Below, piece by piece: positions 1-64,000 of a stretch of 64,000 bases of DNA; within the stretch, counting starts at the first letter, position 1, and each line of letters opens with the position of its first letter. A model generated the notes under the pieces. It did no database searches and was not told where the DNA came from. It worked only from the letters and a program-made list of their open reading frames with translations. Source of the stretch: Bordetella genomosp. 2 (GTDB lineage: Bacteria > Pseudomonadota > Gammaproteobacteria > Burkholderiales > Burkholderiaceae_B); NCBI RefSeq assembly GCF_002261345.1, contig NZ_NEVT01000003.1, positions 1,116,001-1,180,000 on the forward strand. The letters are read 5' to 3'. Position numbers and translations under genes: made by a program.

Positions 1-881
1 CGATATACGCCCGCGCCGCTTTTCTGGCCCAGCGCGCCGCGCGCGATCAGGGCGTCGAGCCAGGCGGGCAAGCGGAAATGCGCATGCCAGGGGTCGTCCG
101 GCAGCTTGTCGCGCATGGTGCCCACCACGTGGGCCAGCGTGTCCAGGCCGACCACATCCGCCGTGCGGTAGGTGGCGCTCTTGGGCCGGCCGATCTTCGG
201 GCCGGTCAGGGCGTCGACTTCGTCGAAGCCCAGGCCCAGGCGCTCGGTATGGTGCAGCGCCGCCAGGATGGAGAACACGCCGATGCGGTTGGCGATGAAA
301 TTCGGCGTATCCAGCGCGCGCACCACGCCCTTGCCCAGCCGCGTGGTCAGCCAGCTTTCCAGGTCGTCGAGCACGGCGGGCCGGGTGTGCGGCGTGGCGA
401 TCAGCTCCACCAGCCGCATGTAGCGCGGCGGGTTGAAGAAGTGCACCCCGCAGAAGCGCGGGCGCAGCGCGGCGGGCAGGGCATCGGCCAGTTCGCCGAT
501 CGACAGGCCGGAGGTATTGGAGGCCACGATGGCGTCCGCCCCGACGTGCGGCGCGATGCGTTCGTAGAGCGCCGTCTTCCAGTCCATGCGCTCGGCGATA
601 GCCTCGATCACCAGGTCGCAGCCGGGCAGGCGGTCGAGATGGTCGTCGTAGTTGGCCGGCGTGATCAGGTCCAGGCGCGACGGGCTGGCCAGCGGCGCGG
701 GCTCGAGCTTCTTCAGGCCGGCCAGCGCCTTGTTGGCGATGGCGTTGCGTTCGCCTTCCTTGGCGGTCAGGTCGAACAGGGTCACTGGCACGCCGGCATT
801 GGCCAGGTGCGCGGCGATCTGCGCGCCCATGACGCCGGCGCCGAGCACGGCGGCGTGTTTGACGATGAACTTGCTGCTCAA
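1..881 (-). CDS. 3-hydroxyacyl-CoA dehydrogenase, FadN-like, 3' end outside window
   Basis: Catalyses the NAD-dependent oxidation of L-3-hydroxyacyl-CoA in beta-oxidation. The visible N-terminal 293 residues hold the Rossmann motif GAGVMG (residues 14-19), then an ASNTSGLSIGEL stretch, a GVHFFNPPRYMRLVE stretch with the catalytic-type His, and the start of the C-terminal dehydrogenase domain. I chose a TTG start at 879-881 because AAGGAG lies about 7 nt upstream and the protein then begins just before the Rossmann fold; no ATG fits. Starting directly at the dehydrogenase domain resembles FadN-type proteins, which carry a hydratase domain at the C-terminus; that part would be beyond the window. 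It is the last visible gene of the fad operon, 79 bp after the FadL gene. Confidence 0.85.
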   Translation of the reverse strand, partial: MSSKFIVKHAAVLGAGVMGAQIAAHLANAGVPVTLFDLTAKEGERNAIANKALAGLKKLEPAPLASPSRLDLITPANYDDHLDRLPGCDLVIEAIAERMDWKTALYERIAPHVGADAIVASNTSGLSIGELADALPAALRPRFCGVHFFNPPRYMRLVELIATPHTRPAVLDDLESWLTTRLGKGVVRALDTPNFIANRIGVFSILAALHHTERLGLGFDEVDALTGPKIGRPKSATYRTADVVGLDTLAHVVGTMRDKLPDDPWHAHFRLPAWLDALIARGALGQKSGAGVY

Positions 882-960
882 AATGGTCTCCTTGAGGGCG
901 GCGGGCGCGCGGCCGGGCCAGCGGCCGCGGCCTGCGCCGCGGGTGTGCCCGATGCGGCCG

Positions 961-2250
961 TCAGAACCGGGTGGACACCTGGATGCCCAGGATGTTCCCC
1001 TTGCTGCGGTAATCGCCGGCGACGCGCCCCTTGGTGAGCGCGCTGCCCGAGTCGGTGTCGATGTCGGTATCGCGCAGATAGAGGTAGGTGTAGCCGACGT
1101 CGATGCGGGTGTCCTTGCTTGCCTGATACTGTACCCCCGTCGAGAACCACCAGCGGTCGGTGTCGGGCAGCGAGGTGGGCCGGTCGGACGGGTTGTGCAC
1201 GGGGGACTGGTCCCAGGCCACGCCGAAGCGCCATTTCCATTTGGGCGCGAACTGGTAGTTGGCGCCCAGCGCGACCCGCCAGCTGTCGCGGAACTCGAGC
1301 GGCAGCGTGTCGGTGGGGCCGCCGTCGTTCTTGATCTTCAGTTCCTGGATGCTGCTCCAGCCGGTCCACGACACATCGGCCAGCAGCTCCCAGCGCTCGT
1401 TCAGCTGGTGCGCGGCGCTCAGGATCAGCGTATCGGGCAGGTCGACCGAGGCCTTGGCGTCGTACGACAGCGAGCGGCCCGGCGCGAACCCGTCGATGTC
1501 CGTGTCGCCCTTGGCCTTGTGCTTGATCTTGGACCGGTACGACAGGCCGATGCGGGTGTCCTCGGTGGGCTGCAGCATGATGCCGGCATTCCATCCCCAT
1601 GCATCGCCGTCCAGGTTCAGGTCGGCGTCGCCCGGCAGGAATGGCCCCATGGGCGTGACCGGCACCACCACCTTCTTGGTGTACTGCGCGTCGATGTACT
1701 GGTAGTTGAGGCCGAAGCCCATCGAGAACTGGTCGTTGACCTTGTAGGCCACCGACGGGTTGATATTGATGGTCTTGATGTCGAACTTGGTGGAATGGTA
1801 TTGGCCGACCCAGTCGTCGTCGTATTCGGTCATCAGGCCGAAGGGCGCGCCCACGCCGACGCCGACGAACCATTTTTCCGTGAGCTGCCACGAGAAGTAT
1901 GCATTGGGCACCACGCCCAGGTTGCCGGCATCGCCGCCGTTGCCGCCGGTGGGCGCGCCGCCGCCCAGCGCCAGCGGGTTGCGGCTATTGCCGTTGTCGC
2001 GGAACTTGAACGACGGCCAGATGGCGTTGACCCCGGCCGACACGTTGAAGCCGGGCAGGTAGGTCATGCCCGCCGGATTGAAGTAGATGGTGCTGGCGTT
2101 CTCGGCGACAGCAGCCGAACCGGCATAGGCATTGCCCAGGCCGCTGGCGTTCTGTTCGAGCAGCTGGAATCCCGCCGCATGGACGGCGCCCGTGCCCGCC
2201 GCCGCAAGCGCGGCGGACAGGGTAGTCAATGCCAGTGATGCTTTCTTCAT
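961..2250 (-). CDS. FadL/OmpP1/TodX-family outer-membrane long-chain fatty acid channel
   Basis: Outer-membrane beta-barrel that takes up long-chain fatty acids or other hydrophobic compounds. It is 429 aa, with a signal peptide ending near VHAAG. The mature N-terminus (AGFQLLEQNASGLGNAYAG) and the NPAGM motif are the family hatch signatures. The rest is alternating-hydrophobicity barrel ending in Phe (VSTRF). The ATG is preceded by a strong AAGGAGGAG site. The position inside a beta-oxidation operon supports a fatty-acid substrate, but family members also carry aromatic hydrocarbons, so the exact ligand is inference. Confidence 0.9.
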   Translation of the reverse strand: MKKASLALTTLSAALAAAGTGAVHAAGFQLLEQNASGLGNAYAGSAAVAENASTIYFNPAGMTYLPGFNVSAGVNAIWPSFKFRDNGNSRNPLALGGGAPTGGNGGDAGNLGVVPNAYFSWQLTEKWFVGVGVGAPFGLMTEYDDDWVGQYHSTKFDIKTININPSVAYKVNDQFSMGFGLNYQYIDAQYTKKVVVPVTPMGPFLPGDADLNLDGDAWGWNAGIMLQPTEDTRIGLSYRSKIKHKAKGDTDIDGFAPGRSLSYDAKASVDLPDTLILSAAHQLNERWELLADVSWTGWSSIQELKIKNDGGPTDTLPLEFRDSWRVALGANYQFAPKWKWRFGVAWDQSPVHNPSDRPTSLPDTDRWWFSTGVQYQASKDTRIDVGYTYLYLRDTDIDTDSGSALTKGRVAGDYRSKGNILGIQVSTRF

Positions 2251-2309
2251 GGTGTGTCTCCTCCTTCAGGCGGGAAAAAGCTTGTCTCGCTGCGATGGCG
2301 TGTTGTGAT

Positions 2310-4298
2310 TTATGGCGCGGCCGGCGGCGTGGCCGCGGCCTGGTCGGTTGTCCGGGCGGCGGGCGCGCTGGCCGTGGCGTGATAGTGCAGCGGCCCGCCG
2401 GTGAAGGGCGCGAAGCCGGTGCCGAAGATCACGCCGGCATCGGCCAGGTCGGCGTCGGCCACCACGCCGTCGCGCACCTGCTGCTGGGCGCGTTCGATGA
2501 GCGGGCGCACCAGGCGCAGCGCCAGGCCGGCCGGCGGCGTGCCGGCCTGGCCCTTGCCGGGCTTGCCGCCTTGCCACGCGTAGAAACCGCGGCCGGTCTT
2601 GCGCCCCAGGTCGTTGCGCGCGACGCGCTCGGACAGGCAGCGCGGCGACTCGGCCTGGTCGGTGAGCTGGCGGCCCGCCGCCATGGCGATGTCCAGGCCG
2701 ACGGTGTCGGCCAGTTCGAGCGGCCCCATGGGCATGCCGAAGTCCGTCATGGCGCGGTCGACGGTCTCGGGCGCCAGCCCCTCGTCGACGCAGCGCATGG
2801 CCTCGAGCAGGTAGGGGGCCAGCACCGCGTTGACCAGGAAGCCCGGCGCGTCCCGCACCGGCAGCGGCAGCTTGCCGATCTGGCCGACGAAGGCGCAGGC
2901 GCGCGCCTGCGCGTCGCCGCCGTCGGCGCCGGCCCGCACGACTTCGACCAGCGGCATCTTGGCCACGGGGTTGAAGAAATGGATGCCGACCAGCCGTTCG
3001 GGCTGCGCCAGGCCCTGGCGCAGCGTGGCCAGCGACAGGCTCGATGTATTGGTGGCCAGCAGCGCGCCCGGCTTCAGGCGCGGTTCGATGGCGCGGTAGA
3101 GCGCCTGCTTGGCGTCGGCCTGTTCGGTGATGGCCTCGATGACCACGTCGGCGCGCGCCACGCCGGCGCCGGCCGGATCGGGCGTCAGCCGGTCGGCGGC
3201 GGCCCGCGCGGCGCGCGGGTCCTTGAGCTTGCGCGCGAACAGGTCGGCGGCGCGGCCGATGGCCGGCGCGATGCGCGCCGCGTCCTGGTCCTGCAGGGTG
3301 ACGGCCAGGCCCTTCAGCGCGCACCAGGCGGCGATGTCGCCGCCCATGGTGCCGGCGCCGACCACGTGCACGTGCCTGACCGGCGCGGCGTCGGCGGCCG
3401 GCTTGCCGTTGGTCTTCAGGCGCTCCTGCAGCCGGAATACGCGCAGCAGGTTGCGCGCGGTGTCGGAGGTGAGGATGCGGTCGACGATGTCGGGCGCGCG
3501 CAAGGCATTGCCGCCATGGCGCGCCCACAGCGTGACGATGGCCGCGGCGGCCGGATAGTGGCCCTGCGGATCCTTGGCGGCGACCTGGCGCAGCGCGCGC
3601 CGCTCGACCAGCAGCTTGAGCGGCCAAAGGTCCAGCCAGCCGGCCGGGCCGCGCGCGCGCCGCGGCGCCTTGCCCGAGCGCACCTGGGCGCGGGCCGCCG
3701 CGTCGGCCAGCCGCGGCGGCACTTTCGCGTCGACCAGGCCCAGCGCCGCGGCCCTGCGCGCGTCGGCCGGGCGGCCGGTCAGCATCATGTCGAGCGCCGC
3801 CGGCGGGCCGATCAGCGCCGGCAGGCGGCGCATGCCGCCCCAGCCCGGGAAGATGCCGAGCATGACCTCGGGCAGCGCCAGCGACGTGCCGGGCTCGTCG
3901 ACGGCCAGCCGGTAGCGGCAGGCCAGGGCCAGTTCCAGCCCGCCGCCCAGGCAGTGGCCGCGGATCAGGGCCAGCGTGGGATAGGGCACGGCGGCCAGGC
4001 GATTGAACAAGTGCCAGCCGCGCTCGACCAGCGCGCGGGCCTGCCCGGGCGTGCGCAGTTCGGAGAATTCGTCGACGTCGGCGCCGGCGATGAAGCCGGC
4101 CGCCTTGCCGGAGCGGATCACCAGCCCTTGCGGGGGATCGGCCTGCAGCGCGTCGAGCACGGCGGAGAATTCGGCCATGACCTCGGCCGACAGGGCATTG
4201 ACCGCGGCGTCGGCCCGGTCGAGCGTGAGCCAGGCCAGCCCGTCGGCATGGCGTTCGAGCCGCCAGTGGCGCCAGGCATGAGGCGTTGCGGTGTTCAT
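2310..4298 (-). CDS. Fused enoyl-CoA hydratase / 3-hydroxyacyl-CoA dehydrogenase (FadB/FadJ type)
   Basis: Bifunctional beta-oxidation enzyme of 662 aa, somewhat shorter than E. coli FadB or FadJ. The N-terminal crotonase domain shows the oxyanion-hole and catalytic segments GHCLGGGLELALACRY and LALPEVMLGIFPGWGG; both Glu positions corresponding to the FadB pair are present. The dehydrogenase domain follows with VGAGTMGG near residue 317, TNTSSLSL and GIHFFNPVAKMPLVE. Its start codon overlaps the stop of the thiolase gene (ATGA at 4295-4298), so the two are probably translationally coupled and form a trifunctional-type unit. It lies 60 bp before the fadL-like gene in the same operon. Confidence 0.92.
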   Translation of the reverse strand: MNTATPHAWRHWRLERHADGLAWLTLDRADAAVNALSAEVMAEFSAVLDALQADPPQGLVIRSGKAAGFIAGADVDEFSELRTPGQARALVERGWHLFNRLAAVPYPTLALIRGHCLGGGLELALACRYRLAVDEPGTSLALPEVMLGIFPGWGGMRRLPALIGPPAALDMMLTGRPADARRAAALGLVDAKVPPRLADAAARAQVRSGKAPRRARGPAGWLDLWPLKLLVERRALRQVAAKDPQGHYPAAAAIVTLWARHGGNALRAPDIVDRILTSDTARNLLRVFRLQERLKTNGKPAADAAPVRHVHVVGAGTMGGDIAAWCALKGLAVTLQDQDAARIAPAIGRAADLFARKLKDPRAARAAADRLTPDPAGAGVARADVVIEAITEQADAKQALYRAIEPRLKPGALLATNTSSLSLATLRQGLAQPERLVGIHFFNPVAKMPLVEVVRAGADGGDAQARACAFVGQIGKLPLPVRDAPGFLVNAVLAPYLLEAMRCVDEGLAPETVDRAMTDFGMPMGPLELADTVGLDIAMAAGRQLTDQAESPRCLSERVARNDLGRKTGRGFYAWQGGKPGKGQAGTPPAGLALRLVRPLIERAQQQVRDGVVADADLADAGVIFGTGFAPFTGGPLHYHATASAPAARTTDQAAATPPAAP

Positions 4299-5584
4299 GG
4301 AGTGGCCTCCGTCTCGACCAGCATGGCGCCGCCCTGGCCGCCGCCGATGCAGATAGCCGCCATGCCGCGCCGCAAGCCGCGTGCCCGCAGCGCCTGCAGC
4401 AAGTGCAGCACGATGCGGGCGCCCGAGGCGCCGACCGGATGGCCCAGCGCGATGGCGCCGCCATCGACGTTGAGCCGGGACTGGTCGAGCAAGCCCCAGG
4501 CGCCGGTGCCCAGATGCTCGCGGCAGTACGTTTCATCTTCCCACGCCGCCAGGCAGCCCAGGACTTGCGCGGCGAAGGCTTCGTTGATTTCCCACAAGTC
4601 GGGATCGTTCAGCGCCAGCCCGTGGCGCTGCAGGATGGGCGTGGCCGCATGCACCGGGCCGAGGCCCATCTGGGCCGGGTCGAGCCCCGCCCATTGCGCG
4701 TCGACGATGCGTCCCAGCGGTTGGAGGTTCCAGCGCCGGACGGCGTCTTCCGAGGCTAGCAGCAGCAGGGCCGCGCCGTCGGTCACTTGCGAGCTGTTGC
4801 CGGCGGTGATGTTGCCCCAGGGCTTGTCGAACACCGGCCGCAGCTTGGCGAGCCGTTCCGGCGTGGAGTCGTCGCGCACGCCGTCGTCCTCGGCGTACAG
4901 GGTGCCGCGGGCATCCACCAGCGGCACGATCTCGCCGAGCGCCCCGGCGGCGCGGGCGGCCAGCACGCGCGCATGGCTGCGCGCCGAGTAGGCGTCCATC
5001 GCGGCGCGGTCGATGCCGAAGCGCGTGGCGAGGTTCTCGGCGGTCTGGCCCATCGACAGGCCCACCACCGGGTCGGTCAGCCCTTTGACCAGCCCGATGA
5101 CCGGCGCCAGGCCGCGCCACGGAAAGCCGCGCAGCGCGGCCAGCCGCTGGCCAGCGCCGCGCGCGGCGTACCAGCGCGCCAGCCAGCGCGTCATGGCGTC
5201 GGACACCAGCAGCGGCGCGCGCGACAGGGCATCCACGCCGCCGGCCAGCACCAGCGAGGCGCGCCCGGTCTGGATATCGGTCATGGCGGAATCGAGCGCC
5301 TGCATGCCCGAGGCGCAATTGCGCATGACCGTCCAGCCCGGCACGCGATGGCCGCAGCCGAGCCGCAACGCGATGACGCGGCCGATGTTGACTTCGTCGG
5401 GCGAGGGCGCCGCGCAGCCGATGATGACCTCGTCCAGGTCGGTGGGCGCGAAGGGCTGGCGCAGCAGCAGCGCGCGTCCGGCCTGCACCGCGAGATCGGC
5501 GGCCGAGAACGGGCCGGGCGCGTTGCGCGCCTTCAGGAAAGGGCTGCGCGCGCCGTCCACGACATAGATGGGAGAAGGTGTCAT
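4295..5584 (-). CDS. Acetyl-CoA C-acyltransferase (thiolase, FadI/FadA type)
   Basis: Thiolytic cleavage of 3-ketoacyl-CoA, the last step of beta-oxidation. It is 429 aa from the chosen ATG at 5584, which has AAAGGAGCC directly upstream; a longer frame from a TTG at 5662 would add 26 unlikely residues. The acylated nucleophile Cys90 lies in RNCASGMQ. The His of ALGHPVGASGAR and the second Cys of AAICIGGGQGG complete the catalytic set. It sits between fadE (22 bp) and the hydratase/dehydrogenase gene (4-bp overlap). Length and the partner fusion resemble the FadI/FadJ arrangement. Confidence 0.92.
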   Translation of the reverse strand: MTPSPIYVVDGARSPFLKARNAPGPFSAADLAVQAGRALLLRQPFAPTDLDEVIIGCAAPSPDEVNIGRVIALRLGCGHRVPGWTVMRNCASGMQALDSAMTDIQTGRASLVLAGGVDALSRAPLLVSDAMTRWLARWYAARGAGQRLAALRGFPWRGLAPVIGLVKGLTDPVVGLSMGQTAENLATRFGIDRAAMDAYSARSHARVLAARAAGALGEIVPLVDARGTLYAEDDGVRDDSTPERLAKLRPVFDKPWGNITAGNSSQVTDGAALLLLASEDAVRRWNLQPLGRIVDAQWAGLDPAQMGLGPVHAATPILQRHGLALNDPDLWEINEAFAAQVLGCLAAWEDETYCREHLGTGAWGLLDQSRLNVDGGAIALGHPVGASGARIVLHLLQALRARGLRRGMAAICIGGGQGGAMLVETEATP

Positions 5585-5606
5585 GGGGGCTCCTTTGCGG
5601 GATATC

Positions 5607-7955
5607 CTACGCTGCTTTGCGCTGTGCGCCAGGCTGGAGCGCGCCGGTGATGCCAAAATCAAACGGAAAATCGTCGACGCGGATCACCCGGTCGCGCAGC
5701 GCGTCGCGGCGCTTGATCAGCTCGTAGTCGGCGCGTTCGATGCCGCCCGCCGCATACGCCGCGTCGGCCAGGTCGCGCACATTGGCGCGCGGGTCGCCGT
5801 CGAGCGCGCCGGTCTTTTCGTAGGCGCGCAGCCGCGCGTCGGCCGGCTCGGCCGCCAGCGTGGCGGCCAGGGCCTGCTCCAGCGCGCCGACCGGTTCGTC
5901 GGCGCCGGCCGGCAGGTGGCAGCTGGCGGTCAGGCGATCGCGTGCCGCGCCAGGCTCGGTGAGCAGGCGCGCGACCTGCTGGCCCAGAGCATCGCTGGGC
6001 GCGCGCTCAGGCTGGCCCCAGGGGAACACCACGCGGCGCAGCGCCCAGGCCATGGCACGGCTCGGCAGATTTTCCAGCACGCCGTCGAAAGCCTGCTGCG
6101 CGCGCAGCAGGGCGTCCTGCAGCGCCCAGTGCGCCAGCGGCGCGTCGGCGGGCTGCCGGCCGTCGTCCTCGAAGCGCTTGAGCACCGCCGAGGCCAGGTA
6201 CATCTGCGAGAGAATGTCGCCCAGCCGCGCCGACAGGCGTTCGCGGCGCTTGAGGCTGCCGCCGAGCAGCGCCATCGATGCGTCGGACAACAACGCGAAA
6301 GCGCATGAATAGCGGCTCAGCTGCCGGTAATAGCGGCGCATCTCGGGCGCCGCGGCGGCCGGCGCGCGGGCCAGGCGCGCGCCGGTCAGCGCATGGCCCG
6401 CGGCGCGCAGGGCGTTGCCGGCCACGAACGCCACATGGCGCCAGAATGCGCGGTCGAACGCGTGCAGGCCGCGCTGCGCGTCGGCGTCGCCGGCGGCCCG
6501 CATTTCCGCCAGCACATAGGGATGGCAGCGGATCGCGCCCTGGCCGAAGATGATCAGGCTGCGCGTCAGGATGTTGGCGCCTTCCACCGTGATGCCCACC
6601 GGCACCTGCTGGTAGGCGCGGCCCAGGAAGTTGGACGGTCCCAGGCAGATGCCCTTGCCGCCGATCACATCCATGCCGTCGTTGACCACCTGGCGCGCGC
6701 GTTCGGTGACGTGGTATTTGACGATGGCCGATACCACCGAGGGCTTTTCGCCCAGGTCCACCGCGCCGGCGGTCATGACGCGCGCGGCATCCATCAGGTA
6801 GGTGTGGCCGCCGATGCGCGCCAGCGCTTCCTCGACGCCCTCGAAGCGGCCCACCGGCGTGCGGAACTGGCTGCGCACGCGGGCATAGGCGCCCACGGCG
6901 CGCGCGGCCAGCTGCGACATGCCGGTATTCGACGCGGGCAGCGAAATGGAGCGGCCGGCGGCCAGGCATTCCATCAGCATGCGCCAGCCCTGGCCGGCCA
7001 TGGCCGGGCCGCCGATGATGAAGTCCAGCGGCATGAACACATCGGTGCCGCGCGTCGGGCCGTTCATGAACATCGCATTCAGCGGGAAATGCCGGCGCCC
7101 CGTTTCGACGCCGGGGTGGTCGTGCGGCACCAGCGCGCAGGTAATGCCCACATCGGCCGGCCCGCCCAGCAGGCCGTCCGGGTCGTAGAGCCGGAATGCC
7201 AGCCCCAGCAGCGTGCAGACCGGCGCCAGCGTGATGTAGCGCTTGTCCCAGGTGACGCGCATGCCGAGCACTTCGCGGCCTTGCCAGAGGCCCTTGCAGA
7301 CGATGCCGCGATCGGGGATGGCGGCCGCGTCGGAGCCGGCCCACGGGCTGGTCAGCGCGAAGGCGGGCACTTCCTCGCCGCGCGCCAGGCGCGGCAGATA
7401 ATGGTTCTTCTGCTCCTCGGTGCCGTAGTGCAGCAGCAATTCGGCCGGCCCCAGCGAATTGGGCACCATCACCGACACGGCCAGCGCCGATGAGCGGGTC
7501 GACAGCCGGGTGACGACTTGCGAATGCGCGTAGGCCGAGAAGCCCAGGCCGCCGTACTCGCGCGGGATGATCATGCCCAGGAAGCCGTTGCGCTTCAGGT
7601 AGTCCCAGGTCTCGGCGGACAAGTCGTAGCGCTTGTGGGTGACGTCCCAGTCGTCGACCAGGCGGCAGGCCTGCTCGGTTTCATTGTCCAGGAAGCGCTG
7701 TTCGTCCTCGGTCAGGCGCGGGCGCGGCAGGGCCAGCAGGCGGGCCCAGTCGGGGCGGCCCCGGAACAGCTCGCCTTCCCACCACACGGTGCCGGCCTCC
7801 AGCGCGTCGCGCTCGGTATCGGACATTTGCGGCAGCACCTTGCGATAGGCATTGAACAGGGGCCGGGACAGCAGCGCGCGCCGTACCGGCCGCACGCCGA
7901 GCAGGATGGCGGCCAGTACCGCCAGGATGCCGACCGTAAGCAAGAAACCGCTCAT
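5607..7955 (-). CDS. fadE: Acyl-CoA dehydrogenase, FadE family
   Basis: FAD-dependent first step of beta-oxidation. The protein is 782 aa, close to E. coli FadE. It has an N-terminal hydrophobic anchor (about residues 3-25), then the acyl-CoA dehydrogenase core with GYLGMIIP-like and AFALTSPWAGSDAA segments for flavin and substrate binding. The long C-terminal extension is typical of the FadE branch. ATG at 7955 has GGAGACA about 8 nt upstream. The gene directly follows the PsrA-like repressor and precedes the thiolase, so it should be induced by acyl-CoA or fatty acids through that repressor. FadE assignment rests on length, anchor and operon partners. Confidence 0.9.
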   Translation of the reverse strand: MSGFLLTVGILAVLAAILLGVRPVRRALLSRPLFNAYRKVLPQMSDTERDALEAGTVWWEGELFRGRPDWARLLALPRPRLTEDEQRFLDNETEQACRLVDDWDVTHKRYDLSAETWDYLKRNGFLGMIIPREYGGLGFSAYAHSQVVTRLSTRSSALAVSVMVPNSLGPAELLLHYGTEEQKNHYLPRLARGEEVPAFALTSPWAGSDAAAIPDRGIVCKGLWQGREVLGMRVTWDKRYITLAPVCTLLGLAFRLYDPDGLLGGPADVGITCALVPHDHPGVETGRRHFPLNAMFMNGPTRGTDVFMPLDFIIGGPAMAGQGWRMLMECLAAGRSISLPASNTGMSQLAARAVGAYARVRSQFRTPVGRFEGVEEALARIGGHTYLMDAARVMTAGAVDLGEKPSVVSAIVKYHVTERARQVVNDGMDVIGGKGICLGPSNFLGRAYQQVPVGITVEGANILTRSLIIFGQGAIRCHPYVLAEMRAAGDADAQRGLHAFDRAFWRHVAFVAGNALRAAGHALTGARLARAPAAAAPEMRRYYRQLSRYSCAFALLSDASMALLGGSLKRRERLSARLGDILSQMYLASAVLKRFEDDGRQPADAPLAHWALQDALLRAQQAFDGVLENLPSRAMAWALRRVVFPWGQPERAPSDALGQQVARLLTEPGAARDRLTASCHLPAGADEPVGALEQALAATLAAEPADARLRAYEKTGALDGDPRANVRDLADAAYAAGGIERADYELIKRRDALRDRVIRVDDFPFDFGITGALQPGAQRKAA

Positions 7956-7992
7956 ATCGTCTTGTCTCCGTTATATGCGTGCGCGGGCGGGA

Positions 7993-8664
7993 TCAGCCCG
8001 CGGGATGTTGCGGCAGCGGGGCGCGCAGGCCGCCCAGCAGGAAACTCATCAGGCGCGGCAGCAGCCGTTCGGGGTCGTGCTCGCGGTCGGTGTCTTCCAG
8101 GCTCCAGCCCATGGCCAGCCGCAGCACTTCCGTGCCCACGATGGCGTACGAGGTGGCCCCCAGCATGAACTGGAAGCGCCAGATCACTTCGGCGCGCGGC
8201 ACGTCGGGCAGGGCCTTGAACAGCGCCGCCTGGTAGCGTTCCATGACGTCCGCGTATTCCTCCGCCACCAGCGCGCGGATGAACCCGGTCGGGTCGGTCA
8301 TGGTGCGTTCGAGCAGCGGCAGGAAGTTCTTGCCGGCGTGATCCGGACTGGCGGCCAGGCGCAGCAGCGTGCCGAAGAAGGCGTCGACGATCTGCGACGG
8401 CTTGAGCGGCTGGCCGCCGGCGCGCGCCTCGAGTTCGTCGAGCAGGCGCAGGCGTTCCTGGTTCAGCACCGCCAGGCGGCGCTTGAGCACCGCCTGCACC
8501 AGGGCTTCTTTCGAGCCGAAGTGGTAATTGACCGCCGCCAGGTTGACGCCGGCTTCGCTGGTGATCTGCCGCATCGAGGTGCCGTCGTGCCCCTGCCGGG
8601 CGAACAGGGCCTCGGCCGTGTCGAGAATGATCTCGCGGGTGGAAGGGGAACTGAGTTCGCTCAT
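7993..8664 (-). CDS. psrA: TetR-family regulator, PsrA-like (fatty-acid responsive)
   Basis: Probable repressor of the fad operon that it heads. The N-terminal helix-turn-helix reads ITSEAGVNLAAVNYHFGSKE (residues about 33-52), nearly the same as Pseudomonas PsrA as I recall it. The C-terminal region shares the WRFQFMLGA pattern with that family. PsrA proteins release DNA on binding long-chain fatty acids. Two ATG codons are possible, 8664 and 8676; neither has a clear ribosome site, and 8664 gives the N-terminal length closest to PsrA. A PsrA-type operator lies immediately upstream. The symbol is by similarity only. Confidence 0.8.
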   Translation of the reverse strand: MSELSSPSTREIILDTAEALFARQGHDGTSMRQITSEAGVNLAAVNYHFGSKEALVQAVLKRRLAVLNQERLRLLDELEARAGGQPLKPSQIVDAFFGTLLRLAASPDHAGKNFLPLLERTMTDPTGFIRALVAEEYADVMERYQAALFKALPDVPRAEVIWRFQFMLGATSYAIVGTEVLRLAMGWSLEDTDREHDPERLLPRLMSFLLGGLRAPLPQHPAG

Positions 8665-8677
8665 GGTTCGATTCATT

Positions 8678-8727
8678 CAAACGTTCGTTTTAACTCTGAT
8701 TATAGAAAGGCGCACCCACAATGCCAG
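8678..8727 (-). promoter_or_regulatory. fad operon promoter with PsrA-type operator on the start site
   Basis: On the minus strand a perfect -10 TATAAT lies at 8699-8704, with CTGGCA (4 of 6 matches to TTGACA) at 8722-8727, 17 bp away. The dyad CAAACGTTCGTTTT (8678-8691) begins at the predicted +1. It matches the published PsrA form (G/C)AAAC-N4-GTTT, which fits autorepression of the whole operon. The remaining bases up to the cysE-like gene at 8879 show no other clear signal apart from that gene's AGAGG ribosome site. Confidence 0.7.
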
Positions 8728-8878
8728 TCCGCATTAACCCCAATACGGTGATTCCGCCGCCGCCCCTGACAAAACCCCAATGCGAGGCGGGTCGGGCCCG
8801 GCAAGCGGATGCCGGAGCGGTTACAGTCATGGCTGGCGCCGCGGCGACATGCGGCGCGGGCTATGCAGAGGTTTTGCC

Positions 8879-9835
8879 ATGAATGATTCGTCCCATTTGC
8901 CGCCGGCGCACTGGAACCTGGACAGCATCGTCTCGGGGCTGCGCGCCGCGCGCGTCGACTGGCGCGGCCCGCGCGGGCGCCTGCGCGAAGACGCCGGCAA
9001 CCGCGAGTTCCCCTCGCAGGAAAGCCTGCGCGTCATCGTGCGGCAACTATGCGGGGCCTTGTTCCCCATGCGCCTGGGCCCCATCGACCTACGCGAAGAA
9101 GTCGAGGACTTCTATGTCGGGCACACCATCGGCGCGGCGCTCGACGCCTTGCTGCACCAGGTCTGCCTGGAACTGCACCACATGGGCCGCAACGCGCCCG
9201 AACCCGAGCCGGAGGCCAGCCTGCGCGCGCGCGCCACGCAGATCGTGCGCCAGTTCGGCGCCGCATTGCCGCAGGTGCGGCGCGCGCTCGACCTGGACGT
9301 GACGGCCGCCTACCAGGGCGACCCGGCCGCGCACAGCGTGGACGAGGTGCTGTTGTGCTATCCCGGCGTCAGCGCCATGATCCACCACCGGCTGGCCAGC
9401 GTGCTGTACAAGCTGGGCGTGCCCATGCTGGCGCGCATCGTGGCCGAGATCGCCCACGCCGACACCGGCATCGATATCCACCCCGGCGCCACCATCGGCA
9501 AGAGCTTCTTCATCGACCACGGCACCGGCGTGGTGATCGGCGAGACGGCCATCATTGGCGACCGCGTGCGGCTCTACCAGATGGTCACCCTCGGGGCCAA
9601 GCGTTTCCCGCCGGGCGAAAACGGCGAGCTCAAGAAGGGCCTGCCGCGCCACCCGATCATCGAGGACGACGTGGTGATCTACGCGGGCGCCACCATCCTG
9701 GGCCGCGTCACCATCGGCCACGGTTCGACCATCGGCGGCAATGTCTGGCTGACGCGCAGCGTGCCGCCCGGCAGCAATGTCACGCAGGCCAGCCTGGTCA
9801 GCGACATGCCCGACTGCGGGCTGGGCGGCGCCTAG
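8879..9835 (+). CDS. Serine O-acetyltransferase, left-handed beta-helix (EpsC/CysE-like)
   Basis: Transfers acetyl from acetyl-CoA to L-serine for cysteine synthesis. It is 318 aa: an N-terminal alpha-helical half (to about residue 190) and a C-terminal hexapeptide-repeat helix. The conserved catalytic region reads HADTGIDIHPGATIGKSFFI, followed by DHGTGVVIGE, and the LGAKRFPPGENGE insertion marks the longer EpsC-like form. I chose ATG 8879 (AGAGG upstream) over an upstream frame at 8780 that has no family resemblance. It is followed after 6 bp by the sirtuin gene, so the two are probably cotranscribed; no functional link is evident. Confidence 0.9.
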   Translation: MNDSSHLPPAHWNLDSIVSGLRAARVDWRGPRGRLREDAGNREFPSQESLRVIVRQLCGALFPMRLGPIDLREEVEDFYVGHTIGAALDALLHQVCLELHHMGRNAPEPEPEASLRARATQIVRQFGAALPQVRRALDLDVTAAYQGDPAAHSVDEVLLCYPGVSAMIHHRLASVLYKLGVPMLARIVAEIAHADTGIDIHPGATIGKSFFIDHGTGVVIGETAIIGDRVRLYQMVTLGAKRFPPGENGELKKGLPRHPIIEDDVVIYAGATILGRVTIGHGSTIGGNVWLTRSVPPGSNVTQASLVSDMPDCGLGGA

Positions 9836-9841
9836 CGTTCG

Positions 9842-10723
9842 ATGGACCAGCCCGCCCGCGCATCGGCCGCGCCGCCGGCCCAGGACGCGAATGCGCCGGA
9901 CCTGGCCGCGCTGGGCCGGTTCATCGAGGGCCACGCCGGCCTGTTCGTGTTGACCGGGGCCGGCTGCAGCACCGGTTCCGGCATTCCGGACTACCGCGAT
10001 GCCGACGGCCAATGGAAACGCAGTCCGCCGATCGACTTCCAGGCGTTCATGGGCAGCGAGCAGGCGCGGGCGCGCTATTGGGCGCGCAGCGCCGTGGGCT
10101 GGCGCCGCTTCGGCAATGTGCGTCCGAATGCCGCGCACCGGGCCCTGGCGTGGCTGGAGGCGCAAGGCCGGCTGGCGCTGCTGGTCACGCAGAACGTCGA
10201 TGGCCTGCACCAGGCCGCCGGCAGCCGCGAGGTGCTGGACCTGCACGGGCGGCTCGACGAAGTGCGCTGCATGCGCTGCGACTGGCGCGGCCCGCGCGCC
10301 GCGTGGCAGGTGGAACTGGACGGCCGCAATCCCGGCTGGGCCATGCTGGACGCGGCCGATGCCCCCGACGGCGATGCCGACCTGGAGGGCGTGGATTTCT
10401 CGTCCTTCGACGTGCCGGCCTGCCCGCGCTGCGGCGGCATCGTCAAGCCGGATGTGGTGTTCTTCGGCGAAAGCATCCCGCCCGAGCGCGGCGCCCGCGC
10501 GCGCGCCGCGCTGGCGCGGGCCGGCGCGGTGCTGGTGGTGGGGTCGTCACTGATGGTGCATTCGGGCTATCGGTACGTGCGCGCCGCGGCCGAGGCGGGC
10601 CTGCCCATCGCGGCCCTGAACCTGGGCCGCACGCGCGCCGACGCCTTGTTCAGCCTGAAAGTGTCGCGTCCCTGTGCGCCGGCGCTCGACGCGCTGTACG
10701 GCCCGTTCGCCGAGCAAGCCTGA
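9842..10723 (+). CDS. Sir2-family NAD-dependent protein deacylase
   Basis: Removes acyl groups from lysine using NAD+. The protein is 293 aa. NAD-binding motifs are GAGCSTGSGIPDYR (39-52) and TQNVDGLH (116-123). The catalytic base is His135 (LDLHGR). A structural zinc site is formed by Cys143, Cys146, Cys194 and Cys197. The GCST and GIPDYR variants and the long zinc-module insertion point to the SIRT4-like class II group, whose activities include lipoamidation removal and ADP-ribosylation in other organisms; substrate here is unknown. The ribosome site is weak, suggesting coupling to the gene 6 bp upstream. It converges with the monophosphatase gene. Confidence 0.92.
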   Translation: MDQPARASAAPPAQDANAPDLAALGRFIEGHAGLFVLTGAGCSTGSGIPDYRDADGQWKRSPPIDFQAFMGSEQARARYWARSAVGWRRFGNVRPNAAHRALAWLEAQGRLALLVTQNVDGLHQAAGSREVLDLHGRLDEVRCMRCDWRGPRAAWQVELDGRNPGWAMLDAADAPDGDADLEGVDFSSFDVPACPRCGGIVKPDVVFFGESIPPERGARARAALARAGAVLVVGSSLMVHSGYRYVRAAAEAGLPIAALNLGRTRADALFSLKVSRPCAPALDALYGPFAEQA

Positions 10724-10775
10724 TCGCAAAATGCAAGTGCTTGGCCTGCCTGGCCTTTTTGCGGATGGCCCCAGG

Positions 10776-10810
10776 CTGTCCATAGGGTTGTCCACAGAAA
10801 CTGGGGATAA
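10776..10810. other. Three DnaA-box-like nonamers in a convergent intergenic gap
   Basis: CTGTCCATA (10776-10784), TTGTCCACA (10788-10796) and, on the minus strand, TTATCCCCA (10802-10810) lie in 35 bp between two convergent genes. Against TTATCCACA they differ by 3, 1 and 1 positions. They could be a small DnaA-binding cluster or chance; no AT-rich unwinding region is present, so an origin is unlikely. Confidence 0.25.
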
Positions 10811-10822
10811 GCCGGGCGCAGC

Positions 10823-11671
10823 TCAGGCGGGCGGGAAGTCGTCGCCCATCAGGGCCCGGCGCGCGGCATGCCAGCTGCCGACGTCGGGGGCGTACAGCAG
10901 GCCGCCGGCGCGGTGGGTGGGCTTGTAGGGGCTGGCATCGAAATGGGCCGAGAAGCCGCCGGCTTCGCGGTGCAGCAGCCAGCCGGCGGCGTGGTCCCAG
11001 GGGTCGAGCTTGTTGTAGAGCATGACGTGGCAATGGCCGGCGGCCGCCAGGCGGTATTCGTGCGCGGCGCAGCGCAGCGACGCGGTGGTGGCCAGCGCGC
11101 CCAGGTTGCCGTTGACCGTGGCGCGCAGCGGCTCGGGCAGGGCGCCGGTGGAGATCAGGCCGTCCATGTCGTGGGGCGGGGCGGGCTGGGCCACCTTGAG
11201 CGGGGTCTGGGTGCCGTCGCCGGCTTCGGACCAGGCGCCTTCGCCGCGCACCGCCATGGCCCAGTCGTGCGCCACCGGGTCGTAGATGACGCCGGCCAGC
11301 ACGTCGCCGCGATGGCACACCGCCACCATCATGCCGAATAGCGGCAGGCCGGCCACGAAATTGCGGGTGCCGTCGATGGGGTCGATGAGGAAGGCCAGGT
11401 CGGCGTCGACCAGCATGTTGAGCAGCGCCGGATTGCGGGCCGCGGCTTCCTCGCCGACCATCACGGCGCCCGGGTGCAGCTTGGCCAGGCGCGCGGCGAT
11501 GAAGCGCTCGGCCGCTTCGTCGGCGTCGGTGACGAGATCGCGCGGCGAGCTCTTGCTGTGCACCGCATCGGCCGGCAGCCTGCGAAAGCGCGGCATGACC
11601 TCGGCCTGTGCGGCCTCGGCCAGGATCGCGGCGATGCGGCGGGTGTCTTCGCGGGTATAGGATCGGGTCAT
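10823..11671 (-). CDS. Inositol monophosphatase-family phosphatase
   Basis: Mg2+/Li+-sensitive phosphomonoesterase of 282 aa. Metal-binding motifs are VGEEAAAR, DPIDGTRNF and the C-terminal DPWDHAAG; the TDADEAAE stretch supplies the flexible-loop acid. The start at 11671 (MTRSYTRED) is chosen because the frame runs 68 codons further upstream only through intergenic repeats. The substrate could be inositol-1-phosphate, PAP(S) or a related sugar phosphate; neighbours do not decide. It is read toward the sirtuin gene and lies downstream of the repeat element that separates it from gabD. Confidence 0.88.
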   Translation of the reverse strand: MTRSYTREDTRRIAAILAEAAQAEVMPRFRRLPADAVHSKSSPRDLVTDADEAAERFIAARLAKLHPGAVMVGEEAAARNPALLNMLVDADLAFLIDPIDGTRNFVAGLPLFGMMVAVCHRGDVLAGVIYDPVAHDWAMAVRGEGAWSEAGDGTQTPLKVAQPAPPHDMDGLISTGALPEPLRATVNGNLGALATTASLRCAAHEYRLAAAGHCHVMLYNKLDPWDHAAGWLLHREAGGFSAHFDASPYKPTHRAGGLLYAPDVGSWHAARRALMGDDFPPA

Positions 11672-11763
11672 GCCGGACTCTTCGGAAAGAGCCGCAAATC
11701 TAGCATGTTTGGATGGCGGGCAGGTTGATGCGCCGCCGGGTCCCGGCCCGGCCGGCGCGGGAG

Positions 11764-11912
11764 AAGGTGTCGGACACCTGTAGCCGAGTGTCTGACACGC
11801 GAGCGGAGGGGAAGGTGTCTGACACCCCATGAGACGGGCCCTGCCTGCCTGGGGCATCCCGGGGGTGTCAGACACCTGACAGCGACACTGGCCGCGGCGG
11901 GTGTCAGCTACC
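11764..11912. repeat. Inverted-repeat element built on GGTGTCTGACACC (copy A)
   Basis: The 255-bp gap between the monophosphatase and gabD carries five copies of a palindromic word: AAGGTGTCGGACACCT (11764-11779), GTGTCTGACAC (11788-11798), AAGGTGTCTGACACC (11812-11826), GGTGTCAGACACC (11864-11876) and a decayed GGTGTCAGCTACC (11900-11912). The third and fourth form a larger hairpin: GGTGTCTGACACCCC (11814-11828) pairs with GGGGTGTCAGACACC (11862-11876) across a 33-nt spacer. The same architecture recurs near 32.9 kb. It may act as a terminator or be a REP-like element. Confidence 0.8.
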
Positions 11913-11926
11913 TGCGCCTGGCAAGC

Positions 11927-13396
11927 TCACGCGCCCAGGTCGACGCACAAGTACTTCAGTTCCAGGTATTCCTCGATGCCGTACTTCGAGCCCTCGCGGC
12001 CCAGGCCCGATTGCTTGACGCCGCCGAACGGCCCGACTTCGTTCGAGATGATGCCGGTGTTGATGCCGACGATGCCGTACTCGAGCGCTTCGGACACGCG
12101 CCAGATGCGCGCGTAGTCGCGCGTGTAGAAGTACGCGGCCAGGCCGAAGATGGTGTTGTTGGCCTGCTCGAGCACTTCGGCTTCGGTCTCGAACTTGAAC
12201 AGCGGCGCCACCGGCCCGAAGGTTTCCTCGACGGCGAAGCGCATCGAGGCGGTGACGTCGCGCACCACGGTCGGCTGGAAGAACGTGCCGCCCAGCGCAT
12301 GCGGCTGGCCGCCGGTGACCACCTTGGCGCCCTGCGCGGTGGCGTCGGCGATGTGTTCCTGCACCTTGGCCACGGCATTGGCGTCGATCAGCGGGCCCTG
12401 CACCACGCCATCGGCGAAGCCGTCGCCCACTTGCATGGCTTCCACCTTGGCGACCAGCCGCTTGACGACTTCTTCGTAGACGCCCGCCTGCACGTAGATG
12501 CGGTTGGCGCATACGCAGGTCTGCCCGGCATTGCGGTACTTGGAAGCGAGGATGCCGTCCACCGCGCGGTCCAGGTCGGCGTCGTCGAACACGATGAACG
12601 GCGCGTTGCCGCCGAGCTCCAGCGAGAGCTTCTTGATGGTGGGCGCGCATTGCTCCATGAGCGTGCGGCCCACTTCGGTGGAGCCGGTGAAGCTGAGCTT
12701 GCGCACGACCTCGCTTTCGCACAGCGCCGCGCCGATCTCGCGCGAACTGCCGGTGATGACGTGGAATACGCCGGCCGGCACCCCGGCTTCCTCGGCCAGC
12801 ACGGCCAGCGCCAGCGCGGTCAGCGGCGTCTGCTGGGCCGGCTTGACCACCATGGTGCAGCCGGCCGCCAGCGCCGGCCCGACCTTGCGGGTGATCATGG
12901 CGGCGGGGAAGTTCCAGGGCGTGATGGCGGCGGTGACCCCGATGGGCTGCTTCAGCACCATCAGGCGCTGGCCGCCCTTGGGGCTTTGCAGGATGTCGCC
13001 GTCGATGCGCTTGGCTTCTTCGGCGAACCATTCCAGGAACGACGCGGCGTAGGCGATCTCGCCGGCCGCTTCGGTGACCGGCTTGCCTTGCTCGGACGTC
13101 ATGATGGCGGCCAGGTCCTGCTGGTTGGCCATCATCAACTGGGCCCATTTCAGCAGGATCGCGCCGCGTTCCTTGCCGGTCTTGGCGGCCCAGGCGGGCA
13201 GGGCGGCGGCGGCGCTGGCGATGGCCTGTTCGGTTTCCTTGCGCCCCAGCTTGGGCACCGAGACGATGGTCTTGCCGGTGGAGGGGTTGTCGACCGGGAT
13301 GGCGGCGGCGCCGCCGGCGCCGACCCATTTCCCGTCGATGTAGCAGGCGTCGCGCAGCAACTCAGCGCGCTTGAGCGGATGGGACAGTTGCGACAT
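11927..13396 (-). CDS. gabD: NAD(P)-dependent succinate-semialdehyde dehydrogenase
   Basis: Oxidises succinate semialdehyde from GABA to succinate. It is 489 aa, standard aldehyde-dehydrogenase length. The general base Glu is in LELGGNAPF, the catalytic Cys in NAGQTCVCANR, and the substrate/cofactor loops ITPWNFP and FTGSTEVGRTLM are intact. AAGGAG precedes the ATG. The gene lies 96 bp downstream of gabT on the same strand, the usual GABA pair, which raises the GabD call above a generic aldehyde dehydrogenase. The insert CVCANR is the GabD form that can carry a redox-sensitive Cys pair. Confidence 0.92.
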   Translation of the reverse strand: MSQLSHPLKRAELLRDACYIDGKWVGAGGAAAIPVDNPSTGKTIVSVPKLGRKETEQAIASAAAALPAWAAKTGKERGAILLKWAQLMMANQQDLAAIMTSEQGKPVTEAAGEIAYAASFLEWFAEEAKRIDGDILQSPKGGQRLMVLKQPIGVTAAITPWNFPAAMITRKVGPALAAGCTMVVKPAQQTPLTALALAVLAEEAGVPAGVFHVITGSSREIGAALCESEVVRKLSFTGSTEVGRTLMEQCAPTIKKLSLELGGNAPFIVFDDADLDRAVDGILASKYRNAGQTCVCANRIYVQAGVYEEVVKRLVAKVEAMQVGDGFADGVVQGPLIDANAVAKVQEHIADATAQGAKVVTGGQPHALGGTFFQPTVVRDVTASMRFAVEETFGPVAPLFKFETEAEVLEQANNTIFGLAAYFYTRDYARIWRVSEALEYGIVGINTGIISNEVGPFGGVKQSGLGREGSKYGIEEYLELKYLCVDLGA

Positions 13397-13492
13397 GAAT
13401 GCTCCTTGATATGGAAAGCGCGAAAACGGCTCGCCGGCCCGCCGCGTCCGGGCGGGCGCGGCGGGCCGGTGGTGGTCCGGAGGATGCCGCCT

Positions 13493-14758
13493 TCAGGCGG
13501 TCAGGACATCGGCGAGGATATCCAGGGCCCGTTCGAACTGGGCATCCGGGATGGTCAAGGGATACAGGAAGCGCAATACGTTTCCGTATACACCGCAGCT
13601 TAGCAAAATCAGGCCGCGCTTGAGCGCTTCGTCCTGCACGCGCTTGACCGCCTGGGCGTCGGGTTGGCCGGTGGCGGGGTCGTTCAGCTCCAGCGCGACC
13701 ATCGAGCCCAGCCCGCGCACATCGGCGATGGCGGGGCAGCGGGGGCGCAGGCTTGCGAGGCGTTCCTGCAGGCGGCGGCCCAGCTCCGCGGCGCGCTCGC
13801 ACAGCCGCTCTTCCTCGATCACGCCGAGCACGGCGTGCGCGGCCGCGATGGCCAGCGGGTGGCCGGCGTAGGTGCCGCCCAGGCCGCCCGGGGCCGGGCC
13901 GTCCATGACCTCGGCGCGGCCCACCACGCCCGAGATCGGGAAGCCGCCGCCCAGGCTCTTGGCCATGGTGATCAGGTCGGCCTCGACCGCGTGGTGCTGC
14001 ATGGCGAACAGTTTGCCGGTGCGCGCGAAGCCGGTCTGCACTTCATCGGCGATGAGCAGGATGCCGTGCTCGTCGCAGACCTTGCGCAGCGCGTTCATCA
14101 GCTCCGGCGGCGTGATGTTGAAGCCGCCTTCGCCCTGCACCGGCTCGATGATGATGGCCGCCACGCGCTTGGGGTCGATGTCCGATTTGAACAGCAGGTC
14201 GAGCGCCTTGAGCGAGTCGGCCACGCTGATGGCCTGCGTGGCGTTGGGAAAGGGCACGTGGTAGATGTCGCCCGGCATGGGGCCGAACGCCAGCTTGTAG
14301 GGCGCCACCTTGCCGGTCAGCGCCATGCCCAGCATGGTGCGGCCATGGAACGAGCCCGTGAAAGCCACCACGCCCGAGCGGCCGGTGTAGGCGCGCGCGA
14401 TCTTCACGGCGTTCTCGACCGCCTCGACCCCGGTGGTGAAGAAGGCGGTCTTCTTCAGGCCGCCGATCGGCGCCAGGGCGTTGATCCGCTCGGCCAGCGC
14501 CACGTAGCCTTCATACGGCACGATCTGGTAGGCCGTATGGGTGAACGCCTCGAGCTGGGCGGCCACGGCGGCCTTGACCTTGGGGTGGCGGTGGCCGGTG
14601 TTCAGCACGGCGATGCCGCCGGCGAAATCGATGTATTCCTTGCCGGTATGGTCCCACAGCGTGGCGTTTTCCGCGCGCACGGCATAGAAGTCGCACATCA
14701 CGCCCACGCCGCGCGGCGTGGCGAGCGAACGGCGCGTGTTCAAGTCTGGGTTCTGCAT
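13493..14758 (-). CDS. gabT: 4-aminobutyrate aminotransferase
   Basis: PLP-dependent class III aminotransferase that converts GABA and 2-oxoglutarate to succinate semialdehyde and glutamate. It is 421 aa. The PLP-binding Lys is in LITMAKSLGGGFP, preceded by the Asp of LLIADEVQTGFARTG; GSFHGRTMLGMALTG and GGTYAGHPLA are further family blocks. The gene is divergent from a MocR/GabR-type activator 145 bp away and precedes gabD, so GABA is the most likely substrate, though 5-aminovalerate is handled by close relatives. Confidence 0.92.
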   Translation of the reverse strand: MQNPDLNTRRSLATPRGVGVMCDFYAVRAENATLWDHTGKEYIDFAGGIAVLNTGHRHPKVKAAVAAQLEAFTHTAYQIVPYEGYVALAERINALAPIGGLKKTAFFTTGVEAVENAVKIARAYTGRSGVVAFTGSFHGRTMLGMALTGKVAPYKLAFGPMPGDIYHVPFPNATQAISVADSLKALDLLFKSDIDPKRVAAIIIEPVQGEGGFNITPPELMNALRKVCDEHGILLIADEVQTGFARTGKLFAMQHHAVEADLITMAKSLGGGFPISGVVGRAEVMDGPAPGGLGGTYAGHPLAIAAAHAVLGVIEEERLCERAAELGRRLQERLASLRPRCPAIADVRGLGSMVALELNDPATGQPDAQAVKRVQDEALKRGLILLSCGVYGNVLRFLYPLTIPDAQFERALDILADVLTA

Positions 14759-14850
14759 ATCAACAACCTCGATGGCAAACGGTCTGGGCCGCGCGAATGC
14801 GGCGGGAAGCGCCGGCGCCGCCGGGCGGCGCCTGTCAGCGGGTTATTTAA

Positions 14851-14902
14851 TGCTAAGATGGCTCCATTCGTAGGAACCACTACAGCAAAACGAGTAGAAC
14901 CA
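14851..14902. promoter_or_regulatory. gabT/gabR divergent control region
   Basis: An extended -10 TGCTAAGAT (14851-14859) faces the regulator gene. Direct repeats GGAACCA (14873-14879) and AGAACCA (14896-14902) are 23 bp apart, about two helical turns. MocR/GabR proteins bind direct repeats of this kind as dimers, so these are candidate operators. The second repeat abuts the TTG start of the regulator. Confidence 0.45.
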
Positions 14903-14903
14903 A

Positions 14904-16391
14904 TTGCGATCCCTTGCCGGCGACCTCCTGCAGCTGCGGCTGGGCGAACCCGGCGACGGGCCGATGAACAAGCGCCTGTACCAGGGCATACGCGAAGCCA
15001 TACTCGAAGGCGCCATCCCCGCCGGCACGCGGCTGCCCGCCTCGCGCGACCTGGCGACCGAACTGGGCATCGCGCGCAATACCGTGGTGCACGTGTACGG
15101 CCAGTTGCTGGCCGAGGGCTACACCTACAGCCGCCAGGGCAACGGCACCTTCGTCACCGATTCGGTGCCCGATACCTACCTGGCCAGCGGCCGCGGCCGG
15201 CGCCACGCCAGCGCCGCGCAGCCCGGCGCCGCGTTGTCGCGGCGCGGCGCGCAGATCGTCGACGAGGTCTCGGCCTCCCCCTACCAGTGGGGCGCCTTCA
15301 TGCCCGGCGTGCCCGACGTCACCGAGTTCCCGCACAAGAAGTTCGGCCGCATCGTCAGCGCACTGTGGCGCGACCCCGCGCCGGACATGCTCAGTTATTC
15401 GTACGGCGGCGGCCTGCCGGCGCTGCGCGAGGCGCTGGCCCAGCACCTGGCGCTGACGCGCTCGGTCGATTGCGAGCCGGACCAGATCATCATCGTGGAA
15501 GGGTCGCACCAGGCCATCGACCTGGCCACCCGCATCCTGGGCGACCCGGGCGACGTGGCCTGGGTGGAGAACCCCGGATACTGGGGCGCGCGCAGCGTGC
15601 TGGCGGCCAACGGCATACGCATCGTGCACCAGCCGGTCGACGAGGAAGGCATGCAGGTGCCGACGCAAGCCGACGGCGCGCCGCCGCGGTTCGTCTTCGT
15701 CACGCCGTCGCACCAGTATCCCCTGGGGCCGGTAATGTCGCTGGCGCGGCGCCGGCAACTTCTGGCCATGGCGCGCGGCTGGGGCAGTTGGATCATCGAG
15801 GACGACTACGACAGCGAGTTCCGCTTCTCGGGCCGGCCGATTGCCTCGCTGCAAGGCCTGGAGCCCGACGCGCCGGTCATTTACCTGGGCACGTTCAGCA
15901 AGACGCTGTACCCGGGCCTGCGGGTGGGCTACCTGGTGCTGCCCAAGGCGCTGACGGCGGCATTCCAGGCGGCGCACGCCGAACTCTACCGCGAGGGCCA
16001 CCTGATGACCCACGCGGCGCTGGCGGCCTTCATCGCCGAAGGCCACTATGCGGCGCACATCCGCCGCATGCGCATGCTGTACGCGCGCCGGCGCGCCATC
16101 CTGGTCAATCTCATCGAGCGCCGCCTGGGCGCGCAATGGCTGCATCGCGATTCCAGCGACGCGGGGCTGCACCTGGTGCTGAACTTGCCGCCCGACATGG
16201 ACGATGCGCGGGTGGTAGAGGTGGCGCGCGCGCGCGGCGTGCTGACGCGGCCGCTGTCGCGCTACTACGCGGCGGGCACGCCGGGGCGCCGCGGCCTGCT
16301 GCTGGGCTATGCCTGCGTGCCCGACAGCGAGATCGCGCGCAAGTTCGAGGTGGTGCTGCAGAGCCTGGCCCAGGTCGACCGGGAAGGGTAG
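14904..16391 (+). CDS. MocR-type (GntR/aminotransferase fusion) regulator, GabR-like
   Basis: Transcription factor of 495 aa: an N-terminal GntR winged helix (about residues 20-85, with RLPASRDLATELGIARNTVV) fused to an aminotransferase-fold sensor domain. PLP Lys is in GTFSKTLYPGLRVGY and the Asp of DDYDSEFRF is conserved. GabR members sense GABA as a PLP adduct and activate gabTD; the divergent gabT-gabD pair fits that exactly. The start is a TTG at 14904; MNKRLYQ at 14964 is an alternative but would trim the region before the first helix. Confidence 0.9.
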   Translation: MRSLAGDLLQLRLGEPGDGPMNKRLYQGIREAILEGAIPAGTRLPASRDLATELGIARNTVVHVYGQLLAEGYTYSRQGNGTFVTDSVPDTYLASGRGRRHASAAQPGAALSRRGAQIVDEVSASPYQWGAFMPGVPDVTEFPHKKFGRIVSALWRDPAPDMLSYSYGGGLPALREALAQHLALTRSVDCEPDQIIIVEGSHQAIDLATRILGDPGDVAWVENPGYWGARSVLAANGIRIVHQPVDEEGMQVPTQADGAPPRFVFVTPSHQYPLGPVMSLARRRQLLAMARGWGSWIIEDDYDSEFRFSGRPIASLQGLEPDAPVIYLGTFSKTLYPGLRVGYLVLPKALTAAFQAAHAELYREGHLMTHAALAAFIAEGHYAAHIRRMRMLYARRRAILVNLIERRLGAQWLHRDSSDAGLHLVLNLPPDMDDARVVEVARARGVLTRPLSRYYAAGTPGRRGLLLGYACVPDSEIARKFEVVLQSLAQVDREG

Positions 16392-16428
16392 GCGCGGGCG
16401 CGCCGCGCCATGCCGGCCAGGCGCGCGG

Positions 16429-17337
16429 TCATGCCGACACGGCGTTCTTGAGGTAGCCGATGAAGGCCTTGCACGCTTGCGGCAGGACGCGGCCGGCCAG
16501 GGTCTGCACCTCGAAATGGCGTTCGTTCATCTCGCGGTCGCGCAACGCGACGGCGACGATGTTGTCCCAGCGCAGGCGGTTGCGGATCGCCAGCTCGCCG
16601 CAGAACGTCACCCCGCCGCCCGCGCTGGCGAAGCCCACCAGCGCGTCCAGGCGCTGGCTGGTGAACACCGGCTCGCACGGCAGCTGCTGGCGGCTGCAGC
16701 TGATGTCGATGAGCTGCCGCAGCGTGGTGTCGCCATTCGGCAGGGCCAGCGGATAGGCGACCACCTGCGCCAGCGACAAGGCCCGCCGCCCGGCCAGCGG
16801 ATGGTCGCGCGCCAGCACCGCGCGTATCGGCGCCGGGCTGCGCAGTTCGACCCGGATGCCGCGCTGCGACGCCAGGCCCAGCGTGATGCCGATATCGGCC
16901 TCGCCGTCGCGCACGCGGCGCGGGATGTCCTGCTGCGAGCACGCCTCCAGCGAGAAGCGGATGCCGGCGTACTGGCGGCGAAACGCGCTGATCACGGCCG
17001 GCAGGAAGTCCGAGGCATAGCCTTCGGTCGTGACCAGCCGCACCTGGCCGTGGCGCAGCCCGCGCAGCGCCTGGATCTCCTCGACGATGCGGTCGGTGTC
17101 CTGCTGCATGCGGCCGGCATGCGCGGCCAGCAGCTCGCCCGCGGCATTGAGCGCCATGCCGCGCGCGCGCCGCTCGAACAGCAGCGTGTCCAGTTCGCGT
17201 TCCAGCCGGGCGATCTGCCGGCTGACCGCGGACGGCGCGACCTCGAGCCGGGCGGCCGCCGCGCTGACCGAGCCGGTACGCACCACTTCCAGGAAATAGC
17301 GCAGCGCCATTTCCTGGAGTACCTGGGTATTCATCAT
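16429..17337 (-). CDS. LysR-family transcriptional regulator
   Basis: About 302 aa: N-terminal winged HTH (LRYFLEVVRTGSVSAAAARL followed by SAVSRQIARLE) and a periplasmic-binding-like sensor domain. The HTH alanine-rich stretch is typical. Two adjacent ATG codons (17337 and 17334) follow AGGAGC; either may be used. It diverges from dsdA, so D-serine or a metabolite of the dsdA-Bug-amidase set is the best guess for its inducer. E. coli DsdC is also LysR-type, but I see no particular similarity to claim orthology. Confidence 0.88.
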   Translation of the reverse strand: MMNTQVLQEMALRYFLEVVRTGSVSAAAARLEVAPSAVSRQIARLERELDTLLFERRARGMALNAAGELLAAHAGRMQQDTDRIVEEIQALRGLRHGQVRLVTTEGYASDFLPAVISAFRRQYAGIRFSLEACSQQDIPRRVRDGEADIGITLGLASQRGIRVELRSPAPIRAVLARDHPLAGRRALSLAQVVAYPLALPNGDTTLRQLIDISCSRQQLPCEPVFTSQRLDALVGFASAGGGVTFCGELAIRNRLRWDNIVAVALRDREMNERHFEVQTLAGRVLPQACKAFIGYLKNAVSA

Positions 17338-17368
17338 GCGGCTCCTGGGCAAGGTTTGCGTTTGGCGC

Positions 17369-17379
17369 AATGAATCATT
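17369..17379. promoter_or_regulatory. Dyad AATGAATCATT between lysR and dsdA
   Basis: An 11-bp palindrome (arms AATGA/TCATT) sits 32 bp upstream of the LysR start and 81 bp upstream of dsdA, in a short AT-richer patch. It is a candidate LysR binding half of the usual T-N11-A type. Confidence 0.35.
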
Positions 17380-17459
17380 CTAACCATTGATCTTGCTGCA
17401 CGGCTCGGTCTGCGCCTAGGATGAGCGGGCCTGCCATAGCACGAGATTCTTGCCGCCAG

Positions 17460-18797
17460 ATGACTGCCGCCGATCCGTCCCGTCTCCTGCATGCCTTGCG
17501 GCGGGCCGAGCCCCTGCTGTGGGTCCGGCCGGACGCCTGCGCCGATGCCGGCGCGCCCGCGCCTGTCACGGCCGCGCAGGTGGAGCAGGCGCGCCTGCGG
17601 ACGGCGCGCTTCGCGCCGTTGCTGGCAGAGCTGTTTCCCGAATTGCGCGCCAGCGGCGGCGCCATCGAGTCGCCGCTGTTGCGGGCCGACGCGATGCAGC
17701 AGGCGCTGGGCTTGCCGGCCGCCTGCGGCCGCCTGTGGATCAAGGCCGACCATCAGTTGCCGGTGGCCGGCTCCATCAAGGCGCGCGGCGGCATACACGA
17801 AGTGCTGGAGTTCGCCGAGAGCCTGGCGCTGCGCGAAGGGCTGCTCGATGCCGGGGACGACTATCGCAAGCTCGGCGGTGCGGCGGCGCGCGCCTGTTTG
17901 GCCCGCTACCAGGTCGCCGTCGGTTCCACCGGCAACCTCGGGCTGTCGATCGGCGTCATGGCGTCCGCGCTGGGCTTGCGCGCGGCGGTGCACATGTCGG
18001 CCGACGCCAAGCCGTGGAAGAAGGCGCGCCTGCGCGCCCGCGGCGTGCGGGTGATCGAGCACGCCGGCGACTACGAGCAGGCGGTGGCGGCCGGCCGGGA
18101 TCAACTGCGGGCCGATCCGCGCGGCCACTTCGTCGACGATGAGCGCTCCGCGTCGCTGTTCGTCGGTTATGCGGCCGCCGCCTGGCACCTGCGTACCCAG
18201 CTGGACGCCGAGGGCATCCGCGTCGATGCGGAACATCCGCTGTTCGTCTACCTGCCGTGCGGCGTGGGCGGCGCGCCTGGCGGCATCGCCTACGGCCTGC
18301 GGCAGATCTTCGGCCCGCATGTGCATTGCTTCTTCGCCGAGCCCACCCAGTCGCCATGCTTCCTGGCGCGCATGATGGCCGGCTGCGGCCAATTGCCGCC
18401 GCTGGCCGGGCCGCCCTCGGTGTACGACCTGGGGCTGCGCAACCAGACCGAAGCCGACGGCCTGGCCGTGCCGCGCGCCTCCGAGCTGGCCTACGCGGCG
18501 GTGGGCGCATGGCTGGACGGCGTCTATACGGTGGCCGACGAACGCCTGTTCGCCGACCTGGCGCGCCTGCACGACAGCGAGGGGCTGCGCATCGAGCCGT
18601 CGGCCGCGGCCGGTTTCTGCGGCCCCGCCCACCTGTGCGGCAGCGAGACGGGGCGGGCCTGGCTGCGCGCCCGTGGGCTGAGCGGCCGCCTGGCGCGCGC
18701 CACGCACCTGGCCTGGACCACCGGCGGGCTGTACGTGCCGGACGACGAATACGCGGGTTTCCTGCGTCGCGGCCGGCAGGCCGCGGCCACTCCCTGA
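17460..18797 (+). CDS. dsdA: D-serine ammonia-lyase
   Basis: PLP enzyme that deaminates D-serine to pyruvate and ammonia. From ATG 17460 it has 445 aa, matching E. coli DsdA (442). The PLP Lys is in [27 protein letters not shown]-type phosphate loop ([15 protein letters not shown]), [27 protein letters not shown] and [12 protein letters not shown] are close to the E. coli protein. An in-frame ATG at 17421 would add 13 residues. Its position with a divergent LysR gene is like dsdC-dsdA, but the usual D-serine permease is replaced by a Bug-type binding protein downstream. Confidence 0.92.
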
Positions 18798-18849
18798 GCG
18801 CGGCGCAGTCCGTGCCAGCCTTTCCACCACCCCAACCTCGAGTACACCC

Positions 18850-19830
18850 ATGAAAATCCCGTTTCTCGGTGCCAGTCTCGCATGTGCCTGCCTGCTGGGC
18901 GGCGGCGCGGCCGCCGCCGCGCAGGAGACTTATCCCAGCCGCCCCATCACCCTGGTCGTGCCGTTTCCGCCCGGCGGCGCCACCGACGTGGTGGGCCGCG
19001 TCGTGGCCAAGACGCTGGGCGAGCGGCTCGGCCAGACCGTGGTGGTCGAGAACCGCGCCGGCGCGGGCACGGTCATCGGCGCGGGCCACGTGGCCAAGTC
19101 GCCCGCCGACGGCTACACGCTGCTGGTGAGCTCGGGCAGCACCTTCACGGTCAACCCGGCGATCCGCAGCAACCTGCCCTATGATTCCGTCAAGAGTTTC
19201 GAACCCATCGGCATCGTCGGCCGCTCGGGCCTGGCCTTGCTGGCGAACCCGCAGGTGCCGGTCAAGAACCTGCAGGAATTCGTCGCCTACGTGAAGGATC
19301 CCGCCCATGGCAAGCCGCCGTACGGGTCGTTCGGCACCGGCACGACCTCGCATTTCGTCGGCGAGGCCCTGCTGGCGGCCGCCGGGCTGCAGATGACGCA
19401 CGTCCCCTACAAGGGCAGCGCGCCCGCCATGACCGACCTGATCGGCGGCCAGATCCCCTTTTCGGTGGACACGGTCGCGGCCGCGCTGCCGCAGGCCCGG
19501 CAGGGCAAGATCCGCGTGCTGGCCATCTCCGCGCCCAAGCCGTCGGCCTTTTTCCCGGACGTGCCGACCATGGCGCAAGCGGGATACCCGAGCGTGAACA
19601 TGGACACCTGGCTCATGATGGTGGCGCCGCGCGGCTTGCCGGCCCAGACCAAGGCCCGGCTCGAAGCGGCGCTGCGCGATACGGTGGCCGACCCCGAGGT
19701 GCGCAAGAATCTGGAGGCGCTGGGCTTCGAGCCGGATTATTCCGACGCCGCCGCCAGCGAGGCCCTGATCCGCAGCGAGCTGGTCTTGATGCGCGAGATC
19801 GCGCAGCGCGCCAACATCAAAGTCGAATGA
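18850..19830 (+). CDS. Bug-family (TctC) tripartite tricarboxylate transporter binding protein
   Basis: Periplasmic solute-binding protein of 326 aa with a signal peptide ending near AAAAAQ. Bug signatures are YPSRPITLVVPFPPGGATD, ENRAGAGTVIGAG, PADGYTLL and GTGTTSHF. Bordetella genomes carry many such orphans; the membrane subunits TctAB are not in the window, so it may share a permease or act as a sensor. It lies 52 bp after dsdA and its stop overlaps the amidase leader, so it belongs to the same transcript. The ligand is unknown; an amide or carboxylate fed to the amidase is plausible inference. Confidence 0.9.
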   Translation: MKIPFLGASLACACLLGGGAAAAAQETYPSRPITLVVPFPPGGATDVVGRVVAKTLGERLGQTVVVENRAGAGTVIGAGHVAKSPADGYTLLVSSGSTFTVNPAIRSNLPYDSVKSFEPIGIVGRSGLALLANPQVPVKNLQEFVAYVKDPAHGKPPYGSFGTGTTSHFVGEALLAAAGLQMTHVPYKGSAPAMTDLIGGQIPFSVDTVAAALPQARQGKIRVLAISAPKPSAFFPDVPTMAQAGYPSVNMDTWLMMVAPRGLPAQTKARLEAALRDTVADPEVRKNLEALGFEPDYSDAAASEALIRSELVLMREIAQRANIKVE

Positions 19831-19841
19831 GGAGTGGCAGA

Positions 19842-21365
19842 ATGGCATTGGACGAATCCCTGGTGTCGCTTTCCGCGGTCGAGCTGCGCCGCCTGATCGG
19901 CGCGCGGCAGGTGTCGCCGGTGGAACTGCTGGAGGCCTGCATCGAGCGGATCGCGCAGGTCAACCCGTATATCAACGCGGTGACCGCCACCGCCTACGAG
20001 CGCGCGCGCGAGGAGGCGCGCCAGGCCGAGCGCGCCGTGCTGGCGGGCCAGCCGCTGGGGCTGCTGCACGGCCTGCCGCTGGGGGTGAAAGACCTGGAGC
20101 CGACCGCCGGCGTGCTGACCACGTATGGATCGCCGCTGTACCGCGGCCATGTGCCGGCCGAGGATGTGGAACTGGTGGCGCGCCTGCGCCGGGCCGGCGC
20201 CATCGTCGCCGCCAAGACCAACGTGCCCGAGATGGGCGCCGGCGCCAACTCGCGCAATGCGGTGTGGGGCGCCACCGGCAATCCGTTCAATCCCAACCTG
20301 AATGCCGGCGGCTCGTCGGGCGGCTCGGCCGCCGCGCTGGCGTGCGACATGCTGCCGGTGTGCACCGGCTCGGACACCGGCGGCTCGCTGCGCATCCCGG
20401 CGGCCAAGTGCGGCGTGGTCGGCTTCCGGCCGTCGCCCGGGGTGGTGCCCAGCGCCCGCAAGCCGCTGGGCTGGACGCCGATCTCGGTGGTGGGGCCGAT
20501 GGGCCGCACCGTGGCCGACGCGTGCCTGCAACTGGCCGCCTCGGCCGGCGCGCATGCCGGCGACCCGCTCAGCTACCCGCTGGACCCGCTGCAATTCCTG
20601 CAGCCGCGGCCGGCCGACCTGGGCGCGCTGCGCGTGGCCTACACCGAGGACTTCGGCGCCTGCGCGGTGGACGACGGCATCCGCGCCGCCTTCCGCGCCA
20701 AGATCGCCGCCATGCGCCACTTGTTCGCCGCCTGCGATCCGGTGGAAATGCAACTGGGCGAGGTGCATCGCTGTTTCGACGTGCTGCGCGCCGAGGCATT
20801 CGTGGCCGGCATGCGCGACGCCTACGAAAAGGACCCGGACAGCCTGGGGCCCAACACCCGCGCCAACTACGAGATGGGCGCGGCCATGAGCCTGCTGGAC
20901 AGCGCCTGGGCGCAGGCCGAGCAGACCCGCGTGCTCAAGCGCTTCCAGCAGGTCTACGCCGATTACGACCTGGTGCTGGCGCCCACCACGCCGGTCTCGC
21001 CGTTTCCCTGGACGCAGCTGTATGCCGACACCATCAATGGCGAACCGCAGGAAAACTATTACCGTTGGCTGGCGCTGACGTATGTCGTGACGCTGACCAC
21101 GCACCCGGCCCTCACGCTGCCGTGCGGCCGCGACGCGCAGGGCATGCCGTTCGGGCTGCAGGTGATCGGCCCGTTCCGCGCCGACCTGCAGGTGCTGGCC
21201 GCCGCGCAGGCCATGGAGCAGGCCTTCGCCGGCATCGAGGCGCTGCGCCGGCCGCTTCCCGACCTGGCCGCCCTGCGTCCCGCCGAGCCTGCGCTGACGT
21301 CGATCATCACCGCGCCGCCCACGCTGCCGGCCGGCGGGCAGGGCGGGGCGGTGTCGGCGGTGTAG
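19842..21365 (+). CDS. Amidase (amidase-signature family)
   Basis: Hydrolyses amide bonds using a Ser-cisSer-Lys triad. The protein is 507 aa. Lys is in GLPLGVKDLEPTAG, the cis-Ser in AGGSSGGSAAALAC, and the nucleophile Ser in TGSDTGGSLRIPAAKCG. ATG 19842 has AGGAGTGG just upstream; the overlapping ATG at 19827 lacks one. Coupled to the Bug gene, it likely processes the imported compound. Substrate is not predictable; aryl-acylamidase, a glutamyl-type amidase or other are all possible. Confidence 0.9.
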   Translation: MALDESLVSLSAVELRRLIGARQVSPVELLEACIERIAQVNPYINAVTATAYERAREEARQAERAVLAGQPLGLLHGLPLGVKDLEPTAGVLTTYGSPLYRGHVPAEDVELVARLRRAGAIVAAKTNVPEMGAGANSRNAVWGATGNPFNPNLNAGGSSGGSAAALACDMLPVCTGSDTGGSLRIPAAKCGVVGFRPSPGVVPSARKPLGWTPISVVGPMGRTVADACLQLAASAGAHAGDPLSYPLDPLQFLQPRPADLGALRVAYTEDFGACAVDDGIRAAFRAKIAAMRHLFAACDPVEMQLGEVHRCFDVLRAEAFVAGMRDAYEKDPDSLGPNTRANYEMGAAMSLLDSAWAQAEQTRVLKRFQQVYADYDLVLAPTTPVSPFPWTQLYADTINGEPQENYYRWLALTYVVTLTTHPALTLPCGRDAQGMPFGLQVIGPFRADLQVLAAAQAMEQAFAGIEALRRPLPDLAALRPAEPALTSIITAPPTLPAGGQGGAVSAV

Positions 21366-21368
21366 CGG

Positions 21369-22310
21369 CTACGACCGGGCCAGCGCCGCCGCCAGGCCGG
21401 CGGCGTTGCGCATGCCCTGGTCCTGGTAGTTGGTGTTGAGCACCGCGTGGGCCTGCCGCACGCGCTCGGCCAGGCGCTTGAGGCGCTCGGCCAGTTCGGC
21501 CAGCTCGGCCGGCGAGTATTCGTACTGGAAGCGGCCGGACGAGGCGCCGGTCATGTTGTTCCATGCGGCGGCATTGCGTCCGTGCAGGCGCACGACGGCC
21601 AGCTCGGGATGGGTGGTTTCCCAGACGGCCGGCACGGTGTTGTCGGAGCCCTGGGGAGCGTCGACCACCGTGTGCACCGCGCCCAGCTCGCGCTCGAAGG
21701 CGAGCGTGGAGGCGCTGGCGGCGGCGCTGTCGAACCAGCTGCGATGGCGGAACTCCACCGCCATCAGGTGTTCGTCCAGGTGGCGCGCGCAGTCGCGCAC
21801 CAGCGCCATGCCGCGCGCTTCGCGCCGCACCCAGGGGGCGAACTGGAACTGCACCGCGCCCAGCTTGCCCGCCAGCCGCAGCGGTTCCAGCGCCACCAGG
21901 AAGCGGCGCCACAGTTCGTCGCGCAGTTCGGCCGGCACTTGGCCGTAATAGAGCGTGGGCGCGCCGCGCGCGGGGCTGCCGGGTGGCGCCGGCGCGTCGG
22001 CGTCGTCGCCGGACGCGCCCAGTTCGCGCCGGATATCGGCGGGCAGGGCCCGCAGCGGCGCGGCATGGCCGGTGAACAGCCGGAACGCCTTGACGTTGAA
22101 GACGAAGCGGGCCGGGGTGCGGGTGGCCCAGGCATGCGCCATGTGGCCGCTGGGCAGGCCATAGTAGGTGGCGTCGACCTCGGCCATGCCGAACTGCCCG
22201 GCATAGTGGCGCAGGCGCGCCTCCGGCGTGCGCACGTGCGGCGGGTAGAAGCGGCCGCAGGCCAGCAGGGTGGGGTCGGTCCAGGAGGCGGTGCCGGTCA
22301 GGATGGACAT
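21369..22310 (-). CDS. DUF72-domain protein (YecE-like)
   Basis: 313 aa of the DUF72 family, a TIM-barrel-like fold of uncertain function, sometimes found near DNA repair genes. The family blocks ILTGTASWTDPTL, YAGQFGMAEVDATYYGLP, PARFVFNVKAFRLFTGH and AVEFRHRSWF are visible. A non-conserved proline/alanine-rich insert lies near residues 95-120. It ends 3 bp from the amidase stop (convergent), and is divergent from the SOS-boxed helicase gene 116 bp away. Confidence 0.85.
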   Translation of the reverse strand: MSILTGTASWTDPTLLACGRFYPPHVRTPEARLRHYAGQFGMAEVDATYYGLPSGHMAHAWATRTPARFVFNVKAFRLFTGHAAPLRALPADIRRELGASGDDADAPAPPGSPARGAPTLYYGQVPAELRDELWRRFLVALEPLRLAGKLGAVQFQFAPWVRREARGMALVRDCARHLDEHLMAVEFRHRSWFDSAAASASTLAFERELGAVHTVVDAPQGSDNTVPAVWETTHPELAVVRLHGRNAAAWNNMTGASSGRFQYEYSPAELAELAERLKRLAERVRQAHAVLNTNYQDQGMRNAAGLAAALARS

Positions 22311-22389
22311 GGCGGGCAGGCGGCCGGCGCCGCGGGCTGCGGCGTGCGCGGGCCCGGGGCGGCGGCGGTGGTCGAGTTCCGGTTATATT

Positions 22390-22405
22390 CTGTATGAATA
22401 TACGG
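22390..22405 (+). promoter_or_regulatory. LexA-type SOS box upstream of the helicase
   Basis: CTGTATGAATATACGG matches CTGT-N8-ACAG with one mismatch and keeps the alternating AT core. It also lies within a perfect dyad TATATTC-N5-GAATATA. It sits 20 bp before the helicase ATG, where a repressor would block transcription. It stands out against GC-rich surroundings. Confidence 0.6.
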
Positions 22406-22425
22406 TATTGTCTTCGTCCTTCCCC

Positions 22426-24531
22426 ATGTCCGGTTCTCCTGATCCCGCCGCTGCCGGCGCCGCTCGCGGCGACGCCGATTACCTGTCCGACCTGAACCCC
22501 GCCCAGCGCGAGGCGGCCGAGTTCGGCGTGGGCGATCCCGCCGCGCCCGCGCTGCTGGTGATCGCCGGCGCCGGGTCGGGCAAGACCAGTACATTGGCGC
22601 ATCGCGTGGCGCACCTGATCCTCAACGGGGCCGACCCCCAGCGCATGCTGCTGCTGACGTTCTCGCGGCGCGCCGCCCAGGAAATGGAACGCCGCGTCGG
22701 CACGGTGCTGCGGCGCGTGATGAAGCTGCATCCCACCCAGCAGGCGCCCGCGTTGCCGTGGGCGGGCACCTTCCACAGCATCGGCGCGCGCCTGCTGCGC
22801 GACTGCGCCGGCCGCATCGGCCTGGCCGAAAGCTTCACCATCCACGACCGCGGCGACGCCGAGGACCTGATGGGCATGGTGCGCCACGAGCTGGGCCTGT
22901 CTGCCACCGCCGAGCGCTTTCCGCTCAAGGGCACCTGCCTGGCGGTGTATTCGCGCGTGATCAACAGCCAGGCCCCGGTGGCCGAAGTGCTGAAGGACGC
23001 CTATCCGTGGTGCGCGCAATGGGAAGACGCGCTCAAGCGGCTGTTCGCCGCCTATGTGCAGGCCAAGCAGGACCAGCAGGTGCTCGACTACGACGACCTG
23101 CTGCTCTACTGGGCCGAGATGATGCAGGACGAAACACTGGCGCGCGACGTCGGGGCGCGCTTCGATCACGTGCTGGTGGACGAATACCAGGACACCAACC
23201 GCCTGCAGGCCGCCATCCTGCTGGCCATGAAGCCCGACGGCCGCGGTCTGACCGTGGTGGGCGACGACGCGCAGTCGATCTATTCGTTCCGCGCCGCCAC
23301 GGTGCGCAATATCCTCGATTTCCCGTCGCAGTTCGCGCGCCCGGCCCATATCGTCACGCTCGAGCGCAACTACCGCTCGACCCAGCCCATCCTGGACGCC
23401 TCCAATGCCGTGATCGGCCTGGCGCGCGAGCGCTACACCAAGAACCTCTGGACCGACCGCGCCTCCACCCGCCTGCCGGCGCTGGTGACGGTCAGCGACG
23501 AGGCGGGCCAGGCGCGCTGGGTGGCCGACCAGGTGCTGGCGCGGCGCGAAGAGGGCGCCACCTTGAAGTCGCAGGCGGCGCTGTTCCGCGCGTCGAGCCA
23601 CAGCGCGGCGCTCGAGCTCGAGCTGACGCGGCGGAACATTCCATTCGTCAAGTTCGGCGGCCTGCGTTTCCTGGAGGCCGCCCATATCAAGGACGTGCTG
23701 TCGCTGCTGCGCTGGGCCGAAAACCCGCGCGGCCGGCTGGCGGGCTTCCGGGTGGCGCAGCTGTTGCCCGGCATCGGGCCGGCCATCGCGGGCCGGCTCA
23801 TGGACGCGCTGGCCGAGGCGGCCGATCCGCTGGCGGCGCTAAGCGATTTCAATCCGGGCGCCGCCGCGCGCGGCGACTGGCAGGCCTTCGCCCACACCTA
23901 TGCCGCGCTGCGCGCGCCCGGGCTGCAGTGGCCCGGCGACCTGGACCTGGCGCTGCGCTGGTATGCGCCGCAGCTCGAGCGCCTGTACGACGATGCGCGG
24001 GTGCGCAAGGCCGACCTCGACCAGTTGGCGCGCATCGCCGCCGGCTATGCCAGCCGCGAGCGGTTCCTGACCGAACTGACGCTGGATCCGCCCGACGCCA
24101 CCAGCGCGGAGTCCGGGCCGCCGCTGCGCGACGAGGACTACATGATCCTGTCCACCATCCATTCGGCCAAGGGGCAGGAATGGAAGTCGGTCTATGTGCT
24201 CAACGTGGTGGACGGCTGCATCCCGTCGGACATGAGCACCGGCAGCGCCGAGGAAATCGAGGAAGAGCGCCGGCTGCTGTATGTGGCCATGACGCGCGCC
24301 AAGGAGCACCTGCAGCTGATCGTGCCGCAGCGCTTTTATGTGCACCAGCAGACCGGCCTGGGCGATCGCCATGTCTACGGGTCGCGCACGCGCTTCATTC
24401 CCGAGCCGCTGCTGCCCTTGTTCGAGTCACTGTCCAAGCCGCCGGAACTGCCGTTCGGCCGCGGCCGTCCGCCGCAAGAGGCGGCGCCGCGCATCGACGT
24501 GGCGCAGCGGGTCCGCAAGCTGTTCTCGTGA
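22426..24531 (+). CDS. UvrD/Rep-family ATP-dependent DNA helicase
   Basis: Superfamily 1 3'-5' helicase, 701 aa. Q-motif-like LNPAQREAAEFG, Walker A AGAGSGKTSTLAHR, motif II DEYQDTNRLQ, motif III GDDAQSIYSFRAA, motif IV LERNYRST, motif V IHSAKGQEWKSV and motif VI EEERRLLYVAMTRAKEHL are all present, so it should be active. ATG 22426 is chosen; the frame upstream to 22270 passes through the promoter. The candidate SOS box suggests DNA-damage induction. It is probably a paralogue distinct from main UvrD; which one is not decided. Confidence 0.9.
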   Translation: MSGSPDPAAAGAARGDADYLSDLNPAQREAAEFGVGDPAAPALLVIAGAGSGKTSTLAHRVAHLILNGADPQRMLLLTFSRRAAQEMERRVGTVLRRVMKLHPTQQAPALPWAGTFHSIGARLLRDCAGRIGLAESFTIHDRGDAEDLMGMVRHELGLSATAERFPLKGTCLAVYSRVINSQAPVAEVLKDAYPWCAQWEDALKRLFAAYVQAKQDQQVLDYDDLLLYWAEMMQDETLARDVGARFDHVLVDEYQDTNRLQAAILLAMKPDGRGLTVVGDDAQSIYSFRAATVRNILDFPSQFARPAHIVTLERNYRSTQPILDASNAVIGLARERYTKNLWTDRASTRLPALVTVSDEAGQARWVADQVLARREEGATLKSQAALFRASSHSAALELELTRRNIPFVKFGGLRFLEAAHIKDVLSLLRWAENPRGRLAGFRVAQLLPGIGPAIAGRLMDALAEAADPLAALSDFNPGAAARGDWQAFAHTYAALRAPGLQWPGDLDLALRWYAPQLERLYDDARVRKADLDQLARIAAGYASRERFLTELTLDPPDATSAESGPPLRDEDYMILSTIHSAKGQEWKSVYVLNVVDGCIPSDMSTGSAEEIEEERRLLYVAMTRAKEHLQLIVPQRFYVHQQTGLGDRHVYGSRTRFIPEPLLPLFESLSKPPELPFGRGRPPQEAAPRIDVAQRVRKLFS

Positions 24532-24579
24532 GCTATCATGCCCCGGTCGCCCGCGCCAGGGCGCGCTCCGGAGGTCCGC

Positions 24580-25584
24580 ATGCCGCACAATGAATCCGCT
24601 GCGCCGCAGCCGCAAGGCGAAGTGGTCGCCTCGGTGGCCTATGAACGCGGCGAGCGCGCGCACGACGTGCCCATCGAGGGCATCAAGTCGTACACCTGCC
24701 AGGACGAGAACCTGCTGTGGATCGGCCTGCGCAACCCGGGCGAGGAACTGCTGCGGCGGGTGGCCGACGACCTCGGCATCAAGCCCAAGGCGCGCGACGA
24801 AATGCTGGAAACGCACCGCCGGCCCAAGATCATCGATTTCGGCAGTTGCGTGCTGATCGTGGCCGTCACCGTCGAGGTCGAGCAGGACCGGCCCGTGTTC
24901 GGCGAAACCCAGATCGTCATCGGCCGGGGCTACCTGGTGACCGTGCGGCGCGGCGCCACGGCCAGCCACAGCCAGCTGCGCGAACGTCTGGAAAGCGCGC
25001 CGGACCTGCTGCGGCGCGGCAGCGACTATGTCGCGTCCGAGTTGCTGGACCTGCTCATCGACCGCTATGTCGCGGCCGCCGCGAAACTGGAAAGCGTGGT
25101 CGAGGGCGCCGAGCAGAAGCTGATGATCCGCGGCGCCAAGGACTCGGACATCCGCAAACTGTACCGGCAGCGCCGCGACCTGCTGCGCATCCATACCGTG
25201 ATCGCCCCGCTGGCCGAGATCTGCCGGCGCCTGGCCACCATGGACATGTCCACTGTCGATGCCAACGCGCGTCCGTACTTCGCCGTAGTGGCCGACCGGG
25301 TGCTGCGGGTCGACGAGCTGATCAACGCGTTGCGCGAGGCGCTGGCGTTCGCCTTCGAGGCCAGCCTCATGATCGCGCAGACGCAGCAGAACGACATCAC
25401 CCGCCGGCTGGCGGCCTGGGCCGCCATCCTGGCGGTGCCCACCGCGGTGGCCGGCATCTACGGCATGAACTTCGAATTCATGCCTGAACTCAAGACCCAC
25501 TGGGGCTACCCGGTCACGCTGGGCGCCATCGCGACCGCCTGCGGGGTGCTGTACTGGCGCTTCCGCAAGGCGGGCTGGCTGTAG
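24580..25584 (+). CDS. corA: CorA-family magnesium/cobalt transporter
   Basis: Inner-membrane divalent-cation channel, 334 aa. The N-terminal alpha/beta cytoplasmic domain and a long stalk helix precede two C-terminal transmembrane segments. The selectivity motif YGMNF(E)FMPEL lies between the two, at about residue 295. ATG 24580 has GGAGG immediately upstream; an ATG at 24538 would add 14 residues of no family resemblance. It lies 48 bp after the helicase and may be read through from it. Confidence 0.93.
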   Translation: MPHNESAAPQPQGEVVASVAYERGERAHDVPIEGIKSYTCQDENLLWIGLRNPGEELLRRVADDLGIKPKARDEMLETHRRPKIIDFGSCVLIVAVTVEVEQDRPVFGETQIVIGRGYLVTVRRGATASHSQLRERLESAPDLLRRGSDYVASELLDLLIDRYVAAAAKLESVVEGAEQKLMIRGAKDSDIRKLYRQRRDLLRIHTVIAPLAEICRRLATMDMSTVDANARPYFAVVADRVLRVDELINALREALAFAFEASLMIAQTQQNDITRRLAAWAAILAVPTAVAGIYGMNFEFMPELKTHWGYPVTLGAIATACGVLYWRFRKAGWL

Positions 25585-25656
25585 CGCCGGCCGCGTTCCG
25601 CCGCCGGCGCGCTCTGTGGCACACTGCGGGCCACTGGATTCTTCGGGGCACACATT

Positions 25657-26304
25657 TTGCGCAAGCAGTATTCGTTCGGCCGGCTGGGCCGCAGGGTGGG
25701 CGGCATCGTGGGCGTCGCCCTGGCCGCCGCGCTGGTCCATTGGTTCCAGGGCGGCCGGGAGCAGCCCGCGCCCGCGACTGCGCCGGCCGGGCAGCCCACG
25801 CCGGCCGTGCCGCCGGCGGCCGGCGCCGTCCCGCCGGGGCGCTACGCGCTGACCGGCGAAATCGTCAAGGTGGCCGATGGCGATACCGTCACCCTGCGGG
25901 TCAATGGCCGCCAGCACCGCATCCGCCTGGACAGCATCGACGCGCCCGAGGACGGCCATAGCCCGCGCGAGCCCGGCCAGCCGTACGCCGAGGCGGCGCG
26001 GCGGCACCTGGAACAATTGGTGGGCGGCAAGACTCTCACCGCGCAGTGCTATGAACAGGACCAGTTCGAGCGCGATGTGTGCGCGCTGATGCTGCCGGAC
26101 GGCAACTCGGCCAACCGCGCCCAGGTTGCCGCCGGCTATGCCTGGGCCTACACCGCGCGGCGCGGCGATTACCTGCGCGACAAGGCCATGCGGGGCCTGC
26201 AGGACCAGGCCCGGCAGGCCCGGCGCGGGCTGTGGGAGCATCCGCGGGCCACCGAGCCGTGGAAATGGCGCTACGAATGCTGGCGCAACCAACGCTGTCA
26301 ATAG
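25657..26304 (+). CDS. Thermonuclease-like (SNase-domain) protein with N-terminal anchor
   Basis: 215 aa. A hydrophobic segment (residues about 14-32) is followed by a proline/alanine-rich linker and an SNase fold: GEIVKVADGDTVTLRVNG, then RIRLDSIDAPE with the catalytic-type Arg and Glu, YAEAARRHLEQLVGGKT, and GYAWAYTARRGDYLRDK. The protein is probably a membrane-anchored or secreted Ca2+-dependent nuclease. Start is a TTG at 25657; no ATG precedes the hydrophobic segment. The C-terminal tail holds two Cys (YECWRNQRC), which could form a disulfide outside the cytoplasm. Confidence 0.8.
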   Translation: MRKQYSFGRLGRRVGGIVGVALAAALVHWFQGGREQPAPATAPAGQPTPAVPPAAGAVPPGRYALTGEIVKVADGDTVTLRVNGRQHRIRLDSIDAPEDGHSPREPGQPYAEAARRHLEQLVGGKTLTAQCYEQDQFERDVCALMLPDGNSANRAQVAAGYAWAYTARRGDYLRDKAMRGLQDQARQARRGLWEHPRATEPWKWRYECWRNQRCQ

Positions 26305-26422
26305 CTTGTCCAAGGGCAAACCGCCCGGCGCAAGCCCGGGCTTGCCTGGATGGGGCGCGCGGGTGGCCTTTGCTATGCTGTGCGCCGGGCTGTATGCAGG
26401 ATAACGCGACGGAAATGGTTCT

Positions 26423-28672
26423 ATGGGTGCATGGCTGCGGGGGATATCGATAGCGGCGCTGGCGTCGGTGCTGGCATTGGCGGGTTGTTCACGGGACCCG
26501 ATCAACAGCCCCTATGAAACCGGCGCGCTGGCCGAGAACACACTGTACACCGCGTTCGTCAAGCGTTCGCCCAAGTACCTGGACCCGGCGCGGTCTTATT
26601 CCACCGACGAAACGCCGTACACCTACAACATCTACGAGCCGCTGTACGGCTATCAGTACCTGAAGCGGCCCTACGAGCTGGTGCCGCGCGCCGCGGCGGC
26701 CGTGGCGCAGCCGCGCTACCTGGACGCGCAAGGCCGGGTGCTGCCGCAGGACGCGCCCGGCCAGCAAGTCGCCGAAAGCGTCTACGACATCCAGATCCGT
26801 CCGGGCATCCGCTTCCAGCCGCACCCGGCCTTCGCCCGCGATCCCGACGGCGGCTACACGTATTTCCCGCTGCAGCCGGGCGAGCTGGACGACAAGTTCT
26901 ACTTGCCGGATTTCCCCCGCACCGGCACGCGCGAGCTGACCGCCGCCGACTACGTCTACGCCTTCCGGCGGCTGGCCAGCCCCCGGGTGGCCTCGCCGAT
27001 CTATTCGGTGATGGCCAACTACGTCATCGGCATGCAGGACTACAGCGAACGCCTGCGCCAGCGCGACGAGGCGCTGCGGCGCGGCCTGCCCGCCGGGCAG
27101 CGCGACCTGCCCTGGCTCGACCTGCGCGAGACCGACGGCTTCGACGGCGTGCAGGCGCTGGATGCGCACACGCTGCGCATCCGCATCAAGGGCAAGTATC
27201 CCCAGTTCAAGTACTGGCTGGCCATGACCTTCACGGCGCCCATCCCCTGGGAGGCCGACCGCTTCTACAGCCAGCCCGGCATGGCCGGGCACGACCTGTC
27301 GCTCAACACGTGGCCGGTGGGGACGGGCCCCTACATGCTGGTCGAATCGCTGCAGAACCGCCGCCATGTGCTGGCGCGCAACCCCAACTTCCGCGGCGAA
27401 CCGTATCCCTGCGAGGGCGAGCCGGCCGACCGCGCCGCCGGGCTGCTGACCGATTGCGGCAAGCCCACGCCGTTCGTCGATCGCGTGGTGTTCAGCGTCG
27501 AGAAAGAAGCCGTGCCGCTGACCGGCAAGTTCATGCAGGGCTATTACGACATCCCGCAGGTCGAGCGCGGCGAGTACGGCGTGGCCATGCTGGTGGCCGC
27601 CGGCGACTCGCCCGACAAGGCGAAGCGCTACCGCGACCACGGCATCCAGCTGCCCACCGCCATCGAGACCTCCAGCTGGTACATGGGGTTCAACTGGCTG
27701 GATCCGGTGGTGGGCCTGGGCGATACGCCCGAGCAGCAGGAGAAGAACCGCAAGCTGCGCCAGGCCATCAGCATCGCCTTCAATTGGGAAGAATACGTGG
27801 CCGTGTTCGAGAACAGCCAGGCCATGGTGGCGCATGGGCCGGTGCCGCCGGGCGTGCTGGGCTACCGCGAGTTGCCCGAGGGCATGAACCCGGTGGTGTA
27901 CCGGGAAGTCGACGGCCGGGTGCAGCGCAAGCCGATCGAGGTCGCCAAGCAACTGCTCGCCGAGGCCGGCTACCCCAACGGCCGCAACGCCGAGACCGGC
28001 GCGCCGCTGGTGCTGTACTACGACGCCATGACCGGCGGCGGGGCCAATCCGCAGTTCGACTGGATGCGCCGTCAGCTGGCCAAGATCGGCATCCAGATGG
28101 ATGTGCGCTCCACCGACTACAGCCGCTTCCAGGACAAGATGCGGCGCGGCACCGCGCAGATCTTCTACTGGGGCTGGGTGGCGGACTACCCCGATGCCGA
28201 GAACTTCCTGTTCCTGCTGTACGGGCCGAACGGCAAGGCCAGGCACGGCGGCGAGAACGCCGCCAACTACGCCAACCCCGAATACGACCGCCTGTTCGAG
28301 CAGATGAAATACCTCGACGACGGCCCCGAGAAAGAGGCGGTCATCGCCCGCATGGTCGCCATCGTGCAGCGCGACGCGCCGTGGATGTTCGGTTATTTCC
28401 CCATGTCCGGCGGCGCCTACCAGCAGTGGGTGGGCAATGCCAAGCCCACCCAGATGGTGCGCAACACCTTGCAGTACGTGAAGATCGACCCGGCGCTGCG
28501 GGTCCGCAAGGTGCATGAATGGAACACGCCGCTGTGGTGGCCGCTGGGAGTACTGGCCGTGCTGCTGGCGCTGGCGATCTGGCCATCCTATGTGGCGCTG
28601 AAGCGGCGCGAGCGCCAGACGGCCTTCGGGCCCGGCGCCGCGCCCGCCCGATCCAAGGAGCAACAGCCATGA
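26423..28672 (+). CDS. ABC importer substrate-binding lipoprotein, family 5 (oligopeptide type)
   Basis: 749 aa. The lipobox LALAGC marks a lipoprotein with Cys near residue 22. The body is a family-5 peptide/nickel-type binding fold, with blocks LTAADYVYAFRRL, WPVGTGPYMLVES and RKLRQAISIAFNWEEY. Unusually, it ends in a hydrophobic segment (WWPLGVLAVLLALAIWPSYV) followed by a basic tail. Its stop overlaps the permease start by 4 bp (ATGA), so this is the first gene of a four-gene importer. Substrate is probably a peptide or peptide-like compound; the exact ligand is unknown. Confidence 0.85.
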   Translation: MGAWLRGISIAALASVLALAGCSRDPINSPYETGALAENTLYTAFVKRSPKYLDPARSYSTDETPYTYNIYEPLYGYQYLKRPYELVPRAAAAVAQPRYLDAQGRVLPQDAPGQQVAESVYDIQIRPGIRFQPHPAFARDPDGGYTYFPLQPGELDDKFYLPDFPRTGTRELTAADYVYAFRRLASPRVASPIYSVMANYVIGMQDYSERLRQRDEALRRGLPAGQRDLPWLDLRETDGFDGVQALDAHTLRIRIKGKYPQFKYWLAMTFTAPIPWEADRFYSQPGMAGHDLSLNTWPVGTGPYMLVESLQNRRHVLARNPNFRGEPYPCEGEPADRAAGLLTDCGKPTPFVDRVVFSVEKEAVPLTGKFMQGYYDIPQVERGEYGVAMLVAAGDSPDKAKRYRDHGIQLPTAIETSSWYMGFNWLDPVVGLGDTPEQQEKNRKLRQAISIAFNWEEYVAVFENSQAMVAHGPVPPGVLGYRELPEGMNPVVYREVDGRVQRKPIEVAKQLLAEAGYPNGRNAETGAPLVLYYDAMTGGGANPQFDWMRRQLAKIGIQMDVRSTDYSRFQDKMRRGTAQIFYWGWVADYPDAENFLFLLYGPNGKARHGGENAANYANPEYDRLFEQMKYLDDGPEKEAVIARMVAIVQRDAPWMFGYFPMSGGAYQQWVGNAKPTQMVRNTLQYVKIDPALRVRKVHEWNTPLWWPLGVLAVLLALAIWPSYVALKRRERQTAFGPGAAPARSKEQQP

Positions 28673-29646
28673 CCGGCTACATCATCCGCCGCCTGCTGTA
28701 CGGGGTGCTGATCCTGGTCGGCGTCAACCTGTTCACTTTCATTCTGTTCTTCGCCGTCAACACGCCGGACGACATGGCGCGCCTGGCGATCGGCGGCCAG
28801 CGGGTCAGCCAGGAAGCGATCGAGCGATGGAAGGTCGAGCACGGCTACGACAAGCCGCTGTTCGTCAATACCGGGGCCGAGGGCGCCGCGCGGCTGACCG
28901 ATACGGTGTTCTACCAGCGCTCGGTGCCGCTGCTGGCGCTGGAGTTCGGCGCCTCGGACGCCGGGCACGACATCGGCCGCGAGATCCGCATGCGCATGGG
29001 CCCGAGCCTGGCGCTGGCCATCCCCACCTTCATCCTGGGCCTGTTCGCCAGCGTGGCGTTCTCGCTGCTGCTGGTGTACTTCCGCGCCACCCGGCTGGAT
29101 TTCTGGGGCGTGGTGCTGTGCGTGATATTGCTGTCGATCTCCAGCCTGTTCTACATCATCGCCGGGCAATGGATGTTCTCCAAGGTGTTGCGGCTGGTGC
29201 CGTATTCAGGCTTCGCCGGCGGGCTGGACGCGGTCAAGTTCCTGGCGCTGCCGGTATTGGTGGCCATCGTCTCGCGCCTGGGGCCCGAGGCGCGCTTCTA
29301 CCGCGCGCTGTTCCTCGAAGAGGCCGGCAAGGACTACGTGCGCACGGCGCGCGCCAAGGGCCTGGCCGAACGCGTGGTGCTGTTCCGCCACGTGCTGCGC
29401 AACGCCATGCTGCCCATCCTGACCGGCACCGTGTCGGCCATTCCGCTGCTGTTCATGGGCAGCCTGATCGCCGAGTCGTTCTTCGGCATCCCCGGCCTGG
29501 GCAGCTACACCATCGACGCCATCAACGCGCAGGATTTCTCCATCGTGCGCGCCATGGTGTTCCTGGGGTCCGCGCTGTATATCGTGGGCCTGATCCTGGC
29601 CGATATTTCCTATACGCTGGCCGACCCCCGCGTACGCTTCGAGTGA
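28669..29646 (+). CDS. ABC importer permease, DppB/OppB-type
   Basis: 325 aa with an N-terminal transmembrane helix (MTGYIIRRLLYGVLILVGVN) and a C-terminal binding-protein-dependent transport domain. The EAA-type loop reads AGKDYVRTARAKGLAERVV, which contacts the ATPase. The periplasmic loop after helix 1 is larger than in E. coli DppB. ATG is preceded by AAGGAGC and overlaps the stop of the binding-protein gene. The next permease starts 5 bp after the stop. Confidence 0.88.
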   Translation: MTGYIIRRLLYGVLILVGVNLFTFILFFAVNTPDDMARLAIGGQRVSQEAIERWKVEHGYDKPLFVNTGAEGAARLTDTVFYQRSVPLLALEFGASDAGHDIGREIRMRMGPSLALAIPTFILGLFASVAFSLLLVYFRATRLDFWGVVLCVILLSISSLFYIIAGQWMFSKVLRLVPYSGFAGGLDAVKFLALPVLVAIVSRLGPEARFYRALFLEEAGKDYVRTARAKGLAERVVLFRHVLRNAMLPILTGTVSAIPLLFMGSLIAESFFGIPGLGSYTIDAINAQDFSIVRAMVFLGSALYIVGLILADISYTLADPRVRFE

Positions 29647-29651
29647 CCGCC

Positions 29652-31127
29652 ATGCCCAAGTTTGTATTCCTCTGGACCGATGTGGCGCTGTTCCTGCTGG
29701 TGGCGGGCGTGTTGGGCTATGCCTGGCGCGTGCGCCGCAGCCCGGCCTTGCGCGCGACCTGGGCGCGCGTGGGGCGCGACGCGCCCGCCATGAGCTCCGC
29801 CGTGATCCTGCTGGCGTTCGTGGCGGTGGGCCTGCTGGACTCGATCCACTATCGGCCGCAACTGCCGCCCGCGCCGGGCGCTCCGGCCGACGCGCCGCCG
29901 ATCTATGCCCCGGCGGTGCGCTCGGCGCTGGACGGCCTGCTGGACGGCACGGTGCTGGCGCGTCCCGAAAAGACCTACTCCGCGCCGCTGGCGGCCCGCC
30001 AGTTCACCAAGGAAACCGAGCTGATCGACGGCCAGCCGGTGCGCGACTTCCCGCGCCTGCGCAGCGGCGGCGCGCACCTGGCCGAGCCGGACACCGAGCG
30101 CTGGCCCGACGCCTTGCGGCGCCTGGCCTGGGGCCTGGCCGGCGGCGCGGCGGCGGCACTGGCGGGCGGCGTGCTGTTGTGCGCAGGGCTGGCGCGCGGC
30201 CGCGCCTCATGGCGCCAGGCGCTGGCCGACGTGGCCGGCGCGCGCACCGACATGCCGTGGCGCGCCATGTGGATCACTTTCGCGCTGCTGTGCCTGGTGG
30301 TTGGCGCGGTGGCCGGGCTGGCGACCGGCTATCACGTCTTCGGCACCGACCGCACCGGCAACGATGTGCTCTGGCAGGCGCTGAAAAGCGTGCGCACGGC
30401 GCTGGTCATCGGCAGCCTGACCACGCTGGCCATGCTGCCGCCCGCCATCGGCTGCGGCATCGCGGCCGGTTATTTCAAGGGCAGGATCGACGACGCGATC
30501 CAGTATGTCTACACCACGCTCACGTCCATTCCGGGCGTGCTGCTGGTGGCGGCCTGCGCGCTGATGATGCAGGTCTACATCGACAGCCACCCCGACCTGT
30601 TCGATACCTCGGCGGCGCGCGCCGACCTGCGCCTGTTCCTGTTGTGCATGATCCTCGGGCTGACTGGCTGGTCGGGCCTGTGCCGGCTGCTGCGCGCCGA
30701 GACCCTCAAGCTGCGCGAGCTCGAGTATGTGCAGGCCGCGCGGGCCTTCGGCGTATCGCACTGGCAGATCATGCGGCGCCACCTGCTGCCCAATGTGATG
30801 CACATCGTGCTCATCACGGTGGTGCTGGAATTTTCCGGGCTGGTGCTCTACGAGGCCGTGCTGTCCTACCTGGGCATCGGCGTCGATCCCAGCATGAATT
30901 CGTTCGGCTCCATGATCGACAGCGCGCGGCTGGAGATGTCGCGCGACCCGATGATCTGGTGGAACCTGCTGACCGCGTTCGTGTTCATGCTGGCGCTGGT
31001 GCTGGCGGCCAACCTGTTTGCCGACGCCGTGCGCGAGGCTTTCGACCCGCGCGCCCGCCGCTATCGGCCGGCCCGCCTGGCCGAAGCCGGCGCGGCGCCC
31101 GTCGCCGATGCGGGAGCCCCGCGATGA
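29652..31127 (+). CDS. ABC importer permease, DppC/OppC-type with long N-terminal extension
   Basis: 491 aa, about 190 longer than OppC. The N-terminal part has hydrophobic segments near residues 5-25, 50-65 and 155-175, plus a proline-rich region and a soluble stretch. The transport domain starts about residue 240 (YHVFGTDRTGNDVLWQALK), with EAA loop ELEYVQAARAFGVSHWQIMR and LSYLGIGVDPSMNSFG. The start is the ATG at 29652 after the previous stop. Its stop overlaps the ATPase start (ATGA). Family 5 permeases usually begin near DRTGND, so the extension is atypical. Confidence 0.85.
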   Translation: MPKFVFLWTDVALFLLVAGVLGYAWRVRRSPALRATWARVGRDAPAMSSAVILLAFVAVGLLDSIHYRPQLPPAPGAPADAPPIYAPAVRSALDGLLDGTVLARPEKTYSAPLAARQFTKETELIDGQPVRDFPRLRSGGAHLAEPDTERWPDALRRLAWGLAGGAAAALAGGVLLCAGLARGRASWRQALADVAGARTDMPWRAMWITFALLCLVVGAVAGLATGYHVFGTDRTGNDVLWQALKSVRTALVIGSLTTLAMLPPAIGCGIAAGYFKGRIDDAIQYVYTTLTSIPGVLLVAACALMMQVYIDSHPDLFDTSAARADLRLFLLCMILGLTGWSGLCRLLRAETLKLRELEYVQAARAFGVSHWQIMRRHLLPNVMHIVLITVVLEFSGLVLYEAVLSYLGIGVDPSMNSFGSMIDSARLEMSRDPMIWWNLLTAFVFMLALVLAANLFADAVREAFDPRARRYRPARLAEAGAAPVADAGAPR

Positions 31128-32797
31128 GCCGGCCCGCCGACGCCTTGCTGGCCGTGGACGGCCTGGACGTCGCCATCGCCGGCGAATCCGGCTTGACGCA
31201 TGCCGTCAAGCGCCTGCAGCTGGCCATCGCGCGCGGCGAGACATTCGCCCTGGTGGGCGAGTCCGGTTGCGGCAAGAGCATGACGGCGCTGGCGCTGCTG
31301 CGGCTGCTGCCCGACGCCGGCCGCATCGTGGGCGGGCAGATCGACCTGGGCGGCCAGGACCTGAACCTGCTGCCCGAGAGCGCCATGCGCGGCGTGCGCG
31401 GCGGGCGCATCGGCATCATCTTCCAGGAGCCCGCCACCAGCCTGAATCCCGTCATGCGGGTGGGCGAACAGATCCTCGAGACGCTGACCGCCCATACGCC
31501 GCTGCGCGGCGCGGCGGCGCGCGCGCGCGCCATCGACTGGCTGCGCCGCGTCGGCATCCCGGAGCCGGAGCGCCGCATCGACGATTATCCGTTCCAGTTC
31601 TCGGGCGGGCAGAAACAGCGGGTGATGATCGCCATCGCGCTGGCCGCCGAGCCGGCGCTGCTGATCGCCGACGAGCCCACCACGGCGCTGGACGTGACCG
31701 TGCAGGCCCAGGTGCTGGACCTGCTGGCCGATATCCAGCGCGAGATGGGCATGGCCATCCTGCTGATCACCCACGACCTGGCGGTGGTGCGGAATGTGGC
31801 GCGGCACGTGGCCCTGATGCGCGCCGGCGAGATCGTCGAGAGCGCGCCGGCCGATGCGTTTTTCGAAGCGCCGCGCCATCCGTATGCGCGGCAGCTGTTC
31901 GATGCCATTCCCACCTACGAGAAGCGCGGCCGGCCGCTGGCCGGCGGGCCGGACGCCACGCCATCCGCGCCGCCCGCGCCGGCGGGCGAGGTGGTGCTCG
32001 ACGTGCAGGAACTGCTGGTGCATTACCCGGTGCGCAAGGGCCTGTTGCGGCGCATCGATTCCTGGGTGCAAGCCGTCAATGGCGTGACGTTTTCATTGCG
32101 CGCCGGCGAAACCCTGGCGCTGCTGGGCGAGTCAGGCTGCGGCAAGACCACGACTGGCAAGGCGCTGCTGCGGCTGGCCGAGGGGGCCAGGGTCGAGGGC
32201 AGGGCGCTGCTGCAGGGGCGCGACCTGCTGCGCGCCGGCCACCGCGAACTGCGCCGCATGCGGCAGGACATCCAGATCGTGTTCCAGGATCCGTTCGCCT
32301 CGCTGAACCCGCGCATGCGGGTGGGCGACATCCTGGACGAAGGCATCGCATCGCTGCGTCCCGACCTGGCCCAGCCGGCCCGCCGCGAGCGCGCGCAAGG
32401 CCTGCTGCGGCGCGTCGGGCTGCCCGACGACACGGCCAGCCGCTATCCCCACGAATTCTCCGGTGGGCAGCGCCAGCGCATCGCCATTGCGCGCGCGCTG
32501 GCGGTCGAGCCCAAGGTGCTGATCTGCGACGAGCCCACCTCGGCGCTGGACGTTTCCGTGCAGGCGCAGATCCTCGACCTGCTGCGCGAGCTGCAGGCCG
32601 AGCTGGGCATTGCCTATCTGTTCATCACGCACAACTTCGGCGTGGTCGAGTACCTGGCCGACCGCATCGCCATCATGCACGAAGGCCGCATCGTCGAAGA
32701 GGGCGATGCCGACGCCGTGCTGCACGCGCCGCGCCACGAAATGACGCGCCGCCTGCTGGACGCCGTGCCCAGGCTGACGTTCGGCAAGCAGGCGTGA
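31124..32797 (+). CDS. ABC importer ATPase with two fused nucleotide-binding domains
   Basis: 557 aa. Domain 1: Walker [10 protein letters not shown], signature FSGGQKQRV, Walker [14 protein letters not shown]-loop ITHDLAVV. Domain 2: Walker [10 protein letters not shown], signature FSGGQRQRI, Walker [13 protein letters not shown]-loop ITHNFGVV. Both halves are intact and correspond to the separate DppD/DppF subunits; the fusion resembles YejF/GsiA. It overlaps the permease gene by 4 bp and ends the operon; a convergent repeat region follows. Confidence 0.92.
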
Positions 32798-32821
32798 ATG
32801 GCGCGCCCGGCCGGGGGCCTG

Positions 32822-33062
32822 GGAACGAAAGGTGTCCAGGGGAAGGTGTCTGACACCCCTTGAACCGTCCGGCGCACGCCGCGACCGCCGCATGGGGTGT
32901 CAGACACCTGGCGCGGACCTAGGAACGAAAGGTGTCCAGGGAAAGGTGTCTGACACCCCTTCGAACCGCCCGGCGCATGCCGCGGCTGCCGCATGGGGTG
33001 TCAGACACCTGGCCTATCGAGGAAGATGCCTGACACCTGACCTATCAAGGAAGCTGCCTGAC
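32822..33062. repeat. Tandemly duplicated inverted-repeat element (copies B1 and B2)
   Basis: The 275-bp gap between the ABC ATPase and the convergent MarR gene holds two units about 100 bp apart, each beginning GGAACGAAAGGTGTCCAGG (32822 and 32922). Each has left arm GGTGTCTGACACCCC (32845-32859; 32945-32959) and right arm GGGGTGTCAGACACC (32894-32908; 32995-33009), around 34- and 35-nt GC-rich spacers. Two decayed arms, GCCTGACACC and GCCTGACAGC, follow to 33062. The arms are identical to those at 11.8 kb. Placement between convergent genes suits a bidirectional terminator. Confidence 0.85.
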
Positions 33063-33072
33063 AGCTGGCCCG

Positions 33073-33621
33073 TCAATCATCCCACCGCTGGGCATTGCGC
33101 GTTTCCAGCCACGCGCGGGTATCGTGCCGCAGCGCTTTCAGGCATTGCGCCAGGAAGTTGTGCACGGTTTCCAGTTGGGTGGTGTCGAAGTTGCGCGCCA
33201 GCAGGGTGACTTCGCGGGCGATGGCTTGCCGTTCGGCCAGTAGCGGCCTGCACCGTTCCTGGACCGGCCGGATCACGATGACCCGGCGGTCCAGCGGATG
33301 CCGGCCGCGCGCGATGTAGCCGGCTGCTTCCAGCCGGTTGATCAGCGCCGTGGCGCCGCCGGGGCTGATGCCCATCAATTGCGCCAGTTGACCGGTGGGC
33401 AACGACTCGAACTCCAGTACCAGGTCCAGCGCCTTGAGGTCGGCCAACGCCATGTCCATCCTCTCCGCCAGCGCGGCCTGGCAGGCCGCGGTGTAGGCGG
33501 CGAATTGCCGCCCCAGCATCAATGCGATGTCGTCGATCATGTCGGGCCGTGTCTCGTCGCTTTCCGAAACCGGTACGGAAGGACGGCGGAAGGGCGCCAC
33601 GGAATCCAGGTATTGCAGCAT
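33073..33621 (-). CDS. MarR-family transcriptional regulator
   Basis: 182 aa with a winged HTH: DLKALDLVLEFESLPTGQLA, then GISPGGATALINRLEAAGYI as the recognition region and HPLDRRVIVI as the wing. ATG 33621 has GGAG 9 nt upstream. It begins 30 bp after the stop of the repeat-rich lipoprotein gene on the same strand, so it is probably cotranscribed and could feed back on that cluster. Its ligand and targets are unknown. Confidence 0.85.
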   Translation of the reverse strand: MLQYLDSVAPFRRPSVPVSESDETRPDMIDDIALMLGRQFAAYTAACQAALAERMDMALADLKALDLVLEFESLPTGQLAQLMGISPGGATALINRLEAAGYIARGRHPLDRRVIVIRPVQERCRPLLAERQAIAREVTLLARNFDTTQLETVHNFLAQCLKALRHDTRAWLETRNAQRWDD

Positions 33622-33651
33622 GGGTTCACGCTCCGTTCACCGTCCGCCCGG

Positions 33652-35223
33652 TCACTTGGCGCCGCCGTTCAGGCCGCCCAGCAACCCCCCGACCAGGCCG
33701 CCCAGCAGGCCGCCGTTGCCGCCGCTGCCGCTGTTGTCGCCCAGCCCGCCCGTCAAGCCCCCGACCAGCCCCGTGACCGGCGCCAGCAGGCCGGCGCCAT
33801 TGGCGCCGCCGCCAGCGTCCGTGCCGCCTGCCAGCCCGCCCGTCAGGCCCGCCACCAGGCCGGTGACCGGGGCCAGCAGGCCGTTGTTGGCGCCGCCGTT
33901 GCCGCCGAGCCCGCCGGTCAGGCCACCCACCAGGCCGGTCACCGGGGCGAGCAGGCCGCCATTGCCGGCGCCGCCGCCCAGTCCGCCCGTCAGCCCGCCG
34001 ACCAGGCCAGTCACCGGGGCGAGCAGGCCGCCATTGTCGGCGCCGCCGCCCAGTCCGCCCGTCAGCCCGCCGACCAGACCGGTCACCGGGGCCAGCAGGC
34101 CGCCTTCGCCGCCCAGTCCGCCGGTCAAGGAGGCCACGGCGGCGGTGGTGTGATTCAGCGTGGCGCCCAGCGGGTTGGGGTTGCCCGGTCCATGCAGCAC
34201 GCCGCCCAGGCTGGCCACGGCATTGCCGAGGTTGTTCACCACGCCGTTCAACGGCGTGCCTCCGGGCAATTGCCCCTCGACGCCTGCCAACGTGCCGCCG
34301 ATGCTGGTCAGCAGGCCGGCCACGGGTGCGCCCAGGCCGGTGGCCGCGCCCACTTGCTGGGTCACGTCCGTCACCTTGCCGGCCACCGGGCTGACCACGT
34401 TGTCGAGGCTGGCGCCGACGCCGCCCAGGGCGGGGTTCAAGCCCAGCGGCAGCACGTTGTCCACGGTAGTGCCGACATTGGCCAGGGCCGGTTCCAGCAA
34501 CGGCTGGCCGTCGCCCAGGCTGCCGGTCAAGTTGCCGACCAGGCCCGTGACGGGATTGAGCAGCCCGCCTTCGCCCGCCAGCGCGCCGGTCAGCGCGCCC
34601 ACGGCGCTGGTGGCATTGCCCAGCACCGTGGTCAGCGGCTGGGGATTGTCGGGATTGGCGTTGAGCAGGCCTCCCACGCTGGCGACCGTGTCGCCCAGGC
34701 CGCTGACCAGCCCCCCGACGCCGGCGCCGAGCCCGCCGGGCAGGCCGGTGCCGGTGACGGTGTCGCCCAGGTTGCCGACCACTCCGCCTACCTGGGTAAG
34801 CACGCCGTCCACGGGCGCGCCCAGCCCGGTGGCGGCACCGACTTGCTGTGTCAGGCCGGTGACTGTGTCGACCACCGGGGCGAGGGTGGGATCGAGCGCC
34901 TCGCCGACGCCCGCCAGGGCCTTGCCCAGGTCGAGCGGCGCGACGTTGTCGACTGCCTGGCCGGTGTTGCCGAGCGTGGTCTCCAGCAGGCCGGGCGGCA
35001 GGGCGGCAGGCGTATCGCCCCCACCACCACCGCCGCCGCCATTGCCACCGCCATTGCCACCGCCATTGCCACCGCCGCCGATGCCCGGCGGGATGCCGGC
35101 GATCGCGTCATCGCCGCCACCGCCGCCGCCGCAGGCGGCCAATGCGGCTGACAGCGCAACGGCGAGGGCCGTGCGGGCCAGCAGATGCGGAACACGACGA
35201 AGGTCGGAAGTTGTTGCGGGCAT
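33652..35223 (-). CDS. Repeat-rich Gly/Leu/Val lipoprotein, function unknown
   Basis: 523 aa. A signal peptide ends in lipobox LAAC with Cys31, followed at once by a glycine run and a Gly/Asn linker (about 32-66). The middle has loosely repeated segments of the type GLGAPVDGVLTQVGGVVGNLG. The C-terminal third has five copies of LLAPVTGLVGGLTGGL separated by Gly/Asn/Ala linkers of varying length. This is not a strict Gly-X-Y collagen pattern, although such proteins are often called collagen-like. It may be a surface or matrix component. GAGGAG precedes the ATG. Expression is predicted from a sigma-54 promoter (35282-35299). Confidence 0.8.
   Translation of the reverse strand: MPATTSDLRRVPHLLARTALAVALSAALAACGGGGGGDDAIAGIPPGIGGGGNGGGNGGGNGGGGGGGGDTPAALPPGLLETTLGNTGQAVDNVAPLDLGKALAGVGEALDPTLAPVVDTVTGLTQQVGAATGLGAPVDGVLTQVGGVVGNLGDTVTGTGLPGGLGAGVGGLVSGLGDTVASVGGLLNANPDNPQPLTTVLGNATSAVGALTGALAGEGGLLNPVTGLVGNLTGSLGDGQPLLEPALANVGTTVDNVLPLGLNPALGGVGASLDNVVSPVAGKVTDVTQQVGAATGLGAPVAGLLTSIGGTLAGVEGQLPGGTPLNGVVNNLGNAVASLGGVLHGPGNPNPLGATLNHTTAAVASLTGGLGGEGGLLAPVTGLVGGLTGGLGGGADNGGLLAPVTGLVGGLTGGLGGGAGNGGLLAPVTGLVGGLTGGLGGNGGANNGLLAPVTGLVAGLTGGLAGGTDAGGGANGAGLLAPVTGLVGGLTGGLGDNSGSGGNGGLLGGLVGGLLGGLNGGAK
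33680..34110 (-). repeat. Coding tandem repeat in the lipoprotein gene
   Basis: Units of 72-90 bp encode LLAPVTGLVGGLTGGL plus a Gly-rich linker. Two consecutive units starting near 33949 and 34021 are exactly 72 bp apart and nearly identical in DNA, which suggests recent duplication and a potential for copy-number change by slippage or recombination. Confidence 0.85.
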
Positions 35224-35281
35224 GATTGCACTCCTCTTAGTGGTCTATTCGGCGTCACTTGCGCCGGAACTTCCCCTCTGG

Positions 35282-35299
35282 AGCACGAACCGTGCCAAA
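35282..35299 (-). promoter_or_regulatory. Sigma-54 (-24/-12) promoter for the lipoprotein gene
   Basis: The minus strand reads TTTGGCACGGTTCGTGCT. It matches TGGCACG-N4-TTGCW in all positions but one (GTGC for TTGC), with the invariant GG and GC at the required 12-bp spacing. The predicted start is near 35271, about 48 nt before the ATG at 35223. Confidence 0.75.
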
Positions 35300-35404
35300 T
35301 CTCGAAACCGCCGGAAAAATCCTGTTTCGATGGTCGGAAGAAATCAGGAAACCCTCATCGGATCAAGGGCTTGGCGGAAAAATCAGAATGTCGCTCAAAT
35401 TGGA

Positions 35405-35424
35405 ACATCCCGAATCTGGGATGT
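35405..35424. promoter_or_regulatory. Candidate enhancer-binding site upstream of the sigma-54 promoter
   Basis: ACATCCCGAATCTGGGATGT is a perfect 7-bp dyad with a 6-bp spacer centred about 144 bp upstream of the predicted transcription start. That is the usual place for binding by a sigma-54 activator. Confidence 0.5.
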
Positions 35425-35481
35425 CGGCAATCCTGCGAACGTTACGATTTCGTGGCCAAGTCACGTTACATCGGGGGCGAT

Positions 35482-35491
35482 GTTACGTAAC
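35482..35491. promoter_or_regulatory. Palindrome GTTACGTAAC with flanking CGTTAC copies
   Basis: GTTACGTAAC lies between the TpsB stop and the dyad at 35405. CGTTAC occurs again near 35442 and 35465, and similar ACGTAATA/TAACG words recur in the AT-rich region at 37.3-37.6 kb. A shared regulator site is possible. The rest of the 299-bp gap (35224-35522) shows no gene. Confidence 0.3.
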
Positions 35492-35522
35492 GTTGCCGAT
35501 GCGGCGGCGCGCGGGCAGGTCT

Positions 35523-37238
35523 TCAGAAAGCGTCGTAGAAGAGTGAATAGTTGGCGTTGAACCGCAGGTCGCGATCGCCGTCGTCGACGCGGCGGGCGCC
35601 CACCGGCTTGGCCATGTTGACGTCGAACAGGTAGTACTTGTCGTCGGTGAAGCGCAGGCCCAGCCCCACCGAGGACAGGTGGCCGGGGTTGTTCTCCTGG
35701 ATGGCGCGGTTGTTGTACCAGGTGCGCGCATAGTCCACCACGGCATAGGGCTGTACGCTGTTCAGGTGCTTCCATCCCACGCCGAAGCGGCGATTGATCT
35801 CGGCCGACAGGCCCACCCCCTTGTCGCCGCTTTTCTCGCCTTGGGGGTAGCCCAGCGCATAGCGCCAGCTGCCGTACGACACTTGCTCCGAACTGGGCAG
35901 CACGTCGTCGCTATATTGCGCCGCGCCGCGCAGCACCACCCCGAGCTGGCCGGGCAGCGTGAAAGTCTGCTTCAGGTCGAGGTTGTAGCGGGTGAAATTC
36001 AGGTCCACCTGGGCAACGCCGCTGTAGCCATAGTTGGTATCGACGGTCTTGTCGGCGCCCAGGCTGTTGAATCCCTGCGATATCCCCAGGCCCACTTCGG
36101 TCGAGCGGGTCGGCAGGAGATCGCGATAGCGCAGTTCCACGGTCGCGGCCCGCACGTCGACATCCTGCTGCAGCCAGTAATCGGTGCCGCGCAGCATATA
36201 GCGGTCGGTCGCATCCACTGCGTACATGCCGGCCGAGGCAGTCAGCGAACGGCGGTTGTTCAGCAGCAGCGGATAGCTCAGCCCGAGCGCCACGCGGTTG
36301 TTGGTGACTTCGCGATCGTAGCCCAGCCGCTCGACCGCGTCGTCCTGCGGCCGCGACCGGTAGTGGTGCCCCCGGGCGTACAGGGCCAGCCCGTCCGGGC
36401 CCAGCGGCACCGTGGCTTCGAGCGCGATGTAGCGCACGTCGTCGCTGTTGAGCGGCACGCTGCTGGTCAGCTTCACCTGTTCGCCCAGCGGCGTGAGACT
36501 GTTGCCCGCCACATTCACCAGGGGCTGCATGCCGGTGCCCAGGTCCACCAGGCCGCCGTTGGCCGTGAGCGGGCGCCGGGTGGCCGCCAGCACCAGTTCG
36601 GTGGCGCCGTCGGCGCGCCGCGGCAGTTCCAGGCTGGGCTGGAATCGCACGCCCGGCACGGCGCGCATCAGGTTGAGTACGCGTTCGAGCGTGGCCTGCG
36701 TGAGCGGCCGTTCTTGCAGCAGCGGCGCGGCCAGGTCCTGCAGGCGGTCGCGCGCATTGCCGATATCGCCGTCGATGCGCACGTTGCCGACATAGCCCTC
36801 GACTACGGTGACCGTCACCAGTCCGCCGGCGAACGACTGGTTTTGCAGCAGGGCGAATGACAGGGGGTAGCCGCGCGCGCGGTACAGCGCGGTGATCTTG
36901 TCCACCTCCTGCACCAGCGCGCCAACCGTGGTTTCCTTGCCTGCCAGCGGCGCGAGCAGGTTCGAGATGTCATCGAAGGGCAGGGCGCGCACCCCGGACA
37001 CATCGAAGCTGCGCGGCACCAGGCGCTGCGCCAGCCGAGCCTGCACGGCGCGCTGTTCCGGCGTGGGGACTTGCAGGGCGGGCTGCGGCTGGGGGGCGCC
37101 GCTGGCGGCGGGCGTCTGGATGTGGGGCAGCGCGTCGACCGGATTGCCGCGCAATGGGCCTTCGCCATGCGCCGTGCCGGCCGCCAGGGCGAGCAGGAAA
37201 GGGGAGGCCAGAACGCCTGTGCGCGAGGAAACAATCAT
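35523..37238 (-). CDS. TpsB-like (ShlB/FhaC/HecB) outer-membrane transporter without TpsA partner
   Basis: 571 aa. A signal peptide ends near TAHGEG; then a proline-rich stretch, two POTRA-like regions (about 75-240, including VTVVEGYVGNVRIDGDIG and RVLNLMRAVPGV) and a 16-strand-type barrel ending in Phe. The segment YALGYPQGEKSGDKGVGLSAEI aligns with the loop-6 motif VRGY/VRAYP...GEASGDxG, but the arginine position is Leu. In FhaC that arginine is needed for secretion. No TpsA gene lies in the window; the nearest downstream gene encodes the repeat lipoprotein. It is not FhaC itself: the N-terminus differs. Confidence 0.8.
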   Translation of the reverse strand: MIVSSRTGVLASPFLLALAAGTAHGEGPLRGNPVDALPHIQTPAASGAPQPQPALQVPTPEQRAVQARLAQRLVPRSFDVSGVRALPFDDISNLLAPLAGKETTVGALVQEVDKITALYRARGYPLSFALLQNQSFAGGLVTVTVVEGYVGNVRIDGDIGNARDRLQDLAAPLLQERPLTQATLERVLNLMRAVPGVRFQPSLELPRRADGATELVLAATRRPLTANGGLVDLGTGMQPLVNVAGNSLTPLGEQVKLTSSVPLNSDDVRYIALEATVPLGPDGLALYARGHHYRSRPQDDAVERLGYDREVTNNRVALGLSYPLLLNNRRSLTASAGMYAVDATDRYMLRGTDYWLQQDVDVRAATVELRYRDLLPTRSTEVGLGISQGFNSLGADKTVDTNYGYSGVAQVDLNFTRYNLDLKQTFTLPGQLGVVLRGAAQYSDDVLPSSEQVSYGSWRYALGYPQGEKSGDKGVGLSAEINRRFGVGWKHLNSVQPYAVVDYARTWYNNRAIQENNPGHLSSVGLGLRFTDDKYYLFDVNMAKPVGARRVDDGDRDLRFNANYSLFYDAF

Positions 37239-37683
37239 GGGCCGCAGTCCACGGGGGACAAGACGGCGGCCGCAGGGGAAGGCGAGCCGCCAAGTTGAAA
37301 CAAAAAACTAATATCTATTCTTAATGTTGCCACAACGCATCAGTTATGCCGAGTGCAACGTAATAAAAAAACACAAAGTTGAATATTTGTGTAGTCTATA
37401 AGGGCAATACTTGCCAGTATGTAACGAATATTCGGCATTTTGTTGTTTGTTTTGGGGCTTATCTGGACTTATTGTGCAGATAAGTTAGTATAGTTGGAAA
37501 TATAAACATAAATTACGTAATAACCCTGATGTTGTTCTCCAGTTATTAGTTGAAACTATCTTGAACGTTATGCAACTTAAAGAGTTGCGATTCGTTGCTC
37601 ATATTTCATTGTGAAACCAGACGCATGCCCCTCTCGTTGGTCTCGCCGCTGAGCGCGGGGCCTGTTGTCGATCGGAAGCTTTC
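37239..37683. promoter_or_regulatory. AT-rich 445-bp divergent regulatory region
   Basis: No gene is visible. The stretch 37300-37620 is markedly AT-rich against a very GC-rich background. It contains dyads CTTATCT-N13-AGATAAG (37458-37484), GCAACT-N5-AGTTGC (37572-37588) and TTTCA-TTG-TGAAA (37604-37616), plus several ACGTAATA/TAACG words. It separates the divergent tpsB-like and MHYT genes, so it should carry both promoters. Such AT-rich stretches are typical targets of H-NS-like proteins. Confidence 0.6.
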
Positions 37684-38514
37684 ATGACTCCTGGCGAAGT
37701 CGTTCCCCTGTCATTCAGCGCGGGCCTGGTCGTCTTGTCGTTCCTGACCGCGGCATATGGCGCCTATGTCGCGCTGCGCGCGGCCGCGCAGATCCGCGCC
37801 GCCGCGGCCGACGGCGTGTCCTGGCTGCCCAGTGTCGGCATTGCCGCCGTATCGATGGGCGGCATCGGCATCTGGAGCATGCATTTCATCGGCATGCAGG
37901 CGCAGGCCATGCCGTTCGAGGCGGGCTACCAGGTATGGCTGACGCTGCTGAGCTTCCTGTTGGCCGTGGCGTGTTCCGGCCTGGCGCTCTGGTATGTCGC
38001 CCGCGGCCGCTTCTCGGCGGCGCGCTGCCTGGCGGGCGGCATCATCGCCGGCCTCGGCATTGCCGCCATGCACTACGTGGGCATTGCCGCCATGCGCATG
38101 CCCGCCCTGTTCCTGTGGAGCCTGCCGCTGATCGTGCTGTCGGTGCTGATAGCGGTGGCGGCGGCCACCGCCGCGCTGTGGCTGGCCTTCAATGTGCAGA
38201 CCGCCTGGCAGCGGGTGCTGGCTGCGGTGGTGATGGCCGCGGCGGTCTGCGGCATGCATTACACGGCCGCGGCGGCCGGCGTGATGGTGTGCACCGCGCC
38301 GCGCGAATCCGGCGGCCTGCAGATCGGCGGCGCGGCGCTGCCCTATGTGGTGTTCGCGCTGTCGATCGTCGCGCTGGCGCTGTTGCGCTGGCAGCTGCAC
38401 CGCTCGTCCCTGCGTTTTCGCCAGCAGCTGGCGCGGCGCGTGGACGCGCTGATTGGGTCCGGTGCCGCGGCGGCGGCGGGCGATGCGTCCGCCGGCCTGC
38501 CGCGGCGCGGGTAG
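37684..38514 (+). CDS. Stand-alone MHYT-domain integral membrane protein
   Basis: 276 aa with about seven predicted transmembrane helices. The three MHYT-type motifs are SMHFIGM, AMHYVGI and GMHYTAA, each placed as the family requires for metal or gas sensing. No GGDEF, EAL, kinase or HTH output domain follows: the tail is short and basic. Such stand-alone forms are thought to sense and pass signals by unknown partners. It lies just upstream of the tad locus, on the same strand, 95 bp before flp. Confidence 0.85.
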   Translation: MTPGEVVPLSFSAGLVVLSFLTAAYGAYVALRAAAQIRAAAADGVSWLPSVGIAAVSMGGIGIWSMHFIGMQAQAMPFEAGYQVWLTLLSFLLAVACSGLALWYVARGRFSAARCLAGGIIAGLGIAAMHYVGIAAMRMPALFLWSLPLIVLSVLIAVAAATAALWLAFNVQTAWQRVLAAVVMAAAVCGMHYTAAAAGVMVCTAPRESGGLQIGGAALPYVVFALSIVALALLRWQLHRSSLRFRQQLARRVDALIGSGAAAAAGDASAGLPRRG

Positions 38515-38516
38515 AG

Positions 38517-38535
38517 ATCCCGGCAGTGCCGGGAT
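38517..38535. promoter_or_regulatory. Perfect palindrome ATCCCGGCAGTGCCGGGAT
   Basis: Nine-base arms around one central G begin 3 bp after the MHYT stop and end 73 bp before the flp ATG. No T-run follows, so it is either a weak terminator or an operator for the pilus operon. Half-sites ATCCC/GGGAT also occur in the dyad at 35405-35424, but with a different spacing. Confidence 0.45.
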
Positions 38536-38608
38536 GGTGAGGGGCGGCGCCGCATGGGATGGCGCCGGCCGGGTAGTCGTGAAGGCTTGCGTAGGCCTGG
38601 AGAACAAA

Positions 38609-38794
38609 ATGAAAGAGCAATTGATGCGGTTCTGGAAGGATGAGGAGGGCGTGACGGCCCTGGAATATGCGATCGTCGCGGCGGTGCTGGTGGTGGCCGT
38701 CGGCGCGGCGATCTGGGCGCTGGGAGACGATCTCAAGGCCTTCTTCGAAGGTATCGGCACCAAACTGGATGACGCCGCCACCAAGCCGAAGTAA
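38609..38794 (+). CDS. flp: Flp-family type IVb pilin
   Basis: 61 aa, the size of Flp pilins. The prepilin site is EEG14|VTALEY with Glu at +5 and Tyr at +6, the Flp signature; then a hydrophobic helix AIVAAVLVVAVGAAIWAL and a short polar tail. ATG has GGAG 7 nt upstream. It is the structural subunit of the adhesive Tad pilus, cleaved by the A24 peptidase encoded next. It is the first gene of the tad cluster. A 95-bp leader has a 19-bp palindrome but no recognisable promoter. Confidence 0.92.
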   Translation: MKEQLMRFWKDEEGVTALEYAIVAAVLVVAVGAAIWALGDDLKAFFEGIGTKLDDAATKPK

Positions 38795-38891
38795 TGGTCG
38801 GGGCGTGGGCAAATGTGTCGCGGCGGCGGTGCCGGCCGGCTCCGGTAAGGACGGTCCGGCTCTGCACCGTTGCGCGGGATGCGCGTGAAGC

Positions 38892-39401
38892 ATGGAACTG
38901 TCCGCAGGGGTAGCGTTGTGGTGGCTGCTATTCACGTCCTGGAACCTGGCGCTGGCCCATGGCGACCTGCGCCGCCGCAAGGTGCCCAACAGGCTCGTCG
39001 TGAGCGGACTTTGCGGCGTGCTGCTGTGGGCGGGCGCCGCTGCCTGCGTCGCCGGCTGGCGCTATCCGCCGCTGTGGCCTGGCTGGCCGGCTGCCGCGGG
39101 CGGCTTCCTGATGGCGGTGCCATTCTTCCTGCTCTGGCAGCGTCGCTGGATGGGGGCGGGCGATGTCAAGGCCATCGCCATCCTCGGGCTGGCGATGGGC
39201 CCGGCGCGCCTGGTGCTGGCGCTGGCGCTCGCCAGCCTGGTGGCCGGCGCGCACGCGCTGCTGTATCTGGCCGCGGCGCGCCGCCGGAGGCCGCCGGCCC
39301 GGCTGCGCCAAGTGCCCTACGCCGCCTATATGGCCCTGGGCGCACTCAGCGCGGTGTTTATTCCCTTGAGTTCGGCCTGGTGTTTCTGGTGTTTTTCATG
39401 A
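38892..39401 (+). CDS. A24 prepilin peptidase, TadV/CpaA-like
   Basis: 169-aa polytopic membrane aspartyl protease that processes Flp and the TadE-like pseudopilins. The two catalytic Asp are Asp25 (HGDLRRRKVPN) and Asp91 (GAGDVKAIA), and the GxGD motif is intact. The last 20 residues (ALSAVFIPLSSAWCFWCFS) are encoded by DNA that in another frame encodes the conserved N-terminus of the downstream TadE-like protein, so this tail may be recent. No second peptidase is in the window. Confidence 0.88.
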   Translation: MELSAGVALWWLLFTSWNLALAHGDLRRRKVPNRLVVSGLCGVLLWAGAAACVAGWRYPPLWPGWPAAAGGFLMAVPFFLLWQRRWMGAGDVKAIAILGLAMGPARLVLALALASLVAGAHALLYLAAARRRRPPARLRQVPYAAYMALGALSAVFIPLSSAWCFWCFS

Positions 39402-39826
39402 TCCTGTACGCGATCATCACCTACGGCCTGGTATTCACCGCCCAGCAATCGCTCAACCTGGCGGCGCAGGATGGCGCGCGCAAGGCGCTGCAATGGCAGA
39501 CGGGCGAGGCGCACATGCTGGCACGCGCCAATGCGGCGCGCGATGCGGCGCTGGACCGCGCCGGCTGGATCGCCGCCATGTCGGCCGCGCCCCTGCGGGT
39601 CGCGGTATGCGGCAGCGCCGGCGCGTTGAGCGCCGCCGGCGGCGGCGCGTGCGGGGGCGCCGTGCTGGCGGCGGACCAGCTCGAAGTGCGCATTTCCTAT
39701 GCCTATGCGAACCACCCCCTGGTTCCCGCGCTGCCGTGGATCGGCGCGGCCATGGTGCCGGACGAACTGAGCGCCCGCGCCACCGTGCGGCTGGGGCTGT
39801 TGCAGAGCGCGGGGAGCGCCACATGA
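39398..39826 (+). CDS. tadE: TadE-like minor pseudopilin, start uncertain
   Basis: The conserved region RGVYSLEFGLVFLVFF, with prepilin-type Gly and Glu, is read in this frame from about 39350, inside the peptidase gene. Upstream in that frame there is no ATG, GTG or TTG until about 38.9 kb. The first usable start is the ATG at 39398, overlapping the peptidase stop as ATGA, but it cuts the conserved N-terminal helix in half. Either a non-standard start or a lesion has occurred. The rest (to residue 142) resembles TadE: AQQSLNLAAQDGARKAL, then a Cys pair and a hydrophilic C-terminus. Confidence 0.6.
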   Translation: MILYAIITYGLVFTAQQSLNLAAQDGARKALQWQTGEAHMLARANAARDAALDRAGWIAAMSAAPLRVAVCGSAGALSAAGGGACGGAVLAADQLEVRISYAYANHPLVPALPWIGAAMVPDELSARATVRLGLLQSAGSAT

Positions 39827-40317
39827 ATATCCGGCGCATCGTGCCCGCCGCGACGCGCGGCCGCCAGGGCGGCGTGGCCGCCATCGAATTCGCGCTGGTG
39901 GTGACCTTGATGCTGTTGTTGCTGCTGGCCGTCGTCGGCTACGGGGCGTTGTTCTGGACCCAGCAGCAATTGTCGGCCGCCGCCGGCGAGGGCGCGCGCG
40001 CCGGCATGCTGGCGCGCTACGCGGGGCGCGCCGACGTGCAGGGCGCCGCGTGCGACGCCGCCCTGGATGTGTTCGGTCCGGCCACCCGGGTGGCCTGCAA
40101 CCGCGCGGCGGGACCGGCGGCCTGCGCCTGGACGGGCGCGGGCGGCGCCGCGGTGGGCTGCGTCGATGTGGTGCTGCGCTACGACATGGCGCAGTGGCCA
40201 TTGCTGCGGTCCTTCCACGGCCTGCTCGACCTGGCGACCGGCGGGGCGGCCGACGGGCTGGTGCCCGTCACGCTGACCGCCCGCGCCGTCATTCAAATTA
40301 CACAGGAGCCGCTATGA
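39823..40317 (+). CDS. TadE/TadF-family pseudopilin
   Basis: 164 aa. A short basic leader is followed by RGRQGGVAAIEFALVVTLML, a prepilin-type site (GG|VAAIEF, Glu at +5) and one hydrophobic helix, then a periplasmic domain with several Cys (AACDAAL, VACNRAAGPAACAW, VGCVDVV). The ATG overlaps the TadE stop. It probably forms a minor pseudopilin with the other TadE protein and should be cut by the A24 peptidase. Confidence 0.8.
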   Translation: MNIRRIVPAATRGRQGGVAAIEFALVVTLMLLLLLAVVGYGALFWTQQQLSAAAGEGARAGMLARYAGRADVQGAACDAALDVFGPATRVACNRAAGPAACAWTGAGGAAVGCVDVVLRYDMAQWPLLRSFHGLLDLATGGAADGLVPVTLTARAVIQITQEPL

Positions 40318-41279
40318 CCGGCCTGACCAAGATCCTCGCCGCGGTGCTGCTGGCGGCAGGCGTGGTGTTGACATTTCTCGCGTATCACCTGGCCACGCGG
40401 CCCGCGCCCGCGGCGGTCGCGGCGCCGGCGGGCGACGGCGCGTCCGCCGCGCCCGCGTCCGCGCCCGCATCCGCCGGGCCCCGATACCCGGACGTGCTGG
40501 CGGCGACCGCCATCGCGGCCGGCACGCGCCTGGAGCCGGCCATGTTGAAGGTCGAGCAATGGCCGGTTTCGCTGAGCCAGGGCTATGCCAGGCCCGAGGA
40601 CCTGTTGGGCGAGGTGGCGCGCCTGGACATCGCGGCGGGCGAGCCCGTCACGGGGCAATTCCTGGCGCAGGGCCTGGCGCGCCAACTGCGGGCCGGCGAG
40701 CGCGCCGTGGCGGTGCCGGTCGATGAGATCGTCGGCGCCGGCAATCGTGTCATGCCGGGCGATCTGGTCGATGTGTTCTTCGCGCTCGAGAAGAATCAGG
40801 AAGTGCAGGGCACGCAAGTCCGCCTGCTGCAGTCGCGCGTGCGCGTGCTGGCGTACGGCACGCAGTCGGTCGACGGCCCGCCGGTCGCGTCCGACAAGCC
40901 GGCCGTGCAGCGCGGCGCCCAGCAGCCCGCCCGTTCGGCGCTGCTGGCGGTGCCGGTGGAGCGCGTCAACGAGCTGCTGCTGGCCAGCCGCTCGGGCCAT
41001 CTGCAGCTGGCCTTGCGCGCGCCGGACGACGAGGTATTGCCGGATCGCGACCTGTTCTTGCCGCGCCAACCCGTCATGACGGCGCGCAACGGACTGAGCG
41101 CCGCGCAAGTCGAGGCGCTCCAGACGGGGCCCAACCGCGCTTATGCGGGCGACAGCCTGGCCCAGCTCGACGGCCCGGCCCCCGAGCCGGTCAAGCGCGC
41201 CGCGGCGCGCCCGGCCGGCGCCGGCGGACGCAGCATCGAGATCCTGCGCGGCGACAGCGCGCAGCACGTGCGTTACTGA
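40314..41279 (+). CDS. cpaB: Flp pilus assembly protein CpaB/RcpC
   Basis: 321 aa. One N-terminal transmembrane helix, a proline/alanine linker, then a SAF domain (about residues 57-125, AATAIAAGTRLEPAML and GEPVTGQFLA) and an RcpC region (RAVAVPVDEIVGAGNRVMPGDLVDVFF). CpaB/RcpC is thought to stabilise the secretin and modify the pilus periplasm. ATG has ACAGGAGCC upstream and overlaps the previous stop. It precedes the secretin gene by 44 bp. Confidence 0.9.
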   Translation: MTGLTKILAAVLLAAGVVLTFLAYHLATRPAPAAVAAPAGDGASAAPASAPASAGPRYPDVLAATAIAAGTRLEPAMLKVEQWPVSLSQGYARPEDLLGEVARLDIAAGEPVTGQFLAQGLARQLRAGERAVAVPVDEIVGAGNRVMPGDLVDVFFALEKNQEVQGTQVRLLQSRVRVLAYGTQSVDGPPVASDKPAVQRGAQQPARSALLAVPVERVNELLLASRSGHLQLALRAPDDEVLPDRDLFLPRQPVMTARNGLSAAQVEALQTGPNRAYAGDSLAQLDGPAPEPVKRAAARPAGAGGRSIEILRGDSAQHVRY

Positions 41280-41323
41280 CCCGGCCGCCCCAAGCCCAGG
41301 CCGCCGCCGATTTCCCATTCCCA

Positions 41324-42700
41324 ATGTCGACCCGGATGAACCCCAGAATGCGCGCCCCCCTGATCTGTTTCGCCCTGGCGCTGGCCGGCGTTTTGTACGG
41401 CGCGCCGGCGGCGGGCCAGGATCGTCCCGCCACCGCGGCCGCGCAGGACATCAGCCTGCCGGTCAAGGGCCAGCACTTGCTGCCGCTGCCGGGCACGCCG
41501 ACGCGCATCGCCGTGGCCGATCCCGCGGTGGCCGACGTGAAGATCCTGCCCGCGGCGGCCGGCCGGCCGGCCGCCGTGATGCTGATCGGCAAGCAGGCCG
41601 GCACCACCGAGGTCCAGGTATGGGCGCGCGGCAGCCGTACGCCGATGGCGTGGACGGTCCGCGTGGCCGGCGCGGTGCAGGCCGAGCTGGCGCGGCGCGG
41701 CCTGGCGGGCGAGGCGCAGGTCGACGTAGCCGGCGCGCATGCGGTGGTGTCCGGGCAGTCGCAGTCGGCGTTGGCGCACCAGAACGCCGTGGCCGCGGCG
41801 GCTGCCGCGGTGGGCGGCCAGCAGGTCGTCGACGTGGCGACCGCCGGCCCGGGCGGTGTGGTGCAAGTGGAAGTCAAAGTCGTGGAGCTGTCGCGTTCCG
41901 TGATGAAGCAGGTCGGCCTGTCGATGGCGGGCAGCGCCGGCGGCTGGGGCTTCGGCACGCGCACCGCGCCGGACGGATTCAACGTGCCGGGATCGATCGC
42001 CGGGCGTGGGCTGCTGGGCGAGGGCTTCAGCCTGCTGTTCGATTCGAACGATTTCGGCGCGACGTTGCGCCTGCTGCAGAGCAACGGCATGGCGCGCGTG
42101 CTGGCCGAGCCGACGCTGGTGGCGCTGAGCGGCCAGAGCGCCAGCTTCCTGGCCGGCGGCGAGATTCCGGTGCCGGAATCCGGCGGGCTCGGCACGCAGA
42201 ACGTGGTGTTCAAGCCGTTCGGCATCGGCCTGACCGTCACGCCCACCGTGCTCTCGCGCGAACGCATTGCGCTGAAGGTCGCGCCGGAAGCCAGCGAGCT
42301 TGACTACGTCAACGGCATTCCCATCGTCAACGGCGAGAACACCACGCTGATCCCCGCGCTGCGCACGCGCCGGGCCGACACCATGGTCGAGCTGGGCGAC
42401 GGCGAGAGTTTCGTCATCAGCGGGCTGGTGTCCCGCCAGACCAAGGCGTCGGTCAACAAGGTGCCGTTTCTGGGCGAGCTGCCGATCATCGGCAGCTTCT
42501 TCCGCGGCATCGAGTACTCGCAGGAAGAGCGCGAGCTGGTCATCGTGGTGACGCCGCGCCTGGTGCGGCCCATCGCGCGCGGCGTGTCGCTGCCGCTGCC
42601 CGGCGAGCGCCAGGAGCAGGCCGACAGCCTGGCCAACGCCTGGGGCTATTACCTGATGGGGCCGGCTGGCGGTCAGCAGGTGCCCGGCTTTTCACGGTGA
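41324..42700 (+). CDS. cpaC: Tad secretin, CpaC/RcpA
   Basis: 458 aa outer-membrane pore for the Flp pilus. Signal sequence, N-terminal periplasmic BON-like/pilus-formation region (about residues 40-170), then the secretin domain with VEVKVVELSRSVMKQVGL, ARVLAEPTLVALSGQSASFLAGGEIPVP, PFGIGLTVTPTVLSRERIAL and VPFLGELPIIGSFFRG. Three ATG codons (41324, 41336, 41348) are candidates; none has a clear ribosome site, and the later ones give a more typical signal peptide. Confidence 0.9.
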   Translation: MSTRMNPRMRAPLICFALALAGVLYGAPAAGQDRPATAAAQDISLPVKGQHLLPLPGTPTRIAVADPAVADVKILPAAAGRPAAVMLIGKQAGTTEVQVWARGSRTPMAWTVRVAGAVQAELARRGLAGEAQVDVAGAHAVVSGQSQSALAHQNAVAAAAAAVGGQQVVDVATAGPGGVVQVEVKVVELSRSVMKQVGLSMAGSAGGWGFGTRTAPDGFNVPGSIAGRGLLGEGFSLLFDSNDFGATLRLLQSNGMARVLAEPTLVALSGQSASFLAGGEIPVPESGGLGTQNVVFKPFGIGLTVTPTVLSRERIALKVAPEASELDYVNGIPIVNGENTTLIPALRTRRADTMVELGDGESFVISGLVSRQTKASVNKVPFLGELPIIGSFFRGIEYSQEERELVIVVTPRLVRPIARGVSLPLPGERQEQADSLANAWGYYLMGPAGGQQVPGFSR

Positions 42701-42705
42701 ACATC

Positions 42706-44028
42706 ATGAAGGCATATTCCACAGAACTTGCCGGGCTCCAGAGCGGTATCCGGTTCCTCTTCTGCTCCAGGGGCGATGCCCTCGCGGCGCAGTTGAGCCA
42801 GGCCCTGGGCCCGATCGGCGTGCTGACGCAGGAATCCCCCTCGCTGGAGCACCTGGCGCGGCGGCTGGCCGACATCGAACCCAAGGTGATCTTTCTCGAT
42901 TTCACGCTCAACAGCAACGAGCCGGGCAAACTGCTGCATTCGGCCGACCTGGCCCGCACGCTGGCGCGCGTCGCCCCGGACATCCCGCGCGTCGCGGTCG
43001 GGCTGCTGGGCCAGCCCGAAGGCGCCATTGCCGCGCTGCGCGCCGGCGTGACCGATTTCGTCGACCCGTCGGTCGCGCCGCACGAGGTGCGGGAGGTGGT
43101 GCAGCGGCTGCTCGACGTGCCGGCGTTCGGCGCGGGCGAGGCGGGTTCGCGCCGCGACGTGCTGCTGATCGGCGCGCGCGCCGGCGTCGGCACCAGCACG
43201 CTGGCCGCCCACCTGTCGGGCATCGCCCAGGAACGCTATGCGCAGGTCCATGCCGCCGCGCCCGGCGCGGCGCCCGTCAAGCCGGCAGAACCGGGCGCCG
43301 CGCTGCCGCCGGCGGCGCGCGTGGCCTTGCTGGATCTCGGGTGGCCGATCGGCGACGCGCAGCTCTATGTCAACGTGGCGGGCGATTTCGATTTCGCCGA
43401 GGCGACCCGCAACCTGCAGCGCCTCGACGCGACCCTGCTGGGCTCGGCCATGGCGCGGACGCGCGAAGGATTGGGCGTCATGGCCCTGCCGCGCGACCTG
43501 GCGCAGATGAACCACATCTCGCCGTCCGATTCGCTGCTGGTGTTCGAGCGCCTGCGCCAGCACTTCGGCCTGCTGGTGACCGACACCGGCGGCTTTTCCA
43601 ACATGGACTTCGTCGCCGGGCTGGCGCGTTCGTCGCGCACCATCTGGGTTGTCACCGACCAGAGCGTCAGTTCGCTGGTGGCGCTGTCCGGCGTGCTGCA
43701 GGACCTGGAGCGGCGCCACGTCGACCGGGCCGGCATCGGGCTGGTGGTGAACCGCTATGACGAGCGCTACGGCATGACCGCCCAGCAGATCGCCGAACGC
43801 TTCCGGCTGGAACTGGTGGGCACGCTGCCCGACCGCACCCTGGCGTTGATGGTGTGCACCAACCAGGGCCGCCTGTTGCACCAGGATGCCGAGCGCGACG
43901 TCTATGTGCGCGGCGTACAGGGCCTGATGGAAAAACTGTGCAATGACACGCAGCAGTCCGCCGGGCGCGGCAGCTGGCTGGCGACCTGGCTGCCCGGCGT
44001 GCATCGGCGCATGCTGGTCAGCAACTGA
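42706..44028 (+). CDS. cpaE: TadZ/CpaE localisation ATPase-like protein
   Basis: 440 aa: an N-terminal receiver-like domain (about 1-125) with VIFLDFTLNS and a MinD/ParA-like domain. The nucleotide loop reads GARAGVGTSTLAAHL: the lysines of the deviant Walker A are missing, as in many TadZ/CpaE proteins, so hydrolysis is doubtful. It localises the Tad machine. The start at 42706 follows GGTGA; a GTG at 42697 overlaps the secretin stop. Confidence 0.88.
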   Translation: MKAYSTELAGLQSGIRFLFCSRGDALAAQLSQALGPIGVLTQESPSLEHLARRLADIEPKVIFLDFTLNSNEPGKLLHSADLARTLARVAPDIPRVAVGLLGQPEGAIAALRAGVTDFVDPSVAPHEVREVVQRLLDVPAFGAGEAGSRRDVLLIGARAGVGTSTLAAHLSGIAQERYAQVHAAAPGAAPVKPAEPGAALPPAARVALLDLGWPIGDAQLYVNVAGDFDFAEATRNLQRLDATLLGSAMARTREGLGVMALPRDLAQMNHISPSDSLLVFERLRQHFGLLVTDTGGFSNMDFVAGLARSSRTIWVVTDQSVSSLVALSGVLQDLERRHVDRAGIGLVVNRYDERYGMTAQQIAERFRLELVGTLPDRTLALMVCTNQGRLLHQDAERDVYVRGVQGLMEKLCNDTQQSAGRGSWLATWLPGVHRRMLVSN

Positions 44029-44090
44029 CCGGCGCCCGGAGGCCGCCGCGCCGGCCGCGCGTTGGCGGGCGGACTGAAACAGGACCCGAC

Positions 44091-45445
<1,355 letters not shown>

Positions 45446-45446
<1 letters not shown>

Positions 45447-46378
45447 TGGCGGCCGCATGGACCACCGCGCTGCTGGCGCTGGTCATGGTGCTGGGCGCGG
45501 CGCTGCTGTGGCGCCAGGCCGGCCGCGGCGCGCGGCGCCAGGCCAGCTCGGTGTTCCTGGAGCGCCAGCTCGCGCAGGGCCAGGCAGGTGCCGCGCCGGC
45601 CGCCGGCGACCCGACCGATGCGCGCCGCGCGGCGTTCAGCAGCGGCGTGGCGCGCTGGGATACGCTGCTGCGCTGCGCCGGCATCCGGCAGACGGCGGGC
45701 CTGTATGCCGGCGCGGCCGGCATCCTGGCGCTGGGCGTGGCCCTGGCCGGGCTGCTGGGCGGCATTGTGTCGGCCGGCGCGGCCGGCGTGATGCTGCTGG
45801 TGGCCATGTATTTCCTCATCTGGCTGCGCGCCGACCGGCGCCGCGCGCGCATGTTCGACCAATTGCCCGAGATGCTGGACAACATGGTGCGGCTGATCAC
45901 CATCGGCAACAGCATGGCCGCGGCGTTCCAGGCGGCCGCCGCCAATACCAGCGAGCCGCTGCGCGAAGTGGTCGAGCGGGCCGCCCACCTGAGCCGCTCG
46001 AGCCAGGAGCTGGACGCCGCGCTGGCGCAGGTGGCGCGCCAGTACGACTTTGAAGAGCTGCGCCTGCTGGCGGCGGTGGTGCGGGTCGCCCAGCGCTTCG
46101 GCGGGCGCAGCGACGTAGTGCTCGAGCGCATGGCCGAGTTCATGCGCGACGTGGCGCAGGCGCGCTGCGAGCTGGCGGCATCGTCGGCCGAGATCCGCCT
46201 GTCGGCCTGGGTCCTGGCGCTGCTGCCGCTGGGGATTGCCTGCTACATCATGCTGACCAATAACGCCATGTTCATGACCATGTGGGACGACCCGCTGGGG
46301 TTCAAGATGCTGATGGCCGGCCTGGCCCTGCAGTTGCTCGGCTCGTACTGGCTGTACCGCATGACCAAGTCGATATGA
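45446..46378 (+). CDS. tadB: Tad inner-membrane platform protein TadB
   Basis: 310 aa with four transmembrane segments and a cytoplasmic T2SSF domain (QLPEMLDNMVRLITIGNSMAAAF ... FEELRLLAAVVRVAQRFGG). TadB and TadC form the platform that the ATPase turns. The ribosome site GCGGAGG lies inside tadA. It lies 10 bp before tadC. Confidence 0.9.
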
Positions 46379-46388
46379 GGGCTGCGCC

Positions 46389-47390
46389 ATGGATATCCTG
46401 ACTGCCGCCAACCCGTCCATGTTGCTCGCCGCCGGCGTGCTGCTGATCGCGCTGGCGCTGCTGGCCGCCGGCCTGGGCATGGTGCTGCGGCTGCGCGGGC
46501 AGTCGCGCACGCTGCGCGTGGTCGAGCAGGCGCTGGCCGCGCGCGCCGGCGCGGCCGCCGGGCCGGCCGGGTCCGGGCCCGCCGAGGCTTCCGGCCGCAT
46601 GGGCGCGCTGGCGCAGGGGGCCGATGCGCTGGGCCGGCGCCTGGGGCGGGGCCGGCTCGCCGAAGCGCTGCTGCCCGCCGAAGACGCCAAGCTGCTCGAC
46701 CTGGCCGGATACCGCGACATCGCCCGCGCGCGGGCGCGCTATGTCGCGCTGCGCTTCGCGCTGGCGGCGGGCCTGCCCGTGGCCGCGCTGCTGCTGCGCG
46801 GCGCCTGGCTGGGCCCGGGCTCCATGCTCGCCACGCTGTCGACCCTGTTCATCGGCTTCGCGGCGGGCTATCTGTTGCCCAAGCTGCTTCTTGCGCGCCG
46901 CGTCGCCGCGCGCAAGAAGCAGGCCGCCAAGGAACTGCCGTTGCTGATCGACCTGTTGCGGCTGCTGCAGGGAGTAGGCCTGTCGGTGGACCAGAGCCTG
47001 CACGTCATCGTCAGCGATTTCTCGCCGGTGCTGCCGGTGCTGGGACATGAGCTGGGCGCCGCCACGGCCGTCTATGCGCGCGGCCGCACCCGCGAACAGT
47101 CGCTGGCCCGGCTGTCGCAGGATTTCGACGAAGACGACCTGGCGGCGGTGTGCCGGCTGATCGTGCAGGTGGACCGCCATGGCGGCGCGGTGCAGGAACC
47201 GCTGAACCGCTTCGCGCAGCGCGTGCGCGACCGGCGCCGCTTCGAGCTGCGCGAGAAAATCGGCCGGCTCACCGTGAAGATGACCGGGGTCATGATCATG
47301 ACCCTGCTGCCGGCCTTGCTGATCGTGACCGGCGGCATGGGCGTCCTGTCGGTCATGCGCGGCCTGTCGCGCATCGCGGGAGGAATGTGA
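46389..47390 (+). CDS. tadC: Tad inner-membrane platform protein TadC
   Basis: 333 aa, T2SSF family. N-terminal helix (LLAAGVLLIALALLAAGLGM), a soluble part, two helices around 120-165, the T2SSF region (ELPLLIDLLRLLQGVGLSVDQSL) and a C-terminal helix (MTGVMIMTLLPALLIVTGGM). It pairs with TadB. The stop shares its last A with the tadD ATG (TGATG). Confidence 0.9.
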   Translation: MDILTAANPSMLLAAGVLLIALALLAAGLGMVLRLRGQSRTLRVVEQALAARAGAAAGPAGSGPAEASGRMGALAQGADALGRRLGRGRLAEALLPAEDAKLLDLAGYRDIARARARYVALRFALAAGLPVAALLLRGAWLGPGSMLATLSTLFIGFAAGYLLPKLLLARRVAARKKQAAKELPLLIDLLRLLQGVGLSVDQSLHVIVSDFSPVLPVLGHELGAATAVYARGRTREQSLARLSQDFDEDDLAAVCRLIVQVDRHGGAVQEPLNRFAQRVRDRRRFELREKIGRLTVKMTGVMIMTLLPALLIVTGGMGVLSVMRGLSRIAGGM

Positions 47391-48229
47391 TGAAGCTTCG
47401 ATGGCGGCTGGCGCTGTTGCCCTGCGCCGCGGCGCTGGCGGGCTGCCAGGGCGGCGGCGCGCAGACGGCCTGGGCCCTGATGCAGCAACAGCAGCAGGAG
47501 CAGGCCCTGGTGCGGCAGGCCGAAGACCAGGCCCAGGCTGGCGCCGAACCTTCCGAGCCCGGCCTGATGCTGGCCATGATCCGCGCCACGCAGGCGCAGG
47601 GACGCCACTTCGCCGCGCTGGCCTACATCGATGCCTATCGGCAGCGCTTCGGCGCCAACGATGAGCTGGTCGCGTTGCAGGCCGACGCGCTGCGCCGCAC
47701 CGGCCAGGATGCGCAGAGCGAAGCGACCTACCGCAAGCTGCTGGGCGGCAGCCAGGCCGCGCTGGGCTGGCACGGCCTGGGCCTGCTGGCGGGCGCCCGC
47801 GGCGACTATGCGCAGGCCGCCCAGGACCTGGAGCGCGCCGTCCGGCTGGCGCCCACCGATGCCCAGATGCTCGGCGACCTCGGCTACGCGCGGCTGCGCG
47901 CCGGCGACAGCGCGGGTGCGCGCGTGCCGTTGGGCCAGGCCGCCGAACTGGATCCGGGCAATGCCAGGGTGCTGGCCAACCTGGCATTGCTGCTGCTGGT
48001 CGAAGGCCAGCCCGCGCAGGCGCAGCAACTGATGGACCGCGCCAGCCTCGGACCGGAGGCGCGCAGCCAGGTGTTCCAACTGGCCGGGCAGATACGCGCC
48101 GGCGATGACGATGCGCCGCGTGCCGGCGTGGTGCGGCCGGTCGTGCAGGCGTCCAGCGGCCGCGATGTGGCGCTGCCGATGCTGCAGCCGACCATGGACC
48201 GCACGCTCAACCCGCCGCTATCCCAATGA
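47390..48229 (+). CDS. tadD: TadD-like TPR lipoprotein
   Basis: 279 aa. Lipobox LAGC (Cys19), a glutamine-rich coil, then TPR repeats from about residue 55 to 210 (YIDAYRQRFGANDELV..., GLGLLAGARGDYAQAAQDLE, GDLGYARLRAGDSAGARV, NLALLLLVEGQPAQAQQ). TadD proteins are pilot-like lipoproteins that help the secretin assemble. The stop overlaps the next ATG at 48226. Confidence 0.85.
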   Translation: MKLRWRLALLPCAAALAGCQGGGAQTAWALMQQQQQEQALVRQAEDQAQAGAEPSEPGLMLAMIRATQAQGRHFAALAYIDAYRQRFGANDELVALQADALRRTGQDAQSEATYRKLLGGSQAALGWHGLGLLAGARGDYAQAAQDLERAVRLAPTDAQMLGDLGYARLRAGDSAGARVPLGQAAELDPGNARVLANLALLLLVEGQPAQAQQLMDRASLGPEARSQVFQLAGQIRAGDDDAPRAGVVRPVVQASSGRDVALPMLQPTMDRTLNPPLSQ

Positions 48230-48270
48230 CCGCCGCGTCCCCCGACCCCGCACAACCCGAAGAGGCAACC

Positions 48271-48660
48271 ATGCTCCGATATTTCCCGCGTTACCTGGTC
48301 CTGATCGCGGCACTGCCGTGGGCGGCGTGCGCCCAGATGAACGCGCCGCTGACCGGCGCCGCCGCCCCGCAGCCGGCCGGCCCGGCAGCCGCGCAGCCGC
48401 TGCCCGACCGGCCGGTCGTGCGGCAAGTGCAGACGCCCCTGCCGGCCGCGCCCGCCGCGGCGCCGCGCGCCGCCGGCCACGCCGCGGTCGGCGATGTCAC
48501 GCGCGCGCTGCTGGCGGCCCAGGCCGACGGCCGCCGCGCCGGCGGCGCCCTGCCGATTCTCGGGCCGGTCGCCACCGCGTCCTGGCAGCGCTATCTGGAG
48601 AGCTTCCGCCAACCCATCCCGGAATGGTTCAGCGAGAAGGTCAAGATCGAAGGGCAGTAG
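48271..48660 (+). CDS. DUF3613 protein of the tad locus
   Basis: 129 aa. Signal sequence (YFPRYLVLIAALPWAACAQ), a proline/alanine-rich linker, then the DUF3613 block QADGRRAGGALPILGPVATA and SWQRYLESFRQPIPEWFSEKV. The family is found in betaproteobacterial tad loci; function unknown. The start is ATG 48271 with AGAGG upstream; an ATG at 48226 overlapping the tadD stop would add 15 residues before the signal sequence. Confidence 0.8.
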   Translation: MLRYFPRYLVLIAALPWAACAQMNAPLTGAAAPQPAGPAAAQPLPDRPVVRQVQTPLPAAPAAAPRAAGHAAVGDVTRALLAAQADGRRAGGALPILGPVATASWQRYLESFRQPIPEWFSEKVKIEGQ

Positions 48661-48673
48661 GGCGGCGCCACCG

Positions 48674-50782
48674 ATGATCCGGCTATCGCGCCTGTCGCCG
48701 CGCCCACCAGCGCGCCAACGCGGCTCCATCACCGTCATGGCGGTTTTTGCCGTGCTGATCGGCATGGTGGTGCTGCTGTCGGCGCAGGTCGGCTATCTGT
48801 TCTACATGAAGCGCGAGCTGCAGAAGGCCGCCGACCTGGCCGCGCTGTCGGCCGTGCAGGTGCTGGCGCCCAGCGGCAGCCTGGCGGATTGCGCCGCGGG
48901 CGCGCCGGTGCACGCGGCCGCGCAGGCCAGCGCCGTCGCCAATGTGCCGGGGTTCGTCGATGCCATCACGGCGGCCGACATCAGCGTCGACTGCAAATTC
49001 TGGGACCCGGCCCGCGCCGACGCGTCGGGCACGCACTTGTTCGATCCCGACGCGGCCGGCGGCGGCCGCGCCAACGCAGTGCGGGTGCGCATCGACAAGA
49101 CGCTGAGCGCGCTGATCCCCGGCGTGATCAGCGGCTGGGCTGGCGGCACGCGCGCCAGCGTCGTGGCGGTGGCCGCCACGACCGCCCCGACCGCCGCCTT
49201 CAGCGTTGAATCGCGCTTGCTGCGGCTCGCTTCGGACGGCCTGCTCGCCAAGCTGCTGGCGTCGCTGGGTGCGACGCCGGGCCAGCTCGCCGTGCTCGAT
49301 TCGGCCGGCCTGGTCAATCTCGACATCACGCCTTCGGGCCTGCTGCAGCAATTGGGCCTGCCGCTGACCCTGTTGTCCGGCATCGGCACGCCGGAGCAGC
49401 TGGCCGCCCTGGAGGCGGTGTCGCTGGGCGACTTGCTCGACGCCACCCTGGCGCTGGTCAAGCGCACCCAAGGCACGGCGCAGGCGCAAATCGGCCTCCT
49501 GTCCGACATCGTCCAGGTGCTGCTGGACGTGGCGCCGCTGGATATTCCCATCAAGCTGTTCGGCGACGGCGGCGTGCTCGACGCTTCGCTGGCCACCGAC
49601 GCGCAGTCTGCCCTGCTGGCCGATGTCAAGGTCATGGACCTGCTGCAGACCAGCCTGATGATTGCCAACGGCGACAACCTGATCAACCTGGGCCTGGATG
49701 TGCCCATCCTGGGAGTGCAGAGCCGGGTGCGCGTGGTGGAGCCGCCCTCGATCGCGGTGGGCGGGGTCGGCACGCGCGCCAGCACTGCGGGCGTGCGCGT
49801 CTACCTGCGCCTGCGGACCGACGACATTCCCGTGGTGGGGCCGCTGCTGAGCACCCTGGGCACCCGCGTGGACCTGCCGCTGATCATCGAGGCCGGGCAG
49901 GCCGACGCGACGCTGACCGCGCTGTGCGAGGCGCCGTTGGCGCCGCGGCAGGCCCGTTTCGAGGTGCGCTCGTCGGTGGCCAATGTCTGCTTGGGCGGCT
50001 TCCCGGCCATGGATCCGGCCAATGCCGAATCGTTCTTCTCGCGCGCCAATGCCTGCGTGGAAAGCGGATTCGTCGAGGTGGGGCGCCACCAGGTATTGAA
50101 CGTGCTGGGCATCCTGCCGCTCACCAGCCGGGTGACCTTGCCGGTGTTCCGCGCCGGGGATCCGCTGCCGGTGACGCTGACCGAGCCGCCTTCGGGCGAA
50201 GCCAGCAAAACGGTGCAGGCCACCGACCTGGACCTGGCGGCGTTGACCGCGAATGTCGCCGATGCGGTGATCGGCGGCATCCTGGGCGACCTGCTCACCA
50301 ACGGCGCTGTGCCGACCGCGGCGCAACGCAAGGAGCTGGCCGCGCAACTGGTGGGGCCGTCGCCGCACGGCCGCTCGATCACGGAAGTGGTCAATGAGCT
50401 GCAGTGGTCCGGCGCCGCCATGGACCGGCTGGGCCAGCGCATGCGCCAGGGCGGCCTGACCGGCGTGCTGGGCGGCACGCTGCAGGTGGTCGGCAATGTG
50501 CTGGGCTCGCTGCTGTCGCCGGTGCTGGACATCGCCTGCGGCGTGGGCGGCCTGTTCGGCAGCATCAAGGAGTGCCGCGTCAACACGGTGGCCGACCTGG
50601 CGCTGACCGGCGGCAACGCCATCAGCGGCCTGGCCAGCATCGTCGTCGCGCTGCTCGAACCGCTGCTGTCGCCGCTGTCGATGCTGCTGCAGCAATTGCT
50701 CAACCTGCTCGGCCTGAACCTGGGCGAGACCGACATATCCCTGTTGTCCGTGGATTGTGGCAAGCCGCGGCTGGTGTATTGA
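48674..50782 (+). CDS. TadG-like pilus assembly protein
   Basis: 702 aa. A short basic leader is followed by QRGSITVMAVFAVLIGMVVL (TadE/G-type membrane helix, RGSIT) and a large periplasmic domain of about 660 residues with repeated hydrophobic segments (LGDLLDATLALVK, IVVALLEPLLSPLSMLLQQL) and several Cys. The N-terminal part resembles the putative Flp pilus-assembly TadG domain. TadG proteins in this group are large; its role as minor pilin or adhesin is unresolved. It is the last structural gene. Confidence 0.8.
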   Translation: MIRLSRLSPRPPARQRGSITVMAVFAVLIGMVVLLSAQVGYLFYMKRELQKAADLAALSAVQVLAPSGSLADCAAGAPVHAAAQASAVANVPGFVDAITAADISVDCKFWDPARADASGTHLFDPDAAGGGRANAVRVRIDKTLSALIPGVISGWAGGTRASVVAVAATTAPTAAFSVESRLLRLASDGLLAKLLASLGATPGQLAVLDSAGLVNLDITPSGLLQQLGLPLTLLSGIGTPEQLAALEAVSLGDLLDATLALVKRTQGTAQAQIGLLSDIVQVLLDVAPLDIPIKLFGDGGVLDASLATDAQSALLADVKVMDLLQTSLMIANGDNLINLGLDVPILGVQSRVRVVEPPSIAVGGVGTRASTAGVRVYLRLRTDDIPVVGPLLSTLGTRVDLPLIIEAGQADATLTALCEAPLAPRQARFEVRSSVANVCLGGFPAMDPANAESFFSRANACVESGFVEVGRHQVLNVLGILPLTSRVTLPVFRAGDPLPVTLTEPPSGEASKTVQATDLDLAALTANVADAVIGGILGDLLTNGAVPTAAQRKELAAQLVGPSPHGRSITEVVNELQWSGAAMDRLGQRMRQGGLTGVLGGTLQVVGNVLGSLLSPVLDIACGVGGLFGSIKECRVNTVADLALTGGNAISGLASIVVALLEPLLSPLSMLLQQLLNLLGLNLGETDISLLSVDCGKPRLVY

Positions 50783-50783
50783 C

Positions 50784-50837
50784 ATGAACATGCAGAATTC
50801 CCGCTGGCCGGACGCGGAGGGCGCGAGCCATGCGTAG
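50784..50837 (+). CDS. Possible 17-codon leader ORF before the sigma-54 regulator
   Basis: ATG 50784, one base after the tadG stop, opens 17 codons ([17 protein letters not shown]) whose stop overlaps the start of the regulator gene by a few bases. It could couple translation of the regulator to tadG, or be chance. No ribosome site is evident. Confidence 0.2.
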
Positions 50838-52227
50838 CAAGCCCATCCGCGACGATTTCGACCTTTATGTATGGGAAGGCGCGTCCGACATCGCCGCGCG
50901 CGCCGAGCGCTGCCTGGCGGGCATGGACGTCACCGTGGTGCGCGCCGACGCCGCCACGGCCTTCCCGCCGCCGCGCGACATGGCGCGCGCCGCGATCGCC
51001 CTGGTGTCGGTATCGGTCATGGGCGACAAGCGCTTCAGCGGCTACGACTGGCTGGCCGCGCAGGGCATGCCGGTGATCTGGGTGGCGGCCGAGCCGCGCG
51101 GCAACGATCCGCGCTTCTATCCGCCGGCGTATTCGTACATCCTGCCGCCGGCCTTCACCACGGCCGAGCTGCGCCGGCAACTGGTCGAGCTGCTGGGGGC
51201 GCTGGACGGCGCGGACCGTCGGGCGGCGCGCCACGAGCAGCCGTTCGTGGCCGTATCGGAGCCGATGCGCGCCTTGCTGGCCGAAGCCCGCATGTTCGCC
51301 GATTGCCGCAGCAATGTGCTGATCCATGGCCAGACCGGCGTGGGCAAGGAGCGCGTGGCGCGCCTGCTGCACGAGTGCGCCGCCTGGGCCGACGGGCCGT
51401 TCGTGGCGGTCAATTGCGGCGCCATTCCCGAGGGATTGTTCGAGGCGCATTTCTTTGGCCATGCCAAGGGCGCCTTCACCGGCGCGGTCGGCGCGCACAA
51501 GGGCTACTTCGAGCAGGCCGACGGCGGCACGCTGTTCCTCGACGAGATCGGTGACCTGCCGCTGTACCAGCAGGTCAAGCTGCTGCGCGTGCTGGAGCAG
51601 AACGCGGTGACCCGGCTGGGCTCCACGGTCGAGGTGCCGGTCGACTTCCGCCTGGTGGCGGCCACCAACAAAGACCTGCGCGCGCTGTGCGCGCAGGACG
51701 AATTCCGCTCCGACCTCTACTACCGGCTGGCGGTCATCGAGCTGTACATCCCCAGCCTGCAGGAACGCGGCTCCGAGGAAAAGATCGCCATCTTCCGCGC
51801 GCTGCTGGAGCGGCACGGCCTGGGCGCGGACGACCCGCCGCCCGGCTGGCTGCTGGAGCGGGTGGCCTGCACGGTGTATCCCGGCAACGTGCGCGAGCTG
51901 GCCAACGTGGTCGAGCGCGTGGCGATCGTGCGCCGCCAGCTCCAGGGATGGGACCGGCCGCGCATCGAGCAAGTATTCGACCGGTTGGGTGCTGGTGCGG
52001 TCCTCGCCGCCGCGCCGCCGGCCAGCGGCATGGCCGACACCTGGTCCGACGCCGAGCGCGCCGAACGCAACCGCATCCTGGCGGCGCTCGAGGCGCACGG
52101 CTGGCGGCGCCAGGACACGGCGCAGCACTTGGGCATCAGCCGCAAGGTGCTGTGGGAAAAGATGCGCAAGCTGCGGCTGGGCAGCAACCAGGGCGAGCCG
52201 GCCGAGGGGCTGGCGGAGCCGTTCTAG
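50830..52227 (+). CDS. Sigma-54-dependent enhancer-binding regulator with degenerate receiver-like domain
   Basis: 465 aa. Residues 1-125 look receiver-like but lack the phosphorylatable acidic pocket. The AAA+ domain has Walker A GQTGVGKE (167-174), GAFTGA (214-219), Walker B LFLDEIGD (235-242) and a switch-type segment [11 protein letters not shown]. The C-terminus is a Fis-type HTH ([20 protein letters not shown]). GAFTGA is intact, so it should contact sigma-54. A strong GGAGGG precedes the ATG. It likely regulates tad genes; VpsR-like members with such domains bind c-di-GMP, which here is only speculation. Confidence 0.9.
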
Positions 52228-52274
52228 CGGCCAGTGCGCCACGGCATAGGAAGTTAGTAAATTAAATAAATTGG

Positions 52275-52288
52275 TATAGTTTCGAAAC
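52275..52288 (+). promoter_or_regulatory. Promoter region of the DUF2968 lipoprotein
   Basis: A short AT-rich patch has a -10-like TATAGT (52275-52280) that runs into the perfect palindrome GTTTCGAAAC (52279-52288), placed just upstream of the GGGGAAGG ribosome site. The palindrome would overlap the start of transcription. Confidence 0.4.
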
Positions 52289-52305
52289 AATCACTTGGGG
52301 AAGGC

Positions 52306-53019
52306 ATGAAAGTCCATCATCTTCATCGCGCCGCGCGCCTGGCGGTGCTGGGCACGGCGCTATCGGGCCTGGCGGCCTGCGCCAGCGCACAACAGCCGGA
52401 AGCCGCCCGTCCGCCCGTGCAACAGGTGGAGAGCCGGCAGGCCGGCGATACGCCGGTGACGCCGCCGGCGCCGGCGGCCAAGCCGAATTCCACCATCGCC
52501 GAATTGCAGGCCCTGATCCAGAACCGGCAGGTGTCGGAGCTGCGCACCACCTACAACGGCACCTACGGCGCGAGCCTGTTGTTCAAGCCCGACGACCTCA
52601 CGTATTACGCCGCCTTGTTCCAGCAGAAAGACTTCTGGCGCGTGGTGCAGACCAAATCGGACAAACAGGCCGAGGCGACCTATCGCGCCTTCGCCGAACA
52701 GTCGGCCGAACTGGCGGAGGTCGACATCAGGCGCATCAAGCTGCAGGCCGAATACGCGCATTCCGAGCGCCTGCTGGCCGAACGCAGCAACGAACTGGCC
52801 ACCCTGCAGGCCGACCAGTCGCTGCGGCGCCAGCAGGAACAACAAGTGGCCGCCCGCCAGGAACAGGCGCGCCAGCAGGCCGCGGCCCTGGCCCAGCAAC
52901 AGCAGCAGATGCGCGCCGAACTGCAATCGATGCAGCGTCAGATCGACGCGCTGCAGGCGCAGCAGGCCGAACTCGAGCGCGGCGAGGCCGCGGCCCGCCG
53001 CAAGGGCGCCGGCAAATAG
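52306..53019 (+). CDS. DUF2968 lipoprotein
   Basis: 237 aa. Lipobox LAAC (Cys25), a proline-rich linker, then the DUF2968 domain (IAELQALIQNRQVSELRTTYNG ... LTYYAALFQQKDFWRVV) and a long glutamine-rich coiled coil (residues about 140-230, ending EAAARRKGAGK). DUF2968 is known mainly from Burkholderiales; function unknown. It is on the plus strand after the tad locus, but has its own promoter-like patch, so it is probably a separate unit. Confidence 0.85.
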   Translation: MKVHHLHRAARLAVLGTALSGLAACASAQQPEAARPPVQQVESRQAGDTPVTPPAPAAKPNSTIAELQALIQNRQVSELRTTYNGTYGASLLFKPDDLTYYAALFQQKDFWRVVQTKSDKQAEATYRAFAEQSAELAEVDIRRIKLQAEYAHSERLLAERSNELATLQADQSLRRQQEQQVAARQEQARQQAAALAQQQQQMRAELQSMQRQIDALQAQQAELERGEAAARRKGAGK

Positions 53020-53033
53020 CGGCCGGCCGGGCC

Positions 53034-53498
53034 CTATTGCAGCCGGTCGTCGTCGAGGAAGTCGGGCAGCGCCATGACGTCGATGCCTTCTTCGCTGAGC
53101 GAGGCGCGTTCTTCGGGCGTGGCGGTGCCCCGGATGGGGCGGTCGTCGGCGTCGCCGGCATGGATGCGGCGGGCTTCTTCGGCGAAGCGCGGGCCGACGT
53201 TCTCGGTCTTGCGGATCATTTCGCGGATCTGGCGCAGCACGGCCGCCTGCATGCGGGCCATGGCGGCCGGGTCGCCGCCCGCGGCGGGCTTGCCGCCGTC
53301 GGCGGGCGCGGCCGGCGCATGCAGGTGGGCCACGTTCAGGTGCGGCGCCGACAGGCGCTTGGTCACCTTGGCCGACGCGCAGACCGGGCACGTGACCAGC
53401 CCGCGCGCCTGCTGCGCGTCGTAGTCTTCGTGCGAACCGAACCAACCCTCGAAAAGGTGGTCCTGGTCGCATTGCAGGTCGAATACTTTGAGTGCCAT
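53034..53498 (-). CDS. DUF1178 family protein
   Basis: 154 aa. The start MALKVFDLQCDQDHLFEGWF at 53498 is the family start. CPVC (VTCPVCAS) with an upstream Cys looks like a zinc ribbon. The C-terminus carries the conserved RFAEEARRIHAGDADDRPIRG block. Function is unknown. It is on the minus strand downstream of efp and its terminator, and converges with the DUF2968 gene. Confidence 0.88.
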   Translation of the reverse strand: MALKVFDLQCDQDHLFEGWFGSHEDYDAQQARGLVTCPVCASAKVTKRLSAPHLNVAHLHAPAAPADGGKPAAGGDPAAMARMQAAVLRQIREMIRKTENVGPRFAEEARRIHAGDADDRPIRGTATPEERASLSEEGIDVMALPDFLDDDRLQ

Positions 53499-53578
53499 GA
53501 TGGAAATATGGGGGCGCAAGCCTGGGAAAACAAGCTTTTTCCGGGCGGCGCCCGGGCAGGTGTGGCGCTTCAGCAATA

Positions 53579-53598
53579 ACGGCGCCTTGCGGCGCCGT
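53579..53598 (-). terminator. Intrinsic terminator after efp
   Basis: On the minus strand ACGGCGCC-GCAA-GGCGCCGT forms an 8-bp stem with a GCAA tetraloop, followed by TTATTG. It lies about 40 bp downstream of the efp stop and separates it from the DUF1178 gene. Confidence 0.7.
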
Positions 53599-53636
53599 CA
53601 GGGTCGTGCTGCTCGCGGCGCGCCCGCCGCCGGCGT

Positions 53637-54194
53637 TCAGTTCACGCGGCTGCGGTATTCGTTGGTGCGCGTGTCGATCTCGATCTTGTCGCCGATTTCG
53701 CAGAACAGCGGCACGTTCAGCTCGAAACCGGTGTTGATCTTGGCCGGCTTGAGCACCTTGCCCGAAGTGTCCCCACGCACGGCGGGCTCGGTATAGGTGA
53801 TCTCGCGCACCAGGATGGTGGGCAGTTCGACCGAGATGGCGCGGCCTTCGTAGAACACCACTTCGACCGGCATGGCTTCTTCGAGGTAGTTCAGGGCGTC
53901 GCCCATGCTCTCGGCTTCGATCTCGTACTGGTTGTACTCTTCATCCATGAAGACGTACATGGGATCGGCGAAGTACGAATAGGTGCATTCCTTGCGGTCC
54001 AGCACCACGACGTCGAACTTTTCGTCGGCCTTGTAGACCGATTCGCTGCCCGAGGCGGTGAGCAGGTTTTTGAATTTCAGCTTGACGACGGCCGCGTTGC
54101 GGCCCGACTTGTTGTATTCGGCCTTCTGGACGACGAGGGGATCCTTGCCGACCATGACCACGTTGCCGACTCGCAATTCCTGAGCGGTTTTCAT
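53637..54194 (-). CDS. efp: Elongation factor P
   Basis: 185 aa, three-OB-fold translation factor that relieves stalling at polyproline. The modified loop residue is Arg32 (NKSGRNAA), the arginine type that EarP rhamnosylates, and the earP gene lies just upstream. GGAG precedes the ATG (9 nt). The gene is read after earP, with a 150-bp gap; its own promoter is possible but not clear. Confidence 0.97.
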
Positions 54195-54344
54195 CGATTA
54201 AAAAACTCCGGGTGATATAGCGCGCTCGCCGTGCTTGCGCGCAGGTGCCGGCATGGCGGGCCCGCGTGCCCCGGGAGGCTGTCAAAGTCGAGGCCTGGCT
54301 CGCCGCAACATGCGCGGGCAAAGGAACTCGGAAAACTCTCTATT

Positions 54345-55463
54345 CTAGCGTTTCTTGGATAATTCTGCGCAAAAATCGGCCAAGGTGTCCCCTAAATCGG
54401 GGTGGGCGGCCTGCGCCGCATCCCAGGCGCGGGCGGCATCCTGCCAGGCGACCCAGGCCGCGGCCTGGAGCGCCGCCGGCAGGGCCGCCGCGGTGGCGGC
54501 GTCCGCCCCGGCCGGCGCGTTCCAGGCGCGGATCAGGGCTTCGGCCTGCGGCGGCGCCGGGTAGCGCGCCAGCCAGGCGGCGAGCTTGTCCAGGTGCACG
54601 TCCTCGTCCTGCGGATAGATCTGCCAGACCAGCGGCCGGGCCGCCCAGGCGGCCCGCACGAAGGAATCCTCGCCGCGCACGAAGTTCAGGTCGGCGCACC
54701 ACAGCAGCCGGTCGAACTCGGGTTGCGGCACGAACGGCACGCGCGCCATCCACAGGCGGTTGCCGGCCGGCACGGCCTGCTCCAGGCCGGCCGCCACCCC
54801 TTCGGGCGCCAACAGCAGGGTGGGGCGTTCGTCGCGGGCCAGCGCCGCGCACAGCGCCGGCGCCGGCGCGTGCGGGTAGCAGAACAACGTGACCAGCCGG
54901 GCGCCCGCCTGCCAATGCGCCAGCGCGGCCGGCGCCAGCCCCAGGCCGCGCAGGAAGTCCCGCTGGGCGCCGCGCGATGCCTGCAGCGCGTCGCGCTCGG
55001 CGCTCAGGCCGGGTTCGCGCAGCAGCCCGCCGGTGGCGGGCGTGAAGCCGGGGAAGAAGAAGTGCTTGACCAGGCCGTCGGGCCGCTGCGACGGCAAGCC
55101 GTGGCAGCTTTCCACCCAGGGTTCGGCGCTGAGGTATTCGAGGTTGATCCAGACCGGCTTCGCGGCGCGCATGGCCTGCACGAAATCGGCCGGCGGATCG
55201 CAGGCGAACGCTTCGATGACCACGTCGCCCGGCGCCAGGTCCGGCTGCGGCGCGGCCGTCCAGTGGACGATGTCGATATCGCTGTGCGCCTGTCGCGCGG
55301 CGTCGGCCCGGATGCCGGGCTGGATGCGGGCGAAGGCGCGCAGGTCGTCGACCCACAGGCGCACCCGCCAGCCCCGCCCGTGCGCCAGCCGCCGCGCCAG
55401 GCGCCAGCAGACGCCGATGTCGCCGTAGTTGTCGACCACGCGGCAGAAGATGTCGGCCCGCAT
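54345..55463 (-). CDS. earP: EF-P arginine-32 rhamnosyltransferase
   Basis: 372-aa GT-B-type glycosyltransferase (former DUF2331) that uses dTDP-rhamnose to modify Arg32 of EF-P. The conserved N-terminal VVDNYGDIGV holds the two Asp important for catalysis (Asp11, Asp15); the C-terminal region has NFVRGEDSFVRAAWAARPLVWQIYPQ for nucleotide-sugar binding. Starts 13 bp after the DUF2863 gene and precedes efp on the same strand, as in other betaproteobacteria. Confidence 0.95.
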   Translation of the reverse strand: MRADIFCRVVDNYGDIGVCWRLARRLAHGRGWRVRLWVDDLRAFARIQPGIRADAARQAHSDIDIVHWTAAPQPDLAPGDVVIEAFACDPPADFVQAMRAAKPVWINLEYLSAEPWVESCHGLPSQRPDGLVKHFFFPGFTPATGGLLREPGLSAERDALQASRGAQRDFLRGLGLAPAALAHWQAGARLVTLFCYPHAPAPALCAALARDERPTLLLAPEGVAAGLEQAVPAGNRLWMARVPFVPQPEFDRLLWCADLNFVRGEDSFVRAAWAARPLVWQIYPQDEDVHLDKLAAWLARYPAPPQAEALIRAWNAPAGADAATAAALPAALQAAAWVAWQDAARAWDAAQAAHPDLGDTLADFCAELSKKR

Positions 55464-55476
55464 GGCTCGGCCTGCC

Positions 55477-56679
55477 TCAGTGGAACTTGGCCGGGGCCGT
55501 GTCGGCGTCCTCGGGCAGTTCGGCGTGCACCAATTCGCCCAGCGGGTTGGGGAAGTGCGGCGCGCCGCAATCCTCGCAGTATTCGGGCGGCAGCACGCCG
55601 GGGATGCGGCGCACGTCATGCACGCCGTACTCCTTGAGCAGCGCGGCGATCTCGTCGACGGTGTCGGGCATGTCTTCGTCGGCGGGCTGGTCTTCTTCGC
55701 GGCCATACAGCGGCCAGACGCAGCCGTAGTAGACGTCGTTGCTGTTGCGGGCGGTGAAGCCGATGCGGTATTCGTCGATGCGCACGTCGCCGCAGCCCGC
55801 CACCACGGCGCGCAGCTCGGACGGCGCGAGGTTGACCGCGCCTTCCAGCCAGTTGACGGCGGCGCGCAGCGACAGCGGCCGCACGCGGCGATCGGCCTCG
55901 CGGTTGCTGACATAGTAGGCGTCGGGCAGCAGGCACTCGATGCCGCAGCCGGGCAGCAGGCCGGCCAGCGTCGGCTGGGCCTGCTCGACCCATTGCGCCA
56001 GGCAGGTCTCGCGGCTGTGGCCGGCCTCGCCGGGTTGCTCCTGCCAGCGGAACAGCGGCGCGCCCTGCGGCACGGCCACGGCGGCCACGACATAGCGGGT
56101 ATCGGCCAGCATGTTGGCCGTCTCGGCTTCGTCGTTCAGTGTCGGCTTGACGGTTTCGGCGCCCAGCGCCTGGCTGCCCAGCCGCTGCAGCCATTGCCAG
56201 GTTTCCGAGAATGTGCGCGGCATCTGGTCGATGCTGACCAGCCATGGCATCAGCGCCACCCGCGCGCCCTCGGCCAGGATGTGGCCGTGCAGCTGGGCCA
56301 GCAGCGCCTGTTGCGCCGCCGCCGGGATGGCGCCGGTCGGGATGGTGTAGCGCGTCCAGGCCACCACCGGCGCGACCACCAGCAGCACGTCGTAGCGCTG
56401 GCCGTTCTTGTCGATCTGCATCGATTCGGACAAGGTCTCGGCCTGTTCGATCAATACTTCGTAGGCGCCTGGGTCGCGCTGGGCCAGGTGGTCCAGCGCG
56501 GCTTCCAGCGGGCCGTCCTGGCCGCCGCGCAGCAGTTTCGGAATGGCCTCGCCGAGCAAGGATTCCCAGTACAGGTCTTCGACCCGGCTGCCGGAGCGGT
56601 TCAGCGACTGGGCAAGCGCCACCAGGCGCGACGCGTCGCGGTTCAGGCGGGGAGAGGAGGGGCTGCGGGCTCGGGCCAT
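55477..56679 (-). CDS. DUF2863 family protein
   Basis: 400 aa. The DUF2863 family is found in Burkholderiales, function unknown. Family blocks are LVALAQSLNRSGSRVEDLYWE and PGCGIECLLPDAYYVSNRE. The C-terminus has a zinc-finger-like CEDCGAPHFPNP. It lies 13 bp upstream of earP and is likely in one transcript with it. A GC-rich terminator separates it from acnA. Confidence 0.85.
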   Translation of the reverse strand: MARARSPSSPRLNRDASRLVALAQSLNRSGSRVEDLYWESLLGEAIPKLLRGGQDGPLEAALDHLAQRDPGAYEVLIEQAETLSESMQIDKNGQRYDVLLVVAPVVAWTRYTIPTGAIPAAAQQALLAQLHGHILAEGARVALMPWLVSIDQMPRTFSETWQWLQRLGSQALGAETVKPTLNDEAETANMLADTRYVVAAVAVPQGAPLFRWQEQPGEAGHSRETCLAQWVEQAQPTLAGLLPGCGIECLLPDAYYVSNREADRRVRPLSLRAAVNWLEGAVNLAPSELRAVVAGCGDVRIDEYRIGFTARNSNDVYYGCVWPLYGREEDQPADEDMPDTVDEIAALLKEYGVHDVRRIPGVLPPEYCEDCGAPHFPNPLGELVHAELPEDADTAPAKFH

Positions 56680-56742
56680 GTGTTGTTGCGGGTGTCCAAA
56701 AGAGTAGGGGCGGAACCCGCTAGTTTAACGCCGGCCGGCCCG

Positions 56743-56767
56743 GGCCCGCCCCGTCGGGGGGCGGGCC
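56743..56767 (-). terminator. GC-rich hairpin between acnA and the DUF2863 gene
   Basis: GGCCCGCCCC pairs with GGGGCGGGCC across a 5-nt loop, 11 bp after the acnA stop (56778). No T-run follows at once. It probably ends the acnA transcript. Confidence 0.55.
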
Positions 56768-56777
56768 GGCGGCCGCG

Positions 56778-59477
<2,700 letters not shown>

Positions 59478-59579
59478 GATGGGGACTCCGTGGGTTTGGG
59501 ACCGCGTAAAGCTGCCATTTTCTGGCGTTTTGGCGCGCTTGTCATTGTATGTGAGACACCGCTGCCTGGGTCCTTATGT

Positions 59580-59597
59580 CTTATATCTTATATAAGA
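59580..59597. promoter_or_regulatory. Candidate operator upstream of acnA
   Basis: TCTTATATAAGA (59586-59597) is a perfect 12-bp palindrome, with a further TCTTATA half-site at 59580-59586. The patch is AT-rich in GC-rich surroundings. It resembles the TCTTATATAAGA-type operators I recall for GntR-family TCA regulators in Burkholderiales. No such regulator is in the window. Confidence 0.5.
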
Positions 59598-59610
59598 CTT
59601 GCGCCGCGGG

Positions 59611-60558
59611 TCAAAGTTCCCCTGGCCCGGGTGGGGGCATGCCCGCGTCGGGCAGCCGCGCACGCAAGAAATCGATGAAAACCCGCAGTTTCAGCGCCAT
59701 GTGCGCGCGGTGCGGGTAATACAGATAGAAGCCGGGAAAGGTCGCGGTCCAGTCCTGCAGCACCGGCACCAGCGCCCCGTTCGCCAGGTGCGCAAGAATG
59801 GGATCTTCCAGGACATGGATCAAGCCCAGCCCGTCCAGCCCGGCCTGCACCATCAGCGCGAAATCGTTGGTGACCAGCCGGTGCGGCACGTCCACTTCGA
59901 GCAACTGGCCGTCGGGCCGCTGGTATTCCCAGCGGTACAGCGTGCCGCGGCTCTCGAAGCGGGTGCCGATGCAGTCGTGGCCGGCCAGGTCGGCCGGGCT
60001 GGCCGGCGGTGGGCCGCCATGGCGGCGGAAATAGGCGGGCGAGCCCGCGGTGACCATGCGCTGGTTGCGGCTGATGCGTACCGCCACCATGTCGCGCGCC
60101 AGGTTCTCGCCCAGCCGGATGCCCGCGTCGAAACCGCCCGCCACCAGGTCGGACAGGCCGTCGTCGAGCACCAGTTCCAGCGTGATGCCGGGATAGCGCG
60201 CCTGGAATTCGGCCAGGTGCGGGGTAATGAGCAGGCCGCAGGCTACCCGCGAGCTATTGATGCGCAGCGTGCCGGCCGGGTGGCCGCGCGCCGCGTCCAG
60301 GTCTTCGAGCGCCTCGCCGATGGCGCCCAGCGCCGGGCGCACGCGTTCCAGCAGGCGCTGGCCGGCCTCGGTCAGCCCGACCCGGCGGGTGGTGCGGTTG
60401 AGCAGGCGCACCCCGAGACGCGCTTCCAGCCCCCGCAGCGTCTGCGACAGGGCCGAGGCCGATACCCCCAGTTCGGCCGCCGCGCGCGTAAAGCTGCCGT
60501 AGTGCGCCACGCGCGCGAAGGCGTGCACGGCGGGCAGCAGGTGGGCAGGGAATTCCAT
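59611..60558 (-). CDS. LysR-family transcriptional regulator
   Basis: 315 aa from the ATG at 60558; the frame extends to 60597 but MEFPAHLLPAVHAFARVAHY is the typical LysR start. The HTH is GSFTRAAAELGVSASALSQTL. The sensor domain follows (GTLRINSSRVACGLLITPHL). It diverges from the aldo/keto reductase gene, with dyads in between, so the reductase is the likely target. Its inducer is unknown. Confidence 0.88.
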   Translation of the reverse strand: MEFPAHLLPAVHAFARVAHYGSFTRAAAELGVSASALSQTLRGLEARLGVRLLNRTTRRVGLTEAGQRLLERVRPALGAIGEALEDLDAARGHPAGTLRINSSRVACGLLITPHLAEFQARYPGITLELVLDDGLSDLVAGGFDAGIRLGENLARDMVAVRISRNQRMVTAGSPAYFRRHGGPPPASPADLAGHDCIGTRFESRGTLYRWEYQRPDGQLLEVDVPHRLVTNDFALMVQAGLDGLGLIHVLEDPILAHLANGALVPVLQDWTATFPGFYLYYPHRAHMALKLRVFIDFLRARLPDAGMPPPGPGEL

Positions 60559-60571
60559 GGCGTGCCAATTA

Positions 60572-60606
60572 TGAAGTACAGCTTCACAAGGCATCAATCC
60601 TGATGC
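60572..60606. promoter_or_regulatory. Two dyads between the LysR and aldo/keto reductase genes
   Basis: TGAAG-TACAG-CTTCA (60572-60586) fits a LysR-type site, and GCATCA-ATCC-TGATGC (60591-60606) follows. They lie 14 bp from the LysR start and about 90-124 bp before the reductase start. Confidence 0.45.
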
Positions 60607-60695
60607 TATTTTTCTTAGCGGTCCGGGGCCCTAGAGTACGGCCATGGCGGTCGCATTCCGCGTCGTCGCCAACTCGATCTCGGGGAAACATGACC

Positions 60696-61796
60696 ATGAA
60701 TCACTATGTCACGCTGGGCCGTTCCGGATTGCGGGTCAGCCCGTTCTCGCTGGGCACCATGACCTTCGGCAACGAATGGGGCTGGGGCGCCGAGCAGCCA
60801 GTGGCGCGCCAGCTGTTCGATCAGTACCGCGCCGCGGGCGGCAACTTCATCGACACGGCCGACATGTACACCAACGGCACCAGCGAAAGCTGGCTGGGCC
60901 AGTTCGTGCAGGAGAGCGGCGGCCGCGACCAGCTCGTGATCGCCACCAAGTATTCATACAACGCCCAGCCGGGCAACCCGAATGCCGGCGGCAACCAGCG
61001 CAAGAATTTCCAGCGCGCGCTGGAAGGATCGCTCAAGCGGCTGCGCACCGACTACATCGATCTGTATTACCTGCACACCTGGGACCGCCTGACGCCGGCC
61101 GACGAGGTCATGCGCGCCATGGACGATGCCGTGCGGGCCGGCAAGATCCGCTACGTCGGCCTGTCGGACGTGCCTGCCTGGTACGCGTCGCGCGCGCAGA
61201 CGCTGGCGCAGTGGCGGGGCTTCGAGCCGGTGGCCGCGCTGCAGCTCGAATACTCGCTGGTCGAACGCAACGCCGAACGGGAATTCGCCGACCTGGCGGT
61301 CGAGCAGGGCATGGGCATCGTGCCGTGGAGCCCGCTGGCGATGGGCCTGTTGTCCGGCAAGTACCGGCCGAGCGGGGACGGCAGGTTCGGCGAGGGGCGG
61401 CTGCAAACCGTGGCGGGCGACCCGGCGCCGGGCTTCGATCGCTTTACGGAGCGCAATTTTGCCATCGTGGCTGAATTGGAACGCGTGGCGGACGAGCTCG
61501 GCAAACCGATGGCGCAGGTCGCGCTGAACTGGCTGGCGGGCAGGAAGGGCGTGTCCAGCATCATCCTGGGCGCCACCAAGCCGGTGCAATTGCAGGAGTC
61601 GCTGGCCTCGCTCGAATTCGCGCTGCCCGATGAGGCCGTGCGGCGGCTCGACGCCGCCAGCGCGCCGGCCGCGCCGTTTCCCTATTACATGTTCGCCGAC
61701 GTGCAGCAGCGGCGCATCCACGGCGGCGTGCAGGTGGCTTCGCGTCCGGCGGGATATGCGCCGGCCACCGTTATCAGCGCGTCGGCCGAGGCCTAG
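60696..61796 (+). CDS. Aldo/keto reductase
   Basis: 366 aa NADPH-dependent TIM barrel. Signature segments GNFIDTADMYTNGTSESWLG (catalytic Tyr in ADMYTNG) and VIATKYSYN (catalytic Lys); C-terminal VSSIILGATKPVQLQESL binds NADPH. Two start codons are possible: ATG 60690 or 60696; GGGGA lies 9 nt before the latter. Divergent LysR regulator. Typical substrates are aldehydes or xenobiotic carbonyls; not decided. Confidence 0.88.
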   Translation: MNHYVTLGRSGLRVSPFSLGTMTFGNEWGWGAEQPVARQLFDQYRAAGGNFIDTADMYTNGTSESWLGQFVQESGGRDQLVIATKYSYNAQPGNPNAGGNQRKNFQRALEGSLKRLRTDYIDLYYLHTWDRLTPADEVMRAMDDAVRAGKIRYVGLSDVPAWYASRAQTLAQWRGFEPVAALQLEYSLVERNAEREFADLAVEQGMGIVPWSPLAMGLLSGKYRPSGDGRFGEGRLQTVAGDPAPGFDRFTERNFAIVAELERVADELGKPMAQVALNWLAGRKGVSSIILGATKPVQLQESLASLEFALPDEAVRRLDAASAPAAPFPYYMFADVQQRRIHGGVQVASRPAGYAPATVISASAEA

Positions 61797-61849
61797 CCGC
61801 GCTGTTCGCCGGCTTCCTGCCACGGGCCGGGAGCGGCGCGCGGGGCGGT

Positions 61850-62665
61850 TCAGGGCAGGGCGTCCAGCCGTCGATCCAGCGCGGGAGTGTCCGGCAACGA
61901 CAGGCCGAATGCGTCGCGCAGCACCGCGCGGATGTCGGCGGCGGTGGCCAGCCGGCGCCTGGTGCTGGGGCCGTCCAGCCGATGCTCGGCGTAGTCGCGG
62001 CCTTGCAGCGCCAGGCGGCCGCCCGGAATCGGGCGCGCCGCGACCAGGCCGGTCACGAAATGCGAATCCGGATGGGTGGAAAGATAGTAGTTGCTGACTT
62101 CGTAATCGACCTGGTAGGCGGGCTGCAGGTCGAAGCGGTACAGCGTGCGCCACTGTCCCTGCACACGGCTTTGCAGGCGCCAGAATGCGTCATCGCGCAG
62201 CAGGCGGAACTGCCCGTGCGGCGTGTCCTGGGCGAGACCGGCAAGCAGGTGCAGTGCGCCGGTGGGCGTCTGTCCGCCGAATCCCACGTCCACGATACGC
62301 GGCCCGTCGTCCAGCCGCACCGCCAGCAGCATGTGGGAACGCGGGGTGATGGCGTCGTCCGGCCGGTTCCACAGCACCCGCGCCGACAGGTCGTCGACCG
62401 TGTAGCCGAGCGCGCGCAGGACGGCGCCGAACAGCAGGTTGTGTTCATAGCAGTAGCCGCCGCGGCGTTCGCGCACCAGCTTGCGCTCGATGTCCCGCAA
62501 CCCCAGGCTGACGGGCAGGCCGGCGAACGGATTCAGGTTCTCGAACGGGATCGCCTGCGCATGGTGCAACACCAGCCGCTGCAGCGTGTCGAGCGACGGG
62601 CCGCCGGAGATATCCGGCTGGCCGATGCGGGACAGGTAGGCGGGCAGGTCGGGCTGAAAAGCCAT
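61850..62665 (-). CDS. Arylamine N-acetyltransferase
   Basis: 271 aa from the ATG at 62665; the longer frame begins at TTG 62695. The catalytic triad is Cys72 (RRGGYCYEHN), His111 (PRSHMLL) and Asp126 (IVDVGFG). It acetylates arylamines and hydrazines from acetyl-CoA. Convergent with the aldo/keto reductase gene; no obvious partner. The ribosome site is weak. Confidence 0.92.
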   Translation of the reverse strand: MAFQPDLPAYLSRIGQPDISGGPSLDTLQRLVLHHAQAIPFENLNPFAGLPVSLGLRDIERKLVRERRGGYCYEHNLLFGAVLRALGYTVDDLSARVLWNRPDDAITPRSHMLLAVRLDDGPRIVDVGFGGQTPTGALHLLAGLAQDTPHGQFRLLRDDAFWRLQSRVQGQWRTLYRFDLQPAYQVDYEVSNYYLSTHPDSHFVTGLVAARPIPGGRLALQGRDYAEHRLDGPSTRRRLATAADIRAVLRDAFGLSLPDTPALDRRLDALP

Positions 62666-62710
62666 GGCGGCGTGGGTGGCGACGGTGTTGGCCAAGCCTT
62701 AGTGTATCGC

Positions 62711-62768
62711 CGGGGCGGCTGGCCGCCCCGCCTGGCAGGCGCCCCGGGACCGCCGCCCCGGGGCGCCT
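62711..62768. terminator. Two tandem GC hairpins between NAT and the TRAP permease
   Basis: CGGGGCGGC-TG-GCCGCCCCG (62711-62730) and AGGCGCCCCGGG with CCCGGGGCGCCT (62737-62748, 62757-62768; 8-nt loop). Both lie just after the TRAP permease stop on the minus strand and before the NAT start. No T-run follows. They probably end the TRAP transcript. Confidence 0.55.
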
Positions 62769-62794
62769 GTGAGTCCGCGCGCCATACGCGGCCG

Positions 62795-64000
62795 TCAGGC
62801 CGGCACCAGGCCCTTCTGCCGCTTCTCGCGGCGGCCCTGCATGCCCCACACCAGGGCCAGCAAGGCCAGCGCCGGCACGTAGATCCAGAACTCGGACGGG
62901 CGGTTGGGGTTCGGCACCTTCACGTCGACCACGTCCCAGCCCTGTTCCCAGCCCGCGCGGCGGGCCCGGCTGCCGAACTGCACGGCGCCGATCTGCACCT
63001 GGTCTCCCAGGGCGGTGACCATCAGGCCGGCTTCGCTCAGGCGCTTGCGCCCAGCCGCCACGCCGGTGCTGGTGTCGCCCTCGGGCAGCGCGGGCAGGGC
63101 CACCGCCACCGTCTTGGTGAGTTCGTCGCCTTCGATGTTCATGCCGTGCAGCACCGCCACCAGCCGGCCGCCGTCAGGCAGCGAGCCGGCCGTGGCGACC
63201 AGTTCGGACGCCGGGCGGCTTTCGTACTTGTCGGCCAGGTGGTTCATGAACCAGTCCGGGCGGAACAGCATGAAGGTCACCAGCAGCAGCACGCCGATTT
63301 CGAGCATGGAGCAGCGCACCCGCATCCAGCCCAGCGTAGCCGCGGCGAAGGTCAGCGACGCGAGGGTCGCGCCGCCCACCACCAGCAGCAGTTCCCACCA
63401 GCCGTGCACGTCGATCAGCAGCAGCAGCGGGTTGAACACGAACATGAACGGCAGCACGGCGGTGCGCAAGGCGTAGGTGGTGCCCTGGATGCCGGTCTTG
63501 ATCGGGTCTTCGCCCGAGATGGCCGCCGCGGCGAAGGTCGCCAGGCCCACCGGCGGCGTGATGTCCGCCATGATGCCGTAATAGAACACGAACATGTGCA
63601 CCGCGATCAGGGGAATCACCAGCCCGTTCTGGGCGCCCAGCTCCACCACCACCGGCGCCATCAGCGTGGCCATCAGGATGTAGTTGGCCGTGGTGGGCAT
63701 GCCCAGCCCGAGGATCAGGCACACGATGGCGGTGAAGACCAGCATCAGCAGCACGCTGCCCATCGAGATCAGCTCGACGAAGGCCGTCATGCGCAAGCCC
63801 AGGCCGGTCAGCGTGATGGCGCCCACGATCAGGCCGGCCGTGCCGCAGGCGATGGCGATGCCGATCATGTTGCGGGCGCCGTCCTCCAGCCCGCCGATGG
63901 CTTCGCGCCAGCCGCGGCCCAGCGCGGGCGCCACCGGCTGGTTGCGGAACCAGGCCGTCAGCGGCCGCTGGGTGATCATCTGCACCAGCATGGCCAGCGC
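62795..64000 (-). CDS. Fused TRAP transporter permease (DctQM-like, DUF3394 tail), 5' end outside window
   Basis: The visible 401 C-terminal residues include the DctM-type membrane region (GLGMPTTANYILMATLMAPVV, PPVGLATFAAAAISGEDPIKTG, AVLPFMFVFNPLLLL) and a C-terminal soluble extension of the DUF3394 kind with a last transmembrane segment (FWIYVPALALLALVWGM). It is open at the window edge, with no start. Likely a large fused TRAP permease whose ligand is unknown; the binding protein is not in view. Confidence 0.88.
   Translation of the reverse strand, partial: ALAMLVQMITQRPLTAWFRNQPVAPALGRGWREAIGGLEDGARNMIGIAIACGTAGLIVGAITLTGLGLRMTAFVELISMGSVLLMLVFTAIVCLILGLGMPTTANYILMATLMAPVVVELGAQNGLVIPLIAVHMFVFYYGIMADITPPVGLATFAAAAISGEDPIKTGIQGTTYALRTAVLPFMFVFNPLLLLIDVHGWWELLLVVGGATLASLTFAAATLGWMRVRCSMLEIGVLLLVTFMLFRPDWFMNHLADKYESRPASELVATAGSLPDGGRLVAVLHGMNIEGDELTKTVAVALPALPEGDTSTGVAAGRKRLSEAGLMVTALGDQVQIGAVQFGSRARRAGWEQGWDVVDVKVPNPNRPSEFWIYVPALALLALVWGMQGRREKRQKGLVPA

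Follow-up and report, generated by a model that had tools for sequence, protein, structure and literature searches.

What switches on a collagen-type lipoprotein gene that shares its cluster with tad (Flp pilus) genes in Bordetella, and from which promoter? The window analysed here is a 64,000-nt stretch of Bordetella genomosp. 2 (GCF_002261345.1, NZ_NEVT01000003.1, positions 1,116,001-1,180,000, forward strand). An earlier note had placed a sigma-54 promoter before this gene and had taken a dyad further upstream as the activator site; that observation was partly confirmed, the promoter holding up and the dyad as an activator site failing. From sequence comparison, we consider it quite likely that 35271-35491 constitutes the complete sigma-54-dependent control region of the lipoprotein, activated through an enhancer-binding protein (EBP), an array of GTTAC/GTAAC half-sites and IHF. 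The genes concerned are as follows.

33652..35223, minus strand: Collagen_mid (PF15984) lipoprotein, 523 aa, the predicted regulated gene (ORF with a lipobox-like LAAC and a Pfam match)
35523..37238, minus strand: TpsB-like outer-membrane transporter of the ShlB/FhaC type, 571 aa, bordering the regulatory region on its upstream side (POTRA_2 and ShlB Pfam matches; conserved neighbour)
33073..33621, minus strand: MarR-family regulator, a rival candidate regulator (Pfam match; 30 bp downstream of the lipoprotein gene)
50830..52227, plus strand: sigma-54 EBP of the tad locus, GtrR-like, 465 aa, the predicted activator (intact GAFTGA, Fis-type HTH)
52306..53019, plus strand: DUF2968 protein, at the far edge of the conserved cluster (Pfam match)

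The lipoprotein ORF starts with the ATG at 35223. Its product matches PF15984 at 71.3 bits against a Pfam cut-off of 31.1 (E 1.3e-19) and, by eye, carries a signal peptide with a lipobox (ALAAALAAC) and a glycine-rich stretch C-terminal of it. A PDB profile search with the lipoprotein domain returned four weak matches (E 0.033 or worse), which were taken as chance. The gap to the TpsB-like gene, also on the minus strand, is 299 bp; the transporter may aid transport of the lipoprotein to the cell surface. A ShlB/FhaC-type transporter adjoins the lipoprotein gene in the relatives' clusters examined. Between TpsB and the tad genes lies an MHYT-domain membrane protein (37684-38514 in the window), present in 9 of 12 clusters and 30 of 31 loci.

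A probable sigma-54 promoter conserved before the lipoprotein gene

35282..35299, minus strand: probable sigma-54 -24/-12 promoter TTTGGCACGGTTCGTGCT, with GG at 35296-35295, GC at 35284-35283 and a predicted +1 at about 35271

The element fits the -24/-12 consensus except at one position, as the earlier note had stated; we found a single mismatch to TGGCACGNNNNTTGCW, with GG and GC spaced 10 bp apart within TGGCACGNNNNTTGC. Scored with a generic sigma-54 matrix, TTTGGCACGGTTCGTGCT is the top position of the 64-kb window (18.0, the next reaching 14.6). rpoN is present in the genome together with a GAFTGA-bearing activator. Two rpoN-type matches were observed there (G000, C2:100269-100736 and C5:178595-179062).

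Motif count alone was dropped as a basis for judging the promoter: the bare motif TGGCACGNNNNNTGCW has 9 sites in the 5.02-Mb genome, below the 14 of a reversed control, so that a bare match is no proof of a promoter. This count favours reading the -24/-12 motif as a chance match, its conservation stemming from close kinship or another constraint. We regard that reading as extremely improbable, since the motif is kept in diverged genera and in other families while much of the flanking sequence is not, and since it is also present in second copies of the lipoprotein gene.

Thirty-one named Bordetella and Achromobacter loci were chosen through their TpsB neighbour. Downstream of TpsB, 27 of them carry a -24/-12 element that departs from the consensus at two positions or fewer; in L029, L041, L045 and L050 a weaker version occupies this place. 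The whole cluster was also taken from 24 more genomes in the window's family, a set that may share organisms with the named loci. In all 24 clusters the lipoprotein gene stands behind TpsB (judged by eye in L145, where the contig ends within the gene), preceded in each case by a promoter-like element. When 35,768-40,170 positions per cluster were ranked with the matrix, this element took first place in 19 of the 25 clusters, the window's among them, while in five it ranked second and in one third; in G054, the site outranking the first promoter is the promoter of a second lipoprotein copy. Second lipoprotein genes lie beyond the MarR gene in G073 and G054 (L168, L173), genomes of two genera, and each has its own GTTACGTAAC array and -24/-12 element.

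Pooling was then possible over 60 upstream regions of the window's order: those of the 25 clusters and of the two second copies, 29 from the 30 best loci of the family of G383, and four others. A -24/-12 element and, upstream of it, at least two GTTAC/GTAAC half-sites lying within 60 bp were found in 57 of the 60. Dinucleotide shuffles predict the promoter in 0.56 regions, the half-sites in 3.17 and the two together in 0.03; the promoter threshold of 12.7 behind this count was chosen after an earlier scan and equals that scan's lowest positive. The 30 loci from the family of G383 (L217-L246) were picked as top matches in the highest-scoring of 74 genomes and are not a random sample; one of them, L242, for which no start was found, was omitted from the pool. 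The promoter is missing in L241, L243 and L204. L241 and L243 represent a Collagen_mid paralogue type without array and without promoter. L204, in genome G385, has TpsB, tad and EBP nearby, yet no promoter, which counts against the favoured reading.

G273, from another family, has two Collagen_mid genes (L202 and L207), both with a -24/-12 element and half-sites. The 40-kb surroundings of L202 gave no tad, TpsB or EBP match, and the other gene has all three; as L202 keeps half-sites and promoter apart from the cluster, the control region also occurs outside it. A search of 150 genomes of the order turned up Collagen_mid, besides the window's genome, in four (three above the cut-off); family members can be overlooked in such a search, since the profile detects the window's own protein weakly. 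The domain is present in 74 of 150 genomes of the family of G383. Among 274 genomes of the class, the strong Collagen_mid match outside the order, in G718, has no such promoter.

Because the element is conserved at the same place in several genera, far beyond chance, we conclude that the sigma-54 promoter before the lipoprotein gene is very probably real, and the earlier note's claim to that effect is strongly supported.

The candidate enhancer and the dyad

35433..35491, minus strand: GTTAC/GTAAC half-site array, candidate enhancer (conserved upstream sequence; GTTACGTAAC at 35482-35491, GTAAC at 35465-35469, variant GTGAC at 35460-35464, CGTAACGTTCGCAG at 35433-35446)
35405..35424, minus strand: dyad ACATCCCAGATTCGGGATGT (ACATCCC-N6-GGGATGT), probably not the conserved activator site

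The dyad exists as described, and the distance of 144 bp to the predicted start that had been given for it is borne out for its centre (about 144 bp from ~35271). Its proposed role as activator site is unsupported: the conserved element at enhancer distance is the GTTAC/GTAAC array, which begins 9 bp upstream of the dyad and occupies the interval 147-193 bp upstream of the -24 element. This array is the most conserved upstream sequence, lies at a normal distance for an enhancer and is our candidate enhancer.

The dyad could still be the main activator site if it were a genus-specific substitute for the array. We judge this very unlikely. Its palindrome is recognisable at the same place (-134 to -153) in four of the six relatives of the genus, but it is degraded in L144 and L157 while promoter and array are kept, and no counterpart of the same kind was seen by eye in other genera. 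Taken alone, it is at chance level: a 7+7 dyad arises in 13.6% of 2000 shuffles of the 299-bp intergenic region, and 304 perfect dyads of this size, their arms 0-10 nt apart, were counted in the window. At chance level in shuffles and kept imperfectly in the window's genus only, the dyad was dropped as an enhancer; it is probably not a conserved activator element. At the dyad's place, some loci of Achromobacter carry another kind of stretch, resembling CCCAA..TTGG.

The array was then considered genome by genome. The array's 12-bp palindrome, with at most one mismatch, has one place in the window's genome, the reversed control giving 18 on each strand. Of 268 genomes of the family, 48 have the two-site array pattern, each at a single place (doubled rows being overlapping readings of one place), against 5 matches for the reversed control. 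The exact 10-mer GTTACGTAAC stands at the lipoprotein cluster in 12 of 18 genomes (at both copies in G054 and G073), only outside the cluster in G215, G107 and G102, and nowhere in G188, G083 and G089; its places outside the cluster number 0-2 per genome. Absent from the cluster in six of the 18, the exact palindrome was dropped as a widespread site; variant arrays stand at the cluster in all six. Most relatives have a less degenerate array than the window, whose second pair is GTAAC/GTGAC and whose spacing is wider, and half-site distances differ among loci (commonest 5, 12, 24, 17, 29 and 19 bp). Both observations, like the gaps in the exact palindrome's distribution, count against the favoured reading.

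IHF-like site and 5' UTR

35361..35373, plus strand: IHF-like site GATCAAGGGCTTG (consensus matched at 8 of its 9 fixed positions; -24 element 75 bp further downstream)
35224..35271, minus strand: predicted 5' UTR, 48 nt, with a short hairpin at 35251-35265 plus flanks (helix kept in most aligned relatives)

An IHF-like score of 8 or 9 out of 9 was reached in 20 of 25 regions, against 3.3 expected from shuffles that preserve base composition only. For 19 of the 25, the best match is separated from the -24 element downstream by 74-78 bp.

The window's own version of the predicted 5' UTR hairpin is weak (z -0.21). Over 16 sequences (15 of the 24 relatives and one from L031), 89.6% of cells are paired, where shuffles reach 85.5% and slid versions 18.5-51.0%; the count is biased in the hairpin's favour because L154 and L155, which look unlike the others, are among those excluded (L144, L145, L151, L154, L155, L156, L157, L158 and L163). 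Covariation is modest, with some compensatory changes among relatives.

The enhancer-binding protein and its co-occurrence with the lipoprotein

The EBP that the earlier note had assigned to the tad locus is indeed encoded there, at 50830-52227, with its GAFTGA intact. GAFTGA is present in 31 of 32 EBP sequences (window included), the exception being GSFTGA in G383, which counts against the favoured reading. The 13-residue recognition helix is likewise identical in 31 of the 32 (L154 has A for V), and it is the same in PDB 7vbs. Just beyond the EBP gene of G080, at L159 ~366-383, a full sigma-54 consensus is directed back toward the EBP.

In 42 genomes, EBP orthologues were counted when full-length and at least 59% identical; by this measure the 28 genomes with an EBP are also the 28 with TpsB, the two genes lying on one contig in 26 and split over contigs in G097 and G082. 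Partial EBP matches past 1e-60 in G025 and G109 (43-44% identity, no TpsB) were not counted as orthologues. G081 (L142) gave no match to the EBP and just a fragment of TpsB, a picture that resembles a decaying cluster. Among the 150 genomes of the family of G383, 74 have both Collagen_mid and EBP, two have EBP only (G418 and G527), none has Collagen_mid only and 74 have neither (Fisher 3e-41, a value that is merely indicative since related genomes are non-independent). For the 62 of these 74 genomes listed, the two genes lie on one contig in 53, 12.5-16.3 kb apart, and on different contigs in nine; the distance count is biased toward closeness, because where there were several lipoprotein genes the one on the EBP's contig, if any, was chosen.

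Co-occurrence, linkage and the intact GAFTGA suggest that the tad-locus EBP likely works the lipoprotein promoter. The co-occurrence and linkage would also fit an EBP acting on other tad genes.

The sigma-54 promoter could also be genuine and the array be bound by another factor, for instance the downstream MarR, as repressor or co-activator, with the EBP binding elsewhere or another EBP acting. In the window's family, all 12 clusters checked keep the MarR gene as a neighbour, the window's genome holds five other strong EBP matches, and GTTACGTAAC is a palindrome without spacer, an unusual site for Fis-type dimers. Against this, tblastn of the 40 kb around the lipoprotein genes gave no MarR match in G383, G273 or G385, but did locate the EBP in G383, in G385 and at one of the two G273 places; G383 and both G273 places carry array-like half-sites and a promoter. 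MarR may be encoded elsewhere in those genomes, but with no match in these surroundings it is the weaker candidate and the less likely array-binding factor, and we consider this alternative as a whole unlikely.

Comparison with known systems

The window's EBP matches PDB 7vbs over residues 1-457 (E 1.3e-147), and its N-terminal 137 aa alone give E 2.8e-27; the homology thus includes the N-terminal domain. Published gtrR primers encode MRNTPA at the start and TRESE-stop at the end, and the length of GtrR is 463 aa. MRNTPAI stands at the start of the aligned part of 7vbs. Since the chain start agrees with the primer and the length with GtrR, 7vbs is probably GtrR (BCAL1536) of Burkholderia cenocepacia, and the window's EBP is probably a relative of it.

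The portions of the Burkholderia literature covered here describe a comparable locus. The flp cluster of B. cenocepacia consists of the putative operons BCAL1524-1520 and BCAL1525-1537 (PMC2753556); BCAL1523/1524 are annotated as Collagen Middle lipoproteins and BCAL1522 as an outer-membrane protein of TpsB size (PMC10224339). BCAL1523/1524 are induced together with flp genes upon contact with host-derived membranes (PMC7970998), and BCAL1524 promotes autoaggregation (PMC10303873). GtrR is reported to act with RpfR on cepI and quorum-sensing functions (PMC12838280); within the literature searched, itself partial, no link to collagen-like genes was found. Control of berA by BerB and RpoN in B. 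cenocepacia also combines an EBP with RpoN, at a site ctatTGGCACGTAAATCGCTtatt, and has a biofilm function; as far as the covered part of that paper goes, it differs from the window's system in EBP, target and locus, and c-di-GMP is its reported signal (PMC5552954). The same paper cites an RpoN regulon study of strain H111.

The earlier note's remark that such lipoproteins are not usually known as sigma-54 targets agrees with the partial body of literature searched, which contained no sigma-54 promoter on collagen-like lipoprotein genes; an earlier report is possible. No literature on sigma-54 with tad/Flp pili was found. By title, RpoN combined with collagen-like and Burkholderia brought up only a Legionella biofilm review, and a word search for 'collagen' in PMC5979394 and PMC5491218 gave nothing.

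A textbook sigma-54 promoter of the NtrC type has a -24/-12 element, an upstream enhancer and an IHF site between them. The window's region resembles it in having a -24/-12 element, an upstream candidate enhancer and an IHF-like site between. It differs in its half-sites, which form a GTTAC/GTAAC array with variable spacing where the NtrC type has a single 17-bp dyad.

Proposed mechanism and implications

The computed support for a complete control region at 35271-35491 comprises the conserved promoter, the array, the IHF-like site, linkage and co-occurrence; from these we infer that the EBP binds the array, that IHF binds its site and that RpoN is required. RNA polymerase with RpoN would sit in a closed complex at 35282-35299, and oligomers of the GtrR-like EBP, encoded at the end of the tad cluster, would bind the array at 35433-35491. 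IHF would bend the DNA around 35361-35373 so that the GAFTGA loops of the EBP could contact the polymerase, and ATP hydrolysis would then open the promoter. Expression of the lipoprotein, and perhaps also of the MarR gene behind it, would in this way be coupled to expression of the tad cluster.

A broader proposal concerns the Burkholderiales as a whole, where the GtrR family may have been dedicated ancestrally to GTTAC/GTAAC arrays and to sigma-54 activation of collagen-type lipoproteins, its role in quorum sensing being a later addition. The adhesin would then be made only once the tad operon that carries its activator is expressed. We hold this tentatively, at somewhat less than an even chance.

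For a conserved, little-understood adhesin system, the proposal for the window's region names a target together with its candidate regulator and binding site, and would tie collagen-like lipoproteins to the sigma-54 activator of the neighbouring pilus cluster.
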